Below, one piece after another: positions 1 through 64,000 of a DNA stretch of 64,000 bases; the first letter of the stretch is position 1; each line of letters begins with the position of its first letter. The translations under genes and the position numbers were made by a program. The notes beneath the pieces are model-generated. The model was not told the DNA's origin and did no database searches. It saw only the letters and a list, made by a program, of their open reading frames with translations. This stretch comes from Archangium violaceum (GTDB lineage: Bacteria; Myxococcota; Myxococcia; Myxococcales; Myxococcaceae), in NCBI RefSeq assembly GCF_016887565.1, contig NZ_CP069396.1:1949001-2013000 (forward strand). The letters are read 5' to 3'.

Positions 1-2
1 GG

Positions 3-1196
3 CGCTTCGGCCAGTCCCTGCGCGCCTCGCACCTCTACGACACCCTGCTCGCCGAGCCCGGCGTCAGCTACGTGGACCAGGTGCGCCTGCTGGTGGAGGA
101 GGTACCCCGGGACGTGCGGACGCTCTCCGAGGACGCCTTCCAGCCGCGCACCTTCTATGCGGGGGGCGGGGATGCCCTCTTCCGCACCGTCACCGACGCG
201 GATGGCTGGGAGCGCGTGGGCCGCTTCCCCGGGGAGCAGGTGGAGGTGGTGGAAGCCCACCCGCAGCGCGCGGGGCTGGTGGCCGTGGCCGCGCGGCTGA
301 CGGAGGACCCGCAGCGCTCCCGCCTCCACCTGTCGCTGGACAGCGGCGAGACGTGGCAGCGCGCCACGCACACGCTGGACCACGTGGAAGACCTGGCGTG
401 GATGGTGCGCGACGGAGTGCCCGTGCTGCTGATTGCCACGCGCGTGGGCCTCTTCGAGCTGGCGGTGGAGGAGGGCGCCACGCCGCTCCAGGTGCTGGTG
501 GACCCGTCGGACCACGACCTGGGCTTCTTCGCCGTGGCCGCTTCCCCGGACGCGCGCGGCGGGGTGAGCGTGGCGGTGGCGGGGATGAGCCTGCGCGGCG
601 TCTACCTCTCCCATACCGGTGGGCGAGGCAACAGCTTCCGCCACATCGGCCTGCGCAACCAGGACGTGCGCGCGCTGGAGGTGCAGCGTGACGGACCTCG
701 CTCCTTCCTCTGGGCGGCACTGGCCGCGGCGAGCGGCGCGGATCCGGGCAAGGGGTGCATGAGCTGGGAGCTGCTCGGCCCGGTGGATCCTCCGGACGGG
801 TGGCGCGCCTTCGACAAGGGCTGGGATGGCGGAAGCTGTCTGGCACTCGCCTTCGATGGGGCCATGGCCTACGCCGCCACGCACCGCGCGGGCGTGCTCT
901 GGGTGGACGCGAGCCGGCGCGACGCCACGTGGAGCCGCCCCGGCGTGGACAGCGGCCTGCCGCTGCGCGAGCGCGAACGCCTCTTCCAGCCCGTGCAGGC
1001 CCTGGCGGTGGCTCCCGGTGGGGGACTGCTGCTCGCGGGAGGCCCGGCCGGCGTCCACCGCCAGCGCAAGCCGGGCGGCCAGTACGAGAACTGCTCGACG
1101 CAGGAGTTCGCGGAGAAGGTGACGCTGCCTCCCACCTGGCTCCTGGTGTCGGGCGCGCATGAGCTCGAGGTGGTGACGGTCGATGAAGCGGAATGA
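3..1196 (+). CDS. Baseplate J-like protein of a contractile injection system, 3' part only
   Basis: The frame is open from the first whole codon, so the 5' end lies outside the window; 397 residues are visible. The first 30 residues (GQSLRASHLYDTLL, then PGVSYVDQVRL) match the end of gpJ-like baseplate assembly proteins of phage tails and extracellular contractile injection systems, where this wedge protein joins baseplate to sheath. The remaining ~350 residues are not gpJ-like: they hold repeated beta strands and an Asp-box-like LSLDSGETWQRA, as in sialidase/BNR propellers, suggesting a fused propeller. The 3' end overlaps the next gene by 14 bp, implying translational coupling. Family call is by motif; the propeller is inference. 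Confidence 0.7.
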   Translation, partial: RFGQSLRASHLYDTLLAEPGVSYVDQVRLLVEEVPRDVRTLSEDAFQPRTFYAGGGDALFRTVTDADGWERVGRFPGEQVEVVEAHPQRAGLVAVAARLTEDPQRSRLHLSLDSGETWQRATHTLDHVEDLAWMVRDGVPVLLIATRVGLFELAVEEGATPLQVLVDPSDHDLGFFAVAASPDARGGVSVAVAGMSLRGVYLSHTGGRGNSFRHIGLRNQDVRALEVQRDGPRSFLWAALAAASGADPGKGCMSWELLGPVDPPDGWRAFDKGWDGGSCLALAFDGAMAYAATHRAGVLWVDASRRDATWSRPGVDSGLPLRERERLFQPVQALAVAPGGGLLLAGGPAGVHRQRKPGGQYENCSTQEFAEKVTLPPTWLLVSGAHELEVVTVDEAE

Positions 1197-1698
1197 GATC
1201 GCCCGGTTGTTGCCCGGAGTCTTCCAGCGCACGCTCGACGAGAGCGGTCCCCTGGTGGCGCTGCTGGACGTGATGGAGGCCCTGCACGCGCCCTCCGAGG
1301 CCGCGCTGGCCGGGCTGCCGTCGCTCTTCGACCCGCTGCGCGCGCCGGAGCGCTTCGTGCCCTTCCTGGCGCGCTGGGTGGACCTGGGCGTGCCCGTCAC
1401 CACGGGCCTGGGACGCATGCGCGAGCTGGTGGCCGCGGCGGTGGAGCTGTCGCGCTGGCGCGGCACGGCCCGGGGGCTGCTGCTCTTCCTGCGCACGGCC
1501 ACGGGGCGCGAGGACTTCGTCATCGAGGAGCGGGTGCCCGGTGCCAACGGGCGTCCCCGTCCCTTCCACTTGCGCGTGCGAGCCCCGGCCGAGCTGGCCC
1601 CGCACCGGCCCATGGTGGAGGCCATCATCGAGCGGGAGAAGCCCGCCTACGTCACCTACGAGCTGCACTTCGGGCAGCCCATACCAGGAGCCAGTTGA
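1183..1698 (+). CDS. gpI-like tail/baseplate protein
   Basis: 171 residues. It resembles the phage tail protein domain of the P2 gpI / TIGR02242 type: an N-terminal PGVFQRTLDE stretch, then FLARWVDLGVP and a WRGTARGLLLFLRTATG segment, all typical of this baseplate wedge component of contractile tails and injection systems. The ATG lies inside the end of the gpJ-like gene (14-bp overlap) and the stop is one base before the next ATG (TGAGATG), so the three genes are probably one transcript. It would work in the baseplate with the gpJ-like protein. Size fits the family. Whether the particle is a prophage tail or a domesticated injection system cannot be told from this end alone. Confidence 0.72.
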   Translation: MKRNEIARLLPGVFQRTLDESGPLVALLDVMEALHAPSEAALAGLPSLFDPLRAPERFVPFLARWVDLGVPVTTGLGRMRELVAAAVELSRWRGTARGLLLFLRTATGREDFVIEERVPGANGRPRPFHLRVRAPAELAPHRPMVEAIIEREKPAYVTYELHFGQPIPGAS

Positions 1699-1699
1699 G

Positions 1700-2620
1700 A
1701 TGGCGCGCACCTTCGACATCACCGCCACCACGAGCCAGGTACAGCTGGACGCCTCGGGCCAGGGGGAGGTGTCCTTCACCGTCTCCAACAAGCTGGGCCT
1801 GGGGGTGCTCGCCCGGGCCACGGTGGAGCCGGCCGGCAATGCCCGGGCCGAGTGGATGAGCTTCCCGGAAGGGATGGAGCGGGACTTCTCCCGGGATGGG
1901 ACGGCGGTCATCCCGGTGAGGATCTCCGTGCCCAAGGGGACGCCTCCGGGCTCGTACAGCTTCGGCCTGGTGGTGGCGAGCATCTCCAATCCGGACGAGC
2001 ACTACGACCGGAGTCCCACGGTGGCCTTCTCGGTGGCGACGCCCGCCGCGCCGGTGAAGAAGCCCTTCCCCTGGTGGCTCGTCGCGCTCGCGGCCGGAGT
2101 GGTCATCATCATCGGAGGCGTGGTGGCCGTCCTCGCCTCGCGGGGCGGCGAGAAGGTGCTGCCCGGGCTCGGGCAGGCCTGCGCGGAGAAGGGGCCGAAG
2201 TGCGCGGAGAACCTCACCTGCGGCGCGGACAATGTGTGCCTTGGAGCCGCGGGCTTCCAGGGCTGCGAGAAGCCCGAGCAGTGTGAGACCACCCGCTGCC
2301 AGGCGGGCAAGTGCGAGGCGCAGGTCTCCATCGGTGACACCTGTGACAGCAACGATGACTGCCGCTCTCCGCTGACCTGCTTCCAGGGCTTCTGCCTCAT
2401 GCCCATGGGACAGAAGTGCACCCATTCCTCGCAGTGCGTCACCGGGAACTGCCAGGATCAGCTGTGCGGACGCGCTCCCGTGGTGCGGTGCCCCCGGTGC
2501 CCCCTGGGACAGATCTGCATCAACGGCGCCTGTCAGGTTCCGTCCATCGTCAGGGACCACCGCCTCGAGCTCGAGCTCGAGGAGCCCATCCGTAGGACTC
2601 CCAGGATCCCGGTTCCCTGA
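1700..2620 (+). CDS. Membrane-anchored beta-sandwich/Cys-rich protein of the injection-system locus
   Basis: 306 residues, starting at the ATG just after the gpI-like stop rather than at an upstream in-frame ATG (1541) inside that gene. Residues 1-115 look like an Ig-like beta sandwich (alternating polar/hydrophobic strands, PKGTPPGSYSFGLVV). Residues ~125-147 are one hydrophobic helix (WWLVALAAGVVIIIGG). Residues ~150-300 hold over 20 cysteines in short CxxxxxC units of the type seen in myxobacterial Cys-rich surface proteins. There is no signal peptide, so the helix probably acts as the anchor with the Cys-rich part outside. Tight coupling to baseplate genes suggests a role in tethering the particle to the envelope; that role is inference. 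Confidence 0.6.
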   Translation: MARTFDITATTSQVQLDASGQGEVSFTVSNKLGLGVLARATVEPAGNARAEWMSFPEGMERDFSRDGTAVIPVRISVPKGTPPGSYSFGLVVASISNPDEHYDRSPTVAFSVATPAAPVKKPFPWWLVALAAGVVIIIGGVVAVLASRGGEKVLPGLGQACAEKGPKCAENLTCGADNVCLGAAGFQGCEKPEQCETTRCQAGKCEAQVSIGDTCDSNDDCRSPLTCFQGFCLMPMGQKCTHSSQCVTGNCQDQLCGRAPVVRCPRCPLGQICINGACQVPSIVRDHRLELELEEPIRRTPRIPVP

Positions 2621-2628
2621 GGACTCCC

Positions 2629-3108
2629 ATGCCCCAGCCCAAGCCCCTCACCATCGTCCTCATCCTGGCCGTGTTCGCCTGCGTCGCGCTGTACGTGCTG
2701 GGCGTGGGACTGGGCGCGCAGAGCGGCTCCTCGGGGAGCGGTTCCTCCCTCTCGAAGGAGCAGCTCGGGCGGTGGCGCGAGCGGTTCGTCAAACCGGAGC
2801 CCGTGTCGGCCGAGGACCTGCGGGCGACGGGCTGCGTGGTGTCGGCTGGCACGGTGCGGGTGTCGTCCACGCGCCCCTGTGTGGTGGATATCGCGAAGGC
2901 GGACACGCGCGTGCGCACGGTGAAGGTGGAGCCCCTGTCGGGGAGCCGGGTGAAGGTGGAGCTCAGGCCGAAGGGAGGGCCCGCCCTGCCCGTGACCGTC
3001 GAGAACCTGGGCGAGAAGCGGAACCTGGATGTGAACGAGGAGGGGGCCTCGCTCACGTTGACCTGCATGAGCCCCATGGGCGGTGAGTGCCCCGTGAGGC
3101 TGCGCTGA
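2629..3108 (+). CDS. Small membrane-anchored protein of unknown function
   Basis: 159 residues. Residues ~7-27 form one hydrophobic helix (TIVLILAVFACVALYVLG), followed by a Gly/Ser linker and a ~110-residue soluble domain that appears beta-rich and has three cysteines. I do not recognise a family. The gene starts 8 bp after the preceding stop, preceded by TGAGGACTCCC (a usable GAGG ribosome site), so it ends the injection-system transcript. The helix plus extracytoplasmic domain resembles the architecture of its upstream neighbour, and it may be a partner in the same envelope assembly. It ends 3 bp from the convergent membrane protein at 3112-3888. Confidence 0.5.
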   Translation: MPQPKPLTIVLILAVFACVALYVLGVGLGAQSGSSGSGSSLSKEQLGRWRERFVKPEPVSAEDLRATGCVVSAGTVRVSSTRPCVVDIAKADTRVRTVKVEPLSGSRVKVELRPKGGPALPVTVENLGEKRNLDVNEEGASLTLTCMSPMGGECPVRLR

Positions 3109-3111
3109 GGC

Positions 3112-3888
3112 TCAGGACGCCGTGAGCGCGCGCTTGAGCTTGAGCACGCGGAAGATGGAGACGAGCGAGCCGAGGAGCAGCACCACGGCCCAGATGAGGC
3201 CGAGGATGGCCACGACGATGGCACCGATGGCATCGGTGATGCTCACGAGCATGAGGGGCACCCACCCGTGCAGGACGCTGACGACGGCGGTGGCCAGCAG
3301 CGAGGTGAGGAAGATGAGCACCAGCCCCTTGTTCTGGATGAAGCGGGGGTGGGCGAGCGCCAGGCAGATGCCCGCGGACACCTTCAGGCTCATGAGCAGC
3401 CCGAGCGTGGCGGCGGCACCGCCCCGGTTGAAGAAGCCCCAGATGGCCAGGTAGGCGATGGTGCCGAAGGGGACCGCCGTGAGGAGGGACACCATCAGCA
3501 GCAACAGGCCGATGGCGGCGAAGAGCATGGCGAGGCCCGAGAGCAGGGCCACGATGGCGCCCACCAGCGAGAGCACACCCTGCACCTGCCCATGGACGCG
3601 CTCGGGGATGAGGAGGCTGGCGCCCATGAGCCCGAGGGTGAGCAGGACCAGCCCGTCGACGAGCGCCAGGTAGGGGATGCCCAGGCCGGGGGTGGGCGGA
3701 TTGTCGCCCTGCAGCCTGCTCACGTCCGCCATGTTCACGTCTTCCTGGAGACCCTCGGCGCGCAGGGTGGCAGCGAGGTCCGAGGGCGCGTCGGAGCGGG
3801 GCAGCACGAGGGAGGCGCCCACCTCGATGAGGACGCAGAGGCCGAGCAACACCAGCACCGTGATGAACAGTGGCTTGCGCAGCTCCAT
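3112..3888 (-). CDS. Polytopic inner-membrane protein, unknown function
   Basis: 258 residues from the ATG at 3888 (MELRKPLF), preceded by a GGGGGGCGG tract; an upstream in-frame GTG would add ten residues without membrane logic. The sequence has about six hydrophobic helices: one at the N-terminus (FITVLVLLGLCVLIEVG), then five between residues ~75 and 250, with short loops and an Arg/Lys-rich C-terminus on the cytoplasmic side. The loop after helix 1 (~45 residues) is charged. No catalytic motif is evident. It is convergent to the injection-system genes with a 3-bp gap, so it is a separate transcription unit. Confidence 0.5.
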   Translation of the reverse strand: MELRKPLFITVLVLLGLCVLIEVGASLVLPRSDAPSDLAATLRAEGLQEDVNMADVSRLQGDNPPTPGLGIPYLALVDGLVLLTLGLMGASLLIPERVHGQVQGVLSLVGAIVALLSGLAMLFAAIGLLLLMVSLLTAVPFGTIAYLAIWGFFNRGGAAATLGLLMSLKVSAGICLALAHPRFIQNKGLVLIFLTSLLATAVVSVLHGWVPLMLVSITDAIGAIVVAILGLIWAVVLLLGSLVSIFRVLKLKRALTAS

Positions 3889-4071
3889 GTGTCCGCCCCC
3901 CGGGCCGTGGCGTGCCACCTCGGCCCGGGCGGAGCATAAGCACGGGGCGGGGGCCCGGCCGGGAGTGGAAGCCGGTCTGTCCGGCCGCGGACGTGGCTCC
4001 AGGGGGTGAAAGCGCTCCTTTCCCCGCTTGTCGGCTTGCGGCGGGCGTGCCCCTGCACTAGTGCTCCCCGT

Positions 4072-5472
<1,401 letters not shown>

Positions 5473-5475
5473 AGA

Positions 5476-5510
5476 CCCTCACCCCAGCCCTCTCCCAGGG
5501 GGAGAGGGAG
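5476..5510. repeat. REP-like palindrome after the dehydrogenase gene
   Basis: Directly after the stop codon lies CCTCACCCCAG followed by a perfect 9-bp inverted repeat CCCTCTCCC/GGGAGAGGG (5488-5496 and 5500-5508) with a 3-base loop. Elements of this CTCACCCC-CTCTCCC-GGGAGAGGG type are scattered through many bacterial genomes as REP-like sequences and can act as terminators or mRNA ends. Only one copy is in this window. Confidence 0.6.
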
Positions 5511-5715
5511 CCTCCACGGGTCGGGCCTCGCTTGCCTCCAGGTGACTTCAAAAGTAGTGTCATGGGAGACAACGTGCCTCCCTCCCGGGAAGCAGGCCGC
5601 CGTTCTGCTCGCTGCTTCGCATTCGTGGGCGCCACGGCTCCTGGAGGACTGGCGTGGCGGGCGCGGAGGAAAGATGCTGAGCCCTGGGTCGATGGATTGG
5701 AGAGGACGCGCCGGG

Positions 5716-6303
5716 ATGACGGAGGAGAAGAAGCCCCCGCATCGGGAAGCCACCTACGAGGAGCTCGCCGCCCTTCCTCCACACCAGGTCGGGGAGATCC
5801 TGGGTGGGAAGCTCTTCGCGTCACCTCGGCCCGCGAGCCCTCATTCGGCCGCCAGCCTGGCACTTGGGGCGGAGCTCGTTGGCCCCTTCCAGCGTGGACG
5901 GGGCGGCCCTGGCGGCTGGTGGTTCTTCAATGAGCCGGAGTTGCACTTCGGCAAGGACGTGCTGGTGCCGGATCTCGCGGGCTGGCGGCGCTCGCGCATG
6001 CCCGTGCGCTCCAACGTTCCCAGCTTCACCCTGGCTCCGGATTGGGTCTGCGAGGTGCTCTCCCCCTCGACGGCCCGCATCGATCGGACCCTCAAGAAGC
6101 AGATCTACGCCCAGCAGGGGGTGGAGTACGTCTGGCTCGTGGATCCGGTGCTCCGTATCCTGGAGGTCCTCCGGCTCCACGAAGGTCAATGGCTGGAGCG
6201 GGGATCCTCGAGCGGTGACGCCCGCGTGCGTGCCGAGCCCTTCGAGGCCATCGAGCTGGAGCTGGAGGCCCTCTGGTTCTCCGAGTCTCCCGAGCCCGGT
6301 TGA
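5716..6303 (+). CDS. Uma2 family (DUF820) restriction-endonuclease-like protein
   Basis: 195 residues from the ATG at 5716 (MTEEKKPPHREATYEEL), which gives the usual family length and N-terminus; upstream in-frame starts lie in REP-like and low-constraint sequence. Uma2 hallmarks are present: the YEELAALP...EILGGKL opening, PDLAGWRRSRMP with the first acidic residue, CEVLSPSTARIDRTLK and then KKQIYAQQGVEYVWLVDP, which together give the D-E-K arrangement of the PD-(D/E)XK fold. The family is common in cyanobacteria and myxobacteria in many copies; cellular function is not established. It sits alone between the dehydrogenase and serA on the opposite strand. Confidence 0.8.
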   Translation: MTEEKKPPHREATYEELAALPPHQVGEILGGKLFASPRPASPHSAASLALGAELVGPFQRGRGGPGGWWFFNEPELHFGKDVLVPDLAGWRRSRMPVRSNVPSFTLAPDWVCEVLSPSTARIDRTLKKQIYAQQGVEYVWLVDPVLRILEVLRLHEGQWLERGSSSGDARVRAEPFEAIELELEALWFSESPEPG

Positions 6304-6330
6304 AGGACCGGGCCCGGAGGGGGAGGCGCG

Positions 6331-7581
6331 TCAGGACACGATGCGCGTCTTGATGTCCGTCTGCAGGCCGGCGATGGCCTGGCACACCGGGTTGGCCACG
6401 TCCTGGTCCAGGTCCATCACCAGGTAGCCGATGTTGGAGTCGGTGCTGAGCACCTGGGCGTGGATGTTGGCGTTGAGGTCCGAGACGATCTTGTTGATGT
6501 CGCGCAGCACGCCCGGCGTGTTGCGGTGCACGTTGAGGATGCGGTGCGTTTTCGGAATCAGCGGCGTCTCCACCTGCGGGAAGTTCACCGCCCCCGTGGT
6601 GGCCCCGTTCCTCACGAACTTGATGAGCGAGGTGGCCACCTCCTTGCCGATGGACGCCTGCGCCTCCTCCGTGGAGCCGCCGATGTGCGGGGTGAGGATG
6701 ACGTTGGGCAGCCCCTGCAGTTCGGTGACGAAGCCGTCGCTGTTGGTCTCCGGCTCCTCGGGGTACACGTCCACCGCGGCCCCCGCCAGGTGGCCTGCCT
6801 TGAGCGCCTTCGCCAGCGCGGCGATGTCCACCACCGTGCCCCGGCTCGCGTTGATGAGGTAGCTGCCCTGGCGCATCTTCGCCAGCTCGCGCTCTCCAAT
6901 CATCCACTCGGTGGACGGCGTGGCCGGCACGTGCAGCGTCACGAAGTCCGCCGACTCCAGCAGCTCGTTCAGCGTGGCCGTGGGGCGCGAGTTGCCCAGC
7001 GGCAGCTTCGTCATCACGTCGTAGAAGATGACGCGCATGCCCATGGACTCGGCCAGCACGCCCAGCTGCGAGCCGATGTGCCCGTACCCGATGATGCCCA
7101 GCGTCTTGCCGCGCACCTCGTGGCTGCCCGTGGCCACCTTGCGCCACTGGCCCGCGTGCACCTCCCGGCTCCGGTCCCCGAGCTGGCGGGTGAGCATGAT
7201 GATCTCCGCGATCACCAGCTCCGCCACGCTGCGCGTGTTGCTGAAGGGCGCGTTGAAGACGGGCACGCCATGAATGTTGGCCGCCTTCAGGTCCACCTGG
7301 TTGGTGCCGATGCAGAAGGCCCCCACCGCCAGCAGGTTGGGCGCCTTGGCCAGGGCCGGCTCCCATACGTTCGTCTTGCTGCGGATGCCCAGCAGGTGGA
7401 CGCCTTGGATGCGCTGCTCCAGCTCGTCGGGCTTGAACGCTCCCTTGAGCCGCTCCACCGAGAAGCCCTCCGCCTTGAGCATCTCCTCGGCGGACGGGTG
7501 GATGTTCTCGAGCAGCAGGACCTTCAGGGGACCTTCGATGGTGACCGGGGTGGAAGGCGACGGGAACTTGGGCGTGCTCAT
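6331..7581 (-). CDS. serA: D-3-phosphoglycerate dehydrogenase with ACT domain
   Basis: 416 residues, the length and layout of the E. coli type SerA: substrate domain, NAD-binding Rossmann domain (GKTLGIIGYGHIGSQLG), and a C-terminal ACT domain (~340-416). Catalytic residues are visible in INASRGTVVD (Arg), in the Glu of the following helix (YPEEPE region) and in LTPHIGGST (His). The ACT motif HRNTPGVLRDIN corresponds to the serine-binding loop of the E. coli enzyme, so serine feedback is expected. It oxidises 3-phosphoglycerate in the first step of serine synthesis; E. coli-type enzymes also reduce 2-oxoglutarate to D-2-hydroxyglutarate, which links it to the dehydrogenase at 4072-5472. Confidence 0.93.
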   Translation of the reverse strand: MSTPKFPSPSTPVTIEGPLKVLLLENIHPSAEEMLKAEGFSVERLKGAFKPDELEQRIQGVHLLGIRSKTNVWEPALAKAPNLLAVGAFCIGTNQVDLKAANIHGVPVFNAPFSNTRSVAELVIAEIIMLTRQLGDRSREVHAGQWRKVATGSHEVRGKTLGIIGYGHIGSQLGVLAESMGMRVIFYDVMTKLPLGNSRPTATLNELLESADFVTLHVPATPSTEWMIGERELAKMRQGSYLINASRGTVVDIAALAKALKAGHLAGAAVDVYPEEPETNSDGFVTELQGLPNVILTPHIGGSTEEAQASIGKEVATSLIKFVRNGATTGAVNFPQVETPLIPKTHRILNVHRNTPGVLRDINKIVSDLNANIHAQVLSTDSNIGYLVMDLDQDVANPVCQAIAGLQTDIKTRIVS

Positions 7582-7640
7582 ATGCCCCTGGCGTTAGATC
7601 CCGCCCTCCGGCCTGTCAAGCATCGGCTGTGGGAAGAAGC

Positions 7641-7669
7641 GGGCCGCCCGCCACGAGGGCGAGCGGCCC
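7641..7669 (-). terminator. Hairpin downstream of the trypsin-like gene
   Basis: GGGCCGC (7641-7647) pairs with GCGGCCC (7663-7669), and CGCC/GGCG pairs extend the stem inside. It lies 30 bp past the stop of the protease gene read on the minus strand. There is no T-run after it, so efficiency as an intrinsic terminator is uncertain. Confidence 0.45.
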
Positions 7670-7698
7670 GGACCGCCCAGCTCCGTCAGCCGGGTGTG

Positions 7699-9357
<1,659 letters not shown>

Positions 9358-9400
9358 GAGGAGTCGCTCCTGTCTTGCCTTCTCGGGAAACGGGAAAGGC

Positions 9401-9412
9401 GGTCGGCCGACC
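9401..9412. promoter_or_regulatory. Perfect 12-bp palindrome upstream of the protease gene
   Basis: GGTCGGCCGACC is a perfect palindrome 44 bp upstream of the protease ATG (minus strand), followed by a second GC dyad (CGGCCGGCC). It could be an operator for the protease gene or the terminator of the gene at 9510-9887. Palindromes of this base content arise by chance in such DNA, so confidence is low. Confidence 0.3.
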
Positions 9413-9509
9413 AAGCGGCCGGCCGGGGCATGATGCCGCAGGCGGAGCGGGAGAAGCGCCGACTTCGACGGGCCGTGAAGAAGAGGATGACCCGGAGTGG
9501 GAGCGGGTG

Positions 9510-9887
9510 TTACTCGTCGTCGGGGTTGCGCAGCCAGGCCAGGGCATCCTCGCGCGTCTCGAAGGTGCGCGTGGGGATGGTGAGCATGGCCTTCTTCGTC
9601 ATGCGCCAGGCCTGAAGTCCGGAGGCGGCATCGCTCACCACGCGCGCCGAGCGCTTCATGCCGTGCAGCTGCGCGAAGGCGTTGAGGCTGGCCATGGTGG
9701 CCACCATCTCCGGCGGCATCACCCGCAGCTTCCCCTGGTCCACCAGCGCGCTCCACGGGCCGCCCATGCGGATGATCGTCTCGCGGATGCGCTTGAGGTA
9801 GTCCGTGACATCCTCCGCGCTGGGCTGCGGGGGGTAGACGACGTCGATGATGCGGTCTGCCTCGTAGACGGTGATCTGGAAGGGCAT
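9510..9887 (-). CDS. Small cytoplasmic protein, possibly STAS/SpoIIAA-like
   Basis: 125 residues (MPFQITVYEADRIIDVVYPP). No signal peptide or membrane segment. The order of a short strand, a helix with DVTDYLKRIRETIIRMG, a strand (WSALVDQGKLRV), another helix, then RSARVVSDAA and a final helix (TREDALAWLRN) resembles the alternating fold of STAS/SpoIIAA-like proteins, in which the last helix follows a short strand. I cannot name a family firmly. The ribosome site is weak (GAGCAACAC). It reads toward the protease gene on the same strand, 152 bp away. Confidence 0.5.
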   Translation of the reverse strand: MPFQITVYEADRIIDVVYPPQPSAEDVTDYLKRIRETIIRMGGPWSALVDQGKLRVMPPEMVATMASLNAFAQLHGMKRSARVVSDAASGLQAWRMTKKAMLTIPTRTFETREDALAWLRNPDDE

Positions 9888-10069
9888 GTGTTGCTCGGTG
9901 TTCCCGGGCGCGCGGGGTGGGGCCGCGCGTGGCGCCGCACTCTAACGCCAGAGGGCCCCGAGTCGAAAACACCTGTCAGACCTCGTTGCTACGTCCCGTC
10001 CCTGCCGGCTGGACCCGGAGCCCTGACGCCACGCGCGTGGGGGCGGTCACAGCCCGGAAAGGAGGTTTC

Positions 10070-10396
10070 ATGAACACGAAGTTGTATGTGCTGGGTGCGG
10101 TGCTGGGGACGGCGCCAGCCCTGCTGCCGGTGGCGTGCACTCCGTGGGAGCCTTCCTCGCCCGGGCGCGAGCAGGAGCCTCGGGGTGGGACGTCGCGCCG
10201 GGTGGAGCGTCCCAGCGGTGGTGGTGGCGCCGGGGTGCTGCTGCCCACCCAGGTGCCGGCGGGCGTGGAGCCCGGAGTGCCGACGCACCCGTGTGAGCTC
10301 ATCACCGAGATGAAGGTGCCGTGCGATGCCTCCACGGAGGTGTGTGAGTACACCTATTGGCAGTGCCCCCAGAGCGTGGATCCGCTCAGGGCCTAG
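10070..10396 (+). CDS. Small lipoprotein, unknown function
   Basis: 108 residues from the ATG at 10070, which has the best ribosome site nearby (GGAAAGGAGG, 4 bases before the start). The N-terminus MNTKLYVLGAVLGTAP... ends in the lipobox-like LLPVAC, so it is probably an outer-membrane lipoprotein. A Gly/Arg/Ser-rich linker (residues ~30-55) is followed by a short C-terminal region with four cysteines (CELITEMKVPC, CEYTYWQC) that may form two disulfides. No family recognised. Confidence 0.55.
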   Translation: MNTKLYVLGAVLGTAPALLPVACTPWEPSSPGREQEPRGGTSRRVERPSGGGGAGVLLPTQVPAGVEPGVPTHPCELITEMKVPCDASTEVCEYTYWQCPQSVDPLRA

Positions 10397-10571
10397 GCAC
10401 GCCCGGTCCGCTCCGAGGCCTGGATGCCCGCCTGCCCCACGCTCTGCGCACCGGGCGGTCAGGCCTCGGGGAGCGGCCCTTCTTGGCGCACGTCTCGCGG
10501 GGTCCCTAGCTTCGCAGAGGATTGGAGCAGGGCCCACGCCCGCTCGAGGTCGGGCCCTGGAGGGTCGGGAC

Positions 10572-10976
10572 ATGAAGACGGGAACGAAGATTCTGGGCGT
10601 GGTGGTGCTGGGAGCGGTGCTGGGCGGCGCGGGGTGCGCGGGGACGAAGGAGGCGGCGCGTGACGTCGAGTCCGCGGTGCCGGGGCTCTCGCAGAAGGAT
10701 GAGGGCCTGGTGACCAGCGTGGACAAGGACGGCAACATGATCGCCGTGAAGTCCGTGAACAATCCATCCGCGCCCCCGACGTGGTTCGCGCTCACTCCGG
10801 ACACGAAGATGGAGCGCGAGGGGCGGCTGGTGGGCCTCGACGACATCTCCGAGGGCACGCCGGTGCGCGTCAGCTACGAGCCGGCCACGGGCCCCGAGAA
10901 GACCTACAAGGTCGAGGTGCTCACCGGAGAGAAGGCCGGCGAGGTGAAGGCGAAGGCCGAGCTCCAGGGTCAGTAG
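10572..10976 (+). CDS. Lipoprotein with small beta domain
   Basis: 134 residues from the ATG at 10572. Signal sequence and lipobox are clear (VVVLGAVLGGAGC, Cys22). The mature part has a short linker and then a beta-rich domain, GLVTSVDKDGNMIAVK...WFALTPDTKM...GLDDISEGTPVRVSYE, with the pattern of DUF5666-like or OB-like domains that hold a regular set of six strands. It ends with a Lys/Glu-rich tail. The gene is 28 bp upstream of the beta-barrel gene on the same strand and may be co-transcribed with it. Function unknown. Confidence 0.6.
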   Translation: MKTGTKILGVVVLGAVLGGAGCAGTKEAARDVESAVPGLSQKDEGLVTSVDKDGNMIAVKSVNNPSAPPTWFALTPDTKMEREGRLVGLDDISEGTPVRVSYEPATGPEKTYKVEVLTGEKAGEVKAKAELQGQ

Positions 10977-11004
10977 TGCTGGCTCACCCGGGTGGGGAGA
11001 GTCG

Positions 11005-11631
11005 ATGAAGGGGGGACGGGCGGCGTCGGTGCTGGTCTTCACGCTCCTGTCGGGGAGCGCTCCGGCCCAGACGTCGCTCCTGTCCAACCTGCACGACTGG
11101 TCCGTGATGGTGGGCAGCGGCGTGGAGGGCTACACCCAGGTGCTGGCCCCCCTGGTCGCTCCCGGTGTCACCTACGGGGTGTCGGTGGGCGTCCGGCCGG
11201 AGCCGCTCCTCGGCCTGGATGTGGGCCTGGAGGTAGGCTACTCGGGCGCGGTGAACGAGCTCGACACGCGGGTGGCGGGCTCGCGCGGCGTGGACCTGGT
11301 GCGCAACGGAGCCTACGCGGCGGCCTCCGTGGGGCTGCTCTCCTCGCGGGTACAGCCCTACGTGATGGGCGGCCTGGGCTTCAGCAGCTACAACGTCCGA
11401 GGGGCCGTGCCGGCCCTGGGTGACGACCTCGTGGGCAACGTCCCGCTGGGCGCGGGGGTGCGCGCGTCCCTCGGTCTGCTCACCGCCGACGCGCGCCTCA
11501 GCTACAACGTCCTCTTCGACCAGCGATTCGCCGCCGGGACGCCCGCCCCAGACGCGGGCAACGTGTCGGAGCTCTCCATCAGCAGGGGTGGCCGCTACTC
11601 CGGCACGCTCAATCTGGGCCTGCTGTGGTGA
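11005..11631 (+). CDS. Outer-membrane beta-barrel protein
   Basis: 208 residues with a cleavable signal peptide (MKGGRAASVLVFTLLSGSAPAQ). The mature chain alternates hydrophobic and polar residues in ~8 strands with glycine/aromatic girdle residues (GVEGYTQV, GLEVGYSG, PYVMGGLGFSSYN, ARLSYNVLF) and ends NLGLLW, a terminal aromatic as expected for Bam-dependent insertion. It resembles the eight-stranded OmpA/OmpW-like barrels. Probably downstream in an operon with the lipoprotein at 10572-10976. Convergent with the S9 peptidase gene 16 bp away. Confidence 0.65.
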   Translation: MKGGRAASVLVFTLLSGSAPAQTSLLSNLHDWSVMVGSGVEGYTQVLAPLVAPGVTYGVSVGVRPEPLLGLDVGLEVGYSGAVNELDTRVAGSRGVDLVRNGAYAAASVGLLSSRVQPYVMGGLGFSSYNVRGAVPALGDDLVGNVPLGAGVRASLGLLTADARLSYNVLFDQRFAAGTPAPDAGNVSELSISRGGRYSGTLNLGLLW

Positions 11632-11647
11632 GGGCCCGGCCCGCCGC

Positions 11648-13579
11648 TCAGTTCACCGCGGAGGGTTTGGCGGCCTTCAGGTGCGAGTCCAGGAAGCCGC
11701 GCATGCGCGAGTAGGCCTCCACCTCGTTCTTCTTCTTGGTGAAGCCGTGGCCCTCGTCCGGGAAGATGACGTACTCCACGGGCACGCCGTTCTTCTTCAC
11801 CGCCTCGACGATCTCATCCGACTCGGGCTTGATGACGCGCGGATCATTGGCGCCCTGGAGGACGAGCAGCGGCTTGGAGATCTTCTCCGCGTGGAAGAGG
11901 GGCGAGACGTCGCGCAGCATCTGCGCCTGCTTCACCGGGTCTCCGATCTCCTTGTAGAGGGACTCGCGCTGCGACTCCCACCAGGGCGGGATGCTCTCGA
12001 GCGTGCGCAGCCAGTTGGAGACGCCGAAGATGTCGATGCCCACCTTGAAGGCGTCCGGGTGGAAGGCGAGCGCGGCCAGCACCATGTAGCCGCCATAGCT
12101 GCCCCCGGCGATGCCGATGCGCTCGGCGTCCACGTAGGGCAGGCTGGCCAGGTACTTCCGGGCCTCGATGCAGTCCTGCAGCGGTTCGCGGCCGTGCTTC
12201 TGGTCATCCGCGGTGAAGAAGGTCTTCCCGTAGCCGGAACTGCCCCGGTTGTTGATGCCCAGCACCACGTAGCCGTGGTTGACGAGGTACTGGAGCATGG
12301 GTGAGTAGCCCTTGCGCGTCTGGCCCCCGGGGCCGCCGTGCACCCAGACGATGGCGGGCGCCTTGTTCTCGGGCGTGGCCTGGTGCGGCTTGAAGAGGAT
12401 GTTGGGAATCTCCATCCCGTCGAAGGACTTGAAGCGCACCACCTGGGCCTCGACGAGGTCCTCCGGATCCAGCTCCCGGCTCAGCGCGTCGGTGAGGCGG
12501 GTGACCTTCTTCGTGCCGAAGTCGTAGACGTACAGGTTGGACGGGGAGCGATCGCCATTGTGGTAGAAGGCCATCCGCTTCTCGCTGTCCGAGATGGTGA
12601 CGGAGGTGATGTCACCCGCGGGCAGCTGGGGCAGCGCCAGGGGCTTGCCGGCCTTGACGTCGTGCACGCGGATGACGGTGCGGCCATCCTCGTTGATGGC
12701 GGTGACGCGGTAGCCGCCCTTGCGCGAGAACGCGGTGTACATCACGTCCCAGTCGGTGCGCTCCACGTCCTCCACCTTGCCGGTGGCCAGCTCGTAGCGG
12801 GCGACACGCTTGAACTCGGAGCCCTGGTCCGTGAGGAAGTAGAGGGCGGTGGAGCCCGGATCGAACGTGCTGGCCTCGAAGAACACGTCCCCCTGGTGCG
12901 GGGTGATGTGCTTCAGCTCCTTCGTCTCCACGTTGTAGAGGTGGAGGTCCGTATCGTAGTTGGTGCGCGTCTTCTCGAAGGCCAGCCACTTGCCGTCGGG
13001 CGACACGGCCGCGAAGAAGAGGCTGGTGTCGTTCTGGTAGACGAGCGTGCGAGCGTACGTCTTCGCGTCGTAGCGGTAGACGTCGAAGGAGCGCGCGTCG
13101 CGCTCGTTGGTGAGCACGTAGAAGGCGGAGTCGTCCCCGCTCCAGTTGACGAACTGGGCCTTCAGCTTCTCGCCGGGCGTGAGGTCGCGCTCCTTGCCGT
13201 CCGGTGCGCGGACGTAGAGGTGGTCGGCCTCGTTGCCGCCCTGGTCGCGTGTGAAGAGGATGCGCTCGTCTTTGGGGAAGAAGCTGACGGCGTAGGTGGA
13301 GTCCGTCTTCGACTGCGTGAGTGCCTTCGGCTTTCCGCCCTCCAGCGGCAGGGTGTACGCGTTGAAGATGCCACTCTGGTTGGAGGAGAAGAGGACGCGC
13401 TTCTCATCCGGCGAGAAGGAAGCCTCGGAGAGCTTCGTCGTCGCGATGAACTGCTCCACGGTGTACTGCTTCGAGGGCCGCGAGACGCTCCTGGCCTGGG
13501 TCTTGGGCGCGGCGAGCGCGAGAGCGGGCACGAGCGTGGCCGCCGCCAGCACTCGGAAGAGAGTGGTCCTGAGCTGCAT
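11648..13579 (-). CDS. Secreted S9 family (prolyl oligopeptidase-type) peptidase
   Basis: 643 residues from the ATG at 13579, where a signal peptide begins (MQLRTTLFRVLAAATLVPALALA). An N-terminal beta-propeller (~residues 40-380) built of WD/PD40-like units (SFSPDEKRVLFSSNQ, VSPDGKWLAFEKT) caps a C-terminal alpha/beta-hydrolase domain. Catalytic residues are visible as Ser in GGSYGGY, Asp in QGANDPRV and His in DEGHGF. This matches dipeptidyl/acylaminoacyl peptidases of the S9C type, which cleave short peptides; here periplasmic or secreted, fitting a proteolytic predator. The frame continues upstream to 13897 but lacks constraint there. Confidence 0.9.
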   Translation of the reverse strand: MQLRTTLFRVLAAATLVPALALAAPKTQARSVSRPSKQYTVEQFIATTKLSEASFSPDEKRVLFSSNQSGIFNAYTLPLEGGKPKALTQSKTDSTYAVSFFPKDERILFTRDQGGNEADHLYVRAPDGKERDLTPGEKLKAQFVNWSGDDSAFYVLTNERDARSFDVYRYDAKTYARTLVYQNDTSLFFAAVSPDGKWLAFEKTRTNYDTDLHLYNVETKELKHITPHQGDVFFEASTFDPGSTALYFLTDQGSEFKRVARYELATGKVEDVERTDWDVMYTAFSRKGGYRVTAINEDGRTVIRVHDVKAGKPLALPQLPAGDITSVTISDSEKRMAFYHNGDRSPSNLYVYDFGTKKVTRLTDALSRELDPEDLVEAQVVRFKSFDGMEIPNILFKPHQATPENKAPAIVWVHGGPGGQTRKGYSPMLQYLVNHGYVVLGINNRGSSGYGKTFFTADDQKHGREPLQDCIEARKYLASLPYVDAERIGIAGGSYGGYMVLAALAFHPDAFKVGIDIFGVSNWLRTLESIPPWWESQRESLYKEIGDPVKQAQMLRDVSPLFHAEKISKPLLVLQGANDPRVIKPESDEIVEAVKKNGVPVEYVIFPDEGHGFTKKKNEVEAYSRMRGFLDSHLKAAKPSAVN

Positions 13580-13949
13580 GGATTCTCCGTGTGAAGAGGA
13601 ACCGCCGGAGCGGGGGAGACGCTCGGGCGGGTGCACGTTGGCATGGTTGCTTTCACGGTACGAGTCACCCCCTGGACCGATTTCCCGCGGCCAGGTGCCT
13701 GAAAATCTTCCAGCGTTCCGGCACCGCGGGGCGGCGAGGTGCGGCCAACCCCTCGGAATCCATGAGGTGCGTGCTGGCACGCGAGGCGCATTGGAGCGGG
13801 CGCGGGTTGTACGGGTTGGGGAAGGTCGGGGGGTCGGGGTGGAAGCGCTCGGGCGGGTGCGGGTGGTGGGGTGGGTTCGGGGGGCGCCCGAGCGCATGTA
13901 GTTCGTCAGGGCGTGTGGCGTGGGGGTGGGCGTCGTGGGCGTGCGGCGG
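13580..13949. other. Non-coding gap between divergent genes
   Basis: 370 bases separate the S9 peptidase start from the GspE-domain gene. Frames in it show no coding character. A 14-base direct repeat GCTCGGCGGG-like (CTCGGGCGGGTGC at about 13621 and 13848) is the only structure seen. The two divergent promoters must lie here, but no convincing -35/-10 pair was found. Confidence 0.5.
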
Positions 13950-14468
13950 ATGCGGCTGGGCGAGCAATGGGTTGCAAGCGGGCTGTTGGCGTCGGCGCAG
14001 GTGGAGGCGGCGCTCGCTTGTCAGGGTCGGTGGCGTTGCAGGTTGGGGGAGGCCGCGGTGCGGTTGGGACTGCTCGCGCCGGAGCAGCTCCTCATCACGT
14101 TGGCGCAGCAACTCCAGGTGCCCTTCATCCGCCGTGAGGGTCTGGAGCGCGTTCCCGCGGGACTGATGCGCTGCGTGCCCACGCGGGTGCTCGCGCGGCT
14201 GCGCGTCTGTCCCCTGCGCGTCGAGTGGCGGGACGAGGTTCGTGGCACCGTCTTCGTGGCCACCAGTGAGCCGGGCAACCTGCACATGCTCGACGACATG
14301 GCCTTCGCCACCGGGTGCGCGGTGCGACCGGTGCTGGCGCTCTCGGATGACATCGAGGACGTGCTGCGGCGCCACGGCGTCCTCCACACGCGTCCCCGCT
14401 CGCTGGAGCTGGACTCGGCGGACGCGAACGTGCGGCTGCGCATCTCCCACGACTCCTTCGCGCACTGA
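13950..14468 (+). CDS. Stand-alone GspE/PilB N-terminal (MshEN-type) domain protein
   Basis: 172 residues, starting at the ATG at 13950 (MRLGEQWVASGLL), which aligns with the usual domain start. The order LGEALVERGLL-like motif (LGEAAVRLGLLAPEQLLITLAQQLQVPFI), PAGLMRCVPTRVLARLRVCPLRV and the VFVATSEPGNLHMLDDMAFATG segment is that of the N-terminal domain of GspE/PilB secretion and pilus ATPases, in which tandem MshEN motifs bind c-di-GMP. No ATPase domain follows, so it can only sense or bind a partner. Myxobacteria carry several such lone domains. Its ligand is not shown by the sequence. Confidence 0.75.
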   Translation: MRLGEQWVASGLLASAQVEAALACQGRWRCRLGEAAVRLGLLAPEQLLITLAQQLQVPFIRREGLERVPAGLMRCVPTRVLARLRVCPLRVEWRDEVRGTVFVATSEPGNLHMLDDMAFATGCAVRPVLALSDDIEDVLRRHGVLHTRPRSLELDSADANVRLRISHDSFAH

Positions 14469-14571
14469 ATCCGTCGAACATGTCCACCCAGAGATTCCTC
14501 CGAGCACGAGGAAGGCGCGATCGTCGCCTTCCTCCGGACGCTCTCGGACGGCTTCGTCCGTCCGTGAGGCA

Positions 14572-15882
14572 CTACCCGCCGAGCACCTGGAGGGCGCGGG
14601 CGTAGTAGGCGTCGCGGCTGGCCTTGCCGTTGTATCCGCCGTTCACGCGGTAGGTGATGGCGTCGAAGTTGCCCGCGTCCGCGTAGCTGTTGAGGTTGCG
14701 GTTGTTCCAGTACCAGGCCGCGGTGCGGAAGCCCACGTCCGGGTCGGCGGCGCGCGTCGGGTTGTTCTCCAGGTCGATGCCCAGCGCCCGCCCCGCGGCA
14801 CGGTAGTTGGCGCGGCCGGTGAGCTGGATGGGACCCCGGCCCTTGAAGCGCACGCCATCCCCCGGCTGCGTGTTGCCCAGGTCCGCGCGGCCCTCGTAGG
14901 CGGCGCCGGAGGCGATCTCCTCCATGTAGCGGAACTGGCCGCTCTCGTGCGCCAGCTGCGCGAGGAAGGCCGCCTGCCGCCGCGGGGTGTTGATGCCGGC
15001 CTCGGCCATGGCCGAGTTGAGGTGCGGCAGGAGCTCGTTGGCGCGCGCCTCGGAGAGGTTGGGCATGATGGCGCGCAGTTGCTGCACGCTCACTCCGCCC
15101 GCGGTGCCCGGCTCGCTCGGGCCCCTCACGGGCCCCGGCCCGGTGACGGGGCCGCTCGGCGTGGACGGCGCCGAGCCGCCCGGGATGGAGAGCCGCTGGC
15201 CGACCTGGATGAAGTTGGGATTGGAGATGCCGTTGGCCTGGGCGATGGCACCCACGCTGGTGCCGTAGCGGGCGGCGATGCCGCTGAGCGTGTCGCCCGG
15301 CTGCACCGTGTAGCTCCGCGAGGCGGGAGCCGGAGCCGGCGCACTGGGGCCCGAGGCGCCGGGGATGTTGAGTCGCTGGCCGACCTGGATGAGGTTGGGG
15401 TTGGAGATGCCGTTGGCCTGGGCGATGGCGCCCACGCTGGTGCCGTAGCGCCCGGCGATTCCACTGAGCGTGTCGCCCGGTTGCACCGTGTAGCTGCGCG
15501 AGCCGGTGGCGGGAGCGCTGGGGCCCGAGGCGCCGGGGATGTTGAGTCGCTGGCCGACCTGGATGAGGTTGGGGTTGGAGATGCCGTTGGCCTGGGCGAT
15601 GGCACCCACGCTGGAGCCGTAGCGCCCGGCGATTCCACTGAGCGTGTCACCCGGCTGCACCGTGTACGAGCGCGCTTCGAAGCGGTCCGAGGATGTGGCC
15701 GGGTTGGCTGCTCCCGGACGGTTGGGGGCGTCGAATCCATCCGGGATGACCAGCCGCTGACCCGCGATGATGCGGTTCGGGTCCTGGATGTTGTTGGCCT
15801 TCGCCAGTGCGTCAACCGAGGTGTTGTACTGCCGGGCCAGGGCGCTGAGTGTGTCGCCCTGCCGGATGGTGTGCACGGCCAT
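14572..15882 (-). CDS. Peptidoglycan hydrolase: four LysM domains plus GH19-like lysozyme/chitinase domain
   Basis: 436 residues from the ATG at 15882 (MAVHTIRQGDTLSALARQY), preceded by AAACGAGGACACC. Four LysM modules (~residues 3-48, 72-116, 129-173, 188-232) end in QRLNIPG/QRLSIPG-type motifs; they bind peptidoglycan or chitin. A linker leads to a C-terminal GH19-like domain (~260-436) with AFLAQLAHESGQFRYMEE, where the Glu after His is the expected catalytic acid, GRGPIQLTGRANY and WYWNNRNLN. No classic signal peptide is present, so export may need lysis or a dedicated route; phage endolysins and injection-system effectors share this layout. It is divergent from the methyltransferase gene with a palindrome between. 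Confidence 0.87.
   Translation of the reverse strand: MAVHTIRQGDTLSALARQYNTSVDALAKANNIQDPNRIIAGQRLVIPDGFDAPNRPGAANPATSSDRFEARSYTVQPGDTLSGIAGRYGSSVGAIAQANGISNPNLIQVGQRLNIPGASGPSAPATGSRSYTVQPGDTLSGIAGRYGTSVGAIAQANGISNPNLIQVGQRLNIPGASGPSAPAPAPASRSYTVQPGDTLSGIAARYGTSVGAIAQANGISNPNFIQVGQRLSIPGGSAPSTPSGPVTGPGPVRGPSEPGTAGGVSVQQLRAIMPNLSEARANELLPHLNSAMAEAGINTPRRQAAFLAQLAHESGQFRYMEEIASGAAYEGRADLGNTQPGDGVRFKGRGPIQLTGRANYRAAGRALGIDLENNPTRAADPDVGFRTAAWYWNNRNLNSYADAGNFDAITYRVNGGYNGKASRDAYYARALQVLGG
15184..15669 (-). repeat. Three near-identical tandem DNA repeats encoding LysM modules 2-4
   Basis: Units begin at about 15184, 15364 and 15538 (spacing 180 and 174 bases) and are almost identical in DNA over ~135 bases, for example CTGGCCGACCTGGATGA in each. 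Linkers between them vary in length. The first LysM module (15740-15880) is clearly more diverged. This indicates recent tandem duplication or gene conversion within the gene. Confidence 0.8.
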
Positions 15883-15950
15883 GGTGTCCTCGTTTAAGTA
15901 GGCGTCCGGGGTGGATTGTCGTACGCCCGCTCCCCTGAGTTGCGTGCCCC

Positions 15951-15967
15951 CTCTCGATTTTCGAGAG
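15951..15967. promoter_or_regulatory. Perfect 7-bp inverted repeat between divergent genes
   Basis: CTCTCGA-TTT-TCGAGAG, 69 bp before the LysM hydrolase start and 71 bp before the methyltransferase start. It is AT-richer than its surroundings and central in the divergent region, so it may be an operator shared by both genes, or a small hairpin. Confidence 0.4.
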
Positions 15968-16037
15968 CGTCCCCGTCTGGCCTCTTCCCCGCTCACCAGG
16001 CGAGCGCCGGTCCGGCGGCTCTCTCCAGGGGAAGGGT

Positions 16038-17099
16038 ATGGAAGGGTTCGTCGTTTTGGTGGCGATGGAAGGACCTCCCTCCTCGTCTTCCGCCGTGAGC
16101 GATGCTGCTCTTCCCAGTGATTCCAAACTTCCCCGCAACGCACTGGCCGCCCCAGTGATGGAGTGGGTGGATTGGAGCAATGCCCTGGAACGGGCTGCCG
16201 GATGGTTGGATGACATCCACTGGCAGATCTCCAGGGGTGGACAGCTGCACGCGGCCTTGGAGTCCCTCTTCCGCGGGTTGACCCTCTTGCATCGCAAGTG
16301 GGACCGCGAGGAGTGGACTCGCTTCTGCCTGGAGGTCGTGCGGACCCACCCCCTGCGCGAGCTCATCCACCAGTGTCCCTACACCCGGCATGGCTTCGAC
16401 AAGCCGCGGGGCTACGCGGGGGACGCGGTGCTCATCGACTACCTCTACAAGGAGCTTCGGTCGAGCGGCACGACGCAGCTGGGTAAGGACATCTACCACT
16501 TCCTGTGGCGGCAATCCGGCCCCCGGAGCGTCCGCGAGCGGCGGGAGCTGTTGGCCCAGGAGCTCGACGCCCTCGCCGAGCGGGTACACAAGCCCCGAGT
16601 CCTCTCCGTCGCTTGCGGGCACCTGCGAGAGGCCGAGCACTCTCGCGCCGTGGCCGAGGGCCGCATCGGCCAGCTCATCGCGTTCGACCAGGACCCGTTG
16701 AGCCTGGAGGTGGTGGAGCGGCAGCACCCGGGCAAGCTCGTGCAGCCCGTGCGGGGCTCGGTGCGCTCCATCCTCCTGGGCAAGGCCTCGTTCCCGGACA
16801 TGGACTTCGTCTACTCGGCGGGTCTCTACGACTACCTCTCCGAGTCCGTGGCCGCGCGCCTCACCCGCCTCCTCTTCGGGATGCTCCGCCCCGGTGGGCG
16901 CCTGCTGGTGGCCAACTTCGCCGTCCGCACCCCGGACGCCGGCTTCCTGGAGGCCTTCATGGACTGGAGCCTCATCTACCGCGATGAGAACCAGGTACGG
17001 GCCTTCGCCTCGGAGATAGAGCCGGCGCAGCTCGCCAACGTGGAGATGTTCCGCGACAGCGTGCAGAACGTCATCTACATGGTGCTCACCCGCCGCTAG
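16038..17099 (+). CDS. Class I SAM-dependent methyltransferase
   Basis: 353 residues from the ATG at 16038 (ribosome site CCAGGGGAAGG). The second half is a Rossmann methyltransferase: PRVLSVACGHLREAEH is motif I (acidic/Gly SAM loop), LIAFDQDPLSLEVVERQ is motif II with the ribose-binding Asp, DFVYSAGLYDYL corresponds to motif IV and LLFGMLRPGGRLLVANF to motif V. The N-terminal ~170 residues are helical and contain HGFDKPRGYAGDAVLIDYLY, a stretch I associate with proteins annotated as 3-hydroxypalmitate methyl ester (extracellular factor) synthases, so the substrate may be a lipid acid; that is tentative. Its stop codon shares CTAG with that of the convergent kinase gene. Confidence 0.72.
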   Translation: MEGFVVLVAMEGPPSSSSAVSDAALPSDSKLPRNALAAPVMEWVDWSNALERAAGWLDDIHWQISRGGQLHAALESLFRGLTLLHRKWDREEWTRFCLEVVRTHPLRELIHQCPYTRHGFDKPRGYAGDAVLIDYLYKELRSSGTTQLGKDIYHFLWRQSGPRSVRERRELLAQELDALAERVHKPRVLSVACGHLREAEHSRAVAEGRIGQLIAFDQDPLSLEVVERQHPGKLVQPVRGSVRSILLGKASFPDMDFVYSAGLYDYLSESVAARLTRLLFGMLRPGGRLLVANFAVRTPDAGFLEAFMDWSLIYRDENQVRAFASEIEPAQLANVEMFRDSVQNVIYMVLTRR

Positions 17100-20000
17100 T
17101 GCGGGCCGTTCCCGCCTCGCGGCTCCTCGGGGCCGCGGCGCGGCAGGGTGACGGTGAAGGTGGCGCCCTGTCCGGGGGCGCTGTCCACCTCGATGGTGCC
17201 CCCGAGCGCCTGGACGATCTCCCGGACGATCCACAGCCCGATGCCGAAGCCCCCGTAGTGGCGCACGGACACGGCGCGCTCGAAGCGCTCGAAGATGCGC
17301 GCGGCGTCCTCCGGCGCGATGCCGATGCCCTCGTCGCGCACCCGCAGCCGCGCCACGGTGTCGTCGCCGTCCACCGTGATTTCAATGGGCCGGCCAGCGC
17401 CGTACTTCGACGCGTTGGTGAGCAGGTTGACCACCACCTGCTCCAGGCGCATGGCGTCCCAGTGGCCCACCAGGGAAGGGGGCAGGTGGAGCCGCGGCTC
17501 GCACTCGGCGCGCGCCATCGCCTCGCGCGAGCGCTCCACCACGCCGCGCACCACCTGCACCAGGTCCACGTCCTCGAGCTTGGCCAGCAGCTGCCCCTGG
17601 GCGATGCGCGAGATGTCCAGCAGCTCGTTCACCAGCTTGCCCAGGCGCTGCGTCTGGAGGTTGGCCGACTCCAGCTTGGCGCCGAGCCGCTCCGGGGGCA
17701 GCCGCTCCAGGCCCTGGCGCACCTGTGACATGAGGCCCTGGATGTGGAGCTGCAGGGAGGTGAGGGGCGTCTTCAGCTCGTGCGCGGCGATGGAGAGGAA
17801 GTCGTCGCGGCGCCGCACCGCCTCCTGCTCCTCGCGGTAGAGCCGGCCCCGCTCCTCGGAGAGGGCGGCCATGCGCTCGAAGCCCTCGGCGTTCTCCAGC
17901 GCGGTGCCGGCGAGGATGCAGACGAAGGAGGCCAGCCGCTCCTCGTCCTCGCCGAAGAGCTCGCCCACCTGCCGGTGGCTGACGCACACGCACGCCACCG
18001 TCTTGCCGCGCACCTGGATGGGAGCGCACAAGAGCGAGCGCACGCCCAGCAGCTCCATGCTCTCGCTCACCCCACCGGGCATGCCCTGTCCCATCACCGT
18101 CGGGCGCCCCGTCTCCAGGGCCCGGGCGATGGCGGTGCGGCCCACGCCCGCGGCCGCCAGCTCGTCCTCGGGCAGCAGCGCCTCCGGCTCGAAGACGACA
18201 CAGTGCTCCGCGCGCAGCAGCTCCATCATGGAGTGGCGCACGGCATCGAACACCGCCTCGCGGGTGAGGGCCGAGGCGATGAGCCGGCCCGCCTCCAGCA
18301 CACGCGGGAAGCGATCCACCAGCGACAGGGTGCCCGGGCTCTCCGGCAGCGGCTGGGTCTCGCTGGGCTCGGTGCCCAGGTCCTGCTCCATCGCCTGCAG
18401 CTCGCGCGTGGCCGTCTCCAGGAAGGAGGCCGCACCCGGCCACCCCAGCTCCCTGCCCACCAGTCCGAGCGCCTGGAGCGTCTGGGCGTGCTCGTGGCGC
18501 ATCTTCAGCTCCTCGGCCACCTCCAGGCTCTGCTCCAGCCAGCGGCGGGCGCGGCGCGGGTGGCCGGCCATGGCGGCCAGCAGTCCCCGCTCGCGCAGCA
18601 CATGGGCGAGGTTGTTGCGGTAGGAGCGCGCCAGCTTGTAGGCCCGGCGCGCCACCTTGTCGGCCCGCTTCATCGCCGCCGCGCGCACGCTCGGCGCGAG
18701 CGGCGAGGCCCCCTCGGCCTGGATGCGCAGCGCCGTCAGCAGCCAGGGAACGATGGTCGCCACGTACTCGTGCCGCAGGTGGGCGTGCTCCACCAGCCGG
18801 TCCGCCTTCTCCAGCATCGCCACCGCGCCCGTCGTGTCTCCCTCGCGCAGCAGGCGCAGCGCCTCGGCGAGCAGGGTGTTGGCATGCGTCTGCGTGTCCT
18901 GGCCGGGGTTGGCCAGCGAGCCCTCCAGCAGGCTGCGCGGGATGCGCCCCAGGGACGCCTTCGCCCAGACCTCCAGCGACAGCCGCACCGCGTACTGGTC
19001 GTCGATGGCCAGCGCCGCCCCGTGCAACCGCTGGGCGGACTCCAGCGCCTCCTTCAACCGGCCCAGCCGGTAGAGGGCCAGGGCGTACTGGTAGTGGGCG
19101 TTGTTGACCTCCCACCGGTCTCCCGTGCGCTCCAGCAGCCGCACCGCCTCGCGGCACTTCTCGAGCGACTCCTCGAAGCGGCCGGCGGCGTAGAGGCCCA
19201 ATCCATAGAAGTGGAGCGACTGGCCCTGGCCCCAGACGTCCCCCAGCTCCCGGCGGATGGCGAGCGACTTCTCCGCGTAGGCGGTCGCCCGCTGGAACCA
19301 GGGAATCATCGTGAGCATCGGCGCATGCTCGGAGTAGGCCTGGGCCAGCTCGGCGGTGGGCGGGTAGCGCTCGGCCGTGTTCACCTCGCGCAAGTGGGTC
19401 CAGAAGGTCGCGACGGGACTGCCGAAGTACCAGCTGCTGTAGGTCATCCGGCTGTAGAAGTGGATGGCCAGCAGGTCCTCCTCGCTGTGCTCGAGCGAGT
19501 GGCGGGCCAGCAGCAGGCGGGGCATCAGCGTGTGTCCCGTCTGCACCACCAGCTCCCACAGGGCCCCCAGCGCGTACATGACGGAGGAGCGGGGAACCCA
19601 CCGGCCGAGCAGCCACAGCCCCTGCTTCAGGGCGGCGATGGTCTCCTCCATGTTGTTGCGCTTGAACGCCAGCTCGCCCAGCTTGGACCAGATGCGGGCC
19701 TGCTCCAGCCGGTCGCGCGCCAGCGTCTGGGCCAGCTGGAGATGCTGCTGGGCGGCGTCATAGCGCCCCCGCAGCATGAGGACGTCACCCAGGCCGGCGG
19801 CGACGCGGAAGCGTGTGCCCGCGTCGGCATGGGACGCGCCGCGCTCGGCCATGCGGTAGTTGAGCTCGGACGTCTCCAGGGCGAACTGCTCCCGGGCCCG
19901 CTCGGCGGCCACCAGGGCGTGCGGGAGGGCCTGGGCATGCTCGCCCGCCGCGTCGAAGTGGTAGGCCAGCTCGAAGGGGTCCACCGGGGGATTGGCCGCG

Positions 20001-22081
20001 ATGGAGCGGGCCGCCAGCCGGTGCAGCTCCCGGCGCTGCTCGGGCCGCAGCAGCCCCAGCAGGGCCTCGCGCAGCTTGTCGTGGACGAAGGTGTAGCGGC
20101 CGCCCGCGCCCTCCCAGAGCATGTGCCGGCGCCGGGGCTCCACCAGCGCGGTGGCCACCTGCTCGCGTGGCGTGGCCGACAGGGAGGCCACCCGCTCCAG
20201 GTCGAAGTTCTTGCCCAGCACCGCGCCCACGGACAGCAGGCGCAGCGCCTCCGGTGGCAGCAGCTTGAGGCGGCGCACCAGGAAGGAGGCGGCCTGTCGC
20301 GAGGAGCGCACGTGGGCCATGGCCTCCGGGTCCACCTGCCAGCCCCGCGGGCCCGGCACCAGCGCGCCGTCCTCCACCAGCCCGTGCAGCACCGCCGAGG
20401 CCATGAAGGGGTTGCCCTCGGACAGGCGCCCCACCAGGTCGGTGGCCTCGCGCGGCAGGTTGCCGGCCATGGACTCCAGCATCCGGGCCACCTCGGTCGT
20501 CCCGAAGGTCGCCAGCCGCAGGTGGGCGTCCGGGTTGAGCCGGCGCAGCACGTGCCCCGGCCCCACCTCCTCGGTGCGGAAGGACACGACGATCATCACG
20601 TGCCCCACCGCGTCGCGGTGCGCCTGCTGCCAGTTCTCCAGCGCCCGGAGCGTCAGCTCGTCGGCCCACTGGCAGTCATCGAGCAGCACCACGGTGGGCT
20701 CCGTCTCGGTGCCCAGCGAGCCCAGCAGCGTGGTGAGGGCGAGGATGCCGCGGCTCTCGCCCAGGGACTCGGGGCCCAGGCCCTGCTGTTGGGCGGGGCG
20801 CAACACCGGCTGCAACTGGGGCAGCACGGTGCAGACCACCGCCGCCTGGTCCACCAGCCGCTCTCGCAGCAACTCCGCCAGGGCGGGCCGCTCCCTGGCC
20901 GCCGCGGCGATGCCTCCGGCCACGTCCGCGAAGAGCTGGAAGGGCCGCTGCGCGGATTGGGCGAGCGCCTGGCCCTGCAGCACCCAGATGCGGTGCTGGC
21001 GGGCGCGCGTGGCGAACTCCTCCAGCAGCCGGCTCTTGCCGCCTCCGCTCTCGGCCTCCACCACCAGCATCCGCCCCGGCTCGGTGCGGGTGCGCTCCAA
21101 CTCGCGCTCCAGCAGCGCCAGCTCCTCGTGACGGCCCACGAAGGAGGGCTCGGTGAGGCTGTGGCGCATGTCGTGCGCGCCCGCCACCAGCTCCGGGTCC
21201 AGCTCGCCCCGCGACAGGGCCTTCTCGATGGCCTGCAGGTCCTCGCGCGCGGACTCGGCGGACTGGTAGCGGTCCTGCGGGTCCGTCTGCAACAGCCGCG
21301 CGACGACCTCCTCCAGGGCCCGGGGTACCTCGATGCCGACACCGCGCAGCCGGGGCCGCGGGGTGAGGTGCTGTCGGAGCACCTCGCCCACGGAGGTGCC
21401 GTCGAAGGCGGGGTGGCCGGCGAGTGCCTCGAAGAGGACGGCGCCCAGCGCGTACAGGTCCGAAGTGGTCTCCACCGGACGGTTGAGCAGACCGGCCTGC
21501 TCGGGCGAGAGGTAGCGCGCGGTGCCCACCGGCAGGTCGCGCAGGGACGGGTCCAACCGTTCACTGCGCGCCAGTCCGAAGTCCACCAGGGTGGCCCGGG
21601 TGAGCGTGGGACGGCCCTCGACGATGATGTTGGAGGGCTTGACGTCGCGGTGGATGATGCCGTGCGAGTGCGCCTCGGCGAGCGCGGCCAGCACACACTG
21701 GCCCACGGTGAGCGCCTCCGGCACGGACAGGGTTCCGCTGGCGAGCCGTTCCTGGAGTGACACTCCGGCCACGAAGGGCGTGACGAGGAAGAGGAGGTCT
21801 CCCCCCGTCCCGAAATGGAGCACGGGCACCAGGTAGGGGCTGTGCAGGGTGCGCAGCACCTGGGCCTCGTGTTCCAATCTCTGTCTGGAGACGGGCACCA
21901 GGGAGGCGGCGGGTGTCGTCTTGATGACGAGCCGAGCCCCCGTGTGCAGGTCCACCCCGAGCCACGTGGTGATGCCACGGCCCTGCTTGATGCGCTGGGT
22001 CAATTCAAAGCGATTGCCCAGTCGCCTGCCGGGATGCGCCCCTTCCAGAGAGGGTCCAGCCTGTTCGTAGCCCTCCGCCAT
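17096..22081 (-). CDS. Hybrid Ser/Thr kinase - AAA ATPase - TPR - GAF - histidine kinase
   Basis: 1661 residues from the ATG at 22081, preceded by GGGGGAGGG. Order: eukaryotic-like kinase (~24-285; Lys54 in LVIKTT, HRDVKPSN, DFGLAR; Gly-rich loop is degenerate, KQGRGITT); AAA/predicted ATPase domain (~330-620; Walker A ESGGGKSR, Walker B VVLLDDCQWAD); a long TPR-like helical region (~700-1240); GAF domain (~1270-1410); HisKA/HATPase (phospho-acceptor His ~1434 in HELKTPLTSL, N box NLLTNASKYG, DEGIGI, GFGIGLWIV). This layout is known from cyanobacterial and myxobacterial two-component hybrids. No receiver gene is adjacent, so its response regulator is elsewhere. Its stop overlaps the convergent methyltransferase stop by 4 bases. 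Cytoplasmic: no membrane segment. Confidence 0.92.
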   Translation of the reverse strand: MAEGYEQAGPSLEGAHPGRRLGNRFELTQRIKQGRGITTWLGVDLHTGARLVIKTTPAASLVPVSRQRLEHEAQVLRTLHSPYLVPVLHFGTGGDLLFLVTPFVAGVSLQERLASGTLSVPEALTVGQCVLAALAEAHSHGIIHRDVKPSNIIVEGRPTLTRATLVDFGLARSERLDPSLRDLPVGTARYLSPEQAGLLNRPVETTSDLYALGAVLFEALAGHPAFDGTSVGEVLRQHLTPRPRLRGVGIEVPRALEEVVARLLQTDPQDRYQSAESAREDLQAIEKALSRGELDPELVAGAHDMRHSLTEPSFVGRHEELALLERELERTRTEPGRMLVVEAESGGGKSRLLEEFATRARQHRIWVLQGQALAQSAQRPFQLFADVAGGIAAAARERPALAELLRERLVDQAAVVCTVLPQLQPVLRPAQQQGLGPESLGESRGILALTTLLGSLGTETEPTVVLLDDCQWADELTLRALENWQQAHRDAVGHVMIVVSFRTEEVGPGHVLRRLNPDAHLRLATFGTTEVARMLESMAGNLPREATDLVGRLSEGNPFMASAVLHGLVEDGALVPGPRGWQVDPEAMAHVRSSRQAASFLVRRLKLLPPEALRLLSVGAVLGKNFDLERVASLSATPREQVATALVEPRRRHMLWEGAGGRYTFVHDKLREALLGLLRPEQRRELHRLAARSIAANPPVDPFELAYHFDAAGEHAQALPHALVAAERAREQFALETSELNYRMAERGASHADAGTRFRVAAGLGDVLMLRGRYDAAQQHLQLAQTLARDRLEQARIWSKLGELAFKRNNMEETIAALKQGLWLLGRWVPRSSVMYALGALWELVVQTGHTLMPRLLLARHSLEHSEEDLLAIHFYSRMTYSSWYFGSPVATFWTHLREVNTAERYPPTAELAQAYSEHAPMLTMIPWFQRATAYAEKSLAIRRELGDVWGQGQSLHFYGLGLYAAGRFEESLEKCREAVRLLERTGDRWEVNNAHYQYALALYRLGRLKEALESAQRLHGAALAIDDQYAVRLSLEVWAKASLGRIPRSLLEGSLANPGQDTQTHANTLLAEALRLLREGDTTGAVAMLEKADRLVEHAHLRHEYVATIVPWLLTALRIQAEGASPLAPSVRAAAMKRADKVARRAYKLARSYRNNLAHVLRERGLLAAMAGHPRRARRWLEQSLEVAEELKMRHEHAQTLQALGLVGRELGWPGAASFLETATRELQAMEQDLGTEPSETQPLPESPGTLSLVDRFPRVLEAGRLIASALTREAVFDAVRHSMMELLRAEHCVVFEPEALLPEDELAAAGVGRTAIARALETGRPTVMGQGMPGGVSESMELLGVRSLLCAPIQVRGKTVACVCVSHRQVGELFGEDEERLASFVCILAGTALENAEGFERMAALSEERGRLYREEQEAVRRRDDFLSIAAHELKTPLTSLQLHIQGLMSQVRQGLERLPPERLGAKLESANLQTQRLGKLVNELLDISRIAQGQLLAKLEDVDLVQVVRGVVERSREAMARAECEPRLHLPPSLVGHWDAMRLEQVVVNLLTNASKYGAGRPIEITVDGDDTVARLRVRDEGIGIAPEDAARIFERFERAVSVRHYGGFGIGLWIVREIVQALGGTIEVDSAPGQGATFTVTLPRRGPEEPRGGNGPH

Positions 22082-22103
22082 CAATGCCCTCCCCCTCTGG
22101 TCA

Positions 22104-22120
22104 CACCACCGACGGTGGTG
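22104..22120. promoter_or_regulatory. Perfect dyad just upstream of the hybrid kinase gene
   Basis: CACCACCG-A-CGGTGGTG, an 8-bp perfect inverted repeat with a 1-base centre, 23 bp before the kinase ATG on the minus strand. Placed in the probable leader, it could be an operator or mRNA hairpin covering the ribosome-site approach. Confidence 0.4.
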
Positions 22121-22296
22121 GGGTCGGCGCGTCATCGACAAGCTTGGGACCGTGGTGGGCGGTGCCAAGGGGGGCGAGGCTGCTCCGTGCGCCAGAGGGT
22201 AGGGTGCATCAAATGGACAGCGCTCTCCGCCCGTGCATCCCCTCGGGCACGGCTTCAGGCGCTCGTGCCGTCATCTGGAGGGCAGGCGGGCGGGCA

Positions 22297-23016
22297 TCAC
22301 TTCCGGTGCACGTCCTGGAAGGCGAGCATGTCGGTCAACCGCTGCTCGCGGGCGTCATCGAAACCACAGGAGGCATCCCACGTGGGCGGGTTGTCGTAGG
22401 TGCCGAACAGCATGTCCCACCAGACGATGTCCCCGTAGTTGTTCCGGTGCTTGCCGTATTCGTGGTGGATGCGGTGCATCTCCGGACGCTGGAAGATGAA
22501 GCCCACCCAGCGGGGCGTGCGCACGTTGGTGTGGTAGAAGAACTCGCCCAGCGCGGTGCAGGCCGTGTAGACGGCGCCGGCCGCGGGGCTCAGCCCCAGC
22601 ACGGTGTAGACGAGCAGGCCGCCGATGATGGAGTTGGCCACCATCTCCAGCGGGTGCTTGTAGAAGCTGGTGATGACCTCCAGGCGCCGCGGGCTGTGGT
22701 GGATCTGATGGAAGAGGCGCCAGAGGATGTCGCTCTCGTGCCGGAGCCGGTGCCACCAATAGAAGACGAAGGTGGCGATGACGTAGGCGAGCACGCCACC
22801 GGCCAGCGGAGACAGGTGGTGCGACAGGTGGAAGAGCGAGCGCGCCGACAGCCAGCGCTCCCAGGTGAAGCCGGCGAGCACCACGACGCCCACCTGCACC
22901 AGGTTGATGACCACGACACGCAGATGCCAGGAGCGCACGCGCGGCAGCCGCCAGCCGCGGAAGAGGTGCTCGATGACGAAACAGATGGCGGCGATACCGA
23001 GGAGCATCGGAAGCAT
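22297..23016 (-). CDS. Sterol desaturase / fatty acid hydroxylase family membrane enzyme
   Basis: 239 residues with four to five hydrophobic helices and the three histidine clusters of the family: YWWHRLRHESD, HQIHHSP, and HRIHHEYGKH. These bind a di-iron centre that hydroxylates or desaturates lipid substrates with O2. It is of the short bacterial type. The C-terminus is cytoplasmic and hydrophilic. The gene is divergent from a winged-helix regulator (23196-24080) with a perfect 25-bp palindrome between, which suggests that the regulator controls it. Substrate (sterol, carotenoid, fatty acid or alkylglycerol) cannot be told. The start ATG at 23016 is followed at once by a hydrophobic helix. 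Confidence 0.85.
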   Translation of the reverse strand: MLPMLLGIAAICFVIEHLFRGWRLPRVRSWHLRVVVINLVQVGVVVLAGFTWERWLSARSLFHLSHHLSPLAGGVLAYVIATFVFYWWHRLRHESDILWRLFHQIHHSPRRLEVITSFYKHPLEMVANSIIGGLLVYTVLGLSPAAGAVYTACTALGEFFYHTNVRTPRWVGFIFQRPEMHRIHHEYGKHRNNYGDIVWWDMLFGTYDNPPTWDASCGFDDAREQRLTDMLAFQDVHRK

Positions 23017-23134
23017 GGGGACCCCCCTTCGAGTGATGCGAGGTGTACGCGTGACGGGCCCGCCGCTTCACGCCCGGCGTACAGACAGTGTCACCTCGGC
23101 CCGGGGAGGGGACCCTCCGGACCCGGTTTTCACC

Positions 23135-23159
23135 AACTGGTCTGACTGTCAGACCAGTT
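23135..23159. promoter_or_regulatory. Perfect 11-bp inverted repeat: probable operator
   Basis: AACTGGTCTGA (23135-23145), spacer CTG, TCAGACCAGTT (23149-23159): all 11 positions pair. It is AT-richer than the flanks, 36 bp before the regulator ATG and 119 bp before the desaturase start, the classic place for an autoregulatory operator of a divergent gene pair. A dimeric winged-helix or TetR-type protein would fit a 25-bp site of this form. Confidence 0.7.
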
Positions 23160-23195
23160 CGCGCGAAACGGCCCCGGACCTGACATCCTCGTGGC

Positions 23196-24080
23196 ATGAG
23201 CCGGACTCCCTCGCTCGCGGATCGTCTCGGGCATGTGACCACGCAGGCCACCTTCGTCCAGGCGGCGCTCCTGGCCGCGCATGGTGCCGGAGCCCGTACA
23301 GGAGGCTTCCGCGCCTCCGACGTGCGCTTCTTCTTCCTCCTCTTCACCAACTGGGTGGAACACGACGTCACGCGGCCCTCGCAGGACATCGACCTCACGC
23401 AGGTGCGCCGGACCCTGGAGCGGTTGTGCCGGAGCGGGTGGGCCGAGCCGAGGGACGACGCGGCACGGGGACGGAAGTCGCCCCGGGGCCAGCGCTACGT
23501 GTTGACGGAGGAGGGGGTGGTGTCCCTCGCGGAGGAGCTCGCGGACCTGGACCGGGCGCCGCTCGACGAGACGCTCTTCGTGGCGTGCTTCGCGGCCAGC
23601 TACCTGGAGGCCGTCCTGGCGCGTGTGCGGGGACAGGCGCCCGCGCTCAGCACACCGGCGCGGCGGCGCGTGGCGCGGATGTTGGATCCCTCGCGCATCC
23701 TCCGCGAGGCCCGGCGGAGCACGGCGGCCGTCCTCGCGGACCTGGAGGAGCGCGTACGCTCCAGCCTCGTCTTCGAGGAGGCGGCGAGGGACGCCCTGGC
23801 GAAAGAGGCCTCCGCGGAGGAGGTGGCGCGGCGGTGGGAGTCACTCGGCTCCTACCAGTTGCACCGGGTGCGCCCCCTGGCCGAGGTGCTGCTCGGGCTT
23901 CCGGATGACCTGCGGCGCTTCGAGCTCGAGAAGGGGATGGGCGTGCGCGCGCGCCTGCTCTTCGCGCCCCTGGCCGAGCGGGCCCGCGCGGAGCTGGCGC
24001 TGCTCGAGAGGCTTGAGCAGCAGTTGAGCTCGCGCGAGCCCTCGCGGAATCTCGAGGGCGGCACGAAGCCGGGGCGCTAG
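23196..24080 (+). CDS. Probable winged-helix (PaaX-like) transcriptional regulator
   Basis: 294 residues, soluble. Residues ~25-115 read as a winged helix: [14 protein letters not shown], then [21 protein letters not shown] (recognition-helix pattern), a basic wing [18 protein letters not shown], as in PaaX and other replication/repression wHTH proteins. The remaining 180 residues are helical, rich in Arg/Glu/Ala, and probably mediate effector binding or dimerisation. Family membership is not certain. It is divergent from the sterol-desaturase-family gene, with the perfect palindrome at 23135-23159 in between. It ends with a CTAG shared with the convergent collagen-like gene. Confidence 0.6.
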
Positions 24081-24928
24081 AAATCCCCGTTGAACGTCCC
24101 GGTGAGCCGGATGTGGCTCTTGCCCGCCTCGCTGCAGGTGGCATCGAGGCTGACGCTCCAGCTCGGAACCTCCGAGTTCCAGGTGACGGTGCCCGTCCAG
24201 GCCGAACAGCTCTTCGTGCTGTCCGCGTTGCCCAGGTACAGGGTCGCCCTCGTGTCCGGGAGGGTGATGCGCTCCCCTGGCGTGGTCATGGGTCGCTTCA
24301 GGATCAAATAGATGTAGTTCGTGGTGGACGAGGGGCATGTCGTGCTGCCCCAGTTCGGGTAGAGCACCACCGTGAAGTTGGCATCCTGAGCGCACGACGT
24401 GGTCGCGCTGCAGTAGGGTTGTCCCTCGATTGCGTAGGAGTAGTTGCTGCCGCTCAGCGCCGGGTTGGTGAAACTCCAGCTGCACGTCGGCTTCGTCGGC
24501 CGGCAGCATGCGGTCGAACCCGTAGCGCAATGGTCGCTGAAGCACCCCATGGGGTTCGTCGTGCTTGCTCCGGTGCAGTTGTTGACGAGCACGGCATCGG
24601 AGCCTGTCTTCGTGCAGGACCAGAGCTTCGTGCCCTCGCAGAAGGAGTTACCCGGCGTGCAGATGGCGGGACCGAGACCTCCAGCGGGCCCTTGTGGACC
24701 TTGTGGACCTTGGGGTCCCTGAGGGCCCTGGGGTCCTGGTGGACCACCCGCGGGGCCCACCGGTCCCTGTGGCCCCGGGGTGCCCTGCGGCCCCTGAATC
24801 CCCTGAGGGCCCTGGGGTCCTTGAGGGCCCTGGGGTCCCTTGGGCCCTTCCGCGCACGCGCCCAGAACACTCCCGACCATCAGCGTGAGCAGCACTCCGC
24901 GGATGCACTTCTTCGCGTCTTCGTTCAT
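24077..24928 (-). CDS. Collagen-like surface lipoprotein
   Basis: 283 residues from the ATG at 24928; a GTG 12 bases upstream is in frame and also possible. Signal peptide with lipobox SVLGAC. Immediately after it come about twenty Gly-X-Y triplets ([19 protein letters not shown] type, residues ~30-92, with one interruption at GGPPGPQ), predicted to form a collagen-like triple helix. The C-terminal ~190 residues are a Cys-rich globular part (14 or more Cys) without a recognised fold. Bacterial collagen-like proteins form trimeric stalks on cell surfaces or spores. Repeats are Gln-rich rather than Lys/Asp-rich. Its CTAG stop overlaps the convergent regulator stop. Confidence 0.8.
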
Positions 24929-24995
24929 GAGGGCGCGCACACTAAACGGGGCTCCAGGAGTGCTGGAACCCCGAAGGGTGTCTCGCGGCCCGCCG

Positions 24996-27896
24996 CTACT
25001 TGTACTCCACCGTCAGGACGGCTCCGGCTCCCTCTGAGAGGAACAGATAGGCCGTGCCACTTTGACTCTGTGTGAATTGGAGTCGGGCCTGCGTCTTGCC
25101 CGTCTTGCTGATGGCGGCGAGTCCCGAGGCGTTGAAGTCCGTGGAGCTCTGGGCGCCGGTGGTGAACTTGACGAGGTTCGCCACGCTGGTGGCGGTGGCC
25201 GCGGCGGCCCAGTCGGTGGTCTCGGTGGCGGCGGTGCCGAACGTCCCGTTCTTCAGGTCGAGGGTCAGCGTGTTGGGGGTGGGGTCCGCCCAGGGGTCAC
25301 CCGAAGCGGAGGACAGCGTCACCTTGAGCGAGGCCCGGACGAGCGTGGCGGTGTCCGGAAGGGAGGAGGTGTCGAACGAGAAGAAGGAGCGGTTGTGCTT
25401 GGCATCCGAGCCCTTGCCGAGGGCGGGGGTGCTGAAGGTGCCCACCGCCGCGGAGCTTCCGTCCGCGTTCGCCTTCACGTACCCGTCATCCGCCGTGATG
25501 CTGTTGAACGTGACGATCGTCGTCGCGCCGGCGGCGCCGTTGCTCACGCTCACCGAGGTGTCGTTGTCCGTGCTCACGTTGTTCGCGGCGTCATAGGCCT
25601 TGGCCATGAGCGAGTGTGCGCCGTTGGCCGCGCCCGCCGTGTTCCAGGTGAAGACGTAGGGAGCCGCCGTGTCGGTGCTGGCCAGCGAGCCGTTCACGTA
25701 GAACTCGACCTTCGTCACGCCGGCCGTGTCCGAGGCGCTCGCCGTCACGTCGACAGTGCCGCTGACGGTGGCGGCGTTGGCCGGAGCGGTCACGTTGATG
25801 GAGGGAGCCGCCGTGTCGAACGAGGTGCTCGGCGGGCCGATGGTGATGCCATCCACCCATGCCTTCGCCCGGGTGATGTTCGAGCCGCTGTCCGTCGCCG
25901 TGACGACGAACTTCAGGATGACGTTGCGGTTGGCGTAGGCGGAGAGGTCGATGTCCGCGCGCTGCGTCCAGTTGGACTCGGAGATGGTGCCCAGACCGCT
26001 CTTCGTCACCGAGTCCACCACGTGGTCGGTGCCGTCGTTGACGACGACGCGGAAGGCCGCGGACGCGGAGGTGTTGGCGCCGGAGAGGTCCAGCTTGCGC
26101 CAGTAGGTCAGCCGCGGGTTGGCCGTCAGCGCCACCGCGACGCTCGCGGTGCGGGTGACGGTGTTGAAGGCCGGCGTGGCGGAGCCCAGGATGGACTTGC
26201 TCCCCGTCATGCCCGTCTGATCGCTGGCATCCAGCGCCCACTCGGTGAGGCTCCAGCCCGCGTTGTCGGGGCCGTTGTTGGAGAAGCGCTCGGTGAAGCG
26301 CACCGAGCCCTGGTCCACCGTCACCGAGACCGCACCGGAGAGCGCGGTGTTGCCCGCGGCGTCCGAGGCCCGGGCCTGGAGGGTGTGGAGGCCGGTGGCG
26401 TAGGACGTGGTGTTCCAGCTGTACTGGTAGGGCCCGGCCTGCTGCGCTGGCACGCCCTGGCCCACCACGGTGCCGTCGATGAGGAACTCGACCTTCGTCA
26501 CCCCGATGTCATCCGACGCGGTGGCGGCGAGGTTGATGGCCCCGGCCACGGTGGCACCGGCGGTGGGGAAGGTGATGGCCACGGTGGGCGGCGAGGTGTC
26601 CGAGATGCCGCCCGTCACGGTGACGGAGACGGTGCTGGAGGTCGCCGTGTTGCCCGAGGTGTCATGGGCCCTGGCCACCAGGGTATGGGTGCCATTGGTC
26701 GCCGCCGCGGTGTTCCAGCTGTACTCGAAGGGCGACGCCGTGTCGGTGCCGACCAGGGTGTTGTCGATGGAGAACTCGACCTTGGAGACGCCCACGTTGT
26801 CCGTGGCGTTGGCGGTCACCTTCACCGTGCCGCTCACGGAGGCGCCGTTGGCCGGCGCGGAGAGGCTGACGGTGGGGGCCACCGTGTCCGAGTTGTCGAG
26901 CCCGAAGAACTTCGCCACGTACCAGGTGGAGCAGATGTCCGTGTCGAGCACGAAGGCGCCCGCGGTGCCGCACGCCACGCTGGTGCCGGGGAACTTGTAG
27001 GCCGGGTCGACCGCCGTGCCGTGCCCCATGCCGGTGATGGCGTAGGTCTCCACCAGCGCGGTGCCCGCGGCGTTCTTGTAGACCTTGTGCGGGTAGCCGG
27101 CGACCGTCTCGCTGACATCCGCCGTCATGTCGATGCCGTGCACCGACGTCCACTGCTCGAGCGCCTCCGTCTGGTTGGTGTTCTTCACGGTGTAGTCCGA
27201 CGTGCCGTGCCAGATGGAGATCTTCGGATAGGGGCCGGTGTAGCCGGCGTACGCGTTGCGGACCAGGTCCCCCCACTGCTGGGGCGTCTTGTCCGTGCCC
27301 GGGCTCATGCAGGAGAAGGCATTGGTCATCGTGGTCGCGCACTTGTACGGGATGCCCGCCATGATGGCGGCCCCGGAGAAGACGTCCGGGTAGACCGCGG
27401 CCATGACGTGCGTCATCGCGGCTCCCGCCGACAGGCCGGTGACGAAGACGCGGCTCGCGTCGATGGCGTGGTCGGTCTTCATCTTGTCGACCATCTGCTT
27501 GATGGAGAGCGCTTCGCCCTGCCCGCGCGCGATGTCCCCCGGCTCGAACCAGTTGAAGCAGGTGTTCTGGTTGTTGGCGCTCAGCTGCTCCGGGTAGAGC
27601 ACGTAGAACTTGAGCTGATCGGCCAGGGCGTTCCAGCCCGTGAGGGTATAGCCGTCCGCCGTCTGGGTGCACCCGTGCATCGCCACCACCAGCGGGGCGT
27701 TGGCGGGCACGTTGGCCGGCACGTACTTCCACATCCTCAGGTTGCCGGGGTTGGTCCCGAAGCTCGTCACCTGCGTCAGACTGCTGCGCGTCGTCCCCAA
27801 GGGAGGCGACTCTTCTGGTGGCGGTAGCCCCTCGCATCCGAAGACCGCCAGAGCGAGAAGTGCTCCCACGACTCCGTCGAAACGTCGTTTCTGCAT
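24996..27896 (-). CDS. Secreted PHB depolymerase-type esterase with Ig-like and DNRLRE domains
   Basis: 966 residues; ATG at 27896 with CCAGGGAGGACACC before it. Lipobox LALAVFGC (Cys21). The catalytic domain (~45-330) is of the esterase PHB depolymerase family (LpqC type): oxyanion region [12 protein letters not shown], nucleophile Ser156 in GLSAGAAM, and [13 protein letters not shown] typical of the family. Three bacterial Ig-like repeats follow (units starting [37 protein letters not shown]), with a jelly-roll-like insert between the second and third, and a C-terminal DNRLRE beta domain (~830-966). Extracellular hydrolysis of polyhydroxyalkanoate or other polyesters is likely; feruloyl/acetylxylan esterase activity is an alternative in this family. 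Confidence 0.85.
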
Positions 27897-28266
27897 GGTG
27901 TCCTCCCTGGAAAGGGGAGGTAATGCCTTATCACAAGTCTTTGAATTCCTCTTATCCAGCTCTGTGAAAGGGAATGGACCCGTGTCTGACGCGCAATGTC
28001 AAAGCGGTGGCCGCGAGGGGGCGCGGACATGAATCTATCATCAAGTAAACATGAATCTGACGTCAGGTGGAGGGAGGGGGCATGACGCGCAATGTCAAAC
28101 CCGGAGGGGCCTTGCGGACATGAACCTGACATCATGTAAACATGAATCTGGCATCAGGTGGCGCTAGGATGCCGCCGCCGCCCGTGAGGGCCGGCCTCCG
28201 GGAAGTGCCGCCCGCCTCGGGTGGGGTCGGCACTCCCGTCTTCCCTTACCCCCCAGGAGTCACCTC
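27897..28266. other. Divergent intergenic region holding a tandem repeat
   Basis: 370 bases between the PHB depolymerase and lipase genes, AT-richer near 27920-28060. It must hold both promoters. The repeat at 27987-28161 occupies the middle. Lipase ribosome site: CCCAGGAGTCACCTC before 28267. Confidence 0.6.
27987..28161. repeat. Two-copy ~95-bp tandem repeat with four ACATGAAYCTGRCATCA-like boxes
   Basis: Copy 1: TGACGCGCAATGTCAAA at 27987-28003 and boxes ACATGAATCTATCATCA (28027) and ACATGAATCTGACGTCAGG (28049). Copy 2: the same 17-mer at 28083-28099 and boxes ACATGAACCTGACATCA (28118) and ACATGAATCTGGCATCAGG (28140). Box spacing is 22 bases within each copy and 91 between copies. CTGACGTCAG (28057-28066) and CATGT-AA-ACATG (28133-28144) are perfect palindromes. 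May be an operator array or remnant end of an insertion sequence with repeated transposase sites. Confidence 0.75.
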
Positions 28267-29718
28267 ATGAGGATGTCCAAGCACTCCCTCCGCCTCTACG
28301 CGACCGGCCTCTCCGCCTGTGCGCTGCTCGCGTGCGGCAAGCCCGGCACGCCGAACACTCCTGGCACCGGCGGCGATGAGGATCCGGTGGTGACGGTGGA
28401 GGGCTGCCGCGAGCAGCTCGCCTCCCGCCAGGAGGAGCTGCGCGCGGAGAACGTGGACGTGGCCAGCTGGTCCATCGACGACGCGCCCCAGATGGCGGAT
28501 CCCGGCCTCACGGAGCGACAGATCCCCGACACGCACAGGCAGTACGACGGCAAGTACCGCCCGCTGACCAACCACCCGGGCTGCTCCACGGCGGACCTCT
28601 ATTACGACAAGTCGAACACCCGCGAGCTCAACCCCAAGACGCCGACGCCCTACATCGACGGGAACAACGACGGCAAGTGGACCGATCGCAACGACTACGG
28701 CGGCCCCAACAAGGCTCCCAGCCACATCGACGGGGACGTGGCGAAGATCGACGGCTACCCCTGCGCCGCCAAGCAGTACACGCAGCCCAACCCGGACACC
28801 TCCAAGCCCATCGTCATCCTCGTGCACGGCAACTCCACCCGGCCGCACACCTGGGAGCGCTTCCTCCTGCCGCCAGGCACGCAGATCAGCGCCACCACGG
28901 AGAAGGTCTCCATCTCGCCGGACACGGAGGTGAGGGAGCAGCTCGCCGAGAGCCTCATCGCCGCACGCTACCAGGTGCTCGCCGTGGACTTCCGCACGGA
29001 CCTGGTCGCGACCGTGGACCCCTCCGGCCTGGGCGCCGGTGAGAACGCGGCCGGCAACATCGACCACGGCTGGGCCACCCCCATCCTCCAGTCCCTCGTC
29101 AAGGCGGTGATGAAGAACAACCCGGGCCGGAAGGTCGCGCTGGTGGGCCACTCGCTGGGCGTGACGGTGGTGCGCGATGCGCTGCGCCGGCTGTACGTGG
29201 AGCACACCAAGGGCGTGGCCGGTGCCATCAACCCCTTCCCGCAGCTGAGCCACGTCATCCTCGGCTCGGGCGCCAACCACGGCGTGTCCACCTATGACGC
29301 CGGGCTGTGCACCAACAACTTCACCATGCGCGGCACCATCGTCTGCGAGATGGGCAGCCGCTCCAACTACGTGCAGACGAACTTCCACAAGCCGCTCAAC
29401 GGCCCCAAGGACCTGTTCGCCACCCCGTGCGCCGACGGGGACTATGCCTTCGGGAAGACGGGCCAGTGTGGTGGCAACGTGGTGAAGTACTTCACCATCA
29501 CCATGACGGACATCACCCAGGGCTCCAACTACCAGGACTTCTACGTGTCCGAGTCGGCCTCGCGCATCGACATGCCGGGGTGCGTGGTCAACAAGCTGAC
29601 GACGCTCAGCGACTACGACACCAGCGGCTACTTCAACAAGGGCTTCATCGCCAACCACTTCGGCTCCCTGCGCTCCTCGGCGGGTCTGAGGCTCGCCATG
29701 AACTACCTGGCGCGCTAG
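28267..29718 (+). CDS. Secreted lipase-like alpha/beta hydrolase lipoprotein
   Basis: 483 residues. Signal peptide with lipobox ACALLAC (Cys23), then a Pro/Gly/Thr linker. The hydrolase core (~175-480) shows the oxyanion HG motif in IVILVHGNSTRPHTW and the nucleophile elbow VALVGHSLGVTV, matching secreted triacylglycerol lipases/esterases. An unusual ~150-residue N-terminal extension precedes the core and includes TPYIDGNNDGKWTDRNDYGG, a Ca-binding-like Asp/Asn-rich stretch. Catalytic Asp and His are probably in the region after GSGANHG. A strong hairpin follows the stop (29743-29779). It lies between PHB depolymerase and porin genes, so polyester or lipid breakdown products are likely substrates. 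Confidence 0.83.
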   Translation: MRMSKHSLRLYATGLSACALLACGKPGTPNTPGTGGDEDPVVTVEGCREQLASRQEELRAENVDVASWSIDDAPQMADPGLTERQIPDTHRQYDGKYRPLTNHPGCSTADLYYDKSNTRELNPKTPTPYIDGNNDGKWTDRNDYGGPNKAPSHIDGDVAKIDGYPCAAKQYTQPNPDTSKPIVILVHGNSTRPHTWERFLLPPGTQISATTEKVSISPDTEVREQLAESLIAARYQVLAVDFRTDLVATVDPSGLGAGENAAGNIDHGWATPILQSLVKAVMKNNPGRKVALVGHSLGVTVVRDALRRLYVEHTKGVAGAINPFPQLSHVILGSGANHGVSTYDAGLCTNNFTMRGTIVCEMGSRSNYVQTNFHKPLNGPKDLFATPCADGDYAFGKTGQCGGNVVKYFTITMTDITQGSNYQDFYVSESASRIDMPGCVVNKLTTLSDYDTSGYFNKGFIANHFGSLRSSAGLRLAMNYLAR

Positions 29719-29742
29719 CCGTCGGTCCTGTCATCCCCCTCC

Positions 29743-29779
29743 CGCCGCCCGCGACCGTGGCTGCCGTGCGCGGGCGGCG
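29743..29779 (+). terminator. Strong GC hairpin between lipase and porin genes
   Basis: CGCCGCCCGCG (29743-29753) pairs perfectly with CGCGGGCGGCG (29769-29779) around a 15-base loop. It lies 25 bp after the lipase stop. No U-tract follows, only CTCCCCCTTCC, so it may act as terminator, attenuator or mRNA-stabilising end. Confidence 0.55.
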
Positions 29780-29820
29780 CTCCCCCTTCCGAGCGCGGCC
29801 GAAGTGAGACTCCTTTCCCC

Positions 29821-31236
29821 ATGAATCCGTCCTTCCCCACCGCGCCCCGCCTGGCGCGTGCGTGCACGCTGGCGTCCGCCCTGCTCGCGGCCCCGGTCCT
29901 GGCGCAGACCGCCGAGGCCCCCGCTCCGGCCTCCTCCGATGCCCCCATCGCGCAGGCCCCCGCGGTGGCTCCGGCCCCGCCCGCCGTCACCGCTCCCGAG
30001 AAGCCGGACCCCACGCTCAAGCAGGACGCGGAGACGCTGGTGGTGAGCGCGCCGACGCCCGCGACCCGGCCCCTCTTCGCCCTGGGCAGCGAGACGTACT
30101 TCATCAGCCCGGTGCTCTCCATCGCGGGCGGCATCCAGTCGGAGACCCTGCGCGTCAACCCCAACCCCGAGAAGGAGGGCCGCATCACCACGGTGGCCCT
30201 CGCGCGCTTCGGGGCGGAGGGCCGGCTGGGCCCCTACGTCACCTTCCGCAGCGAGTTCGAGCGCAACATCCGCAGCCACGGCTCGGGCATCTGGGAAGGC
30301 ACGGCCTCCATGTCCGTGCGCGACCAGGTGCTGCGCCTGCAGCGCTGGGGCGCCACGGTGGAGGCCGGCATCATCCTGGACCCGGCGAGCGTGGACTTCT
30401 TCTCCGCGCACACCGGTGACGTGCTGCTCGCGGACAAGTACACGCGCGACCCCCTGCTCTACAGCGGCTTCAACCGCGGCCAGGGCGTGCAGGCGCGCTA
30501 CTCGCGCTGGGGCTTCACCGCCGGCCTGAGCTACACCGAGGCCAACCCGCTCAGCTCCTCGGCGTCCTTCATGGTGGGTGGCTCCTTCGGCGGCAACGGC
30601 CGCTTCTGGGAGCGGCCCCTGGGCAACTTCCGCAATGGCCAGCCGGATGACGACATCCACTTCCGCGTCATCAGCCCCTCGCTCTCCTACGAGCACCCCT
30701 GGTTCGAGGCCAGGGCCATGGCCCAGGTGCTCGACATCAACTACCAGGTCAACTCCACCCAGGATCCGCCCATCCAGGGCTACAACCTGCGTGGCAACGT
30801 GAAGCTCAAGCTCAAGGGCATGGTGCCGTCGCTGCCCTTCGAGGTGACGCCCTTCTTCAACGTGGCGCGCGTGGAGAACGACGTCGTCAACTCGGCCGCG
30901 GGGTACGGCAACCAGCTGCTGGAGACGCCCTTCGACGCGCTCACCCTCTCCGCCGGCCTGGACGTCTTCATCTCCGGCAGGTCGGGCGTGGGCTTCAGCT
31001 ATACGCGCGTGGCGGACCACACCCCGTCCTTCATTCCCGCCGCGGGCGGCAACCCCGCCAGCGAGGCCCTGCTCGGCACGCGCAACTCGTACCTGAACGT
31101 GGGCGCGACCTGGTGGATGTTCGACCAGGTGGCCCTGGGCGCGCGCGTGGCCACCTACGCGCGGGAGATCGACGGCAAGCCCGAGCTCGAGGAGCGCGAC
31201 CTGTCGGCCTTCCTCACCCTGCGGATGGTTCTGTGA
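29821..31236 (+). CDS. Outer-membrane porin-like beta-barrel
   Basis: 471 residues. Signal peptide (LASALLAAPVLAQ) followed by an Ala/Pro-rich linker (~residues 30-65). The rest alternates strands rich in Gly and aromatics with long loops (GRLGPYVTFRSEFERNIR, WGATVEAGIILDPASVDFF, YSRWGFTAGLSYTEANP), and ends FLTLRMVL, consistent with a 16-strand-like general or specific porin. The family is not certain. It lies 11 bp before the 3-hydroxybutyrate dehydrogenase gene and so is probably co-transcribed with it; uptake of hydroxy acids or oligomers across the outer membrane is a reasonable inference. Confidence 0.65.
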   Translation: MNPSFPTAPRLARACTLASALLAAPVLAQTAEAPAPASSDAPIAQAPAVAPAPPAVTAPEKPDPTLKQDAETLVVSAPTPATRPLFALGSETYFISPVLSIAGGIQSETLRVNPNPEKEGRITTVALARFGAEGRLGPYVTFRSEFERNIRSHGSGIWEGTASMSVRDQVLRLQRWGATVEAGIILDPASVDFFSAHTGDVLLADKYTRDPLLYSGFNRGQGVQARYSRWGFTAGLSYTEANPLSSSASFMVGGSFGGNGRFWERPLGNFRNGQPDDDIHFRVISPSLSYEHPWFEARAMAQVLDINYQVNSTQDPPIQGYNLRGNVKLKLKGMVPSLPFEVTPFFNVARVENDVVNSAAGYGNQLLETPFDALTLSAGLDVFISGRSGVGFSYTRVADHTPSFIPAAGGNPASEALLGTRNSYLNVGATWWMFDQVALGARVATYAREIDGKPELEERDLSAFLTLRMVL

Positions 31237-31247
31237 AAGGCACGGCC

Positions 31248-32018
31248 ATGGGAGAGCTGACTGGGAAGTGCGCGCTCGTCACGGGCGCCGCGAGTGGTAT
31301 CGGCCGCGCGGTGGCGGAAGACCTGGGCGCGCGTGGGGCCCGGGTGCTGGTGTCGGACCTGGACGCGGCGGGAGCGAGCGCCGTGGCGGCGGGGATTCCC
31401 GGGGCCATCGCGCAGCGGGCGGACGTGTCCTCGCGCGAGGACTGCCGGGCGCTGGTGGACCGGGCGCAGCGGGAGTGGGAGCGGCTGGACATCCTGGTGA
31501 ACAACGCCGGCCTTCAGCACGTGGCGCCGGTGGAGGAGTTCCCGGAGGACCGCTGGGAGCAGATGATCCGCATCATGCTGGTGGGGCCCTTCCTGCTGAC
31601 GAAGTACGCCCTGCCGTTGATGTACGCGCGCAAGTGGGGACGCATCATCAACGTCTCCTCGCTGCACGGGCTGGTGGCGTCGCCGTACAAGTCGGCCTAC
31701 ATCTCGGCGAAGCACGGCCTGATGGGGCTGACGAAGACGGTGGCGCTCGAGGCGGCGGACAAGGGCGTGACGGTCAACGCCATCTGCCCCAGCTACGTGC
31801 GCACGCCGCTGGTGGAGAAGCAGATCGCCGACCAGGCCCGGGTCAACGGCATCACCGAGACCGAGGTCATCGAGCGCATCATGCTGGCCCCGGCGGCGGT
31901 GAAGCGCCTGCTGGAGCCGAGCGAGGTGGCCGCCTACGTGGCCTTCCTGTGTTCGGAGGCCGCGGGCGGCATCACCGGGGCCGCCCAGGTGATGGACTGC
32001 GGCTGGACGGCCCGCTGA
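31248..32018 (+). CDS. bdhA: 3-hydroxybutyrate dehydrogenase (SDR family)
   Basis: 256 residues from the ATG at 31248, 11 bp after the porin stop. Classic short-chain dehydrogenase: NAD loop VTGAASGIGRA, NNAG, catalytic Ser in INVSSLHG, and YISAK (Tyr-x-x-x-Lys). The 3-hydroxybutyrate dehydrogenase signature is the segment SYVRTPLVEKQIADQA followed by GITETEVIERIM and the C-terminal MDCGWTAR, which replaces the more usual DGGWTAQ. It interconverts D-3-hydroxybutyrate and acetoacetate with NAD in the cytoplasm. With the PHB depolymerase and the convergent MHS transporter it makes a plausible PHB-monomer catabolic set. Confidence 0.88.
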   Translation: MGELTGKCALVTGAASGIGRAVAEDLGARGARVLVSDLDAAGASAVAAGIPGAIAQRADVSSREDCRALVDRAQREWERLDILVNNAGLQHVAPVEEFPEDRWEQMIRIMLVGPFLLTKYALPLMYARKWGRIINVSSLHGLVASPYKSAYISAKHGLMGLTKTVALEAADKGVTVNAICPSYVRTPLVEKQIADQARVNGITETEVIERIMLAPAAVKRLLEPSEVAAYVAFLCSEAAGGITGAAQVMDCGWTAR

Positions 32019-32022
32019 CGTC

Positions 32023-33402
32023 TCAAGCCACTTCGCGCTTGCCCTCGGTCCCCGCGGCGCCGTTCGCGGGGGCCGGGACGGGTGTCTCGGAGAGCTTCTC
32101 GCGGAACGTCTCGGCGGAGAGGTACACGGAGACGAGGGTGACGAGCGCCAGGCCCACCATGTAGAGCGACACGGGCCACGCCTTGCCGCCGGACTCCGTC
32201 AGCAGCCAGGTGGCGACGAGGGGCGAGAGGCCGCCGGCGAACACCGAGGCGAGCTGGTAGCCCAGCGACGCGCCGCTGTAGCGCACGCGCGTGCCGAAGA
32301 GCTCGGAGAAGAAGCTGGCCTGGGGTCCGTACATGGCGGCGTGGGCGATGATGCCCAGCGTGATGGCCAGCACGATGAGGCCCGTCTCCTTGGTGTCGAT
32401 GAGCCAGAAGAAGGGGAAGGCCAGCAGCGCGCACCCCACGGCGCCACCGAGGTAGACGGGGCGGCGGCCGAACACATCCGACAGGGCACCGAACGCGGGA
32501 ATGGCCACCAGGTGGATGGCGGTGGCCGCGAGCACCCCGTTGAGCATGGTGGAGCGCTCCAGCCCGAGCTGCCCCGTGCCGTAGGTGAGCACGAACGTGG
32601 TGACGATGTAGAAGAAGCCGTTCTCCGCGAAGCGCGCGCCCATGGCGAGGAGGATCTGCCTGGGGTACTTGCGCAGCGCCTCGAGCGCGGGGAGCTTCGG
32701 GCTCGCGCTGGAGGCCTTCTCCGCGGCCTTGTGCGCCTGGAAGGCGGGGGACTCGGCGACGCTCATGCGGATGAAGACGCCGATGCCGATGAGCACCGCG
32801 CTGAAGAGGAAGGGCACGCGCCAGCCCCAGGAGAGGAACTGCTCCTCGTTGCGGGAGAAGACGGAGAACACGCCGTTGGCCACCAGCAGGCCCGCGGGCG
32901 CGCCCATCTGCGGCCAGCTCCCGTAGAAGCCTCGCCGGTGGCTGGGGGCGTGCTCCACCGCCATGAGCACCGCTCCGCCCCACTCTCCGCCCAGCCCGAA
33001 GCCCTGCAGCACGCGCATCAGCACCAGCAGGATGGGCGCCCAGACGCCAATGCTGTCATAGGTGGGCAGCAGCCCGATGGCGAAGGTGGCCGCGCCCATG
33101 ATCATCAGCGTGGCGCTCAGCATGGACTTGCGCCCGAGCTTGTCGCCGAAGTGGCCGAAGATGACGCCGCCGAGCGGACGCGCCACGAAGCCCACCGCGA
33201 AGGTGGCGAACGCGGCCAGCGTGCCCACCAGCGGGTCGAACGAGGGGAAGAAGAGGCGGTTGAAGACGAGCGCCGCCGCCGTTCCATAGAGGAAGAAGTC
33301 GTACCACTCCACGGCCGTGCCGATGAAGCTCGCGGCGGCCACCTTCCAGATGGATGTCTCCAGGGACTGCTCGGGCGGCCGGGCCGTGTTGGGAGGCGTC
33401 AC
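32023..33402 (-). CDS. MFS transporter, metabolite:H+ symporter (MHS) type
   Basis: 459 residues from the GTG at 33402 (ribosome site AAGAGAGAAG); an earlier in-frame GTG at 33453 gives an unlikely Cys/Arg-rich start. Twelve hydrophobic helices. The start FIGTAVEWYDFFLYGTAAAL is the hallmark of the ShiA/KgtP/ProP (MHS) branch, with the A-like motif GHFGDKLGRKSML between helices 2 and 3 and GALSDVFGRRPV between 8 and 9. These symporters import small organic acids or zwitterions with protons. Convergent with bdhA (4-bp gap), so a hydroxy- or dicarboxylate substrate fits; substrate is inference. Confidence 0.87.
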   Translation of the reverse strand: MTPPNTARPPEQSLETSIWKVAAASFIGTAVEWYDFFLYGTAAALVFNRLFFPSFDPLVGTLAAFATFAVGFVARPLGGVIFGHFGDKLGRKSMLSATLMIMGAATFAIGLLPTYDSIGVWAPILLVLMRVLQGFGLGGEWGGAVLMAVEHAPSHRRGFYGSWPQMGAPAGLLVANGVFSVFSRNEEQFLSWGWRVPFLFSAVLIGIGVFIRMSVAESPAFQAHKAAEKASSASPKLPALEALRKYPRQILLAMGARFAENGFFYIVTTFVLTYGTGQLGLERSTMLNGVLAATAIHLVAIPAFGALSDVFGRRPVYLGGAVGCALLAFPFFWLIDTKETGLIVLAITLGIIAHAAMYGPQASFFSELFGTRVRYSGASLGYQLASVFAGGLSPLVATWLLTESGGKAWPVSLYMVGLALVTLVSVYLSAETFREKLSETPVPAPANGAAGTEGKREVA

Positions 33403-33498
33403 GGTGTCTTCTCTCTTGGGGGTGATGGTGGAGTCGCAGCATCGCCGCTTCACCCGCGGGAGGACAATGGTCCTCCCACGGGGAGCGGAGACAGCGGC

Positions 33499-34392
33499 TC
33501 AGTAGGCGTTGGCGGCGACGTCCGCGCGCACCTTGCCGACGATGCCTTCCCAGTTGCCGTTGCCGGAGTGGCTGTAGGCCTCGCCATCATCCCGGAACTT
33601 CACCGAGTGGTAGGACCACTTGGCCCGGCCGTCGCTGCACGCGCTGGTGCCCGTGTTCAGCGTGCCGCCGCAGAACCAGTCGCCCGGGTTGCAGTAGGAG
33701 CCGCCGGAGGAGCCGGAGACGCCACCGGTGGTGTGGTAGGCCACGGCCTCGTCATCCTGGCCGGGGAGGATGCCGGAGTAGGCCGTGCCCTTGGAGCCCG
33801 CGAAGTTGTAGAACCACACCGCGCGCGTGGTGTTGTGGTTGTACATGGCGCGCGCCGTGGTGGTGACCAGGTCGGTCACGATGGGGTCGCCCACCGCCCA
33901 GTCGCCGTGGTCGGCCAGCTCGCTGCCGCCGCTGGCGCCCGAGGCCACGTCCACCCACTTGATGTTCCAGCCCGTCTGGGTGGTGCCGTCGGTGTTGCCA
34001 CACACGCCGCTGGAGTTGGGCGTGGCGTTCTTCTTGTAGCGCGCCGAGCCGCCGTACAGCGCCAGCGTGTAGCCGATCTGCAGGTCACCCGCGCTGTGCA
34101 CGGCGATGTAGCACCAGTTGGTGCCGGTGCAGAAGCAGTCGAGCGCGTTGCGGACGTAGGCGTTCTGCGAGCCGATGCTCTGCGAGCCGTTCCAGTTGAC
34201 GGCCTTCTTGTTCACGCCGGCCGCGGCGGTGCTCGGGCCCCAGTTGGAGAAGTCGGCGTAGTTGCCGATCTGCGTTCCACCGCCGTTCTTGCCGTGGATC
34301 CACAGTGTGTAGTTGGTGGCCGATGCCTCCGGTGCGGCGAGGAGGGCGGCGGTTGCCGCCGCGAGGACGGCCGTGCGGACGGATGCGCTCAT
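33499..34392 (-). CDS. Secreted alpha/beta-hydrolase-like protein
   Basis: 297 residues from the ATG at 34392 with a signal peptide (TAVLAAATAALLAAPEASA). The start of the mature chain, NYTLWIHGKNGGG, resembles a hydrolase oxyanion strand, and WCYIAVHSAGDLQIGYTLALYG resembles a nucleophile elbow with His-Ser-Ala-Gly in place of Gly-x-Ser-x-Gly. The C-terminal part has Gly/Ser-rich loops and His in AYHTTGG and SYHSVKF. Six cysteines suggest disulfides. A lipase/esterase-like fold is inferred; whether it is active is unclear because the elbow is atypical. It reads on from no near upstream gene and has the macAB-tolC terminator before it. Confidence 0.55.
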   Translation of the reverse strand: MSASVRTAVLAAATAALLAAPEASATNYTLWIHGKNGGGTQIGNYADFSNWGPSTAAAGVNKKAVNWNGSQSIGSQNAYVRNALDCFCTGTNWCYIAVHSAGDLQIGYTLALYGGSARYKKNATPNSSGVCGNTDGTTQTGWNIKWVDVASGASGGSELADHGDWAVGDPIVTDLVTTTARAMYNHNTTRAVWFYNFAGSKGTAYSGILPGQDDEAVAYHTTGGVSGSSGGSYCNPGDWFCGGTLNTGTSACSDGRAKWSYHSVKFRDDGEAYSHSGNGNWEGIVGKVRADVAANAY

Positions 34393-34423
34393 GGGGGGGT
34401 GCTCCCTGTGATGGGGGGGTGAT

Positions 34424-34446
34424 GCCCGCCCGGTTTCCGGGCGGGC
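34424..34446 (-). terminator. Terminator hairpin of the exporter operon
   Basis: GCCCGCCCGG-TTT-CCGGGCGGGC, a perfect 10-bp stem, 80 bp past the stop of the TolC-like gene (minus strand) and 32 bp before the next gene start. No T-run follows on the minus strand. It separates the two genes. Confidence 0.65.
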
Positions 34447-34525
34447 AAGGGAGCACGCTACACCAGGATTTCCCGCAAAACAGCGCCCTGTTCTCAAAAC
34501 ATGACAAACAGAGAACGGGGCGTCC

Positions 34526-35869
34526 TCAAGGCTCGCGGCCGAGCGCGCGTGCCAGCTCCGTGCGCGCGGTGGCCAGGTTGTAGGCGGCCTGGACGCGCTG
34601 GACGCCGGCGTTGGTGGCGGACAGCTGCGCGTCGGACAACTCGATGATGTTGCCCACGCCCGCCTTGTAGCGGCCCTCGGCCAGACGCAGCCGCTCGCGG
34701 GCATTGGTCAGCGCCTCCTCCGCGGCCGTCACGCTCTCGTTCGCGGCCGTCACCGACAGCTGTGCGCGCTCCACCTCCAGGCGCACCTGCTGCCGCAATG
34801 CGTCACGCTGGGCCTGGATGCTGGTGAGGTTGGCCTGCTGCTCGCGCACCTGGGCGCGGGTGAGGCCGCCCTGGAATATCTGCCAGCTCAGCCCCACCTG
34901 CCCGGTCAAGCCCCAGTTCAGGTTCGCCGGGTTGGTGCCCGAGTCCGTCGCCGACACCGAGGCGGAGAAGCTCGGCCAGTAGTTGGCGCGCGTGGCGGAG
35001 ATCTGCAGCTCCTGGGCGCGGAGCTGGTGCTCGCTCGCGCTCAGGTCCGGCCGGTTCTGGAACGCGAGGTCCACCAGGGCCTCGACGGACTGGTCCTCGC
35101 CCTCCACGGCGCCCACCACCTCCTCCTGGAGGGTGTAGTGGGTGGTGCCCTCGAGACCCATGGCCTGGTTGAGCTGGGCCTTGCTGGTGGCGGCGTTGTT
35201 GCGCGCCTGGATGAGCTGCACCTGGGCGTTGGCCACCGCCGTGCGCTGCTGCAGCAGGTCGATCTCCGGCTTGTTGCCCACCTGCACCTGGGCCTGGGCC
35301 TGCGCGAGGTGCGCCTTCTCGTTCTCCAGCGTCTCCTGGGCCACCTGCACCAGACCCTGCTGCGCCAGGGCGTTGAAGTAGACGGTCTGCACGTTGGCCA
35401 GCACGTCGAGCAACGTCTGGGCCTCGGTGGCTCCCTGGGCCTCGGCGGACTGCTGCGAGGCACGCCACCGGCCGGTGGTGCGGCCGAAGTCCCAGATGAG
35501 CTGGTTGACCGAGGCGCTCAGGTTGAGTCCCTCGCGGCTGATGAAACCGGAGGAGGTGGTCGGCAGGCCGTCGTCGCCGTCGCTGTCGCGCAGGGAGCGC
35601 TGGTAGGTGGCGCTGGCGCCCACCTGGGGCAGCAGCGAGGAGAAGTTCTGGTCCACGCGGGCGTTGGCCGCGGAGGTGTTGGCCTGGGCCTGGCGCAGCT
35701 GGGGCTGCCGCTCGCGGGCGGTGCGCAGCGCGTCCTTCAAGGTGAGCACGCGCTGGGGCTGGGCCTGGGCAGGTGCCGGAGCCTGGGTAGGGACCAGGGC
35801 CGGAGCCTGGGCGTATGCCGGCGCGGTGGCCAGCAGGGGAAGGGCGAGGAAGGGGAAGAGGGGACGCAT
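34526..35869 (-). CDS. TolC family outer-membrane efflux protein
   Basis: 447 residues from the ATG at 35869, whose first base is also the last base of the permease TGA. Signal peptide (FLALPLLATAPAYAQ) and an Ala/Pro/Gln linker. Two outer-membrane efflux protein repeats with long heptad coiled coils (LTLKDALRTARERQPQLRQAQANTS ... SLTAANESVTAAEEALTNARERL region), YKAGVGNIIELSDAQ typical of the second repeat, and NYWPSFSASVSA-type beta strands. It forms the trimeric outer-membrane duct for the MacA/MacB-type exporter encoded upstream in the same operon. Confidence 0.9.
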   Translation of the reverse strand: MRPLFPFLALPLLATAPAYAQAPALVPTQAPAPAQAQPQRVLTLKDALRTARERQPQLRQAQANTSAANARVDQNFSSLLPQVGASATYQRSLRDSDGDDGLPTTSSGFISREGLNLSASVNQLIWDFGRTTGRWRASQQSAEAQGATEAQTLLDVLANVQTVYFNALAQQGLVQVAQETLENEKAHLAQAQAQVQVGNKPEIDLLQQRTAVANAQVQLIQARNNAATSKAQLNQAMGLEGTTHYTLQEEVVGAVEGEDQSVEALVDLAFQNRPDLSASEHQLRAQELQISATRANYWPSFSASVSATDSGTNPANLNWGLTGQVGLSWQIFQGGLTRAQVREQQANLTSIQAQRDALRQQVRLEVERAQLSVTAANESVTAAEEALTNARERLRLAEGRYKAGVGNIIELSDAQLSATNAGVQRVQAAYNLATARTELARALGREP

Positions 35870-37097
35870 CACTCGTACCTCAGGGCGTCGATGGGATCGA
35901 GCTGGCTTGCCTTGCGCGCCGGATAGAGGCCGAAGCCCACCCCGACGAGCGCGCTGAAGCCGAGCGCCAGCACGATGACGTCCGGCCGTATCAGCAGGGG
36001 CCACTGGAACTGGGAGGCGAGGAAGCGGGCCACGCCGATGCCCGCCGCCGCGCCGATGAGTCCTCCGAGGAGCGAGAGCGTCAGCGCCTCGATGAGGAAC
36101 TGGGCGAGGATGTCCTGGGGCCTGGCGCCCACCGCCACGCGCACGCCGATCTCCCGGGTGCGCTCGGTGACGCTCACCAACATGATGTTCATGATGCCGA
36201 TGCCGCCCACCACCAGGGACACGGCGGCGATGGAGGCCAGCAGCAGGCTGAGCGTCTCGGTGCTCTGCTGCCGGCTGTTGGCCAGCTCGGACAGGTCCCG
36301 GATGTCGAAGTCGTTGGTGGCGTCCTCGGCCAGCCGGTGCCGCTCGCGCAGCAGCGTGGTGACGTCCTGCTGGGCCTTCGCGGTGCCGGCGGTGGCATCG
36401 GCCTGCACGTAGATGATGCCGGTGATGAACTTGCCCAGGCTCTGGGACTGCACCTGCCGCTGGAAGGTCGTGGCGGGGACGAGGATGCTGTCGTCGTAGT
36501 CCTGCCCCATGGGGGACTGGCCCTTGCGCGCCGTCATCCCGATGATGGTGAAGGGCGTCTTCTTGATGCGGATGACCTGGCCCACCGGGTCGAAGCCCGC
36601 GCCGTAGAGCTTCTCCACCACCGTCTGGCCGATGACGGCCACCTTGGCACCGGCCTCCACGTCCGCCTCGGTGAAGCGCCGGCCCCGGGCGATGGTCCAG
36701 CCGCGCACGTCGAAGAAGTCGGGCGTGGTGCCCGTCACGTTCGTCGTCCAGTTCTGGTCCTCGGAGAACACCTGGGTGTTGGTGCGCATCTCGGGGGCGG
36801 CGGCATGCACGCTCGACACCTGCGTGCGGATGGCCTCCAGGTCGTCCCAGGTGATGCTGGGCTGGCTGCCGAAGCCTCCCCGCGCGCCTCCCGAGTTGTT
36901 GGAGCCGGGCATGACGATGAGCAGGTTGGTGCCCATGGAGTCGAACACCTTCTGGACGCTGGCGCGCGCGCCATCGCCAATGGCCACCATGGCGATGACA
37001 GCGCCCACGCCGATGATGATGCCCAGGGCGGTGAGGAAGGAGCGCATCTTGCTGCGCAGCAGCGAGCGCACCGCCAGCATCATCGTTTCCAGGATGT

Positions 37098-37101
<4 letters not shown>
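35869..37101 (-). CDS. MacB-type ABC transporter permease
   Basis: 410 residues, ATG at 37101 overlapping the ATPase TGA (ATGA). FtsX/MacB fold: helix 1 (SFLTALGIIIGVGAVIAMVAIG), a large periplasmic MacB-PCD domain (~45-280; DFFDVRGWTIARGRRF, VAVIGQTVVEKLYG), then three helices near the C-terminus (SLVVGGIGIMNIMLVSVTERTREIGVRVA is the signature). Works as mechanotransmitter that drives the MacA-TolC duct. The ATPase is a separate polypeptide here, not fused as in E. coli MacB. Export of peptide or antibiotic substrates is usual in the family; here unknown. Confidence 0.9.
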
Positions 37102-37844
<743 letters not shown>

Positions 37845-37862
37845 GGTGCGCCTCTCCACCGC

Positions 37863-39239
37863 CTAGAAGGGTCCCCGGCCGAATCCGCCGCCGGCCCTTC
37901 CGCCGCCGCCGCTCCTGCCCGGCAGCTGGCCCGAGCCAGTGCCCTGCGGCGCCTGGGCGCCCGCGGCCAGTCCGGTGATGACCTGATCGCCCTCGCGCAG
38001 GTCGCCCTCCACCTCCGTGTACGTGCCGTCCGTCACGCCCGGCTTCACGCGCACGGGCCGGGGCCGCCCCTCGCGCAGGACGAACACCGTCTTGGTGCCG
38101 GGCTCGGGCTTCTCCGCCGCTCCCGCGCCTCCCGTGCCGGTGGCGGTGCCCTCGGCGCCGGGACGCGCGCGCGCGGTGCCCTCGGGGGGCGCGGGAGGAC
38201 GGAAGCGCAGCGCCGCGTTGGGCACGGTGACGACGTCGTCCCGGTGCGCGGTGATGAAGGTGACGTTGGCCGTCATGCCCGGCTTGAGCTTCAGCTCCGG
38301 GTTCTCCACGTCGATGACGGCGTCGTAGGTGACGACGTTCTGCACCGTCTGGGAGGCGTTGCGGATCTGCCGGATCTTGCCCTCGAAGCTGACCCCGGGC
38401 CAGGCATCCACCGTGAAGGTGGCGCGCATGCCGTCCACCAGGCGGCCCACGTCGGACTCGGCGACGCTGGTGTTCACCTGCATCTTGCGCAGGTCCTCGG
38501 CGATGGTGAACAGGGTGGGGGCCTGCAGCGAGGCCGCCACCGTCTGGCCCACGTCCACGCTGCGCGAGATGACGATGCCGTCCGTGGGAGACACGATGGT
38601 GGCGTAGCGCAGGTTCACCTCCGCCTCGTTGAGCGCCGCCTGGGCCTGTGCCAGCGAGGCCTCGGACGAGGTCACCTGGGCCTGGGCCGACTGGGCCGTG
38701 GCCTCCGCGGTGTCCAGCTCCGCCTGGGCGATGAACTGCTGGTCTCGCAGGGTCCGGGCGCGGTCGGCCTGGCGGCGGGAGTTCTCCGCCTCCACACGCG
38801 CCCGCTGCACGTTGGCCCGAGCGGCCGTGAGATTGGCCCTGGCCCGCTCGACCGCCGCCTGAAGGAGCTGCGGGTCGATGCGGGCAATCACCTGGCCCTT
38901 CTTCACCGGCGAGTTGTAGTCGACGAGGATCTCCTGGATGCGGCCGGAGACCTGGCTTCCCACCTGCACGGTGACCAGGGCGGACACGGTGCCAGTCGCC
39001 GTCACGCGCGACTCCACGTCGCGCCGCTGCGCCGCCGCCGTCTCGAAGTTGGCGGCCGGATCCTTCGCCTTGGGCTGGGCCAGCCACACGCCCGCGCCCA
39101 CCACCGCGGCGATGATCAGCAACCACAATCCCCACCGCCTGGGCATGCGCCAGCGCCGTGCCGGCTCGGCCGACACGGGCAGGGGCTTGATGGGGGTGGA
39201 CATCTCCTCGCGTCGCTGCGACTCGCTCGTGGACTTCAT
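37863..39239 (-). CDS. MacA-type periplasmic adaptor (HlyD/RND family)
   Basis: 458 residues from the ATG at 39239; an ATG at 39203 (MSTPIKPLP) is an alternative but has its GAGGAG directly abutting. Residues ~30-55 form the membrane anchor (WGLWLLIIAAVVGAGVWLA). Then: barrel/lipoyl half-motif VTVQVGSQVSGRI, a hairpin coiled coil (~110-200, Ala/Gln/Arg-rich), second lipoyl half (SPTDGIVISRSVDVGQTVAAS), beta barrel (ATFTVDAWPGVSFEGKI) and a membrane-proximal domain, with a Gly/Arg-rich tail. Contains an insertion rich in Gly/Thr/Ala/Pro (~345-370). Links MacB-type permease to TolC. It starts 46 bp after the histidine kinase gene in the same operon. Confidence 0.9.
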   Translation of the reverse strand: MKSTSESQRREEMSTPIKPLPVSAEPARRWRMPRRWGLWLLIIAAVVGAGVWLAQPKAKDPAANFETAAAQRRDVESRVTATGTVSALVTVQVGSQVSGRIQEILVDYNSPVKKGQVIARIDPQLLQAAVERARANLTAARANVQRARVEAENSRRQADRARTLRDQQFIAQAELDTAEATAQSAQAQVTSSEASLAQAQAALNEAEVNLRYATIVSPTDGIVISRSVDVGQTVAASLQAPTLFTIAEDLRKMQVNTSVAESDVGRLVDGMRATFTVDAWPGVSFEGKIRQIRNASQTVQNVVTYDAVIDVENPELKLKPGMTANVTFITAHRDDVVTVPNAALRFRPPAPPEGTARARPGAEGTATGTGGAGAAEKPEPGTKTVFVLREGRPRPVRVKPGVTDGTYTEVEGDLREGDQVITGLAAGAQAPQGTGSGQLPGRSGGGGRAGGGFGRGPF

Positions 39240-39285
39240 GTCCGGAGATCTAGGCGTCGCGATGTTTCGGTGAATCTCGTCTTTG

Positions 39286-40704
39286 TTACGAAATATGACG
39301 GGCAGCCCTCGCCTGCCCGGTCGCCTGCCCTGACCCGGGAGCGGCGGGGAGATTGACGCGAGCGGTCGTTCCCAGACCGGGCTGGCTCTCGAGCGTGAGC
39401 GTGCCTCCGTGGGCGACGACGATGCGGCGGGCGAGGGCGAGTCCCAGCCCCACGCCTCCCGTCTTCCGCGCGCGGCTGCGGTCACTGCGGAAGAAGGGGG
39501 TGAAGAGGTGCGGCAGGTCGTTCGCGTCGATGCCGATGCCCTCGTCGCGCACCTCCACCTGGAGGCCGTCCGCGGTGCACCGGGCGTGCAGCCGCACGGT
39601 GGTGTGGGGCTCGGAGTACTTGCCGGCGTTGTCCAGCAGGTTGTCGATGGCTCGGCGTAGCAACACGGGGTCGGCCTCCAGCGCGGGCAGGGTGCCATCC
39701 ACGTGCACCTCGAGGCGGTGCTCGGGCCGGGCGGAGCGGAAGCGCGCGGCGGCCTTGTCCACCAGCGTCTGGGCCTCTACGTGCTCGCGACGCAGGGGAG
39801 GAGTGGCACCGGGAGTCTGCCCGGTGGCCAGGTCGAGGCGGGCGGCGGTGAGGATGTCGGACACCAGGCGCTCCAGCTCGGAGAGGTCCTCGGCGATGTC
39901 GGAGAGGGACTCGCGGGCCAGGGCGGCGTCACCCTCGCTGGCCAGGTCCAGGGCGACGCGGATGCGGGCCAGGGGCGTGCGCAGCTCGTGGGAGACGTTG
40001 GCCAGCAGCTCCTTCTGGGAGCGCAGGAGAAGGGTGATGCGCTCGGCCATCTCGTCGAAGGCCTCGGCCACCTGGCCCATCTCGTCGCGGCGGCGCAGGC
40101 CGGTGCGCACGTCGAGCATGCCGGCACCGAAGGCGCGAGCCACCTCGGCCAGCCGCTGCAGGGGCACGGCGAGGCTGCGGGCGAAGACGAGCGAGGTGAT
40201 GGCCGTGCACCCGAGCGCCAGGGCAATGGGCACCACGGGGCTGGGGGGAGGCTGGGGTGGTGGGGGGAGCTCCACCACGGCGTAGGCCTCCATCGGACCG
40301 GTTTCGGGGATGGCCACGTACATGGCGGGCGGAGGACCGGTGCCGCGTTTCATCACGCGCTCGGTCTCGAGCCGTTGGAACTTCTCGGCGGAGATGGGAG
40401 CGAGAGGGGGCGAGATGTTGGTGGCGAAGACGCGGCCATCCACGGTGCGCATCGTCACCTTCACTCCGAGCCGTTGGCGAACCCGGTTGAGCGCCCCCTG
40501 GAGCTCCTCGGGTCGATCCCGGAGCGAGGCCCACTCGGAGACGTTGTAGGTGCTGGTTCGTTCGAAGGTCTCGCGAAATGAGTCTTCTCGTGTGTAGCGG
40601 CGGACGGTGGTGAGCGCGAAGAAGACGAGCAGGAGCTGGGCGATGCCCACCAGGTAGATGCGCCACAGCAGGCGGCTGGGGAAGCGGGGACGCCGGATGT
40701 TCAA
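39286..40704 (-). CDS. Sensor histidine kinase 1 (CpxA/RstB-like)
   Basis: 472 residues. Start codon is TTG at 40704, overlapping the regulator stop as TTGA; the same arrangement occurs in the paralogue at 49452-50822. Helix 1 ~13-33, a periplasmic sensor of ~120 residues ending in a Pro-rich stretch (~147-156), helix 2 ~157-179, HAMP ~180-232, then HisKA (His239 in NVSHELRTPLARIR) and HATPase (NLLDNAGKYSE, DEGIGI, GVGLGLALAR). Autophosphorylates and passes phosphate to the regulator encoded at 40701-41429; it likely controls the downstream MacAB-TolC genes. A 15-residue C-terminal extension is absent from the paralogue. Confidence 0.93.
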   Translation of the reverse strand: MNIRRPRFPSRLLWRIYLVGIAQLLLVFFALTTVRRYTREDSFRETFERTSTYNVSEWASLRDRPEELQGALNRVRQRLGVKVTMRTVDGRVFATNISPPLAPISAEKFQRLETERVMKRGTGPPPAMYVAIPETGPMEAYAVVELPPPPQPPPSPVVPIALALGCTAITSLVFARSLAVPLQRLAEVARAFGAGMLDVRTGLRRRDEMGQVAEAFDEMAERITLLLRSQKELLANVSHELRTPLARIRVALDLASEGDAALARESLSDIAEDLSELERLVSDILTAARLDLATGQTPGATPPLRREHVEAQTLVDKAAARFRSARPEHRLEVHVDGTLPALEADPVLLRRAIDNLLDNAGKYSEPHTTVRLHARCTADGLQVEVRDEGIGIDANDLPHLFTPFFRSDRSRARKTGGVGLGLALARRIVVAHGGTLTLESQPGLGTTARVNLPAAPGSGQATGQARAARHIS

Positions 40705-41429
40705 GGCTCGTCCCCCGTGGCGAGCAGGTAGCCGGCGCCGCGCACCGTCTTAAGGAGCCTGGGGTTGCGCGGGTCTTCTTCGATCTTCTGGCGGATGCGG
40801 AAGATGTGGACGTCGACGGAGCGGTCGAAGACCTCCTCGGCGTTGCCCTTGACGAGGTCGAGCAGCTGCTCGCGGCCGAGGACGCGGCCGGCGCGCTCGG
40901 CCAGGACGCGCAGCAAGCCGAACTCGTACGTGGTGAGGGACAGCGCCTTGCCATCGAGCGTGGCGCTCATGTTCCCGGGATCCAGGGCCAGCTTGCCGAC
41001 CTGGATGGGCTGGGAGGAGGGCCCGGCGCGACCCCGGGCCCGGCGCACCTGGGCGCGGATGCGCGCGAGCAGCTCGCGGGAGGAGTAGGGCTTGGAGAGG
41101 TAGTCGTCGGCGCCGGTCTCCAGGCCGAGCACGCGGTCGGCCTCCTCGCCGCGAGCGGTCACGATGATGATGGGGACGTTGCTGCGCGTGCGCAGCTCGC
41201 GGCAGACCTCCACCCCATCGCGCCCCGGGAGCATGAGGTCCAGGAGGACGACATCATAGGTGTGGCGGTTGGCCTCGGTGAGGCCCTCGGGGCCGGTGCG
41301 GGCCACGGTGACGAGGATGCCGTGCTCCTGGAGGTAGCGGCTGGTGAGACGGGCCAGTCGCTCGTCGTCCTCTACCAGCAGCACCTGGATGGTGCCCTCG
41401 TCCGTGGTTGTAGGTGTCGTCGGGTCCAC
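40701..41429 (-). CDS. OmpR-family response regulator 1
   Basis: 242 residues from the GTG at 41429 (ribosome site GGAGGAGAG); this start aligns with the ATG of the paralogue at 51547 and gives the same length. Receiver domain: acidic pair VEDD (20-22), phospho-acceptor Asp64 in VVLLDLMLPG, Thr in IIVTARG and Lys in YLSKPYS. DNA-binding winged helix with EEVFDRSVDVHIFRIRQKI (recognition helix region) identical apart from one residue to that of the paralogue. First gene of the RR-HK-MacA-MacB-permease-TolC operon. An inverted view of the pho-box-like site at 41575-41607 lies 146 bp upstream. Confidence 0.94.
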   Translation of the reverse strand: MDPTTPTTTDEGTIQVLLVEDDERLARLTSRYLQEHGILVTVARTGPEGLTEANRHTYDVVLLDLMLPGRDGVEVCRELRTRSNVPIIIVTARGEEADRVLGLETGADDYLSKPYSSRELLARIRAQVRRARGRAGPSSQPIQVGKLALDPGNMSATLDGKALSLTTYEFGLLRVLAERAGRVLGREQLLDLVKGNAEEVFDRSVDVHIFRIRQKIEEDPRNPRLLKTVRGAGYLLATGDEP

Positions 41430-41574
41430 GCGTGTCTCTCCTCCCCCCGTGCCCTCCACCCCTGGGGTCACACGATGAAGATACAGCCGGACGGGAGACG
41501 AGGCGTTCGAGGTTCTCGCCAGGCTGCTCGTAGAGGGAGCCGCTCCCGATGGGGCGGTGCATCAAGGAAATATT

Positions 41575-41607
41575 CTGTCACGAATGTGCAAGGTCCAGGT
41601 CACGAAG
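41575..41607 (+). promoter_or_regulatory. Pho-box-like bipartite site before the DUF3616 gene
   Basis: CTGTCACGAAT (41575-41585), 11 bases, AGGTCACGAAG (41597-41607): direct repeats 22 bases apart, the half-sites resembling CTGTCATAAAT of PhoB boxes. TATAGT at 41625-41630 lies 17 bases downstream, a good -10 position, giving transcription from close to the ATG at 41638. The same bipartite site with the same 22-base phase precedes the CotH gene. Direct repeats in 11-base steps are what OmpR/PhoB-type dimers recognise. Confidence 0.65.
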
Positions 41608-41637
41608 ACCTCCGGGTCTCTCTCTATAGTTCGCGCC

Positions 41638-42639
41638 ATGTTCATGACTCCATTCGTAATGAGTGCTGTCCTGAGCGCGTCGCCGGCCACGCAGAAGCCC
41701 AAGGCCCCGATCCCTCCCAGGGTCGTGACCTTCGAGGGGGCGTGCGACGCATCAGGTGCCGTGGTGCGGGGCGATGGGTCGTTCACCGTCGCCGATGACG
41801 AGGACAACGTCATCCGTGTCTACGACGGGAAGACGGGAGGCCGCCCGGTCTCCACCGTCGACCTGTCCGCGGGGCTGGAGCTTCCCGCGGGGAAGAAGAA
41901 GGCGCCCGAGGCGGACATCGAGGCCGCGACGGAGCTTCCTCCACTCTCCTTCTGGCTGAGCTCCCATGGGCGCAAGAGCTCCGGGAAGCTGGACGCCAAC
42001 CGCTTCCGCTTCTTCGCGACCCGCGCCTCCGAGGATGGAAAGACCCTCGTGTTCGAGGGAAAGCCCTACACACGGCTGCTCGAGGACCTGCTCGCGGCTC
42101 CCCAGCTCGCGCCATTCGGCCTCGCCTCGGCCTCCACGCGCGCCCCGAAGGAGGAGGGCGGTCTCAACATCGAGGGCATGACGGCGATGGCGGATGGGAA
42201 GACCCTCCTGATCGGCTTCCGCAATCCGTTGCCCCAGGGCAAGGCCCTCACCGTCGAGCTGCTGAACCCCACGGAGCTGCCGCAGGGGAAGTCCGCGCGT
42301 CTGGGCGCCGCGCGGCTGTTGGACCTGGGGGGATTGGGGATTCGCGCCATCTCCCGGTGGCGGGGCCGGTACCTCTTCATCGGAGGCCCCATCGCCGGGG
42401 AGGGCACCTCCCGCCTGTTCACCTGGGAGGGCAAGGCGGAACAGCCCTCGGTGGTGGACGGCATCGACCTCACCGGCTTCAATCCCGAGGCCTTCGCCAC
42501 GTTCGAGGACAAGGAGGAGATCCTCCTGCTCAGCGATGACGGAAGCCGTCTCATCGATGGGGTCGAGTGCAAGCGGCTGCAGGAGCCCTCGAAGAAGCGC
42601 TTCCGTGGCGTCTGGGTCCGGTTGCCCGCGAAGCCCTGA
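41638..42639 (+). CDS. DUF3616 family exported protein
   Basis: 333 residues from the ATG at 41638 (another at 41644). With the -10 at 41625 the mRNA could be nearly leaderless, and no ribosome site is visible. Weak N-terminal signal-like stretch (MTPFVMSAVLSASPA). The domain is the six-strand-repeat propeller of DUF3616: GACDASGAVVRGDGSFTVADDEDN, LNIEGMTAMADGKTLLIGFRNP, FNPEAFATFEDKEEILLLSDDG. These motifs recall phytase-like and SdiA-regulated propellers. Function is unknown; the phytase likeness and the pho-box-like site would fit phosphate metabolism, which is inference. Confidence 0.72.
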   Translation: MFMTPFVMSAVLSASPATQKPKAPIPPRVVTFEGACDASGAVVRGDGSFTVADDEDNVIRVYDGKTGGRPVSTVDLSAGLELPAGKKKAPEADIEAATELPPLSFWLSSHGRKSSGKLDANRFRFFATRASEDGKTLVFEGKPYTRLLEDLLAAPQLAPFGLASASTRAPKEEGGLNIEGMTAMADGKTLLIGFRNPLPQGKALTVELLNPTELPQGKSARLGAARLLDLGGLGIRAISRWRGRYLFIGGPIAGEGTSRLFTWEGKAEQPSVVDGIDLTGFNPEAFATFEDKEEILLLSDDGSRLIDGVECKRLQEPSKKRFRGVWVRLPAKP

Positions 42640-42670
42640 GTGCCCGCGCGGCTCCGGGTGGCATCTCCAC

Positions 42671-43297
42671 TCAGGAGTGCTCCAGGACCACACCCTCGAT
42701 GACGTGGGCGACATCGAGGCACTTGTCAGTGGCGGTCTCGATGAGGTCGTAGATCTCCTTCCACTTGATGATGGTGAGGGGGTCCACGCCGCTCTTGAAG
42801 AGCTGCCCCTTGCCCGAGCGCAGCAGCTCGTCCGCCTGCGTCTCCAGCCGCTTGATGGCCTTGCAGCCGGAGAGGATCCGCTCCGGCTGCTTGATGAGCC
42901 GCAGCATCGCCACCACCTCGCGGATCTTCTCCGTGCACAGCACCAGCACCCGCGACAGCTCGGTGGCCTCCGGCAGGCTCGATTGAATCTCGTAATAGTG
43001 GAGCCGGGCCGCCGCGGCGTTGGTGAAGTCCAGCACCTCGTCGATGCGCGACAGCAGCGAGTGGATCTGCGTCCGGTCGAACGGGGTGATGAACTGCTGG
43101 TGCAGCCGCGTGAAGGCGGTGTGTGTCACCGAGTCGCCCTTATGCTCCACCTCCTTGAGCGCCTGGACGCGGGCGGCCACGTCCCGGTAGTCGCTCAGCA
43201 GCGCGTGCAGCATCTGCGCGCCCTGCACGGTCACGGCGCACTGGGCGTCGAAGTCGTCGAAGAACTCGTCGGACCTGGGCATCAGCTTCTCGAGCAT
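42671..43297 (-). CDS. DUF47 / TIGR00153 family PhoU-like protein
   Basis: 208 residues, ATG at 43297 with CAGGAGAGAGACC. All-helical with the family motifs KEVEHKGDSVTHTAFTRL and TPFDRTQIHSLLSRIDEVLD (metal-binding Asp/Glu-His patterns as in PhoU), and the C-terminal KWKEIYDLIETATDKC. DUF47 proteins accompany Pit phosphate permeases and are thought to control them; no pit gene is in the window. It is the last gene of the CotH-VTC operon, 26 bp after DUF4956, which places phosphate control next to polyphosphate synthesis. Confidence 0.85.
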   Translation of the reverse strand: MLEKLMPRSDEFFDDFDAQCAVTVQGAQMLHALLSDYRDVAARVQALKEVEHKGDSVTHTAFTRLHQQFITPFDRTQIHSLLSRIDEVLDFTNAAAARLHYYEIQSSLPEATELSRVLVLCTEKIREVVAMLRLIKQPERILSGCKAIKRLETQADELLRSGKGQLFKSGVDPLTIIKWKEIYDLIETATDKCLDVAHVIEGVVLEHS

Positions 43298-43323
43298 GGT
43301 CTCTCTCCTGTTCAGACGATGGG

Positions 43324-43978
<655 letters not shown>

Positions 43979-43992
<14 letters not shown>

Positions 43993-45664
43993 TGCGTAAC
44001 TCCTGGGTGTGGTCCGCCGCGGCCCGGGCAGCCTGGCGCAGCAGTGCGAAATCATGGGGGTGGCTCTCCAGCAATCGCTCGATGAGCGCCCGTCCCCGGG
44101 GGGTCATGGCCAGCAGGGGACCCAGGCTCTTCACCGTGGCGGCGGGCCAGGTGTCCGCCAGCGCCGTGCGCAGCTTCCACGCCGTGGCGCCCTCCAGGCC
44201 CACGAACGAGTCCAGCGCTTCCTCGCACTGCACGCCGAAGGACTCGCGCAGCGCCCAGGCGCGGGGATGGTCCAGGCCATTCAGGGTTCCGAGCACCGCC
44301 CGGGGAGCGCGCGCCACGTGCTGCTCGCGCATCTCCCAGGCGCGCTCGCCGTCGATTCCGTCCAGCGTGCGCAGCACGGCATCCGGTGCCGCCTCCCAGG
44401 CGCGCTCGCGCCAGTCCCAGGCCCGCGCGTCATCGAGTCCCCGGATGGAACGGCACGCGGTGCGCGCCACCCGCTCCAGGCCGAGCGCCGCCTCCCCGCC
44501 CATGTCCGACAGCCAGCGCCCCCGCTCCTTCCAGGCGCGCTCGCTCCCGAGCCCCGCCAGCGAGGTGACCACCTGCTCCGCCGCGGCGAAGTAGAGGCGC
44601 TCGCGCAGCGCCCAGGCCTTCTCCGAGTCGAGCCCCGACAGGGAGTCCGCGACGGCCTCGGGCTTGCGCGTCTCCCACCGCTCGCGCAGCGCCCAGGCCT
44701 CCGGCGTCTCCGCGGCCAGCTCCTTCAGCGAGCCGAGCACCTGCACCGGCGCCGCTTCCTCCAGCTGCCCGCGCAGGTTCCACGCGTGCGCGTCCGTGAG
44801 CCCGGACAGGCCGTAGGCGATGACCTCGGGGAACCGCCCGGCCAGGCGCGTCTGGCGCTCCTCGATGTCCGGACCCTCCAGGCCCGAGAGGAACCAGGCC
44901 GCGAGCTGCGGCTCCTCGTCCATCCAGGCATCCACCCGCGCGAGGAAGCGCGCACGGGCCTCCGCCAGCGAGTGGATGGACGGCGCCGGACGGGCGCGCG
45001 TGGGAAGGGACATGAGGGGCTCGCCGCTCTTGAGGTGCAGCACGTGCTGCACCAGCAGGGCCACGAGCGTGTCGAGTGGCACGTCCGCGTTCTCGATGAG
45101 GCTCCACTGCTCGGGGGACTCCGCCGCGAGGGCCCGGTAACCCGCGCGCAGCCGTGCCTGCATTCCCACGCCGGCCAGTCCCTTCCGGGAGGAGGCACCC
45201 TGCGGTGGCGCGAGCAGCTTGGAGATGCGGCGGCGGGCGCGGGCGATCGCCGGGTCCACGTCGATGAGGAAGACGTGGTCCGGCCGCAGGCCCCGGGCGC
45301 AGGCGTCCAGGACGGGCCGCACCTCGTGCTCCGGGAGCCCCCGCCCCCAGCGGGCGAGCACCTCCGCGGTGTAGAGGAAGCGGTCCGCGATGACGATCTC
45401 GTACTCGGCCAGCGCGGGGCGCGTCACCTCCTCCAGCAACTGCGTCTCGCGAGCGGTGTAGAGCAGCAGCTCGGCCATGGGGGTGAGCGCGAGGTTGCGG
45501 GGGTTCTTGGTGAAGAGCCGCAGCCCCTCGGATACCGGGGAAGCCAGCTTGCCGTCCTCGCGGACGTGACGCACGCGCAGCCCCGCCCGGCGCAGCTCGC
45601 GCGCCACGCGGTTGGACAGCGTCGTCTTGCCAGAGCCATCGATTCCTTCGAATACGATCAACAT
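43979..45664 (-). CDS. Thymidylate-kinase-like domain fused to nine or ten 27-residue repeats
   Basis: 561 residues, ATG at 45664 within the porin stop (TGATG). Residues 1-205 are a thymidylate kinase-like P-loop domain: Walker A VFEGIDGSGKTT (4-15), DRF in IVIADRFLYTAEVLA, and DHVFLIDVDPAIARARRR. Residues ~230-540 consist of repeats of about 27 residues, consensus L-x-G-L-D-x-x-x-A-W-x-x-R-x6-A-P-x-x-V-L-x-S (for example GLDSEKAWALRERLY, GIDGERAWEMREQHV, GLDHPRAWALRESFG), likely paired helices forming a solenoid. I know of no named repeat like this. A nucleotide kinase with a scaffold inside a polyphosphate operon could use polyphosphate-linked nucleotides; that is speculation. Confidence 0.8.
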
Positions 45665-46842
45665 CAGAAGCTCACCTCCATCTGCAGCATCAGCGCCCGC
45701 CTCTCGGTGAGGCTCTTGTCGAGGGCCTTGAGCGTCGCCGGCACGGAGGCCTCCGCGCGGCGGCTCTCCACCTGCGCCTGCAACCGCCAGCGCCTCCACT
45801 GGCCGAAATTGAGTCCTCCCGCCGCCTCCCAGAGCAGGTCCTTCTGGAGCTGGAGGTCCGGGTCGAGCGCCGACAGCATCACGAAGGGCTCGACGTACAG
45901 CGCTCCCTTCGAGCCGCTCCCGATGCGCCAGGCGGTCAGGGCCCGCGCCGTGAGCAGCGGTCCCTCGGCGCCGATGAGCAGGTCCGAGCGCCCCACGAGC
46001 ACCTCGGCCCAGGTGCGCAGCTCTCCCTGGCCGATGGGCAGCGCGTGCCTCGCGTCGAACCCCGCCGTCCAGTTGGACCACGTGTCGCTCGTGCTCGTCC
46101 CGGGCGGTTGCACCTGCGCGGAGGCGCCCAGCTCGAGCGTGTCCAGCACCGCCCACGTGCCGCGGATCGCCGGGATGAGACCGAGCCCGTTCTCCAGGGC
46201 GACGTCCTCGTTCTCGGCGGACTGCCATACCCCGGCCCGCAGTTTCAGCTCCCGGTCACAGCCGGTGCACTTCCACTCGAGCTGCGCGCCGAGCCGGCGG
46301 CCGGTGAGCCCCAGCCCGTCGGACAGCACATCCCGCCCCAGGCCCCGGCGCACGAGCGGGAGCCTCGACGTGGACTCGAGCTCCACGAGCGACAGGGGCA
46401 CCTTGAACTGGCCGGCCCGGAGGGAGAACCCCTTGGAGAGCTTCAGCCAGGCGTAGGCGTCCTTCAGGCCGTCCGAGACGTCGAACTCCACCACGGCCCG
46501 CAGGCGCTTCTTCCATTGATAGGTGAGCTCGATGCGCGCGGCGGGAAGGGAGAGCTTCCCGGCCAGGGCCTCCTCGCCCTTGGCGTCGATCGCCTCGCGG
46601 ACGGAGAGCCGGCCACCCACCTGCACCGAGCCGAACGCGGAGGGCAGTTGGATGCTCCCCTCGTTCTCCTGTTCGGTCGGAGGGGCCTCCTCGGGGGCCG
46701 CTGGGGGAGCCTCGGGAGCCACGGGGGCTTCCTGGGGTTCGGCTTCCTGTGCCCGGGCGGAGGACACGAGGAGCATCGCGGCGAGGGTGAGCCACCCGGT
46801 GGAGCGGCTGCGGCGGGCGGGGGGATGATGAGGGCTGTACAC
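45664..46842 (-). CDS. OprO/OprP-like (phosphate-selective type) porin
   Basis: 392 residues from a GTG at 46842 with AGGAAG upstream; no ATG is usable before the signal peptide (LTLAAMLLVSSARA). An acidic Pro/Glu/Ala linker (~30-65) precedes the barrel. The stretch YQWKKRLRAVVEFDVSDGLKD...SLRAGQFKVPLSLVELESTS is the hallmark of the phosphate-selective porin O/P family, followed by further alternating strands and a C-terminal LMLQMEVSF ending in Phe. Uptake of phosphate or polyphosphate through the outer membrane is the expected role, agreeing with VTC and DUF47 in the operon. Confidence 0.75.
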   Translation of the reverse strand: MYSPHHPPARRSRSTGWLTLAAMLLVSSARAQEAEPQEAPVAPEAPPAAPEEAPPTEQENEGSIQLPSAFGSVQVGGRLSVREAIDAKGEEALAGKLSLPAARIELTYQWKKRLRAVVEFDVSDGLKDAYAWLKLSKGFSLRAGQFKVPLSLVELESTSRLPLVRRGLGRDVLSDGLGLTGRRLGAQLEWKCTGCDRELKLRAGVWQSAENEDVALENGLGLIPAIRGTWAVLDTLELGASAQVQPPGTSTSDTWSNWTAGFDARHALPIGQGELRTWAEVLVGRSDLLIGAEGPLLTARALTAWRIGSGSKGALYVEPFVMLSALDPDLQLQKDLLWEAAGGLNFGQWRRWRLQAQVESRRAEASVPATLKALDKSLTERRALMLQMEVSF

Positions 46843-46862
46843 GGCCTGGGCTTCCTGGGGAA

Positions 46863-47627
46863 TCACTGCGTGGAGGACGTGCTGGCGAGGCGCGCGCGCA
46901 TGCCTTGTTCGAACTTCGAGCCGCGGGTCTCGAAGGGCTCCAGCCGCCAGAACAGCCCCTCCAGCCAGGAGGGGGTGCTTCCCCGCCACTTCACTTCCAG
47001 CAGGATGGCGGGGGCGCGCTCCAGCAGCCTCGAGGGGGTTGCCGGTTCGCCCAGGGAGCTCCGCTCCGGTGGGAGCGCGAAGACGAGATCCTCGTCCACG
47101 GTGATGCGCACGCCGGCATCGTGGGTCCTGTGCGTGCCGCGGCGGTACCAGGCCGTGACCCAGGGTCTCACCGGGGCGTGGGGCAGCTGTCGCAGGAGCT
47201 GGGCCGCCGCGCTCCCCTCGGGCGGGAGCCCACCCGAGAGCAGCGCCGCCGCTTCGTCCGCGGAGAGGGAGACACGGACCTTGGAGCGCCGTGCCCCGGT
47301 GTTCTTCTTCAGCTCGAGGAACCGGGCTCCGGACAGCACGGGCGGGAGGGCGAGGTCCGCCGTTCCCGCGTACTCCCGGAGCCGCAGCCGTTGTGCGTGC
47401 CCGGCCCGGCACGAGTCCAGGAAGTCCAATCCATCGGTATCGAAGTAGGTCGTCCGCGTGAAGGCGAACGGAAGACCGGAGTCGTACACGCAGGGCGTCG
47501 TCCAGCTCCGGATGTCCTTCAGGAATGCTTCCAGCGCCTCGCGCGAGGGTTGGAACTTCCTTTCGTGATCCAGCTCCGGTGCGGAGGACGACATGGGATG
47601 GGAGCTCGTGCGGGCCAGGGCGTTCAT
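46863..47627 (-). CDS. VTC-domain polyphosphate polymerase
   Basis: 254 residues; ATG at 47627 overlaps the CotH stop (ATGA). VTC/triphosphate-tunnel features: HERKFQPS (first basic/acidic strand pair), TRTTYFDTDGLDF, QRLRLREYA, FLELKKN, YRRGTHRTHDAGVRITVDEDLVF and LLEVKWRG. Lys, Arg and Glu of these strands line the tunnel that binds polyphosphate/ATP in yeast Vtc4. It probably polymerises or binds polyphosphate at the inner membrane with DUF4956 as membrane partner. It has no SPX domain, so phosphate sensing would come from elsewhere. Confidence 0.85.
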   Translation of the reverse strand: MNALARTSSHPMSSSAPELDHERKFQPSREALEAFLKDIRSWTTPCVYDSGLPFAFTRTTYFDTDGLDFLDSCRAGHAQRLRLREYAGTADLALPPVLSGARFLELKKNTGARRSKVRVSLSADEAAALLSGGLPPEGSAAAQLLRQLPHAPVRPWVTAWYRRGTHRTHDAGVRITVDEDLVFALPPERSSLGEPATPSRLLERAPAILLEVKWRGSTPSWLEGLFWRLEPFETRGSKFEQGMRARLASTSSTQ

Positions 47628-49252
47628 GGGGTCGTTCCGAAAGCGGCCCGGACCTCGTTCTGACGCCTGGCCGCGAAGCTCAGCAGGCCGCTCGTGCCGC
47701 TGAACGCGTCCTCGAATGCCTGGGCGTTGCTCACGAAGGTGTAGCCCGGCTGCTCCGCGTTCTCGCCCACCACCCAGGGGGTGATGAGCTCATGCGCCGC
47801 GCGCATCCGGGCCTGCAGCGAGTCCGGGGCGACCGGGCCCTGCACCGCCTCCAGCGCATACTTCTGATAGGTCGCCCGGTAGATGGGGTCATCCATCAGG
47901 AAGCGGATGAGCGGCCAGTTCGCGTCCACGGTGTCCTGCGTCAGCGACGTCGCCCGTCCCATGCCGCTGCTCATGGCCCGGTCATGGTCCCAGGTAATCC
48001 ATTGCAGGCGCCCGCCCTGGTTCGGATCGGCATACAGGTAGTAGTTGTGGGACATGGCGCCGTAGGCGTCCCAGTTCTGCAGCACGGTGTTGACCGCGAG
48101 CCACTTCAGGAAGCCATCGACGTTGAGCTTCTCCTCGAGGCGTGCGCGCCAGGCCGCCGCGTCGGTGCGGTCGGAGTTGAGCACGGCGATGGTCTCCTCC
48201 ACGGGTGCCCAGCCCAGCTCCTCGTTCTCTTGAATCTCGAAGGACTCCTGATCGAACGCCGCCAGGCGCGCGCCCGGGCCATCCGCCTCGTAGAGCGCTC
48301 CCTTGTGGCCACCGAAGGTGCGGTCGAGCAGCGACTCCGCCGGGTCTTCGTTGAGCGTGTAGAGGCCCCAGTACTGGGAGCCCTCTCCGTGGTCCACGTA
48401 CAGGGCGACGAAGGAGGTGTGCCCGGCCGGCACTCCCAGCTCGCGGAAGACGTCCGTGGCCACCTTGTCGCGCATCAGCGACGTGTCTGCCGCGCCGTTG
48501 CCCAGGGACAGCTTGGTGAAGCCGTAGAAGCGCTGATCCTCGATCTCCGGGTGCTCGTCCTCGAACTTGTCGAAGTTGAACCGCAGCGGCAGCTTGCCCA
48601 CCCCGCTGCGCCACGTCTGCGACAGCGAGGAGTTGCCCTTCATGCGCACGCCCACGTAGTTCCAGCTCTTGCCGTTGAAGTGCACCGTCGAGGGCACGTA
48701 CACGGGCGTGTTGGGGATGATGTCCCCGCCACCGCCTCCACCGGGTCCGCCGCCGCCCGGAACGCCACCGCCATCCGGTGTGCCGCCACCCGGTCCACCT
48801 CCACCTCGTGGGGGCCGGCACAGGAGCTGAGGGCCAGCTGGCGTCTGGGTGCAGGTGCTGGTGAAGGTGCTGCCCTGGTAGGTGGCGGTGCAGGTGTCGC
48901 CCAACGCCTTGCCCTCACAGGGCTGCACGAGCTCGGGCGGGAACGTCATGCCACCGCCGCCGTCGGGGCTGCCGCCACCGCCACCACCGCCGCCAGGGCC
49001 CATCCCCCCGCCGGTTCCGAACTCGCCCAGCATGGCGGTCATGTCGTCCTGCATCGTCTTCCAGTCCTCTGGAGCGATGACGAGGTCGATCCGCTGCACC
49101 TTGTCCTGGGCGAAGACGACGTCGTAGGCGGGGGCGGCGTTCTTGCCGTGAGACTCCTCGCTCCAGCCTTCGGGCCGCTCGACGCCACCACATGCGGTGG
49201 TGAAGGCGAAGGCGAGCGTGGCGAGTGCTCCTAGACGCGTACTTCCTTGCAT
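47624..49252 (-). CDS. CotH family protein kinase-like lipoprotein with Gly-rich insert
   Basis: 542 residues; ATG at 49252 (GAGAGGACCCCCC). Lipobox FTTAC. The N-terminal strand YDVVFAQDKVQRIDLVIAPEDW is the CotH start. An insert (~72-180) of two Gly-rich runs surrounds a small Cys module (PCEGKALGDTC ... TCTQ ... LLC). Kinase-like core: VGVRMKGNSS, KLPLRFNFDKF, KLSLGNGAADTSLMRDK, YWGLYTLNEDPAESLLDRTFG, WLAVNTVLQNWDAYGAMSHNYY and WITWDHDRAM with the metal-binding Asp. CotH proteins phosphorylate secreted/spore-coat proteins. First gene of a six-gene operon behind a pho-box-like site. Confidence 0.88.
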   Translation of the reverse strand: MQGSTRLGALATLAFAFTTACGGVERPEGWSEESHGKNAAPAYDVVFAQDKVQRIDLVIAPEDWKTMQDDMTAMLGEFGTGGGMGPGGGGGGGGSPDGGGGMTFPPELVQPCEGKALGDTCTATYQGSTFTSTCTQTPAGPQLLCRPPRGGGGPGGGTPDGGGVPGGGGPGGGGGGDIIPNTPVYVPSTVHFNGKSWNYVGVRMKGNSSLSQTWRSGVGKLPLRFNFDKFEDEHPEIEDQRFYGFTKLSLGNGAADTSLMRDKVATDVFRELGVPAGHTSFVALYVDHGEGSQYWGLYTLNEDPAESLLDRTFGGHKGALYEADGPGARLAAFDQESFEIQENEELGWAPVEETIAVLNSDRTDAAAWRARLEEKLNVDGFLKWLAVNTVLQNWDAYGAMSHNYYLYADPNQGGRLQWITWDHDRAMSSGMGRATSLTQDTVDANWPLIRFLMDDPIYRATYQKYALEAVQGPVAPDSLQARMRAAHELITPWVVGENAEQPGYTFVSNAQAFEDAFSGTSGLLSFAARRQNEVRAAFGTTP

Positions 49253-49340
49253 GGGGGGTCCTCTCGACAGGGGGGTTGTTTCCCGGCCAGCTCCCGGCTC
49301 CGGGCCGGCACTGGCGCTGCGAGTGGGTACCCTGATGGGT

Positions 49341-49373
49341 GTTCGTGACCTGTTCTTTACGTGTTTGTGACAG
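49341..49373 (-). promoter_or_regulatory. Pho-box-like bipartite site before the CotH operon
   Basis: On the minus strand: CTGTCACAAAC (49373-49363), 11 bases, AGGTCACGAAC (49351-49341). Phase and half-sites match the site at 41575-41607 (CTGTCACRAAY-N11-AGGTCACGAAS). It lies 88 bp before the CotH ATG and beyond the terminator of the upstream kinase gene. No convincing -10 hexamer is seen in the expected position. Confidence 0.65.
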
Positions 49374-49398
49374 AATGTTTTGAACGGAAAACGGGAGA

Positions 49399-49428
49399 GC
49401 ACCGGGTCTCTGATTTCAGACCCGGTGC
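49399..49428 (-). terminator. Intrinsic terminator of the second two-component system
   Basis: GCACCGGGTCT/AGACCCGGTGC, a perfect 11-bp stem (49399-49409 with 49418-49428), loop of 8, followed on the minus strand by CTCTCCCGTTTTCCG. It lies 24 bp past the stop of the histidine kinase gene and insulates the CotH operon from it. Confidence 0.8.
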
Positions 49429-49451
49429 CAGTCCTTTCGGTGTGAGTGGGT

Positions 49452-50822
49452 TCAGGGGGCGGCGGGGAGGGTGATGCGGGCCGTCGTTCCCAGGCTGGGC
49501 TGGCTCTCCAGGATGAGAGTGCCGCCATGGGCGACGACGATGCGGCGGGCGAGGACGAGTCCCAGCCCCACGCCCCCCGTCTTCCGCGCGCGGCTGCGGT
49601 CACTGCGGAAGAAGGGGGTGAAGAGGTGGGGCAGGTCGCTCGCGTCGATGCCGATGCCCTCGTCACGCACCTCCACCTGGAGGCCATGCTCCAAGGGACG
49701 GGCATGCAGCCGCACGGTAGAGTGGGGCTCGGAGTACTTGCCGGCGTTGTCCAGCAGGTTGTCGATGGCCCGGCGCAACAGCACCGGGTCGGCCTCCAGC
49801 ACGGGCAGGGTGCCGTCCACGTGCACTTCCAGCCGGTGCTCGGGCCGGGCGGAGCGGAAGCGCGCGGCGGCCTTGTCCACCAGCGTCTGGGCCTCCACGT
49901 GCTCGCGGCGCAGGGGCGGGGTGGCACCGGGAGTCTGCCCGGTGGCCAGGTCGAGGCGAGCGGCGGTGAGGACGTCGGAGACCAGGCGCTCCAGCTCGGA
50001 GAGGTCCTCGGCGATGTCGGAGAGGGACTCACGGGCCAGGGTGGAGTCCCCCTCGCTGGCCAGGTCCAGGGCGACGCGGATGCGGGCCAGGGGCGTGCGC
50101 AGCTCGTGGGAGACGTTGGCCAGCAGCTCCTTCTGGGAGCGCAGCAGGAGGGTGATGCGTTCGGCCATCTCGTCGAAGGCCTCGGCCACCTGGCCCATCT
50201 CGTCGCGGCGGCGCAGGCCGGTGCGCACGTCGAGCATGCCGGCACCGAAGGTGCGAGCCACCTTGGCCAGCCGCTGCAGGGGCAGGGCGAGGCTGCGAGC
50301 GAAGACGAGCGAGGTGATGGCCGTGCACCCGAGCGCCAGGACGATGGGCATCACGGGGCTGGGGGGAGGTTGGGGGGGTGGTGGGTGCTCCACCATGGCG
50401 TAGGCCTCCATCGGACCGGTTTCGGGAATGGCCACGTACATGACGGGGGGCGGACCTTTGGCGCGTCTCACCACGCGCTCGGTCTCGAGCCGTTGGAGGT
50501 CCTCGGCGGAGAGGGGAGGGAGTGGACGCGAGGTATTGGCGGTGAGGACGCGGCCGTCGAGGGTTCGCATCGTCACCTTCATGCCGAGCCGTTGGCGAAC
50601 CCGGTCCAGTGCTCCCTGGAGCTCCTCGGGTCTATCCCGGAGCGAGGCCCACTCGGAGACGTTGTAGGTGGTGGAGCGCTCGAGGGACTCGCGAAACGAG
50701 TCTTCCCGTGTGTAGCGGTGGAGGGTGGCGAGCGCGAAGGAGACGAGCAGGAGCTGGGCGATGCCCACCAGGTAGATGCGCCACAGCAGGCGGCTGGGGA
50801 AGCGGGGACGCCGGATGTTCAA
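49452..50822 (-). CDS. Sensor histidine kinase 2, paralogue of the gene at 39286-40704
   Basis: 456 residues, TTG start overlapping the regulator stop as TTGA, as in the paralogue. The two proteins differ mostly in residues ~28-145 (periplasmic sensor) and are almost identical in helix 2, HAMP, HisKA (NVSHELRTPLARIR) and HATPase. It ends at PAAP, 15 residues shorter. The sensor input may therefore differ while the output is shared or able to cross-talk. It is not followed by exporter genes; a terminator closes the unit. Confidence 0.93.
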   Translation of the reverse strand: MNIRRPRFPSRLLWRIYLVGIAQLLLVSFALATLHRYTREDSFRESLERSTTYNVSEWASLRDRPEELQGALDRVRQRLGMKVTMRTLDGRVLTANTSRPLPPLSAEDLQRLETERVVRRAKGPPPVMYVAIPETGPMEAYAMVEHPPPPQPPPSPVMPIVLALGCTAITSLVFARSLALPLQRLAKVARTFGAGMLDVRTGLRRRDEMGQVAEAFDEMAERITLLLRSQKELLANVSHELRTPLARIRVALDLASEGDSTLARESLSDIAEDLSELERLVSDVLTAARLDLATGQTPGATPPLRREHVEAQTLVDKAAARFRSARPEHRLEVHVDGTLPVLEADPVLLRRAIDNLLDNAGKYSEPHSTVRLHARPLEHGLQVEVRDEGIGIDASDLPHLFTPFFRSDRSRARKTGGVGLGLVLARRIVVAHGGTLILESQPSLGTTARITLPAAP

Positions 50823-51547
50823 GGCTCGTCCCCGGTGGCGAGCATGTAGCCCGCGCCGCGCACGGTCTTGAGGAGCCTGGGGTTGCGCGGGTCCTCTTCT
50901 ATCTTCTGGCGGATGCGGAAGATGTGGACGTCGACGGAGCGGTCGAAGACCTCATCGGCGTTGCCCTTGACGAGGTCGAGGAGCTGCTCGCGGCTGAGGA
51001 CGCGGCCGGCGCGCTCGGCCAGGACGCGCAGCAGGGCGAACTCGTACGTGGTGAGGGGGAGGACCCTGCCGTCGAGCGTGGCGCGCAGGCCGCGCGGATC
51101 CATCGCCAGCTTGCCGACCTGGATGGGCTGGGAGGAGGGCCCGACGCGACCGCGGGAGCGGCGCACCTGGGCGCGGATGCGCGCGAGCAGCTCGCGGGAG
51201 GAGTAGGGCTTGGAGAGGTAGTCGTCGGCACCGGTCTCCAGGCCGAGCACGCGGTCGGCCTCCTCACCGCGGGCGGTCACGATGATGATGGGGACATCGC
51301 TGCGCGTGCGCAGCTCGCGGCAGATCTCCATGCCGTCTCGCCCCGGGAGCATGAGGTCCAGGAGGATGACGTCATAGGCGTGGCGGCTGGCCTCGGTGAG
51401 GCCGTCGGGGCCGGTGCCGGCGATGGTGACGAGGATGCCGTGCTCCTGGAGGTAGCGGCTGGTGAGACGGGCCAGGCGCTCGTCGTCCTCCACCAGCAGC
51501 ACCTGGATGATGCCCTCGTCCGTGGTGGCCTGTGTCGTCTGGTCCAT
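50819..51547 (-). CDS. OmpR-family response regulator 2, paralogue of the gene at 40701-41429
   Basis: 242 residues, ATG at 51547, same length as regulator 1. Receiver with phospho-acceptor Asp64 (VILLDLMLPG) and YLSKPYS. The winged-helix domain DEVFDRSVDVHIFRIRQKI matches regulator 1 except for the first residue, so both should bind the same DNA. Differences cluster in the first 12 residues and in the linker region MDPRGLRATLDGRVLP. Divergent from the RCC1 gene. Likely partner: the histidine kinase at 49452-50822. Confidence 0.94.
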   Translation of the reverse strand: MDQTTQATTDEGIIQVLLVEDDERLARLTSRYLQEHGILVTIAGTGPDGLTEASRHAYDVILLDLMLPGRDGMEICRELRTRSDVPIIIVTARGEEADRVLGLETGADDYLSKPYSSRELLARIRAQVRRSRGRVGPSSQPIQVGKLAMDPRGLRATLDGRVLPLTTYEFALLRVLAERAGRVLSREQLLDLVKGNADEVFDRSVDVHIFRIRQKIEEDPRNPRLLKTVRGAGYMLATGDEP

Positions 51548-51962
51548 GCCCGTGTTTCCTCGAAGAGCGACCCGGGGGCATGTAGAGGGGTTCGCGGTCT
51601 CGCTGCCCGTCCCTGAGCAGCCGAACGCATGCCCCCAGGTCGCGAGTGTGAAGGTGCCAGCGGGACATGTCCGGCGGGCTTCGGCCGTATGACGAAATAT
51701 TTCCATGCGGTGAGAGGCCCACCGTGACGGGTCCCCTCGCAGGACCAATCGCGGCACTGGCCGGACGCAAAACGTCACTCGTCCCCGTGAATCCGGGCTC
51801 GTGCTCATGGGCTTTCCGAGGGAGCACGAGCAGGCGAGCAGGTGGCACGTCCTCTGCTTGGGCGCTCATCGCCACGCGGTCCATTCCATCGAGCCTCGAG
51901 CGGGTCATGCCCGCGGGGCGGGAGTGTGCCCTGGCGAAGCTGAACACCCTCGTGGAGGAGCG
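51548..51962. other. Divergent intergenic region, no gene
   Basis: 415 bases between regulator 2 and the RCC1 gene. An AT-rich island GACGAAATATTTCC (51692-51705) contains the palindrome GAAATATTTC and resembles AAGGAAATATTCTGTCA at 41563-41580 upstream of regulator 1, so it may be a shared promoter element of the paralogous systems. No pho-box-like site of the other type was found here. The RCC1 gene has its ribosome site GTGGAGGAGCG at 51952. Confidence 0.5.
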
Positions 51963-54149
51963 ATGCTGAGAGACAGAAGAGGCGTGCGCGGAGTGCTGCT
52001 GTCCGCGCTGCTCGGGATGATGTTGACGACGGAGAGCGCCTGGGGCCTGCCGACGCGGCCCCGCGAGGTGGACTCGCGCGATGAGCTCGCCACGGGTCAG
52101 ACCCATACGCTGAGGGTTCGCCCGGACGGCTCGGTGTGGTCCTGGGGCATGAACACCGAGGGGGCGCTCGGAAACGGGACGTACCTGGACGTGCCACGGC
52201 CGGCGCCGGTGCCTGGACTCGAGGGCGTGGTGTCCGTCGCCGTGGGCCAGGGCTACTCCGTGGCCCTCGGCCGGGACGGTACGGTGTGGACCTGGGGCGC
52301 CAACAACACGGGCACGCTCGGAGATGGCTCGACCCTGGGGCGCCCCACGCCGGGGCAGGTGCCGGGTCTCCTGGATGTGACGTCCCTGTCGTCCGGCTGG
52401 TCCCATGTCCTGGTGGTGCGCGCGGACGGCACCGTGTGGGGCTGGGGCGACAACGGCGAGGGGCAGCTCGGCAACTCGAACGGCGGCACGTGGCGGGTGC
52501 CAGTGCAGGTGCCGGGTCTCACGGGCGTGGTGGCGACTTCGGGCGGACAGTCGCACTCGCTGGCGCTGCGTGAGGATGGCACGGTGTGGGCCTGGGGTGG
52601 CAACTACGCGGGCCAACTCGGGGACGGGACGACGATGGCCCGGTCCGCGCCGGGGCAGGTGCCGGGTCTCACGGGCGTGGTGGCCATCTCGGCGGGCGCC
52701 TGGTACTCGCTGGCGCTGCGCGAGGATGGCTCCGTGTGGGGCTGGGGCTACGACGGCAACGGCAATCTCGGAGTCGGGTCGAAAGTGGTGAGCCGGCCTT
52801 CCCCCGTACAGGTGCCGGGTCTCACGGGCGTGGTGGCCATCTCGGCCGGCATCTTCCACTCCATGGCGCTGCGCGGGGATGGCACGGTGTGGACCTCTGG
52901 CGAGAACGCCCAGGGTCAGCTCGGGGATGGAACGAGCGAGGACCGCGACGTCCCCGCGCGAGTGGAGGGACTGCACGCGGTGCGGTCCATCGCGGCCGGT
53001 CCCACCCACAGCCTGGCGGTGCGCGCGGAGGGCTCCGTCTGGGGCTGGGGTGACAACACCCTGGGCCTGCTCGGAACGGGCTCGAATCGCCGGCTCGAGC
53101 CCAGGGCGGTGGTGGGGCTCACGGACGTGGTGGCCACCGCTGGGGGCGGACAGCACTCGATGGCGCTGCACGCGGATGGCACGGTGTGGACCTGGGGTGC
53201 GAACTCCAATGGCCAGCTCGGCTACGGCTCGGTGACGGTCTTCACCCGGTTCCACGTGGTGCCGGCGCGGGTGCCGGGACTCACGGACGTGGTGGCCGTC
53301 GCCGCCGGTAACTCCCACTCGTTGGCGCTGCGTGCGGACGGCACGGTGTGGGCCTGGGGCTACAACAGCTCCGGTCAGCTCGGGGATGGAACGAAGGTCG
53401 TCCGGCCCTCGCCGGTGCAGGTGCCGGGACTCATGGGCGTGGTGGCCATCGCCACCGGTGACACCCACTCGCTGGCGCTGCGCGAGGACGGCACGGTGTG
53501 GACCTGGGGCTATGGCTCGTCGCCCTCGCCGGTGCAGGTGCCGGGACTCACGGGCGTGAAGGCCATCGCCGGAGGGAGCGCCTGGTCGCTGGCGCTGCGC
53601 GAGGACGGCACGGTGTGGACGTGGTTCTGCTACGGACCCGTCACGCTGTCGGACGGGACGACGGTTCCCGTGCTCACGCCGGTGCGGGTGCCGGACCTCA
53701 CGGGCGTGGTGTCCGTCGCGGCCAGCGGCCCCGCGGCGCTGGCGCTGCGCGAGGACGGCACGGTGTGGACCCGGGCTCCCAAATCCCTCACGTCCTCCCA
53801 GGTGCAGGGCCTCACGAACGTGGCGGTCATCGAGGGCGGGGGGTTCCACTCCCTGGCGGTGCGCGGAGACGGTACGGTCTGGGCCTGGGGTGGCAACGCC
53901 ATGGGCCAGCTCGGTGATGGGACGCTGACGGAGCGGACCTCTCTGGTGCGGGTGTCGGAGCTCACGGGCGCGGTGGCCATCTCGGGTGGCCTCGAACACT
54001 CGCTGGCCGTGCGTGCGGATGGCACCCTGCGCGCCTGGGGTGGCAACCTCTATGGGCAGTTGGGGGATGGTGTGGGCCCCGTTCACTACACCCCCGCCCG
54101 GGTGCTGCTGCCCCGCTCCGGGCCGCACGGAGGCCACGCGGCCCCCTGA
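51963..54149 (+). CDS. Exported RCC1-repeat protein (14 repeats)
   Basis: 728 residues from the ATG at 51963 (GGAGGAG before it). Signal peptide (GVLLSALLGMMLTTESAWG). The rest is 14 RCC1 repeats of ~50 residues with the pattern HSLALREDGTVWAWGxNxxGQLG and VPGLTGVVAIS; repeats 10-12 are short or lack the WG...LG part. Fourteen repeats would make two seven-bladed propellers. The DNA of the repeats is also conserved (GGCACGGTGTGGACCTGGGG), showing recent duplication. No other domain. Secreted RCC1 proteins are common in myxobacteria; a role in protein or glycan binding is guessed only. Confidence 0.85.
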   Translation: MLRDRRGVRGVLLSALLGMMLTTESAWGLPTRPREVDSRDELATGQTHTLRVRPDGSVWSWGMNTEGALGNGTYLDVPRPAPVPGLEGVVSVAVGQGYSVALGRDGTVWTWGANNTGTLGDGSTLGRPTPGQVPGLLDVTSLSSGWSHVLVVRADGTVWGWGDNGEGQLGNSNGGTWRVPVQVPGLTGVVATSGGQSHSLALREDGTVWAWGGNYAGQLGDGTTMARSAPGQVPGLTGVVAISAGAWYSLALREDGSVWGWGYDGNGNLGVGSKVVSRPSPVQVPGLTGVVAISAGIFHSMALRGDGTVWTSGENAQGQLGDGTSEDRDVPARVEGLHAVRSIAAGPTHSLAVRAEGSVWGWGDNTLGLLGTGSNRRLEPRAVVGLTDVVATAGGGQHSMALHADGTVWTWGANSNGQLGYGSVTVFTRFHVVPARVPGLTDVVAVAAGNSHSLALRADGTVWAWGYNSSGQLGDGTKVVRPSPVQVPGLMGVVAIATGDTHSLALREDGTVWTWGYGSSPSPVQVPGLTGVKAIAGGSAWSLALREDGTVWTWFCYGPVTLSDGTTVPVLTPVRVPDLTGVVSVAASGPAALALREDGTVWTRAPKSLTSSQVQGLTNVAVIEGGGFHSLAVRGDGTVWAWGGNAMGQLGDGTLTERTSLVRVSELTGAVAISGGLEHSLAVRADGTLRAWGGNLYGQLGDGVGPVHYTPARVLLPRSGPHGGHAAP

Positions 54150-54165
54150 GCCTCGGGTGATGAGG

Positions 54166-54210
54166 GGCTCCGTCCCGGGTGCCATCCATAGGTGGGTGGC
54201 ACTCGGAGCC
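54166..54210 (+). terminator. Hairpin after the RCC1 gene
   Basis: GGCTCCG (54166-54172) pairs with CGGAGCC (54204-54210) and GTGCCA (54179-54184) with TGGCAC (54197-54202), forming an interrupted stem 17 bp after the stop. No T-run follows. Confidence 0.5.
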
Positions 54211-54354
54211 GGGCCGGAGATGTCCTACATTACCGGGAAAAGATCCAATTCCCGGTGCTCTCCTCAATTCCAGACGAGGAGCCTTCACCTCGAGGTGGGG
54301 GCAGGGGGTGGCCGCGCGCCGGGCCGGGCTCGGGCGTGAGAGGAGAGACGATAT

Positions 54355-56763
54355 ATGCGGCTGTACGTTGCGCTGGGGACGATGGTGTTGGCGAGTGCCT
54401 GTGGCACCACGGAGCAGGAGGGTGGGTCGAAGGCGCTGGCGGAGAGACAGCTCTCGGAGCGCTGTGAGGTTCCGCCGCCCTTCACGGGCCACTTCGAGCC
54501 GGAACTGCAGTGGGCGTGGACGGGGAGCGGGGTGATGCCCGAGTCCCGGCAGGTGATGATGACGCCGGTGGTGGTGGACGTGAACCGGGACGGCTCGCCG
54601 GACATCGTCTTCAGCACCTTCGATGGCGAGCTCTACAACGCGAGAGCCCAGGCGGGCGGCAACCCCAACATCAACGGGGTGCTCCGGGCCATCAGCGGCG
54701 AGGACGGTCTCGAGCTGTGGGCCGCGGCGAGCCCGCTGGCCCGGGTGAAGCCGGCCGCCAGCATCGCCGCCGGTGACATCGACGGTGACGGTGCGGTGGA
54801 GATCTGCGGCATTCCGGAGGACGGCCGCGGCATCATCTGCTTCGAGAACGATGGCACCTTCAAGTTCCGCTCGGCCCCCGACGCGAACGACTACAACGAG
54901 TGGGGTGGCCCCTCGCTGGCGGATCTGGATGGCGACGGCACCGTGGAGATCCTCGACGGCAACCGCGTCTATGACAACACCGGCGCGCTGAAGTGGGTGG
55001 GCTCCGAGGGCATGGACGGCGCCCTGTATACCGGCCCCGTCTCCTTCGCGGCGGACATCGACCAGGACGGCAAGCAGGAGGTCATCAATGGCCGCTCCGT
55101 CTACCGGCATGATGGCTCGCTCAAGTGCAGCAACACGCAGATTCCGGGCGGCTTCGCGGGCGTGGCGAACTTCGACGGTGACGCGGCGGGGGAGATCGTC
55201 GTGTCGGGCCATGGCCAGGTGAGCCTGCTCGATGACGACTGCTCGCTGCTGTGGAGCAGGCCGGTCCACATCACCGACCCCGAGCAGCCCTACCACGACA
55301 ATGCCGGCCATGGCGGCGCGCCCAACATCGCGGACTTCGATGGCGACGGGCAGCTGGAGATCGGCCTGGCGGGTGACTGGAACTACACCGTCTATGGCGC
55401 CAACGGCGCCGTGAAGTGGACCTTCCCCATCTGGGACTACAGCTCCGGGAAGACGACCTCCACCACCTTCGACCTGGATGGCGATGGCCGGCTCGAGGTC
55501 ATCTACGCCGACGAGCGCCAGCTGCGCATCTTCGACGGGGTGACGGGCGCGGTGCGCTGGCAGACGCCGCACAGCTCGGGCACCACGCACGAGTACCCGC
55601 TCGTCGCGGACGTGGATGGTGACAACGCCGCGGACATCGTCGTGGTGGAGAACGACAACGCCTCGCCGACGCCGGGCCTCAACGGCATCCGCGTGTACCA
55701 CGACACCCAGGAGGGCTGGGCCGGCGCCCGGCGCATCTGGAACCAGCACGCCTACTCGGTGACGAACGTCAACGACGACGGCACCATCCCCAGCAGCCCG
55801 GAGGCCCACTGGTTGGATCCGAGGCTCAACGTCTTCCGCTCCAACGTCGCTGGTTACGTGGGCCAGGGCAACCCCTACGCCGCCGCGGACCTCGTCGCCT
55901 CCGAGGTGACGGCGTCGTGTGATGGCACGGGCGTGCTCACGCTCGGTGCGCGCGTGCGCAACCTGGGCGATGCTCCGGTGCCCGTCGGCGTGAAGGTGGC
56001 CTTCTACCGGGGCAACCCGGCCTCGGGCGGTACGCTGCTCGCGGTGGGCACCGCCGCCGACGCGCTGCCCGTGGGCTCCAGCGCGCTCGTGACCGTGTCC
56101 CTGCCCTCGTCCTTCACGGGCAACGCCGAGGTGTTCGCCGTGGTGGACGACGACGGCACGGGCAAGGGCCGCGACACCGAGTGCCGCGAGGACAACAACG
56201 CCGCCTCGGCCACGGTGGACCTCACCTGCCAGCCGCCGCCGAGCAACCAGCCGCCCGTGGCCCTCTGCCGCGACGTCACCGTCACGGTCAGCGACTCCTG
56301 CCAGGGCCACGCCAGCGTGAACAACGGCAGCTACGACCCGGACAACGGGCCCTCGCCGCTCACCGTCACCGAGTCGCCCAACGCCTCCTTCGGCCCGGGC
56401 CGCCACCCCGTCACGCTGACGGCCTCGGACGGTGAGGCGAGCTCCCAGTGCGTGGGCATCGTCACCGTGGTGGACTCCGCGAAGCCCACCATCACCTGCC
56501 CGCTCGGGGTGGACGCCAAGGTGGGCCTCGGCAGCCTCGGCCTCTCCATCCAGTACGCCGTCTCGGCCCAGGACAACTGCGGCCCGGTGCCCGTCACCTG
56601 CTCGCATCCCTCCGGCGCGCTCTTCCTGCTCGGCCTGACGAACGTCACCTGCACCGCGAAGGATGCTTCCGGCAACACGGCCTCGTGCAACTTCGGCGTC
56701 CGCGTGAGCGTCAGCATCTCGCTGCCGCTCTCCACCCAGGCCACGCAGGCCGCGGACCTCTGA
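54355..56763 (+). CDS. FG-GAP/VCBS propeller lipoprotein with CARDB and HYR domains
   Basis: 802 residues, ATG at 54355 with GAGAGGAGAGACG. Lipobox VLASAC. Residues ~60-490 contain FG-GAP-like calcium-binding units of an integrin-alpha-type propeller (DVNRDGSPDIVF, DIDGDGAVEICG, DLDGDGTVEILDG, DFDGDGQLEIGL, DLDGDGRLEVIY, DVDGDNAADIVV). Residues ~515-625 are a CARDB-like Ig domain, and ~640-800 have two beta domains including a HYR-like one (TLTASDGEASSQC, NVTCTAKDASGNTASC). Surface binding or adhesion is the usual suggestion. Followed by a strong two-tier hairpin. Confidence 0.85.
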   Translation: MRLYVALGTMVLASACGTTEQEGGSKALAERQLSERCEVPPPFTGHFEPELQWAWTGSGVMPESRQVMMTPVVVDVNRDGSPDIVFSTFDGELYNARAQAGGNPNINGVLRAISGEDGLELWAAASPLARVKPAASIAAGDIDGDGAVEICGIPEDGRGIICFENDGTFKFRSAPDANDYNEWGGPSLADLDGDGTVEILDGNRVYDNTGALKWVGSEGMDGALYTGPVSFAADIDQDGKQEVINGRSVYRHDGSLKCSNTQIPGGFAGVANFDGDAAGEIVVSGHGQVSLLDDDCSLLWSRPVHITDPEQPYHDNAGHGGAPNIADFDGDGQLEIGLAGDWNYTVYGANGAVKWTFPIWDYSSGKTTSTTFDLDGDGRLEVIYADERQLRIFDGVTGAVRWQTPHSSGTTHEYPLVADVDGDNAADIVVVENDNASPTPGLNGIRVYHDTQEGWAGARRIWNQHAYSVTNVNDDGTIPSSPEAHWLDPRLNVFRSNVAGYVGQGNPYAAADLVASEVTASCDGTGVLTLGARVRNLGDAPVPVGVKVAFYRGNPASGGTLLAVGTAADALPVGSSALVTVSLPSSFTGNAEVFAVVDDDGTGKGRDTECREDNNAASATVDLTCQPPPSNQPPVALCRDVTVTVSDSCQGHASVNNGSYDPDNGPSPLTVTESPNASFGPGRHPVTLTASDGEASSQCVGIVTVVDSAKPTITCPLGVDAKVGLGSLGLSIQYAVSAQDNCGPVPVTCSHPSGALFLLGLTNVTCTAKDASGNTASCNFGVRVSVSISLPLSTQATQAADL

Positions 56764-56787
56764 CGGCCCACGGAGCGCGGGTACCAC

Positions 56788-56830
56788 CGGGTCGGCGAAC
56801 CGCTGGAAGTTCAGCGGTTTGTCCGACCCG
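56788..56830 (+). terminator. Two-tier hairpin after the FG-GAP gene
   Basis: CGGGTCGG (56788-56795) pairs with CCGACCCG (56823-56830), and AACCGCTG (56798-56805) with CAGCGGTT (56812-56819), loop GAAGTT. Stem of 16 bp with a small internal bulge, 25 bp after the stop. Confidence 0.75.
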
Positions 56831-56912
56831 ATGTCGTTTCCAGGATGAATTTGGATTCACGGCAAAGTTCCCCCCTGGCTGAGCGGACGCGCCTGGGGTA
56901 GGGTGCACCCAT

Positions 56913-56966
56913 GGTGTCGGGTACGACACCGCGCGGTGTCGTAGCAGACCCCATCCTCAAGGGGTC
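56913..56966 (+). promoter_or_regulatory. Palindrome array before the hotdog-like gene
   Basis: GGTGTCG-GGTA-CGACACC (56913-56930) overlaps the perfect 20-bp palindrome ACGACACCGC/GCGGTGTCGT (56923-56942), so three alternating GGTGTCG half-sites are spaced 4 bases apart. A second dyad GACCCC-N8-GGGGTC (56947-56966) follows, 19 bp before the ATG at 56986. The arrangement can bind a repressor cooperatively or switch between mRNA hairpins. Confidence 0.6.
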
Positions 56967-56985
56967 TCGATACGAGGGAAGACGC

Positions 56986-58005
56986 ATGGGTCACGCACTC
57001 CACTCCCCCCTGTCCGTCACGCAGTCCTCCAGCTCCGCCCCGGGCACTCCCTGGCGTGGGCGGATGCCCTTCGAGGAAGCGGGAAAGAGGGAACACCCGG
57101 TGCTGTGCGCCTCGGAGCTCTACGGGCGCATCTGCGTGAGGGATCCGTACTTCGCGCTGCGCGAGGTGTCGGTGGTGGGCGAGGGCGAGGTGCTGGCGCG
57201 GGTGCCGGTGGAGCAGGACCCGGGGCAGGAGGCCTCGCCCATCAACGCCGCCGAGGTGGGGCGGCACCTGGCCATCCTCGGCTCGTGTGCGTCGTCGCTG
57301 GTGAACCCGAAGGAGGGGCAGCACTACTACCTGGCGCGGCGCGCGCGGTTGGAGCGGCTGCACGAGGGCCCGCTGCCCCGCGCTACAGGGCTGTTGTGGG
57401 GCGCGGCGCGAGCGGAGTTCAAGGACAAGCGCACCGCCACCGCGAGCACGCTGCTGGCCAGCGGGGAGGGCCAGCCGCTCTTCTCGGTGGAGGTGGACTA
57501 CAACGTGCTGTCGGCGGCGGCCTTCCAGCGTCTCTTCCAGTGCGCGCGCCAGGACATGCGCCGCGAGCCCCGCGAGCGTACGCGGTGCGAGGGCGCGCCG
57601 GCCGACTTCGCCGCCATGCGTCAGAATCCGCACCGTCACCCGCTGCCGTTGCGGGACTTCGTGCGTGACGGCGAGTGCCTGAAGGCCACGCTGGGCCCGG
57701 TGAGCGCGGAGCTGTGCAAGGGCCACTTCGCCATGCACCCGGTGCTGCCGGTGGCGGTGGTGATGAGCGGCCTGTCCGGGATGGCGGGCGCGCTGCTGCG
57801 CCAGCTGTTGGGCAACGCGTCGGTGCGCTACCTGGTGACGCGGGGCGAGGTGCGCGCGGACAGCCTCGCCTACGCCGGGGAGACGGTGACGTTCGGCGCC
57901 CACCTGCACGGGGTGGAGGGGCGCGACCACCACTTCTATTGCTGGGCCTCGGTGGGTGAGCGCCTGGTGGGGGTGATGGAGCTGACGCTCACCTGCCTGG
58001 AGTGA
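56986..58005 (+). CDS. Possible double-hotdog-fold protein, unknown function
   Basis: 339 residues from the ATG at 56986 (GAGGGAAGACGC); the upstream in-frame ATG at 56911 is inside the palindrome array. The chain appears to hold two similar halves with the long-helix-in-a-sheet pattern of hotdog folds: EVGRHLAILGSCASSLVNP in the first half and MSGLSGMAGALLRQLLG in the second, each followed by strands (YVTRGEVRADSLAYAGETVTF; HFYCWASVGERLVGVMELTLT). Hotdog enzymes act on acyl-CoA/ACP; no catalytic residue is recognised, and the first-half AINAAEVGRHLAI resembles FabA-type helices. Ends 3 bp from the TIGR02265 gene. Confidence 0.5.
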   Translation: MGHALHSPLSVTQSSSSAPGTPWRGRMPFEEAGKREHPVLCASELYGRICVRDPYFALREVSVVGEGEVLARVPVEQDPGQEASPINAAEVGRHLAILGSCASSLVNPKEGQHYYLARRARLERLHEGPLPRATGLLWGAARAEFKDKRTATASTLLASGEGQPLFSVEVDYNVLSAAAFQRLFQCARQDMRREPRERTRCEGAPADFAAMRQNPHRHPLPLRDFVRDGECLKATLGPVSAELCKGHFAMHPVLPVAVVMSGLSGMAGALLRQLLGNASVRYLVTRGEVRADSLAYAGETVTFGAHLHGVEGRDHHFYCWASVGERLVGVMELTLTCLE

Positions 58006-58008
58006 CAC

Positions 58009-58590
58009 TCACTCCCAGGTGATTTCGTAGTCCACCGAGTCGATGCCGAGCGTGTTCGCCGTGACGGTGCCCTTGAAGCCGAGGGCCTCCAGCGCGCCCT
58101 CGAAGATGCCCACGTGGTAGGCGGCCGGCTGCATGTCGCCGCGGTAGGCGATGATGCATGCCTTGGGGCCGGCGGGGCGGTGGTCGCGCTGGCCGTACGT
58201 CACCACGGTGCTGAAGGCCACGCGCGTCTGGGCGAAGAGCCGCTGCGGGTCCCCCTTGCCGAGGATGCCGAAGACGACCTGGCCCGGGCCGCTGGAGAAG
58301 CGGCCCACGCACGCACGGCCGCAGGCGTTGAAGACCGCGTCCTGGGCGCCCAGCTTGTTCTCCAATGCGTCCGCCGCGGCGTAGAGCAGCGTGAGGTAGT
58401 CCGAGGCGGGGTAGGTGCGCAGGTCGCTCATGTCCCTGGCCAGCGTGCCGGAGCGGACCTGACGCAACGCGTCCGCGCCTGCCTGCTTCTCGACGAGATC
58501 GAACACCACCCGGAAGAAGAGACCGCGTACCGCGTCGGTGGGCTTGGTGACGGCGATGCGAGCGGCGAGCTCGTTCTTGTTGGATGGCAT
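58009..58590 (-). CDS. TIGR02265/DUF2378 family protein (Myxococcus paralogous family)
   Basis: 193 residues from the ATG at 58590. This ~190-residue family was defined as a paralogous family in Myxococcus xanthus: AVRGLFFRVVFDLVEKQAG near the start, RDMSDLRTYPASDYLTLLYAAADALE in the middle and the final YHVGIFEGALEALGFKG...DSVDYEITWE end with Asp/Glu-Tyr pattern. The fold suggests a heme-NO-binding-like (HNOB/4-vinyl reductase) or ligand-binding protein. Its presence is the best taxonomic marker in the window. Function unknown. It is convergent with the hotdog-like gene and divergent from the tyrosine catabolic genes. Confidence 0.85.
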   Translation of the reverse strand: MPSNKNELAARIAVTKPTDAVRGLFFRVVFDLVEKQAGADALRQVRSGTLARDMSDLRTYPASDYLTLLYAAADALENKLGAQDAVFNACGRACVGRFSSGPGQVVFGILGKGDPQRLFAQTRVAFSTVVTYGQRDHRPAGPKACIIAYRGDMQPAAYHVGIFEGALEALGFKGTVTANTLGIDSVDYEITWE

Positions 58591-58831
58591 GGGTTTGGTC
58601 CTACCCCGGGGAGAGTCGGAGGCACCCAAGCTTAACGCTCCGTCGCATTTCGTCGAGAAATTGGGACGCCAGGTAGGGGTTGTTCTTCCCAACCTATACC
58701 TCGGGTGCGAGGCGTGGATGACGCGATGCGCAGGAAGCCCGTGCTTGACACCCTGGCCCCGGTACGGAAAAGCCCGGGGCGAAGGCGCCGGCCCGCCTGC
58801 TCATTCCCCCTGGCCGCCTGGAGTCCGACGC

Positions 58832-59809
58832 GTGAAGCTCGCCACCCTGAACGACGGAACCCGCGATGGACGGCTCATCGTCGTCAAGCGGGACAACTCG
58901 GCCTACGCGCTCGCCACCAACGTGGCCCTCACGCTCCAGGCCGCGCTCGACAAGTGGGACGAGCTGGAGCCCAGGCTGCGCGCGCTGGCCGAGGAGCTCG
59001 AGGCCGACCGCGTGCAGAGCCGCCCCGTCGATGTCCGCGCCCTGCTCTCCCCGTTGCCGCGTGCCTACGAGTGGGTGGACGGCAGTGCCTACCTCAACCA
59101 CGTCATCCTCGTGCGCAAGGCGCGCAACGCCGAGCCTCCGGCCACGATGAAGACGGATCCGCTCGTCTACCAGGGCGGCTCCGGTACCTTCCTCGCGCCG
59201 ACGCAGGACCTGCCCCTGGTGGACGAGGCGTGGGGCATGGACTTCGAGTCCGAGGTGGCCGTCATCCTCGGCGACGTGCCGCTGGGGACGAAGGCCGAGG
59301 ACGCGGCGAAGTACGTGAAGCTGGTGATGCTGTGCAACGACGTCACCCTGCGCAACCTCATCCCCAATGAGCTGGCCAAGGGCTTCGGCTTCTTCCAGGG
59401 CAAGCCCTCCAGCGCCTTCAGCCCCTTCGCGCTCACCCCGGACGAGCTCGGCGCCGCGTGGAAGGACGGCCGCGTCCACCTGCGCCTGCGCTCCATCCTC
59501 AACGGTCAGGTGGTGGGGGACACGGACGCCGGCCCGGAGATGCACTTCTCCTTCTTCGACCTCATCCAGCACATCGCGAAGACGCGCGCCTTCACCGCTG
59601 GCACCATCCTCGGCAGCGGCACCGTGTCCAACGAGGACCGTGCCCGGGGCATCTCCTGCCTCGCCGAGCGCCGGATGATCGAGACCATCGAGGCCGGTGC
59701 ACCCAGGACGCCCTTCATGAAGGTGGGTGACACCATCGACATCGAGATGTTGGACGCGGAGGGACGCAGCCTCTTCGGGCGTATCTCCCAGAAGGTGGTG
59801 GGCACGTGA
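58832..59809 (+). CDS. Fumarylacetoacetate hydrolase family enzyme
   Basis: 325 residues from a GTG at 58832 (CTGGAGTCC before it). An N-terminal ~80-residue helper domain precedes the FAH fold: ESEVAVILGD with the metal-binding Glu, DVTLRNL(I)PNEL, and GKPSSAFSPFALTPDEL; LGSGTVSN(E) lies near the end. It cleaves fumarylacetoacetate to fumarate and acetoacetate as the last step of tyrosine breakdown. The following two genes (overlap GTGA, and 54-bp gap) give the isomerase and 4-hydroxyphenylpyruvate dioxygenase, so the pathway assignment is strong, although FAH-family hydrolases otherwise vary in substrate. Confidence 0.85.
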   Translation: MKLATLNDGTRDGRLIVVKRDNSAYALATNVALTLQAALDKWDELEPRLRALAEELEADRVQSRPVDVRALLSPLPRAYEWVDGSAYLNHVILVRKARNAEPPATMKTDPLVYQGGSGTFLAPTQDLPLVDEAWGMDFESEVAVILGDVPLGTKAEDAAKYVKLVMLCNDVTLRNLIPNELAKGFGFFQGKPSSAFSPFALTPDELGAAWKDGRVHLRLRSILNGQVVGDTDAGPEMHFSFFDLIQHIAKTRAFTAGTILGSGTVSNEDRARGISCLAERRMIETIEAGAPRTPFMKVGDTIDIEMLDAEGRSLFGRISQKVVGT

Positions 59810-60453
59810 AGCTCTACAGTTACTGGCGTTCGTCGTGTTCGTGGCGGGTGCGTATCGCGCTCGAGCTCAAGGGGCTGTCGTATGAGTACGTGCCCGTGCA
59901 CCTGGTGAAGGACGGGGGCGAGCAGAACAGCGAGTCCTACCGCTCCCTCAACCCCATGCGCACCGTGCCCATGCTGGAGCTCACCGAGGGGGGCCAGGTG
60001 CGCCGGTTGTCCCAGTCCATGGCCATCCTCGAGTACCTGGAGGAGCGCCACGCCTCGCCCGCCCTGCTGCCAGCCGACCCGTATCTCCGGGCTCGCTGCC
60101 GGATGTTGTCGGAGATGGTGAACTCGGGCATCCAGCCGTTGCAGAACCTGGCCGTGCTGCAGCGCATCAAGGGGGAGCTGAAGGGCGATGACAAGGCCTG
60201 GTGTGCCTATTGGATCGACCGGGGGCTGACGGCCTTCCAGGCCTCCGTCCAGGAGACGGCGGGCACGTACTGCCTGGGAGACGCAGTGTCGTTCGCCGAC
60301 ATCTGCCTGGTGCCCCAGCTCTACGGGGCCCGGCGTTTCGGGGTAGACCTCGCGCCCTACGGGCTGCTCACGCGCATCGAAGCGGCGTGCGCCAGCCTTC
60401 CCGCCTTCCAGGCGGCGCACCCGGACCGGCAGCCCGACGCGCAGCCGGCCTGA
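59806..60453 (+). CDS. maiA: Maleylacetoacetate isomerase (zeta-class GST)
   Basis: 215 residues, GTG at 59806 overlapping the FAH stop as GTGA. Zeta GST signature SSCSWRVRIALELKGLSYE with the glutathione-activating SSCS motif, NPMRTVPMLEL (cis-Pro), QSMAILEYLEE, and the C-terminal helical domain with GDAVSFADICLVPQLYGARRF. It isomerises maleylacetoacetate to fumarylacetoacetate with glutathione as cofactor. Length and motif match the family closely. Confidence 0.92.
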   Translation: MKLYSYWRSSCSWRVRIALELKGLSYEYVPVHLVKDGGEQNSESYRSLNPMRTVPMLELTEGGQVRRLSQSMAILEYLEERHASPALLPADPYLRARCRMLSEMVNSGIQPLQNLAVLQRIKGELKGDDKAWCAYWIDRGLTAFQASVQETAGTYCLGDAVSFADICLVPQLYGARRFGVDLAPYGLLTRIEAACASLPAFQAAHPDRQPDAQPA

Positions 60454-60507
60454 GTCGACGACGCATCAACGCAGTCGGAACCCGAAGCACCGGAGGAGTC
60501 GGCACAC

Positions 60508-61671
60508 ATGGCGAAGCTCGAGTCGCTGGGCATCAAGGGGCTGGAGAGCGTCCACTGGTACGTGAACGATCTGGAGCGCAGCCGGCACTTCTACGTGAAC
60601 GGGTTGGACTTCGCGGAGCAGGGCGTGTCCTCGCCGGAGCTGGAGAAGGAGGGCAGGCAGAAGTCCGCCGTCTTCCAGGCGGGCGGCATCGTGCTGGTGG
60701 TGAGCCAACCGGTGGGCGAGGGCGGCCGCGCCTGGCGCTATCTGCGCAAGCACCCGGACGGGGTGGGCACGCTCAACTACCAGGTGGAGGACGTCGAGAA
60801 GACCTACCGCCTGCTGGAGCAGCGCGGCGCCACCTTCATCACCGACATCCAGCGCTTCACCGACGCGCAGGGCGGCAAGCTGGCGATGTTCTCCATCACC
60901 ACGCCCTTCGGTGACACCACCTTCCGCTTCATCCAGCGCGACGGGTACAAGGCCCTCTATCCGGGCTTCATGCAGTACGAGAAGCCGCGCGGCGGCACCA
61001 ACCGCTACGGCTTCACGCACATCGACCACATCACGTCCAACTTCCAGACCATGAGGCCCATGCTCCTGTGGATGGAGCACGTGATGGGCTTCGAGAAGTT
61101 CTGGGAGATTCAATTCCACACCGAGGACGTGGCCGCCAAGCAGAAGCGCGAGCATGGCTCGGGCCTGCGCTCCGAGGTCATCTGGGATCCCGTCAGCCGG
61201 GTGAAGTTCGCCAACAACGAGCCCCTGAAGCCCTTCTTCAAGTCCTCGCAGATCAACATCTTCAACGAGGACCACAAGGGCGATGGCGTGCAGCACCTGG
61301 CCCTGGTGGTGAAGGACATCCTCTCCGCGGTGAAGGAGATGCGCGAGCGGGGTGGCATCTCCTTCATGCCCACCCCGGGCACGTACTACGACGCGCTGCC
61401 CGAGCGCATCCAGCAGCTGGGCATCAAGAAGATCGACGAGGACATCCAGCAGCTGCGCGACCTGGAGGTGCTCGTGGATGGCGCCGGGGAGCACAGCTAC
61501 CTGCTGCAGATCTTCATGAAGGACGCGGCCGCCCTCTACAAGGACCAGAAGGCGGGCCCGTTCTTCTACGAGATCATCCAGCGCAAGGGCGACCAGGGCT
61601 TCGGTGGCGGCAACTTCCGCGCGCTCTTCGAGAGCATCGAGCGCCAGCAGAAGGCGGAAGGGCGGCTCTAG
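60508..61671 (+). CDS. hppD: 4-hydroxyphenylpyruvate dioxygenase
   Basis: 387 residues, ATG with GGAGGAGTCGGCACAC upstream. Two VOC-type barrels; Fe(II) ligands in HIDH (His, first of the second barrel), VQHLA (His) and FYEIIQRKG (Glu). C-terminal GFGGGNFRALFESIERQQ is the usual HPPD end helix. It converts 4-hydroxyphenylpyruvate to homogentisate. The homogentisate 1,2-dioxygenase gene that would connect it to MaiA/FAH is not found within the window, but may lie elsewhere. The product can also feed pigment or quinone routes. Confidence 0.95.
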   Translation: MAKLESLGIKGLESVHWYVNDLERSRHFYVNGLDFAEQGVSSPELEKEGRQKSAVFQAGGIVLVVSQPVGEGGRAWRYLRKHPDGVGTLNYQVEDVEKTYRLLEQRGATFITDIQRFTDAQGGKLAMFSITTPFGDTTFRFIQRDGYKALYPGFMQYEKPRGGTNRYGFTHIDHITSNFQTMRPMLLWMEHVMGFEKFWEIQFHTEDVAAKQKREHGSGLRSEVIWDPVSRVKFANNEPLKPFFKSSQINIFNEDHKGDGVQHLALVVKDILSAVKEMRERGGISFMPTPGTYYDALPERIQQLGIKKIDEDIQQLRDLEVLVDGAGEHSYLLQIFMKDAAALYKDQKAGPFFYEIIQRKGDQGFGGGNFRALFESIERQQKAEGRL

Positions 61672-61682
61672 GCCGCCCTCGG

Positions 61683-61709
61683 CCGGCGGGAGCTCACCGC
61701 TTCCGCCGG
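61683..61709 (+). terminator. Hairpin after the tyrosine catabolic genes
   Basis: CCGGCGG (61683-61689) pairs with CCGCCGG (61703-61709), 12 bp after the hppD stop. Short stem, no T-run. It lies between convergent genes. Confidence 0.45.
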
Positions 61710-61771
61710 TACTCCGTCTCGACCGCCTTGGCCTCCATGGTGGCCATTGGCCGCCAAGGGATCGGCTCGAG

Positions 61772-62341
61772 TCAACGGCGCCGATCCTCGCGCAGCTCCT
61801 TCCGGTCCTCGCGCGTCTCGCGCTGGTCCTGCCGCACCTCCTGCTTGCCGAGCCGCACCAGCTCGACGATGAGCTCGCGCTTGCGCTCGAGCTGCGCCTG
61901 GGACCGGGCGCCCGAGAGCGAGCTCAACTCGCGCGCGATGGTCTTCCGCGCCGTCTGCGAGGCCGCCTCCACGCGCGCGTCCCGGACGTCATCCCGCGTC
62001 TCCGCGCGGCTCTCCCTCCGGTCATCCCGCGCCTCGGCCCTGGCCTGCGCCATCTCGGTGCGGCCCTCGGCCAGCTCGGCCCTCAGCAGCTCGCGCAGCC
62101 GGTCATCCACGGCGGCCAGCTCGGCGTTGTTCCTGCGGGCCCGCGCCGCGTCGAAGCGCGCCAGCACGCGCTCCAGCTCGGCCACGTCCATCCGGTCGTC
62201 CGCGCGCTGGGCGGTGTCCTGGCGCACCTCGTGGCGATCCTGCGCACGTTCGATGCGGTCCCGCTGGGACTGGGCGTGCGCGGAACCGGCGAGGAGGAGG
62301 GAGGCAACGAGCGCGGAGGAGAGGGCGTTCAAGGTCTTCAT
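61772..62341 (-). CDS. Highly charged helical periplasmic protein
   Basis: 189 residues from the ATG at 62341 (GGAGCTTCC before it). Signal peptide with AXA end (LVASLLLAGSAHAQ). The mature chain is ~35% Arg, Glu and Asp, predicted as nearly continuous alpha helix with heptad-like EARDDRRESRAETRDD and RQDQRETREDRKELREDRR stretches. Without hydrophobic core it is a single-helix or coiled-coil type rather than globular. No enzyme motif. Similar Arg/Asp-rich exported proteins of unknown role exist in myxobacteria; a role in metal, phosphate or nucleic acid binding is possible only. Confidence 0.6.
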   Translation of the reverse strand: MKTLNALSSALVASLLLAGSAHAQSQRDRIERAQDRHEVRQDTAQRADDRMDVAELERVLARFDAARARRNNAELAAVDDRLRELLRAELAEGRTEMAQARAEARDDRRESRAETRDDVRDARVEAASQTARKTIARELSSLSGARSQAQLERKRELIVELVRLGKQEVRQDQRETREDRKELREDRRR

Positions 62342-62471
62342 GTTGGAAGCTCCAGAGGTTGTCTTCGTGAACACCCATCTGGACGGAGGCGCCGGGCCCT
62401 TATTTCAAATCGGCGCCGTCATACTTCGTCATGAAGCCGCAATGTGCGCGAAACGCGGGGGGTGCACGCCG

Positions 62472-63674
62472 CTACTCGAAGAGGGAGAGCTCTCGGAAGT
62501 CGGCCCGATTCATCAGCCCTTCGCCCACCACGCGCAGGCGCACCTGCGTCACCGCGGGAGCCTCCGGAGCGAGCGGCACGTCGAGGAATCGCTCCATGCC
62601 CAGGCGATTCGTGAGCTGGGCGTTTCGGGCCCTGCGGCGGGTCTCGAGGGTGGCCCGGCCGAGCACTGTCCACTCCTGCCCATCCACGCTCCCCTCCACC
62701 ACCACCGCTTCCGTATGACCGGCACTGGCGAAGCCGCGCACCACTGCCTGGCGCAGCTTCTTCGGGGTCGGCAGCCGCACGCGTAGCTCATTCAGGGGCA
62801 CGGATTTGATCGTCTCCAGCTTCCCATCCGTCAGCGGGCACGTGTCGACGAACGGCTCGCAGGCCGCCCCCCGGCTGACCGGCACGAGCCCTCCGGACGG
62901 CAGCGCCACGGAAGCACTCGCCCACTCGACATAGAAAGACAGGTAGCTGTCGTTCAGGCTCACCATCGGTTTGAAGGTCCAATCGCCATCGATGAAGACG
63001 GACGTCCGCGCCACGGGCGCCGCGAAGTCCTCCAGGATGGAGCGGCTCACGGCCAGCGTCTCCTTCGGGCTCGGGCTCCACCAGAGGATGCCGTCTCCAC
63101 TGCGCAACTCCAGCCAGAGCGAGGGCGGACTGGGGTTGGGCTCGGTGTGCCGGGAGCCATCTGTTTCGATGATCGTCCAATCATTGGAGGTGGCCGAGGG
63201 AGGAATCTCCAGGGTGGGAAGGGGTGCACCCAGCGCCAGCATCACCCCGTCCGCCGTGGGCGTGGTGTGGAGGTCCGCTTGCCAGGGGAGGAGCGCGGGC
63301 AGCTCCACGTCGCCTCCGTGGAGGTTGAATCCGAGCCAGCTCTCCGAGCCGTCCTCTTCCTGGCGGTGGAGCCGGAACGCATGCAGGCTGAAGGAGTAAT
63401 CCCTGACTTGGCTCCGGGTCTCCTTCACCAGCAGCTCGAGCGTGTAGCTGCCATCTGGCTCCGTCGTCACCTCGCGGAAGGGCTCGAAGACGGACACGGT
63501 GGGCGTCGAGCCGTCGTAGGCGGTCTTGCGCTCGAACATCAGGGTCGTGCCCGCGAGCGGAGTGCCATCGGCGTGCAGGGCCCGCCCGTACACGAAGAGG
63601 GGATCCTCCGGGTACAGGGTGCCGCAGCCGGTGGCCAGCAGGGACAGGGCCAGGAGGGAAGCACGGGTCTTCAT
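62472..63674 (-). CDS. Lipoprotein with Ig-like and discoidin-like domains, partner of a TonB receptor
   Basis: 400 residues, ATG at 63674, one base after the TonB receptor stop (TGACATG), so co-transcribed. Signal peptide with lipobox LLATGC (Cys17). Residues ~22-110 look like a carboxypeptidase regulatory-like/Ig domain (YGRALHADGTPLAGTTLMFERK, EPDGSYTLELLV); residues ~265-400 resemble an F5/8 type C-like sandwich (VVVEGSVDGQEWTVLGRATL, QVRLRVVGEGLMNRADFRELSLFE). It may be a surface substrate-binding companion of the TonB receptor, as in SusD-like systems, but is not SusD by sequence. Confidence 0.65.
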   Translation of the reverse strand: MKTRASLLALSLLATGCGTLYPEDPLFVYGRALHADGTPLAGTTLMFERKTAYDGSTPTVSVFEPFREVTTEPDGSYTLELLVKETRSQVRDYSFSLHAFRLHRQEEDGSESWLGFNLHGGDVELPALLPWQADLHTTPTADGVMLALGAPLPTLEIPPSATSNDWTIIETDGSRHTEPNPSPPSLWLELRSGDGILWWSPSPKETLAVSRSILEDFAAPVARTSVFIDGDWTFKPMVSLNDSYLSFYVEWASASVALPSGGLVPVSRGAACEPFVDTCPLTDGKLETIKSVPLNELRVRLPTPKKLRQAVVRGFASAGHTEAVVVEGSVDGQEWTVLGRATLETRRRARNAQLTNRLGMERFLDVPLAPEAPAVTQVRLRVVGEGLMNRADFRELSLFE

Positions 63675-63675
63675 G

Positions 63676-64000
63676 TCAGTAGCTCACCTTCACGCCGAGC
63701 AGCGGCAGCACCACCGGCGGCACGTCCATGGGTTTGCGGTCGGCGAACACGTCAGTGCCTGGCCAGTCCTCGGTCGTGTACGTGTAGTCGTACGCGAGCA
63801 CCTCCCGCTGCAGGGAGAGGTTGAGCACGTCGAGGTAGGCGTCCACCACCACCGCGTCCAGCGTCCACGTCTTGGAGATGCGCGCGTCCACGCGGAAGTA
63901 GGGCGGCAGGCGCTCGGCCCGGTCCGGGTCGGTGCGCACCCAATGCTCGACGCCCTCCTCGTCCCGCACCACGTGCATGTTGCGCGAGCTGAGCTCCCCG
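63676..64000 (-). CDS. TonB-dependent receptor, C-terminal part
   Basis: The frame is open to the window edge, giving the last 107 residues of a beta-barrel receptor whose start lies beyond 64000. The end of TonB-dependent receptors is clear: RLPPYFRVDARISKTWTLD, VDAYLDVLNLSLQREVLAYDY, and a C-terminal strand VVLPLLGVKVSY with terminal Tyr. Two short tracts of Asp/Thr make loops. The ligand cannot be told from this part. It is the first known gene of an operon with the lipoprotein at 62472-63674. Confidence 0.8.
   Translation of the reverse strand, partial: GELSSRNMHVVRDEEGVEHWVRTDPDRAERLPPYFRVDARISKTWTLDAVVVDAYLDVLNLSLQREVLAYDYTYTTEDWPGTDVFADRKPMDVPPVVLPLLGVKVSY

Follow-up and report, generated by a model that had tools for sequence, protein, structure and literature searches.

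The window, a 64,000-nucleotide stretch of the Archangium violaceum genome, carries on its minus strand (43979..45664) a gene for a thymidylate kinase (TMPK)-like protein of 561 amino acids plus stop, delimited by an open reading frame with an ATG start and by Pfam matching, in which the kinase domain is followed by a long repeat domain. Judged by its acceptor pocket, this family protein is probably not a dTMP kinase and is probably misnamed, because other residues stand at the thymine-contact sites in 46 of 46 family sequences. Since the ATP-site residues are kept, the acceptor pocket and LID are rewritten, and the linkage of the gene to VTC and DUF4956 genes is conserved, we consider it about an even bet that the protein is a TMPK-derived P-loop phosphotransferase that has moved off dTMP and would work with the adjacent VTC polymerase. 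The original prediction was that a TMPK may have been recruited here as a nucleotide or polyphosphate (polyP) kinase with a scaffold. The VTC linkage and the lost thymine contacts bear out recruitment to a polyP setting; the identity as a nucleotide or polyP kinase and the scaffold role stay proposals.

The kinase domain (residues 1 to 205; 45050..45664, minus strand) has the P-loop and DRF motif first read from the sequence. Walker A is GIDGSGKTT, the second motif is D94-R95-F96, the LID reads SRKGL, the thymine contacts are replaced, and Pfam Thymidylate_kin (PF02223) matches the N-terminal ∼205 residues at 2e-20 (73.7 bits; cutoff, 27). The ATG directly precedes the P-loop strand, and no signal peptide is seen by eye. 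NCBIfam TIGR00041, an equivalog model for dTMP kinase, accepts the window protein with 88.5 bits against a cutoff of 83.25, which counts against the VTC-kinase reading, and matches 17 of the 17 members of alignment A2 at an E value of ≤0.001. An AlphaFold2 model of the whole protein (8 aligned sequences) had a mean pLDDT of 88.9 and a pTM of 0.85, and the top 50 Foldseek matches to this model were TMPKs, led by 4edh_A with a TM score of 0.89 over the target. The window protein combines the TMPK fold with Walker A and the DR motif, Walker A being also part of the filter by which most of the family rows were collected.

We compared the acceptor pocket in 46 family kinase domains aligned with 70 plain TMPKs from one scan. 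The family rows comprised 34 distinct proteins (from L005 to L053) and 12 picked later, with L055 to L084, L091, and L093 to L096 left out; the 34 had passed a filter demanding Walker A, so retention of this motif is not independent, and all full-length loci in L005 to L053 passed. As controls we took the TMPK-only loci that passed a Walker A and DR filter, 70 of 73 (all but L121, L136, and L174); the deoxynucleoside-kinase-like L004 was excluded. The thymine-contact positions were in neither the family nor the control filter. The controls fall into 69 clusters at 90% identity and 34 at 70%; the family rows form 30 and 9, respectively, many of them being close relatives, a point against the VTC-kinase reading.

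The Phe, Arg, Tyr, and Gln sites presumably have the thymine-contact roles of these residues in solved TMPK structures. The Arg, present in 70/70 controls, is Asp or Glu in 46/46 family rows, and the Gln of AYQG, also present in 70/70 controls, is Ala, Ser, Thr, or Gly in 46/46. The Tyr site holds Leu in 43 family rows and Tyr in none (Tyr in 69 of the 70 controls), and the stacking Phe site holds Asn in 25, Tyr in 20, and Leu in 1 (controls: Phe in 58, Tyr in 12). The DR pair is kept in all 46 family rows, as is the Walker A Lys (part of the collecting filter), and the family-specific residues R72 and Q75 are likewise found in all 46. Where the controls have D/E-R-x-E in the LID, the family has S-R-K-G-L, conserved position by position in 43, 45, 45, 45, and 45 of 46 rows. 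The LID Arg is kept in 45/46, and the last position of the control motif (Glu in 62 and Asp in 7 of 70) is Gly in 45/46.

The C-terminal part had been described as nine or ten repeats of about 27 residues without a named family, and this description held. Residues 236 to 545 repeat with a period of 27 at a z score of 9.0, against at most 4.3 over all lags among 2000 shuffles, and the kinase part of the protein peaks at only 2.7; four further members also peak at lag 27 (z scores of 6.0 to 9.9), with the kinase parts of all five at ≤3.0. A-W-x-x-R occurs in eight units with spacings of 29, 27, 27, 38, 27, 27, and 26, and two extra degenerate units recognized by eye flank these, giving ∼10 repeats of the refined unit APxxVLxSLxGLDxxxAWxLRExx. 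An Arg follows the unit Ala by four residues in 136 of 136 cells (8 units by 17 sequences, alignment A2), with W in 64% and D in 56% of repeat cells, and seven of the eight repeat Args stay invariant when 8 sequences, including the more distant loci L098, L099, and L101, are aligned. The net charge of the repeat domain is −9 in the window protein and between −9 and +7 in the 17 members; that it is not net basic counts against the VTC-kinase reading. Searches of Pfam, NCBIfam, and PDB sequences returned no match covering the repeats. A known repeat family was thereby ruled out within those three collections; for HEAT, Sel1, and proteasome-cyclosome repeats in particular, Pfam gave no match to the window protein (E ≤10) or to the 17 members (E ≤1). 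The repeat domain was not found elsewhere in the host genome beyond the two paralogues (E ≤10).

Structure prediction, which had been proposed as a check on the repeats, gave a tightly curved alpha-solenoid at the C terminus. Modeled alone, the repeat domain (residues 228 to 552; 44009..44983, minus strand) reached a pLDDT of 93.3 and a pTM of 0.85 and consists of ∼10 helix-loop-helix units of 27 residues, each with one helix of ∼6 and one of ∼10 residues. The best Foldseek E value for this model against any chain was 0.028. VIA-align placed proteasome Rpn2 first, with a Z score of 15.1 (helical repeats can reach 14 by common arrangement), an rmsd of 4.7, 310 of 325 residues aligned, and 9% identity. 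Ranks 1 to 34 were all proteasome chains (Rpn1 or Rpn2 where titled), after which the Z score dropped from 11.2 to 10.4 and alphaRep, PP2A-A, importin, and similar chains followed at ≤10.4. The model suggests a closed or nearly closed alpha-toroid, to be read with the Z score of 14 that helical repeats reach by common arrangement. We considered the Arg ladder as a polyP groove, but a structural role seems no less likely, because by helical-wheel reasoning the Arg shares a helix face with A0, L+3, and L+7. As modeled, this unit of 27 residues, with its single invariant Arg, seems to be an undescribed alpha-solenoid repeat.

The kinase-repeat architecture is not a one-off fusion, because the host genome (13.2 Mb, single contig) holds a paralogue of the same build, 41% identical over residues 2 to 554, and full-length relatives occur in Myxococcales, in two other Myxococcota metagenome-assembled genomes (MAGs), and in one Planctomycetota MAG. 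We call the window gene type A and the paralogue type B. The type B gene lies among genes for a porin-like protein (PF07396, below cutoff), VTC, DUF4956, a DUF3108-like protein (below cutoff), and a purple-acid-phosphatase-like protein. Among the matches listed, the closest named loci are from Archangium at 85 to 86% identity, very near records of the genome itself possibly being excluded. Searching with the window protein matched 36 of 58 family genomes (E value of 1e-10), some through plain TMPKs only, and the family profile matched 75 of 145 class genomes (1e-20). In 195 phylum genomes, the matches extending past the kinase domain, among those listed, all came from the taxonomic order to which the host genome belongs. 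A scan of a genome-contig collection found at least 80 loci, at least 7 of which (L095 to L101) matched over near full length; among the matches listed, near full-length relatives came from a Kofleriaceae MAG (L098), a Myxococcales MAG (L099), and the Planctomycetota MAG (L101). In a 28-row tree with a midpoint root and long branches, types A and B each form one group (support, 100/99) and the three MAG loci fall on the type A side, which implies that the split is old. The most divergent family member, the order-level relative L089, has the repeats and a LID without SRKGL.

In the window, Pfam matches upheld the CotH-VTC operon context that had been proposed. All genes lie on the minus strand and are transcribed in the order CotH kinase-family protein (47624..49252; 542 amino acids), VTC domain protein (46863..47627; 254 amino acids; PF09359), Porin_O_P-type (phosphate-selective) porin (45664..46776; true start possibly upstream), kinase, DUF4956/MgtC-like putative membrane protein (43324..43992), and DUF47/PhoU_div protein (42671..43297; start from a simple gene caller). 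The CotH and VTC genes overlap by 4 bases, the porin and kinase genes share 1 base, and the kinase and DUF4956 genes overlap by 14 bases; these overlaps suggest one transcript. A sigma-70 scan found no promoter and is uninformative here. A 2.1-kb direct repeat, 92% identical between 39337-41428 and 49455-51546, brackets the operon, and both copies are a response regulator/histidine kinase pair, named by eye. Adjoining the operon on the opposite strand, 51993-54149 encodes a protein with RCC1-like repeats recognized by eye (WSWGxN..GQLGDG). Short internal direct repeats, 78 to 91% identical, lie at 15167-15666 and 53261-53775 of the window.

The association of the kinase with VTC extends well beyond the window. 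A same-strand VTC gene lies within 3 kb at 90 of 98 kinase places in 75 Myxococcales genomes, and 92 of 95 VTC matches in those genomes adjoin a kinase place, a few VTC genes giving two matches. The VTC list was drawn from 193 phylum genomes, and G061, G074, and G103 are absent from its listed rows. Of the eight misses, G070 is fragmentary and lies at the end of a contig, and G003 is half a gene whose other half lies on another contig with VTC. G042 and G061 each carry a VTC gene missed by the Pfam search, G014 and G105 have the VTC match on another contig, and G103 (locus L089) has neither VTC nor DUF4956 nearby. L053 and G105 C112 are type A operons without a VTC match beside the kinase, the VTC lying on another contig of the same genome. 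With our own profiles, which were seeded from counted loci and make these counts partly circular, VTC lay beside the kinase in 31 of 34 loci and DUF4956 in 30 of 34. The exceptions, which count against the VTC-partner reading, are L053, L089, and L098 for VTC and L089, L098, L099, and L101 for DUF4956. VTC linkage was found in clades A and B and in one MAG each of Planctomycetota and Myxococcota: in L101 VTC is directly upstream of the kinase and DUF4956 was not found, and in L099 VTC, an Na/Pi cotransporter, and the kinase lie in a row, with DUF47 ∼5 kb on.

The window VTC protein matches PF09359 at 5.8e-18 (65.7 bits; cutoff, 23). Across 12 aligned family VTC proteins, 21 residues are invariant, many of them charged, including E22, R82, E105, K107, K116, R118, R163, R174, D178, E211, K213, and K238. 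VTC superfamily polymerases have a charged tunnel. The invariant charged residues fit such a tunnel, and from these residues the polymerase is probably active. Against PDB sequences, the window VTC protein gave a single chance-level match, and no Vtc4 chain was matched.

Pfam detected no SPX domain and no membrane domain in the 254-amino-acid window VTC protein. Work on the yeast VTC complex describes how it couples polyP synthesis to transport via a membrane channel (PMC9911596) and how SPX domains control it (PMC10167327, PMC9911596). With neither domain detected by Pfam in the window VTC protein, there is room, we infer, for DUF4956 and the kinase in those roles. VTC would make polyP from ATP at the inner membrane face, DUF4956 would be the membrane part, docking on VTC or DUF4956 would fall to the repeats, and the kinase would transfer phosphate between an acceptor other than thymidine and either polyP or ATP. 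By analogy with PPK2, the acceptor would most likely be a nucleotide, for example, ADP released by VTC, the donor-acceptor pair and the direction of transfer being guesses. The reading of the protein as a phosphotransferase partnered with VTC also draws on the TMPK with an intact pocket encoded elsewhere in the genome, on the 21 invariant VTC residues, and on the whole-protein model (pLDDT, 88.9).

The main rival starts from the same Pfam result on SPX. The protein may be a regulatory nucleotide sensor that binds ATP or ADP and gates VTC in the manner of yeast SPX domains (PMC10167327, PMC9911596), with little or no turnover, and the modeled repeats would serve as its docking part. Such a noncatalytic role would leave identical sequence signs. 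However, the DR pair is kept in 46/46 rows and the LID Arg in 45/46, beyond the need of mere binding, and we regard the sensor as a serious but somewhat unlikely candidate. A bolder form of the VTC-kinase reading, which we put forward tentatively and think rather unlikely, is a bacterial counterpart of the VTC complex: DUF4956 would be the conduit, and the TMPK-derived kinase, with its closed Arg-bearing alpha-toroid, would hold or count nascent polyP and spend it on a non-dTMP acceptor. This would be a class of polyP-using kinase of separate origin from PPK1 and PPK2.

We find it unlikely that the protein is instead a kinase for protein, lipid, or glycan in CotH-like surface modification, with VTC supplying polyP. 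CotH, poly-phosphate polymerase, and DUF4956 do also occur together beside Gram-positive pel loci, as reported in parts of PMC7112168, but the ten type B neighborhoods scanned contain no CotH, yet kinase, VTC, and DUF4956 are still together there, and the protein starts at the P-loop strand with no signal peptide by eye.

Of the four PF02223 matches in the host genome, one is the housekeeping TMPK, whose dTMP pocket is intact (C1:5671970-5672605, equal to L001 1441-2076). The window gene as the sole TMPK is thereby ruled out; the search for a further TMPK gene that had been called for found both this enzyme and the paralogue. Searching with this housekeeping TMPK matched 110 of 117 phylum genomes at an E value of 1e-15. 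In the host's enzyme Thr replaces the Walker A Lys (GLDGAGTTTQ), a change common to the 30 best-scoring loci (L177 to L206), the genome itself included, all from one family. That the protein is another true dTMP kinase bearing a C-terminal scaffold is very improbable, for although the fold is that of a TMPK (4edh_A; TM score of 0.89 over the target) and TIGR00041 matches 17/17 members at E ≤0.001 and the window protein above cutoff, the thymine contacts are replaced in 46/46 rows, an intact-pocket TMPK is encoded elsewhere, and a match at 1e-10 is absent from 22 of the 58 family genomes sampled. Two PPK1-family matches and one PPK2 match in the host genome count against the VTC-kinase reading; given their presence, the window protein is not a stand-in for a missing polyP kinase.

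In the open-licence PMC literature, we found no report of a TMPK-like protein linked with VTC genes and no answer on the control of bacterial VTC-domain proteins or the role of DUF4956; in the passages of such papers that contain both "thymidylate kinase" and polyphosphate, the two are mentioned apart (a COG list; PPK2 resembling TMPK). With VTC next to a dedicated kinase at 90 of 98 places, the question of bacterial VTC control becomes testable in myxobacteria. Acceptance of the window protein by the NCBIfam dTMP kinase model means that a probably wrong name may be spreading.

Compared with known systems, the window family shares with TMPK (TIGR00041, PF02223) the fold, Walker A, the DR motif, and the LID Arg but differs in its replaced thymine contacts and LID D/E-R-x-E, its 310-residue repeat tail, and its VTC operon. 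The predicted repeat fold may resemble the Rpn1/Rpn2 toroid (Z score of 15.1, where helical repeats reach 14 by common arrangement; rmsd of 4.7; 310/325), whereas identity is 9%, the units are of 27 residues, and Pfam finds no match to such repeats (17 members, E ≤1). With the yeast VTC complex, as described in part of PMC9911596, the operon shares the VTC polymerase domain and here has a putative membrane protein as a neighbor, but SPX was not found in the window VTC protein and a TMPK-like repeat protein is present instead. CotH, poly-phosphate polymerase, and DUF4956 have been grouped as accessory genes beside Gram-positive pel loci (in passages of PMC7112168), and all three are present in the window, where the porin and kinase genes separate VTC from DUF4956; unlike in the pel-locus set, a porin, the kinase, and DUF47 are added, and "thymidylate" occurs 0 times in the main text of that paper. 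PPK2 (PF03976), like the window protein, is a P-loop kinase in a polyP setting, with an ancestry described as shared with TMPK, but the host genome has a separate PPK2, and the window protein has no PF03976 match, this family not being among the 19 Pfam families listed for the window at E ≤10, where HMMER filters drop most weak matches. Passages in two papers trace PPK2 polyP kinases and TMPK to a shared P-loop ancestor (PMC8776046, PMC3163519), and this common ancestry offers an earlier case of a TMPK-like fold adapted to polyP (PMC8776046).
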